Assembly (NCBI GenBank): GCA_021806345.1
Contig: JAJZXP010000447.1
Span: 1-9,817, forward strand
Origin: Thermoplasmata archaeon
GTDB lineage: Archaea; Thermoplasmatota; Thermoplasmata; Thermoplasmatales; Thermoplasmataceae
Direction of reading: 5' to 3'
Length of the DNA: 9,817 bases
Numbering within the stretch: the first letter of the stretch is position 1; each line of letters starts with the position of its first letter. Under the pieces are notes generated by a model. It did no database searches, was not told where the DNA came from, and worked only from the letters and a program-made list of their open reading frames with translations. The translations under genes were made by a program, and so were the position numbers. This document shows, one piece after another, positions 1 to 9,817 of the stretch.

Positions 1-68
1 GGTATCATTTTGCAGTAAGCTACCTCGATATTAAGTATCAGCATGGGTTATACCATTCGATTGCCTTG

Positions 69-692
69 ATGGAAGTAGAATTACAGTTCAGGGCACCTGC
101 TGAATGGATAAAAATACTTGTGGAAACCCATTCGGCGAGGATTAAGATAAGGGATATCCGGAGAAGCAAGGAAGGAGTAAAGGATCTGGTGGAAATCTTT
201 GCTCCTGCAGGCGATATCAAAGGACTTTCTTCAGGTCTTCTCAAAGAGACAGAAACAACGGAGGATCATCTTACCATGGTGGATGAAAACCATGCAACTG
301 CAATAGTCAATGCGGGCCAATGTCCAATTTGCAGTGTAATCCTTAACTGGGACTTGTTTCTGGTAGAAGCTTACAGCACCGATTCTGGAGACATGATAAT
401 GCGATGGCTAGTCCCGGACGAGGCTACAGTTTCTGGATTCTTAGCGCGTCTGGATGAAGATGGGGTTAAGTTTGAACTGATCAAGAAGAGGAACCTTACC
501 AAAAGGGGTGATATCACCTCAAGGCAAGAATACGTTGTAAAAACAGCCCTTGACCTTGGATTCTTTGACTATCCAAAGAAAGTGAATCTTGAAGGGCTTT
601 CTAATCGACTAAATGTTTCTTATGTGACACTTGCAGAGATCCTTAGGCGTGCTGAAAAGAATATTATCTCTTCTTACTTCAAGAAAAAATAG
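69..692 (+). CDS. HTH_10 (bacterio-opsin activator type) transcriptional regulator
   Basis: Probable DNA-binding regulator of the archaeal Bat/HTH_10 family. The C-terminal 55-60 residues (about 148-205) match the family pattern: 'TSRQEYVVKTALDLGFFDYP', then a helix-turn-helix with 'LSNRLNVS' and 'LAEILRRAEK'. The N-terminal 140 residues form the usual poorly conserved sensor-like part and carry a CPIC pair (Cys85 and Cys88), which could bind a metal or respond to redox state. I chose ATG at 69, giving 207 residues, the normal size for short members and with a typical beta-strand start (MEVELQF). A TTG lies one codon earlier. The frame stays open to the left edge of the window, so a longer, truncated gene cannot be excluded. 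It is the only + strand gene in the left part and is a candidate regulator of the minus-strand redox genes that follow; that link is inference. Confidence 0.8.
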   Translation: MEVELQFRAPAEWIKILVETHSARIKIRDIRRSKEGVKDLVEIFAPAGDIKGLSSGLLKETETTEDHLTMVDENHATAIVNAGQCPICSVILNWDLFLVEAYSTDSGDMIMRWLVPDEATVSGFLARLDEDGVKFELIKKRNLTKRGDITSRQEYVVKTALDLGFFDYPKKVNLEGLSNRLNVSYVTLAEILRRAEKNIISSYFKKK

Positions 693-930
693 GAATAGTG
701 GTTAAACCCTTTATTTCGGTGGCATTTGAAGATGCGCAGTATTTCAGAAAATATCTTTTCCACATCAGCCTTTTTCCGGAAAATTTTCCGAGTAAATCAA
801 GAATTTCTTCGTGCCCATGACCCAGAATCATGCTTATGCTTTTCCTGATCGTTAGATGAATACGCTGTAAATCTTCATCATTCCGAAAAACTTCTGGATT
901 CCATTTCAGGATTGTTGCGATCCTGAACTT
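679..930 (-). pseudogene. Unassigned open frame, possible gene remnant
   Basis: The 301 bases between the regulator and the small membrane-protein gene hold no recognisable gene, but one minus-strand frame is open for 83 codons from a TAA at 931-933 to a TGA at 679-681. It encodes a plausible helical, charged protein including 'NDEDLQRIHLTIRKSI' and 'HGHEEILDLLGKF'. There is no ATG, GTG or TTG near its upstream end; the first in-frame ATG is internal. Reading further upstream through the TAA, the frame stays open to the stop codon of the 156-residue membrane protein. It may be a degraded gene with a nonsense mutation, or chance. I recognise no family. Confidence 0.2.
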
Positions 931-993
931 TTAAAATTCTGATTCAAAAATGTTTAGTCTGATCAGGTCTTCGCAGAGATGTAGTGAATATGA

Positions 994-1464
994 TCAATAA
1001 TCGTCAGCAAAAGACTGAGTCTCACTTTTCTGGACTTTTCTCGTTGTTGCTACAAGAGCAATGTTTATCAGGTGAAGAGATACAGCTATAATAATAGAAA
1101 CAAGGCCAATAATTGCACCAATCTTCCCTGCTGTTCCGGTTACTGCACCGGAGAAACCAGTGAAAAACAGTATTACTCCCGCGTTAAGAAGATAATATTC
1201 TTTAGATACTGTCGACTTCATATGTGCACTGCTTCTTGTCAAGCCAGATGAAAACATGTATGAGAGCCCGAATATTATCATTGCAACAAAGCCAAATAGC
1301 CATAACACAAAGATTGCATCATGGCTCACCATAAATACACCTAGAATGTCAGCAGCAAATACTGCAAGACCCACAAGGAGGTAGAAGAAGCTGGTTGCGA
1401 TGAACTTGAGAACAAGTGTGGGGTTGACCCCAAGGGAACGTCTTTCATCAAGGTTATATGGCAT
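994..1464 (-). CDS. Small four-helix membrane protein, heme-copper-oxidase-subunit-I-like
   Basis: An integral membrane protein of 156 residues with four hydrophobic segments (about 16-42, 50-73, 91-110 and 114-140) and a polar C-terminal tail. The pattern of a first helix, then His48 followed by 'LFGFVAMIIFGLSYM', then 'LLNAGVILF' and a last helix with His131 resembles small proteins related to part of heme-copper oxidase/NorB subunit I that lie near nnrS and nor genes; this assignment is tentative. The start is ATG 1464 because GGAGGT (complement of 1473-1478) lies eight bases upstream; an in-frame TTG at 1473 would overlap that ribosome site. The gene follows the DUF2249-cupin gene after 28 bases and very likely shares its transcript. 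A heme or metal role for the histidines is inference. Confidence 0.65.
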   Translation of the reverse strand: MPYNLDERRSLGVNPTLVLKFIATSFFYLLVGLAVFAADILGVFMVSHDAIFVLWLFGFVAMIIFGLSYMFSSGLTRSSAHMKSTVSKEYYLLNAGVILFFTGFSGAVTGTAGKIGAIIGLVSIIIAVSLHLINIALVATTRKVQKSETQSFADDY

Positions 1465-1472
1465 ATTCCTCA

Positions 1473-1478
1473 ACCTCC
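1473..1478 (-). promoter_or_regulatory. Shine-Dalgarno site GGAGGT deciding the start at 1464
   Basis: On the minus strand GGAGGT is followed by eight bases and then ATG. This is an ideal archaeal ribosome site, fixes the start at 1464 rather than at TTG 1473, and fits an internal operon gene. Confidence 0.7.
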
Positions 1479-1492
1479 ATTGGTCCGCTTAA

Positions 1493-2119
1493 TCAGAGGA
1501 ATTTTCCTTTCGAGAGTTTTTCATGTACTTCTCTATGATCGTCTTCCGTTGGTATCGGAGAAACAATGTGGAGTGCTTCAATATCTGTCTTAGCCGAAAT
1601 TCCCCTCTTTTCTCCTCTCGGAATGATGATAAGCTTTCCAGGATAAAGATCGACTTCGTTCTCGCCTGCAACAGCCATGCCTGTTCCCTTGAAAACGGCA
1701 AAAACCAAATCGGTATCCGGCGAGTGAACCGGGATAAACTGTCCTGCCCTGATATATGTGATTATGACCTTGTAGTCCTTCCCCGAATATATCCCGACCG
1801 GAGAGAACCTCTCCGGCGAGAAGCTTCTCTCGTCGTCAAAACTGGTTATCTTGACTTTTCCAGTTGGTGCAGGATTCTCTCCCCTTCTAAACACACCAAC
1901 AAAAGTTCCGTCCGGGTTCCCGTGGGTCTCATACGCAGAAACCACTACCGGCAAACCCTCATGTTTCATGTGCTCCAGCAAATGCCTTGGATCATGGTCT
2001 ACAATTACATGCAGTTCATGCCCAGGGTGCAAAGAAAGGAATTTCTCGAATATCTTTGCGTGTCTCTCCGCCGGCGCAATTGTTCTGGCATCAATTGTGC
2101 TATATTCTTGAGTCTTCAT
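1493..2119 (-). CDS. DUF2249-cupin fusion protein
   Basis: A soluble protein of 208 residues with two domains. Residues about 8-80 match DUF2249: 'IDARTIAPAERHAKIFEKF', 'HPGHELHVIVDHDPRHLL' and a closing beta strand ending 'GVFRR'. This small SirA-like domain is common next to hemerythrin, nitric-oxide-reductase and NnrS genes. Residues about 112-190 form a cupin barrel: 'GQFIPVHSPDTD' and 'LYPGKLIIIPRGEKRG'. The cupin metal site is incomplete: His132 is present, but the second His of motif 1 and the His of motif 2 are missing, with only His184 further on. It may therefore bind a ligand without metal or use a different metal set. ATG 2119 is preceded by a TATA box at about 24-31 bases, so the message is probably almost leaderless. 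It is the first gene of an operon with the 994-1464 membrane protein. Confidence 0.8.
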   Translation of the reverse strand: MKTQEYSTIDARTIAPAERHAKIFEKFLSLHPGHELHVIVDHDPRHLLEHMKHEGLPVVVSAYETHGNPDGTFVGVFRRGENPAPTGKVKITSFDDERSFSPERFSPVGIYSGKDYKVIITYIRAGQFIPVHSPDTDLVFAVFKGTGMAVAGENEVDLYPGKLIIIPRGEKRGISAKTDIEALHIVSPIPTEDDHREVHEKLSKGKFL

Positions 2120-2142
2120 GAGAACCTTTAGGCCTTGCCCGG

Positions 2143-2150
2143 CATTTATG
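2143..2150 (-). promoter_or_regulatory. TATA box of the DUF2249-cupin operon
   Basis: CATAAATG on the minus strand sits about 27 bases upstream of ATG 2119 and immediately downstream of the palindrome at 2155-2170. The spacing predicts transcription starting at or within a few bases of the start codon. Confidence 0.5.
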
Positions 2151-2154
2151 AAAT

Positions 2155-2170
2155 CCCTACATTTTTAGGG
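2155..2170. promoter_or_regulatory. Palindromic operator candidate, copy 1
   Basis: The + strand reads CCCTACATTTTTAGGG, with CCCTA/TAGGG arms around a six-base centre. A near copy is found at 3506-3521. In both cases the element lies just upstream of the TATA box of a minus-strand gene and is followed on that strand by AT after the GGG. Placement next to the BRE/TATA region fits a regulator that recruits or blocks TFB/TBP. Confidence 0.5.
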
Positions 2171-2190
2171 TGTGGTAGAAAATTAGCTCC

Positions 2191-2214
2191 AGGATTTGGG
2201 ATGTATTAAATCCT
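2191..2214 (-). terminator. Inverted repeat after the NnrS-like gene
   Basis: AGGATTT (2191-2197) and AAATCCT (2208-2214) are perfect seven-base arms around a ten-base loop, 15-38 bases beyond the stop of the gene at 2230-3456. It may be a transcript-end stem-loop. The sequence between the arms is AT-rich (minus strand AATACAT), so a second promoter element cannot be excluded. An octamer TTAGCTCC is repeated directly on both sides (2183-2190 and 2220-2227). Confidence 0.3.
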
Positions 2215-2229
2215 ACACCTTAGCTCCAA

Positions 2230-3456
2230 TCAATTTGTTTTGCTGATCTCATCGGACGAATGCTGCTTTTTGTGTACTGGATCAAGCGAGCCCATTATGC
2301 GCCTAAGATTGTAAATAAAGGCGACAATGGCGATCAGTATAACGAATCCGGAAATGTATGAAATTGTGTACCCTACCTGAGCAAAGGGTGCCAACAGATC
2401 ACCGAAAACTCTCATGACATTCGCAATTGTCAGAATCACAAGCGGCAGGTACGAAACATTTTCCTGATTGGCTTTCTTCTTCAGGGTTAAGGGGAATATG
2501 ACCGGACTGTGGGCAACAATGAATGTGCCTATGAAACCTAGCGCAATGGAGTGTGCTGCAGGATCAAGGAACCCATGGCCGGCTATCAATTGGGCCGTAA
2601 AAAGCAAAAGACCGAGGATCAACCAGAGATATGATATTATTACTCCAGTTCTCATAAAATTCTGGAACCTGTTTTTTCTCCTCGCACCATGGAATGTTGG
2701 GTCATACAACACCGACACAGCTATCAAAAAACCAATAAAAGCAATAGAAACATACATTGCAGCATAATGCAACAATGCATTGGATTCAGCAGAAACAAAA
2801 GCTGAAATAACCGCAACCCAGGACACATAAACCTGAATTTTAGTCGTTCTGGATTTCATTCCTCGGACAAACCCGAGTTCCATCCTCTCAGCCAGTACAT
2901 AAATGACAGGAAATAACAGTGCCAGGTAGGTGAGACCTGTATTACCCGTGATAACAAACCCCATATTGGAAAAAGCTGAAAGTGCCATTGCAAAAATCGC
3001 AGCCCCAAATACCTGTTTAATACCTCTCTGTCCAGGATTCCTGCTGCTCGTCATATAATACAGAAATAGAAGCGAGGATGCCATTACAAGGATTAACCCC
3101 ACATATCTCAGGAATGGCAAATTGTAAAGTATGGCTATTGAGGTGCTGAAAACCCCCGCAAAAAGCATTACCAATATGGGTCTGGAAATTGGCAACCGGC
3201 CAGCTAAAGGGAATTTTTCCATCAATTCCAATTTTTCCGTGATTAGCAGGCCACCTACAACACCGAAAATCATGAGATCAGGGTGGAATAAGATTCCGGA
3301 GGCAACTGGAGCGTTAATGTAATACCCGTTGTTTTCTGCAAGGGCAGCAATGCCCGTCAGAAGGCCAAGTGCAAGAGAAACAACCGAAAGAAGTATTCCA
3401 GCATAAACTATGGGAAGTGGCTTTACAGCTTTCCTATTTCTGGAAATTTCAGGCAT
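2230..3456 (-). CDS. NnrS-like polytopic membrane protein
   Basis: A 408-residue integral membrane protein with about 11-12 hydrophobic helices from residue 15 to 383 and a polar tail. It resembles the NnrS superfamily of heme/copper-associated proteins, best known from bacterial nitric-oxide response. The signature is near the C terminus: His302 in 'AHSIALGFIGTFIVAHSPVI' with His316, then 'YLPLVILTIANVMRVFGDLL'. Further possible ligands are His58 in 'LFHPDLMIFG', His230 in 'LLHYAAMYV' and His294. NnrS is thought to relieve nitrosative stress by limiting metal-nitrosyl damage; whether this archaeal member does so is inference. ATG 3456 has GGTGA seven bases upstream and a TATA box about 40 bases upstream. 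The gene precedes the DUF2249-cupin operon on the same strand with 110 bases between, which hold a separate promoter. Confidence 0.65.
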   Translation of the reverse strand: MPEISRNRKAVKPLPIVYAGILLSVVSLALGLLTGIAALAENNGYYINAPVASGILFHPDLMIFGVVGGLLITEKLELMEKFPLAGRLPISRPILVMLFAGVFSTSIAILYNLPFLRYVGLILVMASSLLFLYYMTSSRNPGQRGIKQVFGAAIFAMALSAFSNMGFVITGNTGLTYLALLFPVIYVLAERMELGFVRGMKSRTTKIQVYVSWVAVISAFVSAESNALLHYAAMYVSIAFIGFLIAVSVLYDPTFHGARRKNRFQNFMRTGVIISYLWLILGLLLFTAQLIAGHGFLDPAAHSIALGFIGTFIVAHSPVIFPLTLKKKANQENVSYLPLVILTIANVMRVFGDLLAPFAQVGYTISYISGFVILIAIVAFIYNLRRIMGSLDPVHKKQHSSDEISKTN

Positions 3457-3491
3457 TGCAAATTCACCTTCAGAAAATTCATCCTGAAGTC

Positions 3492-3499
3492 AGTATAAG
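3492..3499 (-). promoter_or_regulatory. TATA box of the NnrS-like gene
   Basis: CTTATACT on the minus strand lies about 40 bases upstream of ATG 3456. Initiation about 25 bases downstream leaves a leader of roughly 15 bases, enough for the GGTGA ribosome site. The palindrome at 3506-3521 lies directly upstream. Confidence 0.45.
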
Positions 3500-3505
3500 A
3501 ATCAT

Positions 3506-3521
3506 CCCTAAAAAATTAGGT
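3506..3521. promoter_or_regulatory. Palindromic operator candidate, copy 2
   Basis: The minus strand reads ACCTAATTTTTTAGGG, agreeing with the + strand of 2155-2170 at 13 of 16 positions, with CCTAA/TTAGG arms. On the minus strand it stands just upstream of the TATA box of the NnrS-like gene, the same arrangement as copy 1. It also lies in the divergent gap before the small cassette starting at 3553, so it could influence both directions. Confidence 0.5.
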
Positions 3522-3527
3522 TGATGC

Positions 3528-3535
3528 TTTTATCA
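3528..3535 (+). promoter_or_regulatory. Candidate TATA box for the small-gene cassette
   Basis: TTTTATCA lies about 21 bases upstream of ATG 3553, slightly closer than ideal. It would give a leaderless message that begins near 3553, which favours ATG 3553 as the original start of the frameshifted winged-helix gene. Confidence 0.35.
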
Positions 3536-3552
3536 TAGTCATTAAACTTGAT

Positions 3553-3746
3553 ATGGGGAGAATAGAGAAAACTCACGCAAAATAGGGCAAACGTTGCCTT
3601 ACGAGAAATTTAAAGCACTCTTTTCAACGACTAAGCTAGGTGGAAATAGCTTCTATAATTTGCTCCACAAACTTGAACACAATGGTTTGATTGAGATAAT
3701 TTTGAATAATGAGGGATGGCCCATTCAGGTTATGGTGAAGGAATGA
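3553..3746 (+). pseudogene. Small winged-helix DNA-binding protein, apparently frameshifted
   Basis: Two overlapping frames look like one gene. From ATG 3553 the first frame gives 'MGRIEKTHAK' and stops at TAG 3583-3585. The neighbouring frame, open from 3552 to TGA 3744-3746, gives 'PYEKFKALFSTTKLGGNSFY', then 'NLLHKLEHNGLIEI' and a short wing. This is a winged helix: a recognition helix 'SFYNLLHKLEHNGLIE' followed by a beta wing. The span is 194 bases, one short of a multiple of three, so a single missing base near 3575-3585 would join the frames into about 64 residues. If nothing is missing, TTG 3594 would start a 50-residue protein, but it has no good ribosome site. The stop overlaps the next ATG (ATGA), so the genes look like a coupled regulator and membrane protein. 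It may be a true mutation, a sequencing error or programmed shifting; the fold call is fairly good, the status is not. Confidence 0.5.
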
Positions 3747-4021
3747 ACCCCCTCTCCAAATTTGGATTCTTATTGATTAGTGGTTCATCTTTAGGCATCA
3801 TCGTCTTGAAAATTCTAGTGAAATACCAACTATTCCTTGGAACTTGGCTCTACGCTTACATATCAGATCTTGCAGTCCTTTTTGGACTTATATTTTTTAT
3901 TGCCATAATCTTAATTTTGAATCCTATAATGAGGAATTTTATAGTATTGGGTTTGACATTTCTCATTTTCTTGTTTTTGGTTTACATCTTCATTGTGCCA
4001 GTTTCTCTAATAGGTGTTTGA
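3743..4021 (+). CDS. Small three-helix membrane protein
   Basis: A hydrophobic protein of 92 residues with three probable membrane helices (about 7-27, 39-60 and 66-88), connected by short polar turns; the longest loop is 'KILVKYQLFLGTWLYAYISD'. I see no catalytic motif and no known family. The start is ATG 3743 because GGTGA lies at 3734-3738 and the ATG overlaps the stop of the winged-helix gene, a typical coupled junction. An in-frame ATG at 3716 would add nine residues inside the upstream gene. The zinc-finger protein begins two to five bases after its stop, so all three small genes appear to share a transcript. Regulator, membrane and zinc-finger proteins together could form a small signalling or immunity-type module; this is inference. 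Confidence 0.6.
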   Translation: MNPLSKFGFLLISGSSLGIIVLKILVKYQLFLGTWLYAYISDLAVLFGLIFFIAIILILNPIMRNFIVLGLTFLIFLFLVYIFIVPVSLIGV

Positions 4022-4025
4022 AGTG

Positions 4026-4172
4026 GTGAAGTGTAAAGTTTGCAAGAGACCTACGGCAGTCGTTAAAGTATTTGGAAAGTTGAAAACTAGAGCAATTGGT
4101 TGGTATTGCTTCAAAGATCATCGCTTTGTTCCTGACGAAGATAAGGTGAAGATGGAAGAAGAAATGATTTGA
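4026..4172 (+). CDS. Short CxxC...CxxxH zinc-finger protein
   Basis: A 48-residue gene that is easily missed. It starts at GTG 4026 (or GTG 4023) and ends at TGA 4170-4172. The sequence begins 'VKCKVCKRPTAVVKVFGKLK', followed by 'TRAIGWYCFKDHRF' and an acidic tail 'DEDKVKMEEEMI'. A CxxC knuckle followed by Cys and His on the second half ('CFKDH') is the layout of short archaeal treble-clef or ribbon zinc fingers such as the N-terminal finger of TtuA-type sulfur-transfer enzymes ('CxxC...C..HF'). A GGTG at 4013-4016 serves as a weak ribosome site. It begins two to five bases after the membrane-protein stop, suggesting coupled translation. The function is unknown; a protein- or RNA-binding adaptor role is a guess. 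Confidence 0.6.
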   Translation: MKCKVCKRPTAVVKVFGKLKTRAIGWYCFKDHRFVPDEDKVKMEEEMI

Positions 4173-4209
4173 ACCTTCACTGACAAATTGATTAAGGTTC
4201 ACAAAATAA

Positions 4210-4217
4210 TTTATAAA
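4210..4217 (+). promoter_or_regulatory. TATA box of the nuclease pair
   Basis: TTTATAAA is a near-consensus archaeal TATA box. Its centre is about 25 bases upstream of ATG 4238, predicting a leaderless message that starts on the start codon. Confidence 0.65.
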
Positions 4218-4237
4218 CTCAATAGGCTCTTCATTTT

Positions 4238-4750
4238 ATGCCCGCATCTTTATATGAATCATTAGCCAGGGAATACCTGGAAACTGAAGGCTATCTCGTG
4301 TACAATAATCTTAAAATGCCAAACAAACAGGAAATAGATATTTTTGCATATTCTCCTAAGAAAGAAGCAATAATTGGTGAAGTGAAGGCAATAAATCCAA
4401 ATGAAAAGGCCATGGAGAAGTTGGCTTCAAAGCTCGACAAAGAAGTAATACTAGAATTTGTCAAGGAGAGCTATGGGGTCAAGGATTTCAAACTCGTTCT
4501 CTTTTGTTGGAACATGTATGAACATGATGAGCCAATGAAGAAATATGGAAAGAAACTTGGCTTTGATGACGTCATTACCTACCCAGAAATAGTTAAGACG
4601 TTATTTGAAAATGTAAAGAAAGTAAGGGATAATGATAGGTGGTTCTATGATGTGAATCGCCCCAACACACTTTTGCTACAAATCATATACGATGCCCTTT
4701 TGAATGAGTCTCAATATTTGAACAAGAAAGATTTTGAGGACTCAAAATGA
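4238..4750 (+). CDS. PD-(D/E)xK restriction-endonuclease-fold protein
   Basis: A 170-residue protein with a restriction-endonuclease-like core at the N terminus. Helix one 'LYESLAREYLETEGY' supplies Glu7 or Glu11, then 'QEIDIFAYSP' holds Asp34, and 'AIIGEVKAI' holds Glu48-x-Lys50, giving the D...ExK active site in the correct order and spacing. Later strands ('FKLVLFCWNM') complete the sheet. The C-terminal part from about 95 is helical and charged and has no family I recognise. The expected activity is Mg-dependent DNA cleavage. The start is supported by a TATA box 25 bases upstream. The stop TGA overlaps the ATG of the GIY-YIG gene, so the two nucleases are translated together. It is shorter than most type II enzymes, and may need a partner, possibly the GHKL ATPase, for targeting. 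Confidence 0.75.
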   Translation: MPASLYESLAREYLETEGYLVYNNLKMPNKQEIDIFAYSPKKEAIIGEVKAINPNEKAMEKLASKLDKEVILEFVKESYGVKDFKLVLFCWNMYEHDEPMKKYGKKLGFDDVITYPEIVKTLFENVKKVRDNDRWFYDVNRPNTLLLQIIYDALLNESQYLNKKDFEDSK

Positions 4751-5199
4751 TTTCTGCAACCTTAACAGATTTTAAATCGATTTCAGATTTCGCATCGGCT
4801 CAAAAGGAAGCTCCAAAATTACCCGGTATCTATGTACTGAGGAAGAAAGATGCCATCAAGTTTCCGAGGATAAATGGAGAGACTGATATATTATATATAG
4901 GGAGTACTGATAATCTTAAAAGACGATTTTATGGTTATAATCATCCAGGGAAATCCCAATATACAAACCAAAAAGTCAACAACTTTGTCATTAATCTGAA
5001 CCATGAGGCAGAATTTATGTGGAAAGTTGAACCAGACCCTGAAAGGGCGAGGTTCACTGAACATGAATTACTAAATAGATACCAAAAAGATCATCATGAG
5101 TTCCCTCCATTGAATGGAGCTAGTGTAAGGTCGTTGAAGTTAACATTGTCTCCCGAAAAGATAGGTCTTTTGGACGAATTAAGTATGAAAGAGCCCTGA
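4747..5199 (+). CDS. GIY-YIG nuclease
   Basis: A 150-residue single-domain nuclease of the GIY-YIG family. 'PGIYVLRKK' holds Gly27-Ile28-Tyr29, 'ILYIGSTDNLKRRFYGY' holds Tyr50-Ile51-Gly52 and the conserved Arg59/60, and 'TEHELLNRYQKDHHEFPPLN' holds the metal-binding Glu107 and the final Asn123. All catalytic positions look intact. Members include homing endonucleases, UvrC-type repair nucleases and restriction enzymes such as Eco29kI. Its ATG overlaps the TGA of the PD-(D/E)xK gene. A 260-base gap follows before the next promoter. Two different nuclease folds made in one coupled unit beside a methyltransferase and a GHKL ATPase suggest restriction; a repair or nicking role is the alternative. 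Confidence 0.8.
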   Translation: MISATLTDFKSISDFASAQKEAPKLPGIYVLRKKDAIKFPRINGETDILYIGSTDNLKRRFYGYNHPGKSQYTNQKVNNFVINLNHEAEFMWKVEPDPERARFTEHELLNRYQKDHHEFPPLNGASVRSLKLTLSPEKIGLLDELSMKEP

Positions 5200-5425
5200 G
5201 TCAACCCGAATCAGCTATTGGCAGCGTTAGGAAAGTATTTTTGCTTTATTTCCCAATTTTCAAATTTGTGAAATTGTAGAGGTGAAGAACGCAGTTTTTC
5301 TGGCATGAGATGATCGAGGATACAGTCAAAGCGAACGTATCCGCTTCACTAAAATTGTTATAATTCGTTGAATAATATACCATATTTTGTGAATTAGAAG
5401 AGTGAAAATTATATGACAGATAAGC
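5200..5425. other. Non-coding gap between the nuclease pair and the ATPase operon
   Basis: No convincing gene. There is a T-rich stretch at about 5237-5251 that could end the nuclease transcript, a weak hairpin CAATTT/AAATTG at 5254-5276, and short AAGCG/CGCTT arms at 5329-5346. A 17-codon frame from ATG 5310 ('MIEDTVKANVSASLKLL') has no support and may be a remnant. Confidence 0.4.
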
Positions 5426-5435
5426 TTTAATATTT
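5426..5435 (+). promoter_or_regulatory. TATA box of the small protein/GHKL ATPase operon
   Basis: TTTAATATTT is centred about 29 bases upstream of GTG 5460. This gives a start of transcription within a few bases of that GTG and supports it as the first gene of the unit. Confidence 0.5.
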
Positions 5436-5459
5436 CAATCGCTATATACTCTGTGCGAG

Positions 5460-5693
5460 GTGACTTTCATAACGAAAAGTGAGAAATTTGTGTTTTTAGC
5501 TGAAAAAAGGCTTGAAAAGGCGATTCATGCAATAGAAATATTAAAACCATTATCAGACAAATCTCGATACGAATATTCTGAAAAACAAGCAAATTACATA
5601 GTGAAGAAACTGAAGACGGCTGTAAATGAATTAGACTTGAGTTTCAAAGGTGAAAAAACAAACCAAAAGAAAGTGTCTTTGCCAAAAGAGTAG
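5460..5693 (+). CDS. Small charged helical protein (77 residues)
   Basis: A soluble, mostly helical protein. The core 'RLEKAIHAIEILKPLSDKSR' followed by 'YEYSEKQANYIVKKLKTAVN' resembles a short repeat seen at the ends of many phage- and restriction-associated proteins (R.EKxLKAI..L..LS..S.YxYT..Q...I...L), but I cannot name a family with certainty. The C-terminal 15 residues are lysine-rich and likely disordered. It starts at GTG 5460, placed by the TATA box 29 bases upstream; no ATG is available. The stop lies 37 bases before the preferred start of the GHKL ATPase, and the ATPase frame is open across its end, so the two are almost certainly cotranscribed. A DNA-binding accessory or partner of the ATPase is possible. 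Confidence 0.55.
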   Translation: MTFITKSEKFVFLAEKRLEKAIHAIEILKPLSDKSRYEYSEKQANYIVKKLKTAVNELDLSFKGEKTNQKKVSLPKE

Positions 5694-5730
5694 GTCAGTA
5701 GAGGTTCAGAACAAATTTGGAAGTGACAAT

Positions 5731-8010
5731 ATGGTAGTATTAGATCTTGTCAATGCAAAATCAGAACGAGAAGTAGCAAAGATAATTAGTTCGTCTTCAG
5801 TTTTCCTGTATGGGGGCTGGAAGCCGCTTGGTGGTATAGATAACAATTATGGTGTAGTGCTGAATCAGCAAGCGCATCCAGTCGCATCTATAGTCGAAAA
5901 AATTGTAAATTCAAGCGATGCAATTCTCATAAAGGAATGCAAGAGAAGAAAGATAGATCCAGAAGGAGACGAAGCACCGGAATCAATGTTCGAAGCAGTA
6001 GAGGAGTTTTTTGGGGTCAAAGATGGAGACCTTGGAAATCTCCCCTCTAAAGAGAGAAGAGAGTTAGCCAAAAATATCCGGGTCATTGCAGACGGGGACA
6101 AAAGTGAACCCAATATAATAGTTGCAGATTTGGGAGAAGGGCAACATCCTGAAGATTTTGAAGGAACATTTTTGACAATATTGAGGGGTTCTTCTAGAAA
6201 GCGTTTTATTCCTTTTGTTCAAGGGATGTTTTATATGGGAGGAACAGGGGTTTTGCCAAATTGTGGAAAATATGGTTATGAATTAATTATCTCAAAAAAG
6301 GCTCCTGATATTGGAGACCCGCTGAAGTCCAACAAATGGGGGTGGACACTTATCAGAAAGAATTTAGAACTAGAAAGATATGAATACTTTGTAGGTGACG
6401 ATGGGATTATCCCCACTTTTGAAACCGATAGGCTTTCCATATTGCCCGATGGAGAAGACCTTCCATATGGTACTTTTATGAAAATGTACAGTTACAACAT
6501 GGATACTAAGTCAAACATAACAGCTGAGTTTTGGAAGAAGTTAAACAGATTCCTTTTCCGTTCCCCTCTGCCAGTGTTATTGCAAGAGTCTAGAGATTTT
6601 GCAAGTGCAGTTATGCAAATTGTCTTGGAAGGAAACCAATACTCCATAAATCAACATAGGGACAAAATAGAAACTGAATTTACTATTGAAGAGAAGATAG
6701 GAGACCTTGGTATTAGGAAAATACGAGTTTATGTTTTCAGAGATGATTTAGATCCAAAAGAAAACTATTACACTTCAGAAGGAGAGGCAATCTTTTTAAC
6801 AATCAATGGTCAGACACACGCTTCATTTGGAAGGAGTTTTATAAAAACCAGGGCTAAAAAGCCCCATCTTTCGCGCACATTGTTGGTAAGTATTGATTGT
6901 ACAGACATAGCAGGTACACTTCAGCATGATGCCTTCATGCCTTCAAGGGACAGGATGAGAGATAATGAAGTCTCTGCGAAGATTATGGAAGACTTGGCCT
7001 ATGTATTACGTAATGATGACACTCTCAAGAACATTGACAACGATCGATATCAGAAATTAATTGAAAAAAGTGTTGACGACACCGATTTTGCGAATAAAAT
7101 AATAGGGAAGCTTATTGCAGCCAATCAAGATTTAATAAAGTACTTAAAAATCGGAGGTAAAATCTCGCATCCTACACAACCTGGGAAAAAAGAAACTGTT
7201 CCAACTTTTGGTTCTTTTCCCACACATCTCAGAATTAAGGGGTGGAAGGGTGATAAGGGTGTTTTCACAAAGTCCATTCCAATAAACGCGGTTAGGTCTA
7301 GAATTGATTTTGAACTTGATGCTCCAAACGATTATTTCGATAGGGCCTGGGCCCCTGGTACACTGCTTTTATCACCTTCAGAGAGCTATGTAGGAAGAAA
7401 GCAGAAAGATGGTATACTAACGCTTAGAGTTATGCCAAAACAAGGTGCTAAAGTTGGAGATAAACACGATACGAAGGTTGAAGTCACAAGATATCAAGAT
7501 TCTACACTTTCCGTCCAATTTGAGATTAAATACCTACCACCAGCCGACCCCACGCCTCCTGGACCAATAAATCCAAAGGACAAACTTCCAGGGATGCAAG
7601 ATTTAGGACTTCCAAAGCCAATTCCAATTTACAGAGATGGATGGAAACAGCATAACTGGTCCGGGGAAGATGTTGTAAAAATAGAAGCACGTGAAAATGG
7701 TGATTCCAATCTATCAGAACTCACAGTTTTCATAAATATGGATAGTGACGATCTCCTATCATTCAAGAGAAGGGGAGGTTATATCTCGAAAATGGTGAAA
7801 GCAATCGATAAGAGTTATGAAATTGGAATACTTCTATATTCTCTTACATCCTACATGGAGCTGATTAACTATAGGAATAATCAAGACAATCAAAACGAAG
7901 GAGAGATAGACGCAGGCTCCATAGTGTCAGTTGTTATGAAAGGTGTCTCCAAAGCATTACTAGATATGGTTTGGAATACTGGAATAAGGGATGCTCTCCA
8001 AGATACATAG
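5731..8010 (+). CDS. GHKL-type (MutL/MORC/Hsp90-like) ATPase
   Basis: A 759-residue protein with a divergent GHKL ATP-binding domain in the first 190 residues. The N box is 'VEKIVNSSDA' with Glu56, Asn60 and Asp63. The G1 box is 'IIVADLGEG' with Asp133, Gly135 and Gly137, and the G2 lid is 'GMFYMGGTGVLP' (165-176). A second, S5-like block follows with 'FLTINGQTHASFGRSF' (355-370) and 'FMPSRDRMRDNE' (402-413), which I associate with large GHKL proteins in restriction neighbourhoods. A proline-rich linker at 602-632 separates a C-terminal domain ('VFINMDSDDLLSF', 'YEIGILLYSLTSYMEL'). The likely role is an ATP-driven dimeric clamp on DNA. I chose ATG 5731, with GTGA just upstream; an in-frame GTG at 5650 adds 27 basic residues overlapping the preceding gene. 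The gene converges with the methyltransferase, one base apart. No nuclease motif is seen, so cutting would rely on partners. Confidence 0.7.
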   Translation: MVVLDLVNAKSEREVAKIISSSSVFLYGGWKPLGGIDNNYGVVLNQQAHPVASIVEKIVNSSDAILIKECKRRKIDPEGDEAPESMFEAVEEFFGVKDGDLGNLPSKERRELAKNIRVIADGDKSEPNIIVADLGEGQHPEDFEGTFLTILRGSSRKRFIPFVQGMFYMGGTGVLPNCGKYGYELIISKKAPDIGDPLKSNKWGWTLIRKNLELERYEYFVGDDGIIPTFETDRLSILPDGEDLPYGTFMKMYSYNMDTKSNITAEFWKKLNRFLFRSPLPVLLQESRDFASAVMQIVLEGNQYSINQHRDKIETEFTIEEKIGDLGIRKIRVYVFRDDLDPKENYYTSEGEAIFLTINGQTHASFGRSFIKTRAKKPHLSRTLLVSIDCTDIAGTLQHDAFMPSRDRMRDNEVSAKIMEDLAYVLRNDDTLKNIDNDRYQKLIEKSVDDTDFANKIIGKLIAANQDLIKYLKIGGKISHPTQPGKKETVPTFGSFPTHLRIKGWKGDKGVFTKSIPINAVRSRIDFELDAPNDYFDRAWAPGTLLLSPSESYVGRKQKDGILTLRVMPKQGAKVGDKHDTKVEVTRYQDSTLSVQFEIKYLPPADPTPPGPINPKDKLPGMQDLGLPKPIPIYRDGWKQHNWSGEDVVKIEARENGDSNLSELTVFINMDSDDLLSFKRRGGYISKMVKAIDKSYEIGILLYSLTSYMELINYRNNQDNQNEGEIDAGSIVSVVMKGVSKALLDMVWNTGIRDALQDT

Positions 8011-8011
8011 C

Positions 8012-9022
8012 CTACCAAATTTTGGTTATATATTTTTCAGGTATGGTTATCTGGTTGATTCTATAATTCATCAACTCAAAATTGTCTGAACTCAATTCAA
8101 CACCTATTGGTTTCCTTCCCATTTTGAATGCAGAAATACATGTCGAGCCACTTCCTGCGTGAGGATCTAGAACAACATCACCTACGTCTGAAGATGCGGA
8201 TATAATCCATTCTAACAAGTCAGATGGTTTCTGTGTGGAAAAGCCACAATATTCCAAGTGCTCACCATTCACTGAAGTAATATCTAGAATAGACTTAGGA
8301 AACCTCCAACCATTGTTTATGGATGTGTAATCTTTTTTATATTTTCCCTGTGTTGACGATTTCGCCTCCGGTTTCCTTCGTTTCTTGTAGGGTTTTCCTT
8401 TAAATCCACTGCGTCTATAGTAGAACTTAGTTTTTTCAGTTAAACATCTTTTCTTTTTGAATACAAATATATTTTCATGAATAGGTATTGGCATAAAATT
8501 AGAAACCCACGGGTTATTTTTTTTGTTCCAGATAATTTCAAATCTAAAGTCAAAATATTCTGAAAAGGCCACCAAGACTCTACTAATCATAGGTTGTTTG
8601 CCGAAGATATAGACTAACCCATTATCTTTTAAAATATAATCGTACACCTTAGCTAGAACGTCCCAGTTTGGTTCTTTGTCCCAAATATTCTTGGTAATGC
8701 CATATGGGGGGTCATCTATTATTAGATCTATGGACCCTCTTGGTAGTGTGTAGACTACATCTTCGCAATAGCCATTCATTGTTCTTGGAGAAAAGAATTG
8801 TGGAAGCGAATGACCCAATGGACGTATGTATTTATGTTTCCATTTCTTAGAGTCCTTGTATCTTTGGTATAAATAGTAATTCTCGTGCACTTTTCTTATG
8901 TCAAATTTTGTCTTTGGAATGTTAACATTTCTCCTAGCATAAACTGGCATTTTTTCTTTTACTATGGGTTCTGCGCAATTGAATGAATACGTAGGATCTA
9001 CCTGAAAATCTAGCTTATTCAA
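8012..9022 (-). CDS. Beta-class DNA methyltransferase (N6-adenine or N4-cytosine)
   Basis: A 336-residue S-adenosylmethionine-dependent DNA amino-methyltransferase. Motif IV 'DDPPYG' (104-107) lies before motif I 'VLDPHAGSGST' (286-293), the order of the beta class. 'FSTQKPSDLLEWII' (262-274) and 'GRKPIGVEL' (302-310) are also typical. A lysine/arginine-rich insert at 187-232 is in the place of a target-recognition region. The first 90 residues are an unusual extension. Motif I has His where Phe is usual (DPHAGSG). The start TTG 9022 follows directly on the TAA of the winged-helix gene, with GGAGG 11 bases upstream; the next in-frame ATG would remove 24 residues. It probably protects host DNA from the nucleases on the other strand; the target sequence cannot be read from the protein. 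Confidence 0.85.
   Translation of the reverse strand: MNKLDFQVDPTYSFNCAEPIVKEKMPVYARRNVNIPKTKFDIRKVHENYYLYQRYKDSKKWKHKYIRPLGHSLPQFFSPRTMNGYCEDVVYTLPRGSIDLIIDDPPYGITKNIWDKEPNWDVLAKVYDYILKDNGLVYIFGKQPMISRVLVAFSEYFDFRFEIIWNKKNNPWVSNFMPIPIHENIFVFKKKRCLTEKTKFYYRRSGFKGKPYKKRRKPEAKSSTQGKYKKDYTSINNGWRFPKSILDITSVNGEHLEYCGFSTQKPSDLLEWIISASSDVGDVVLDPHAGSGSTCISAFKMGRKPIGVELSSDNFELMNYRINQITIPEKYITKIW
8014..8037 (+). terminator. Terminator candidate at the convergent gene ends
   Basis: ACCAA/TTGGT arms around three bases (8014-8026) are followed by a T-rich run to 8037, three bases after the ATPase stop. It lies inside the last codons of the opposing methyltransferase gene, so one element may end + strand transcription within the partner gene. 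Confidence 0.35.
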
Positions 9023-9355
9023 TTATTGTGTCGCCTCCATTTCCCAAGTCTTTTGTATTGAAATTGCTAGAGGTAGCACTTTCGCACCAATTTCGCTTAT
9101 AAAATAATTTCCACTCTTTTGTTTTTGATAAATCAACTGCATTTTTTTAAGAGGTTCTATTAGTGAATCAAGAGTTCCGCTTTGCAAAGTGGTAAACTTA
9201 AGATACTTATGAGACAAACCCTGCTCCCTATTTTCGTTAAGTGCTTTGAGTAAGTCTAATACGTGATCCCTACCCAAGACTTTGAGTATTGGACTTTTCA
9301 ATGCACCATCAATGAACGCTAAGTTAATATTATTTCGCTTTTGCCCATTAATCAT
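9023..9355 (-). CDS. Winged-helix transcriptional regulator
   Basis: A 110-residue protein with one winged-helix domain. Helices 'SPILKVLGRDHVLDLLKAL' and 'LSHKYLKFTTLQSGTLDSLI' are followed by 'PLKKMQLIYQKQKSGNYFIS', the recognition-helix end and beta wing, then 'EIGAKVLPLAISIQ'. The pattern resembles HxlR/ArsR-like archaeal regulators that bind as dimers. ATG 9355 has a weak AAGG ribosome site and a TATA box about 41 bases upstream. Its stop TAA is directly followed by the TTG of the methyltransferase, so it is the first gene of that operon. By analogy with controller proteins of restriction-modification systems it could time methylase and nuclease expression; that is inference. Confidence 0.7.
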   Translation of the reverse strand: MINGQKRNNINLAFIDGALKSPILKVLGRDHVLDLLKALNENREQGLSHKYLKFTTLQSGTLDSLIEPLKKMQLIYQKQKSGNYFISEIGAKVLPLAISIQKTWEMEATQ

Positions 9356-9392
9356 TAACTAATAACCTTATGTCAATAGCAATCAACTAATA

Positions 9393-9400
9393 GTTATAAA
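9393..9400 (-). promoter_or_regulatory. TATA box of the regulator-methyltransferase operon
   Basis: ATTTATAA on the minus strand lies about 41 bases upstream of ATG 9355, predicting a leader of around 15 bases. Confidence 0.55.
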
Positions 9401-9698
9401 TTTATTGTTTATCTAGCAAGGAATGCTGTATCTTCAGTAATTCCTACACCTTTCTTCTCATTGTAATTTCATTTTGAAATTCCCTTACTTCCTTCTTTGG
9501 TACGAGACAATATCCATCGAGTCATCTTAGGAATTTACTCTCCAAACTGTATTACACGTAATACCTGTAATACAAGAATTTCTTTCAAACAGATCTAATC
9601 CAAGTTTCACTCATAATGTAAATTGGAAGAAGGACAACTTTCAAAGGTCCAACAAAAATTCAGAAGCAAAAGTGCTTGCAGAACCAACCAGAGTTAAG
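9401..9698. other. Non-coding spacer between the regulator gene and tRNA-Lys
   Basis: About 300 bases with no convincing gene. It holds a perfect AATTTC/GAAATT hairpin (9465-9481), a cluster of three GTAATAC half-sites (9549-9573), and a T-rich stretch on the minus strand soon after the tRNA 3' end. I found no integrase fragment and no copy of the tRNA end. Confidence 0.5.
9549..9573. repeat. Triplicate GTAATAC half-site cluster
   Basis: GTATTAC (9549-9555), then GTAATAC (9558-9564) and GTAATAC (9567-9573), each separated by two bases. The first two make a palindrome with seven-base arms, and the second and third are a direct repeat with a nine-base period. This looks like a regulator or recombinase binding site. 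It lies 150 bases upstream of the regulator promoter and 126 bases beyond the tRNA 3' end. Confidence 0.45.
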
Positions 9699-9772
9699 CG
9701 GGTCCGAGGGGGTTCGAACCCCTGACCTATGGATTAAGAGTCCATCGCTCTACCTAGCTAAGCTACGGACCC
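9699..9772 (-). tRNA. tRNA-Lys (anticodon CUU)
   Basis: A complete 74-base cloverleaf on the minus strand. Acceptor arms are GGGTCCG (9772-9766) and CGGACCC (9706-9700), with discriminator G. The anticodon arm has stem ATGGA/TCCAT and loop CTCTTAA, so the anticodon is CTT (9738-9736), reading AAG. The T arm has stem AGGGG/CCCCT and loop TTCGAAC. There is no intron in the anticodon loop and no encoded CCA. The 3' end faces the defence genes, the side where mobile elements normally insert. Confidence 0.95.
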
Positions 9773-9797
9773 GGCGAACCAAGATATTAATTGGGGA

Positions 9798-9804
9798 TTT
9801 ATAA
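9798..9804 (-). promoter_or_regulatory. TATA box of tRNA-Lys
   Basis: TTATAAA on the minus strand is centred about 29 bases upstream of the mature 5' end, giving a leader of a few bases, as usual for archaeal tRNA genes. Confidence 0.6.
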
Positions 9805-9817
9805 CTTGTTCTCTCAC

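Follow-up and report, generated by a model that had tools for sequence, protein, structure and literature searches.

Organization of the locus

The window, a stretch of 9,817 nucleotides of DNA from a Thermoplasmatota archaeon, carries a group of defence-type genes with core genes on one side and a tRNA-Lys gene on the other. All six genes that a preliminary description had combined into one restriction-modification-like system are present, and a gene for a small hydrophobic protein precedes them:

3716..4021, + strand: 101-aa hydrophobic, probably membrane protein of the nuclease module; 61% identity to gene 8294-8587 of locus L101
4238..4750, + strand: PD-(D/E)xK nuclease, 170 aa, nuclease module; near-invariant residues, model and structural matches
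4747..5199, + strand: GIY-YIG nuclease, 150 aa, nuclease module; PF01541 at E 4.8e-8 and conserved residues
5460..5693, + strand: p77, 77-aa basic protein with a GTG start, first gene of the core pair; profile match
5731..8010, + strand: GHKL ATPase, 759 aa; motifs, relatives, model and structural matches
8012..9022, - strand: beta-class N6/N4 DNA methyltransferase, third module, convergent with the ATPase; PF01555 at E 5.8e-31
9023..9355, - strand: putative small DNA-binding regulator, 110 aa, directly upstream of the methyltransferase; weak matches

The locus probably consists of three separate defence-type modules lying side by side and not of one system. The modules are the nuclease pair, the p77-ATPase pair, and the methyltransferase with its putative regulator, and a gap of 260 nt lies between the nuclease module and the p77 unit. 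No direct repeats of the tRNA end were reported within positions 3300-9817. In a PADLOC scan of nine window proteins, neither nuclease, nor the ATPase, nor p77 had a credible match to a named system; the best score among these four was that of the GIY-YIG nuclease against PDC-S14 (E 0.015). The domain calls for both nucleases, the ATPase and the methyltransferase hold, whereas the proposed winged-helix regulator gave only weak matches to CasR (E 0.011) and to MksE and Sar/Rot (E about 0.1).

The GHKL ATPase

The window ATPase belongs to the GHKL superfamily by its N-box, G1 and G2 motifs and its Bergerat and S5-like fold. Its motif residues are E56, N60, D63, D133-x-G135-E-G137, G170, and G173, which occupy the places of the N-box E/N/D, the G1 DxGxG and the G2 glycine motifs. 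In family set A1, the 12 alignment columns compared are invariant in 30 of 30 members except at E56 (29), G171 (27), and R408 (29). The Bergerat fold and the middle S5-like domain span approximately residues 35-445, with structural matches covering residues 29-444 only, and the model resembles Hsp90 and MORC. A total of 757 relatives were found. Across the phylum, 2 of 389 sampled genomes carry the ATPase, one of them by a partial match; one viral contig holds a relative, and none was found in phage records.

p77 and its pairing with GHKL ATPases

The genes of p77, a conserved protein family, stand just ahead of GHKL-type ATPase genes from several families. The preliminary description listed the 77-residue protein and gave it no role, yet p77 is the most consistent ATPase partner found in this analysis. 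The window protein has a pI of 9.6, and residues F10, R17 and Y37 are invariant in p77. A profile built with the window, L011 and L012 excluded matches it at E 1.7e-9 (database size 1e6), and it is the sole match among the 74 window ORFs. No Pfam or NCBIfam family matches p77 credibly, and PADLOC models matched neither of the two p77 proteins scanned, those of the window and of L147. Among solved structures, the best hit was a designed helical protein at E 0.0096 and was rejected.

p77 lies immediately upstream of the ATPase on the same strand in 22 of 88 ATPase loci, both bacterial and archaeal; L011 and L012 are near-identical, so these represent 21 distinct loci. The p77-bearing loci are dispersed across the ATPase tree. 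The other 66 loci show no p77, which is therefore not obligatory, although some of them begin so close to the ATPase (e.g., 156 nt upstream in L071) that a few have too short an upstream stretch to judge. No p77-ATPase fusion was found at a meaningful score in 120 relatives or 101 tree sequences.

The pairing extends beyond the window ATPase family. A profile search of 391 genomes of the Clostridia-containing class and 285 of the CPR class returned 43 p77 matches. Once 4 weak matches (E 2e-5 to 9e-4), 10 fusions, and 3 longer ORFs were set aside, 26 stand-alone genes were left, and 25 of these have an ATPase with GHKL motifs 1-3 genes downstream; the lone exception is a second p77 gene in one genome (G594). 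Two of the loci (L105 and L130) are training-set loci (L062 and L079) recurring in the search, and without them the count of independent genes is 23 of 24. The p77-linked ATPases include 18 from other families, among them the PADLOC candidate PDC-M33. As read from motif columns of a low-identity alignment, with 2 of the 18 cut by the locus end, these ATPases keep residues N, D, and G of the motifs in 18 of 18 and the acidic E in 17 of 18, and Pfam calls HATPase_c_3 in only 3. In annotated plasmid regions with p77, the gene that follows is of the GHKL kind in 10 of 13, with one of the ten a fragment and three recognized by motif reading only. This count covers 14 of 16 p77-bearing plasmid records, apparent duplicates from Agrobacterium and Dinoroseobacter being left out, and includes two Priestia regions that are near-duplicates of each other. 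Priestia megaterium and Arthrobacter agilis are examples of soil bacteria with a p77-GHKL locus on a plasmid.

In 10 Clostridia-class genomes, p77 is fused to an acyl-CoA-synthetase-like enzyme, identified by reading. These fusions sit outside any evident defence context.

Methylation genes near the ATPases

The window methyltransferase, assigned to the beta class by reading its motif order, shares 32-37% identity with plasmid and phage methyltransferases among the 16 matches listed. It seems, by motif order, to differ in class from most methyltransferases found beside other ATPases.

The restriction-modification flavour assigned to the locus by the preliminary description is supported among the relatives. 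Of 150 nearest-neighbour genes scanned beside ATPase relatives, 9 encode an N6_N4 DNA methyltransferase, against at most 1 of 107 control genes at a distance of five positions (p 0.035 in a one-sided Fisher test). This enrichment is modest (p 0.018-0.035), and the control may share defence islands with the neighbours because it was drawn from the same contigs. The test took, on either side of the ATPase, the closest gene with a product of 100 aa or more, skipping p77 and omitting L011, for 159 genes; to arrive at 150, four genes above 900 aa were dropped, along with two each from L087 and L088 and the upstream gene of L086, which was replaced by the downstream GIY-YIG-like gene of that locus. 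YhcG PD-(D/E)xK nucleases account for 3 of the 150 neighbour genes. Among 19 extended p77 loci, 10 hold a 5mC methyltransferase gene and 5 hold Vsr; these are uncontrolled counts, for which 6 of 8 methyltransferase seeds and 2 of 3 Vsr seeds had been chosen by eye from the very loci being counted; the Pfam check of seeds covers those from L047 and L088 only.

Relation to known systems

The MORC and paraMORC ATPases of restriction-modification operons are described by Iyer, Abhiman, and Aravind 2008 (PMC2292703). They share with the window ATPase a GHKL and S5-like architecture, the presence of DNA methyltransferase, Vsr and restriction-fold nuclease genes nearby, and a patchy spread over bacteria and archaea; p77 goes unmentioned in three of the paper's four parts. 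The MORC family proper carries the motif GhXhhpXXRhl in its S5 domain (PMC2292703, in part), whereas a pattern search found this signature in 0 of 30 members of the window ATPase family (set A1). Neither the ExxxH pattern of paraMORC2 (S5 domain) nor the HxH pattern of paraMORC5 (C-terminal domain) is present in the window ATPase; paraMORC1 is distinguished by a C-terminal extension past the S5 domain. Unlike in MORC operons, no SFII helicase was recognized among the window proteins scanned.

PDC-M33 is a three-gene PADLOC candidate (A, B, and C) in which p77 directly precedes the GHKL subunit at L147, at L163 and, as judged with the ATPase profile, at other loci as well. In contrast, the window ATPase is unmatched to PDC-M33A at E 1, and the B and C genes are absent from the window. 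The GHKL-type Shedu protein VcSduA (paraMORC3) likewise joins a GHKL ATPase to a PD-(D/E)xK nuclease and has demonstrated phage defence, as reported in the part of PMC12137116 used here. However, VcSduA carries its nuclease domain (DUF4263) in the same protein, while the window encodes separate genes, and none of the 30 ATPase members of set A1 has a Pfam match to this C-terminal domain at E 0.1.

In MutL-MutH/Vsr mismatch repair, a GHKL clamp activates a separate restriction-fold nuclease (PMC2292703, in part), but no MutS-like sensor was seen in the window, and the ATPase and nuclease families differ. Type II restriction-modification joins a methyltransferase to a cognate restriction enzyme that shares its specificity, and enzymes of both kinds are present in the window. 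DISARM, BREX, and type I-III systems differ in that 8 of 9 window proteins have no PADLOC match to a helicase, PglZ, or specificity subunit, and the methyltransferase matches methyltransferase models throughout (best 25 of 65 families).

Functional interpretation

The reading that fits best makes p77 a partner, so far overlooked, of GHKL ATPases associated with restriction; in the window their unit lies between a nuclease pair and a methyltransferase. There is about an even chance that p77 and the ATPase are the functional core of a system in which a p77-aided clamp acts on DNA, a methyltransferase marks self, and the nuclease varies by locus. By analogy with MutL and MORC, the ATPase dimer would close on DNA upon ATP binding. 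p77, which is small and usually basic, may bind the ATPase, DNA, or both, and would load or license the clamp. The methyltransferase would mark self DNA, and on unmarked invading DNA the clamped complex would bring in or activate a nuclease, a part that the GIY-YIG and PD-(D/E)xK enzymes possibly play here. As a precedent, VcSduA loses its anti-phage activity when its GHKL ATPase or its PD-(D/E)xK nuclease is mutated (PMC12137116, in part).

More broadly, and with a probability somewhat short of even, p77 could be a common partner subunit, hitherto unrecognized, of restriction-associated GHKL ATPases in bacteria and archaea, a loader or sensor coupling DNA modification to the clamp in at least three families, which would make scattered candidates one defence class. 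Profile comparison does not confidently align three p77-served GHKL families, namely the window's, PDC-M33A, and one linked to an approximately 205-aa protein. Restriction in bacteria is connected with eukaryotic chromatin silencing through the MORC and paraMORC ATPases, and p77, which marks and perhaps drives many such ATPases, offers a handle on how the prokaryotic MORC and paraMORC proteins work. It also unifies candidate systems annotated as separate, makes the question of what loads a GHKL clamp directly testable, and is an extra gene to include when cloning GHKL loci, as small genes are easily omitted.

p77 is small, usually basic, and the first gene before the ATPase, which would also suit a protein that controls transcription of the operon behind it, or acts like an antitoxin there, and is no physical part of the ATPase machine; CapK/CapS controllers sit upstream of immune operons (PMC13373217, in part). 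This is unlikely: nearly all the genes that follow it belong to a single ATPase superfamily (25/26), a limit that a generic controller would not need, and p77 lacks a credible match to known DNA-binding families and is fused to enzymes in some genomes.

It is equally doubtful that p77 and the ATPase by themselves make up a complete defence or stress device, with nucleases and methyltransferases merely as island neighbours. Several pairs (e.g., L041 and L087) have no DNA methyltransferase or nuclease among the neighbours inspected, only part of which were scanned against Pfam, and defence genes cluster in any case. Against this, methyltransferases are enriched beside the ATPase, and distinct GHKL families that have p77 in common repeatedly lie next to 5mC methyltransferase and Vsr genes.

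The nuclease module

The PD-(D/E)xK protein has nearly invariant E7, D34, E48, and K50 residues among its relatives, and its fold is backed by a structure model and structural matches. Its gene end is overlapped by 4 nt by the start of the GIY-YIG gene. That both nucleases look intact, that all six genes are contiguous, and that methyltransferases recur beside this ATPase family favour the single system of the preliminary description, with unmodified DNA clamped by the ATPase and cut by the two nucleases. Other nucleases also occur at the +1 position, namely GIY-YIG-like clusters in 4 of 88 loci and YhcG PD-(D/E)xK nucleases in 3 of 88, with one member of each cluster Pfam-checked and the GIY-YIG-like member below the Pfam cut-off.

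Nevertheless, the single six-gene system is very improbable, is largely refuted, and was rejected: it fails the preliminary description's own test, as no place outside the window was found to combine the nucleases with the ATPase. The window nucleases and regulator have no match at E 0.1 among the ORFs of 88 ATPase loci, and the 260-nt gap separates the modules. By indirect matching with one entry per cluster, the two nuclease families have seven apparent sources in common, and neither shares any with the seven ATPases nearest to that of the window. The methyltransferase was not found in 117 genomes of the nearest order at E 1e-20. Carriage of the window modules by viruses was also rejected: no relative of the methyltransferase or of the PD-(D/E)xK protein was confirmed in viral contigs.

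The preliminary description had staked the six-gene system beforehand on co-occurrence. Two genomes of the nearest order, G377 and G432, keep the PD-(D/E)xK gene without the ATPase and, at E 1e-20, without the window methyltransferase. A GIY-YIG gene accompanies the PD-(D/E)xK gene in G377, and none was seen within 18 kb in G432. The membrane-protein gene lies upstream of the nuclease pair both here and in L101, where a 120-aa gene intervenes.

Organization of the Six Genes

Six adjacent genes lie in the window, and the ORF list places them where the preliminary description had put them:

4238..4750, forward strand, PD-(D/E)xK nuclease
4747..5199, forward strand, GIY-YIG nuclease
5460..5693, forward strand, p77, a 77-residue small protein
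5731..8010, forward strand, 759-residue GHKL ATPase
8012..9022, reverse strand, DNA methyltransferase
9023..9355, reverse strand, 110-residue protein

The nuclease genes overlap by 4 nt and are separated by 260 nt from p77, which ends 37 nt before the ATPase start. The ATPase and methyltransferase genes converge with their ends 1 nt apart, and the gene for the 110-residue protein abuts the methyltransferase gene. The left flank of the six genes encodes HTH_10, a 159-residue protein, a DUF2249-cupin protein, and NnrS; the right flank carries a tRNA-Lys gene, for whose end no direct repeat was reported within 3300-9817. All four left-flank genes (window 3-3456) also occur together in G248 (locus L103), another genome of the nearest order, with 59.8-72.1% identity; the second protein spans 159-168 residues across the two.

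The window ATPase itself has no credible match in Pfam, NCBIfam, or PADLOC. Its assignment as a GHKL ATPase is nonetheless borne out by its relatives and its predicted structure: a 30-sequence family alignment shows little or no variation at the GHKL motif residues, HATPase_c_3 is matched in 11 of these 30 members, and residues ~35-445 of the model (mean pLDDT 81) resemble Hsp90, topoisomerase VI, GyrB, SMCHD1, and MORC3. Scoring of the 7995 best candidates in the protein collection yielded at least 757 relatives, the best 120 of which were listed; among the matches listed, the closest relative with a named source comes from a Thermoplasmataceae archaeon and is 82% identical.

Three further calls also stood. 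The first nuclease adopts a restriction-endonuclease fold according to its model, conserved residues, and structural matches; Pfam and conserved residues identify the second as GIY-YIG; and the methyltransferase belongs to the ordinary N6/N4 type. The 110-residue protein, previously called a winged-helix regulator, received no confident assignment in Pfam, NCBIfam, and PADLOC scans.

Co-occurrence of the Six Genes

The six genes had been proposed to form one undescribed restriction-modification-like system, and their distribution argues against this. The 88 ATPase loci compared comprise seven plasmid records and 81 contigs; a genome scan supplied 80 of these, the best of 419, and the remaining one is viral. 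Among their ORFs, neither window nuclease nor the 110-residue protein has a match at E 0.1, and the window methyltransferase matches few, chiefly through its C-terminal motif region. Conversely, in the 117 genomes of the order holding the nearest left-flank relative, the PD-(D/E)xK gene is present in two (G377 and G432), and the ATPase (E 0.001) and methyltransferase (E 1e-20) in none. In G377, GIY-YIG follows the PD-(D/E)xK gene, and the 97-101-residue membrane-type protein known from the window is encoded two genes ahead of it. For G432, 18 kb of sequence showed no GIY-YIG relative. The protein collection holds 16 relatives of the PD-(D/E)xK and 12 of the GIY-YIG nuclease, and the two families have seven longest-contig sizes in common (20991, 8436, 3867, 3138, 55936, 3608, and 4398), none of which recurs for the seven nearest ATPases among the matches listed. 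The nuclease pair is thus probably a module of its own.

The p77 Family

p77 is a conserved partner of the ATPase. With a profile started from the window p77, 22 of 88 loci yielded a homologue immediately upstream of the ATPase and on the same strand; its end falls anywhere from 18 nt ahead of the called ATPase start to 61 nt past it. Hosts include Planctomycetota and Acidobacteriota bins, CPR bacteria, Bacteroidota, Clostridia, Omnitrophota, and a Micrarchaeota archaeon, and p77 carriers are dispersed across the ATPase tree. The family alignment has three invariant residues (F10, R17, and Y37), and the 22 members have pI values of 7.8-10.1. When the window, L011, and L012 sequences were left out of the profile, it still recovered the window p77, at E 1.7e-9 for a nominal database size of one million. 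Neither Pfam nor NCBIfam gives a credible match for any of the 22 members, the family has none among solved structures, and the two members scanned with PADLOC (window and L147) have none there.

p77 beside Other ATPase Families

p77 serves several ATPase families. A renewed profile search found it in 20 of 20 genomes (one copy in 19, two in one) and gave matches in 24 of 391 genomes of a Clostridia-containing class and in 18 of 285 from the class to which a CPR locus belongs. The 43 matches in these two classes comprise 4 weak ones, 10 N-terminal fusions, 3 in ORFs of 133-184 residues, and 26 stand-alone small genes. A GHKL-motif ATPase follows the stand-alone genes as the next gene in 18 cases, the second in 6, and the third in 1; the sole exception is an additional p77 copy in a genome that has two. 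As two of the 26 had already served to train the profile, the independent count is 23/24.

The window ATPase family accounts for 7 of these 25 downstream ATPases. Eleven are of the type of PDC-M33A, from the PADLOC candidate system PDC-M33 (nine directly downstream, one at the second gene, and one at the third); both members scanned with PADLOC are reported as PDC-M33A, and the single set that was scanned in full continues with PDC-M33B and C. Five are large and lie behind a ~205-residue protein that by our reading resembles a winged helix, and the remaining two are others, one MORC-like by reading. The GHKL N, D, and glycines are present in 18/18 non-family ATPases and the N-box acid E in 17/18, with HATPase_c_3 recognised by Pfam in only 3/18. 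When the three largest families were compared profile to profile, no confident alignment emerged (best probability 16%); beyond the GHKL motifs, p77 is therefore their common feature.

On plasmids, a GHKL gene is next downstream in 10 of 13 annotated p77 regions; one further record lacks annotation and lies outside the 13. The PDC-M33A-type profile recognises the gene in six regions (Paenarthrobacter, Arthrobacter, two Priestia, Planococcus, and Deinococcus, the last a fragment after a 536-nt gap from p77), and the Ensifer gene matches the third ATPase family. GHKL motifs were recognised by eye only in Agrobacterium, Dinoroseobacter, and Rhizobium, and Vescimonas, Neorhizobium, and Rhizobium SU303 have no GHKL gene next downstream. 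The one phage match to p77 is weak and in an unrelated context.

p77 precedes a PDC-M33A-type ATPase in loci L147, L149-L151, L153, L160, L161, and L163 and in plasmids L167, L171-L173, and L179; in the annotated plasmid loci of this type, the third gene after p77 is annotated as DUF6339 family. In ten Clostridia-class genomes (L110, L112, L113, L115, L116, L118, L119, L121, L122, and L123), the p77 domain is N-terminal on an enzyme that we take, from its sequence and a motif in it, to be an acyl-CoA-synthetase-like ligase. This fusion has a putative role outside defence.

Proposed Mechanism and Known Systems

In the GHKL superfamily, ATP closes the dimer, which works as a clamp controlling a nuclease. 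p77 may bind the ATPase, DNA, or both and set the timing of clamp closure, while a methyltransferase would mark self and whichever nuclease is encoded nearby would cut. By proximity, the window nuclease pair and methyltransferase could fill the cutting and self-marking roles.

The methyltransferase/nuclease neighbourhood matches what Iyer and colleagues reported for MORC and paraMORC ATPases (PMC2292703, in part). However, the MORC signature is absent in the 30 ATPase family members, the window ATPase contains neither the paraMORC2 nor the paraMORC5 pattern, and the Shedu-type nuclease fusion of paraMORC3/Shedu (PMC12137116, in part) was not found in the 30 members. The GHKL/response-regulator-like pair near 5mC methyltransferases and Vsr in PMC8011034 (in part) is not p77, and CapK/CapS (PMC13373217, in part) is a different GHKL controller pair. 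Among the open-licence papers listed, none names, in its title or abstract start, a small protein common to these ATPases.

Restriction Context

Of 19 extended p77 loci, 10 contain a 5mC methyltransferase gene and 5 a Vsr gene, counts made without a control set and with profiles whose seeds were mostly picked by eye from the same 19 loci. Arthrobacter, Planococcus, and Deinococcus plasmids carry an annotated 5mC methyltransferase and Vsr beside p77, and two also carry a type II restriction enzyme. N6_N4 methyltransferases make up 9 of 150 nearest neighbours of the window ATPase family, whereas among 107 genes located five positions off there is at most 1 (p 0.035); together with 5mC methyltransferases, the counts are 13 of 150 versus at most 2 of 107 (p 0.018). 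A PAPS-reductase gene lies within six genes in twelve ATPase loci, mostly with DUF4007 and a DUF6079-like gene and in some cases DndB, and in other ATPase loci the +1 position is taken by a YhcG or GIY-YIG-like gene.

Subsets of PAPS reductase, DUF4007, DUF6079-like ATPase, and DndB lie within six genes of the ATPase in L001, L003, L005, L065, L069, L072, L073, L075, L077, L078, L080, L085, and L086, which are possibly phosphorothioation-type islands. Upstream of p77-ATPase in three loci (L047:5059-7590, L053:5058-7589, and L062:5079-7601), a single protein of 840-843 residues combines a 5mC methyltransferase with a methyltransferase domain of Eco57I/N6 type (by Pfam for L047 and L062). Haloarchaeal plasmids L006 and L007 place a 5mC methyltransferase gene before a 905-910-residue ATPase family member, followed in L006 by helicase-related and phospholipase-D-like proteins; we read this as a DISARM-like setting with an extra GHKL ATPase. 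An IMG/VR contig (L088) holds Vsr, 5mC methyltransferase, p77, and ATPase together and is possibly a mobile carrier of the cassette. A PIN (VapC-like) gene lies directly upstream of the ATPase in the p77-less loci L018, L019, L033, L038, L042, L058, and, by eye, L044, some of which have a VapB-like gene before the PIN gene.
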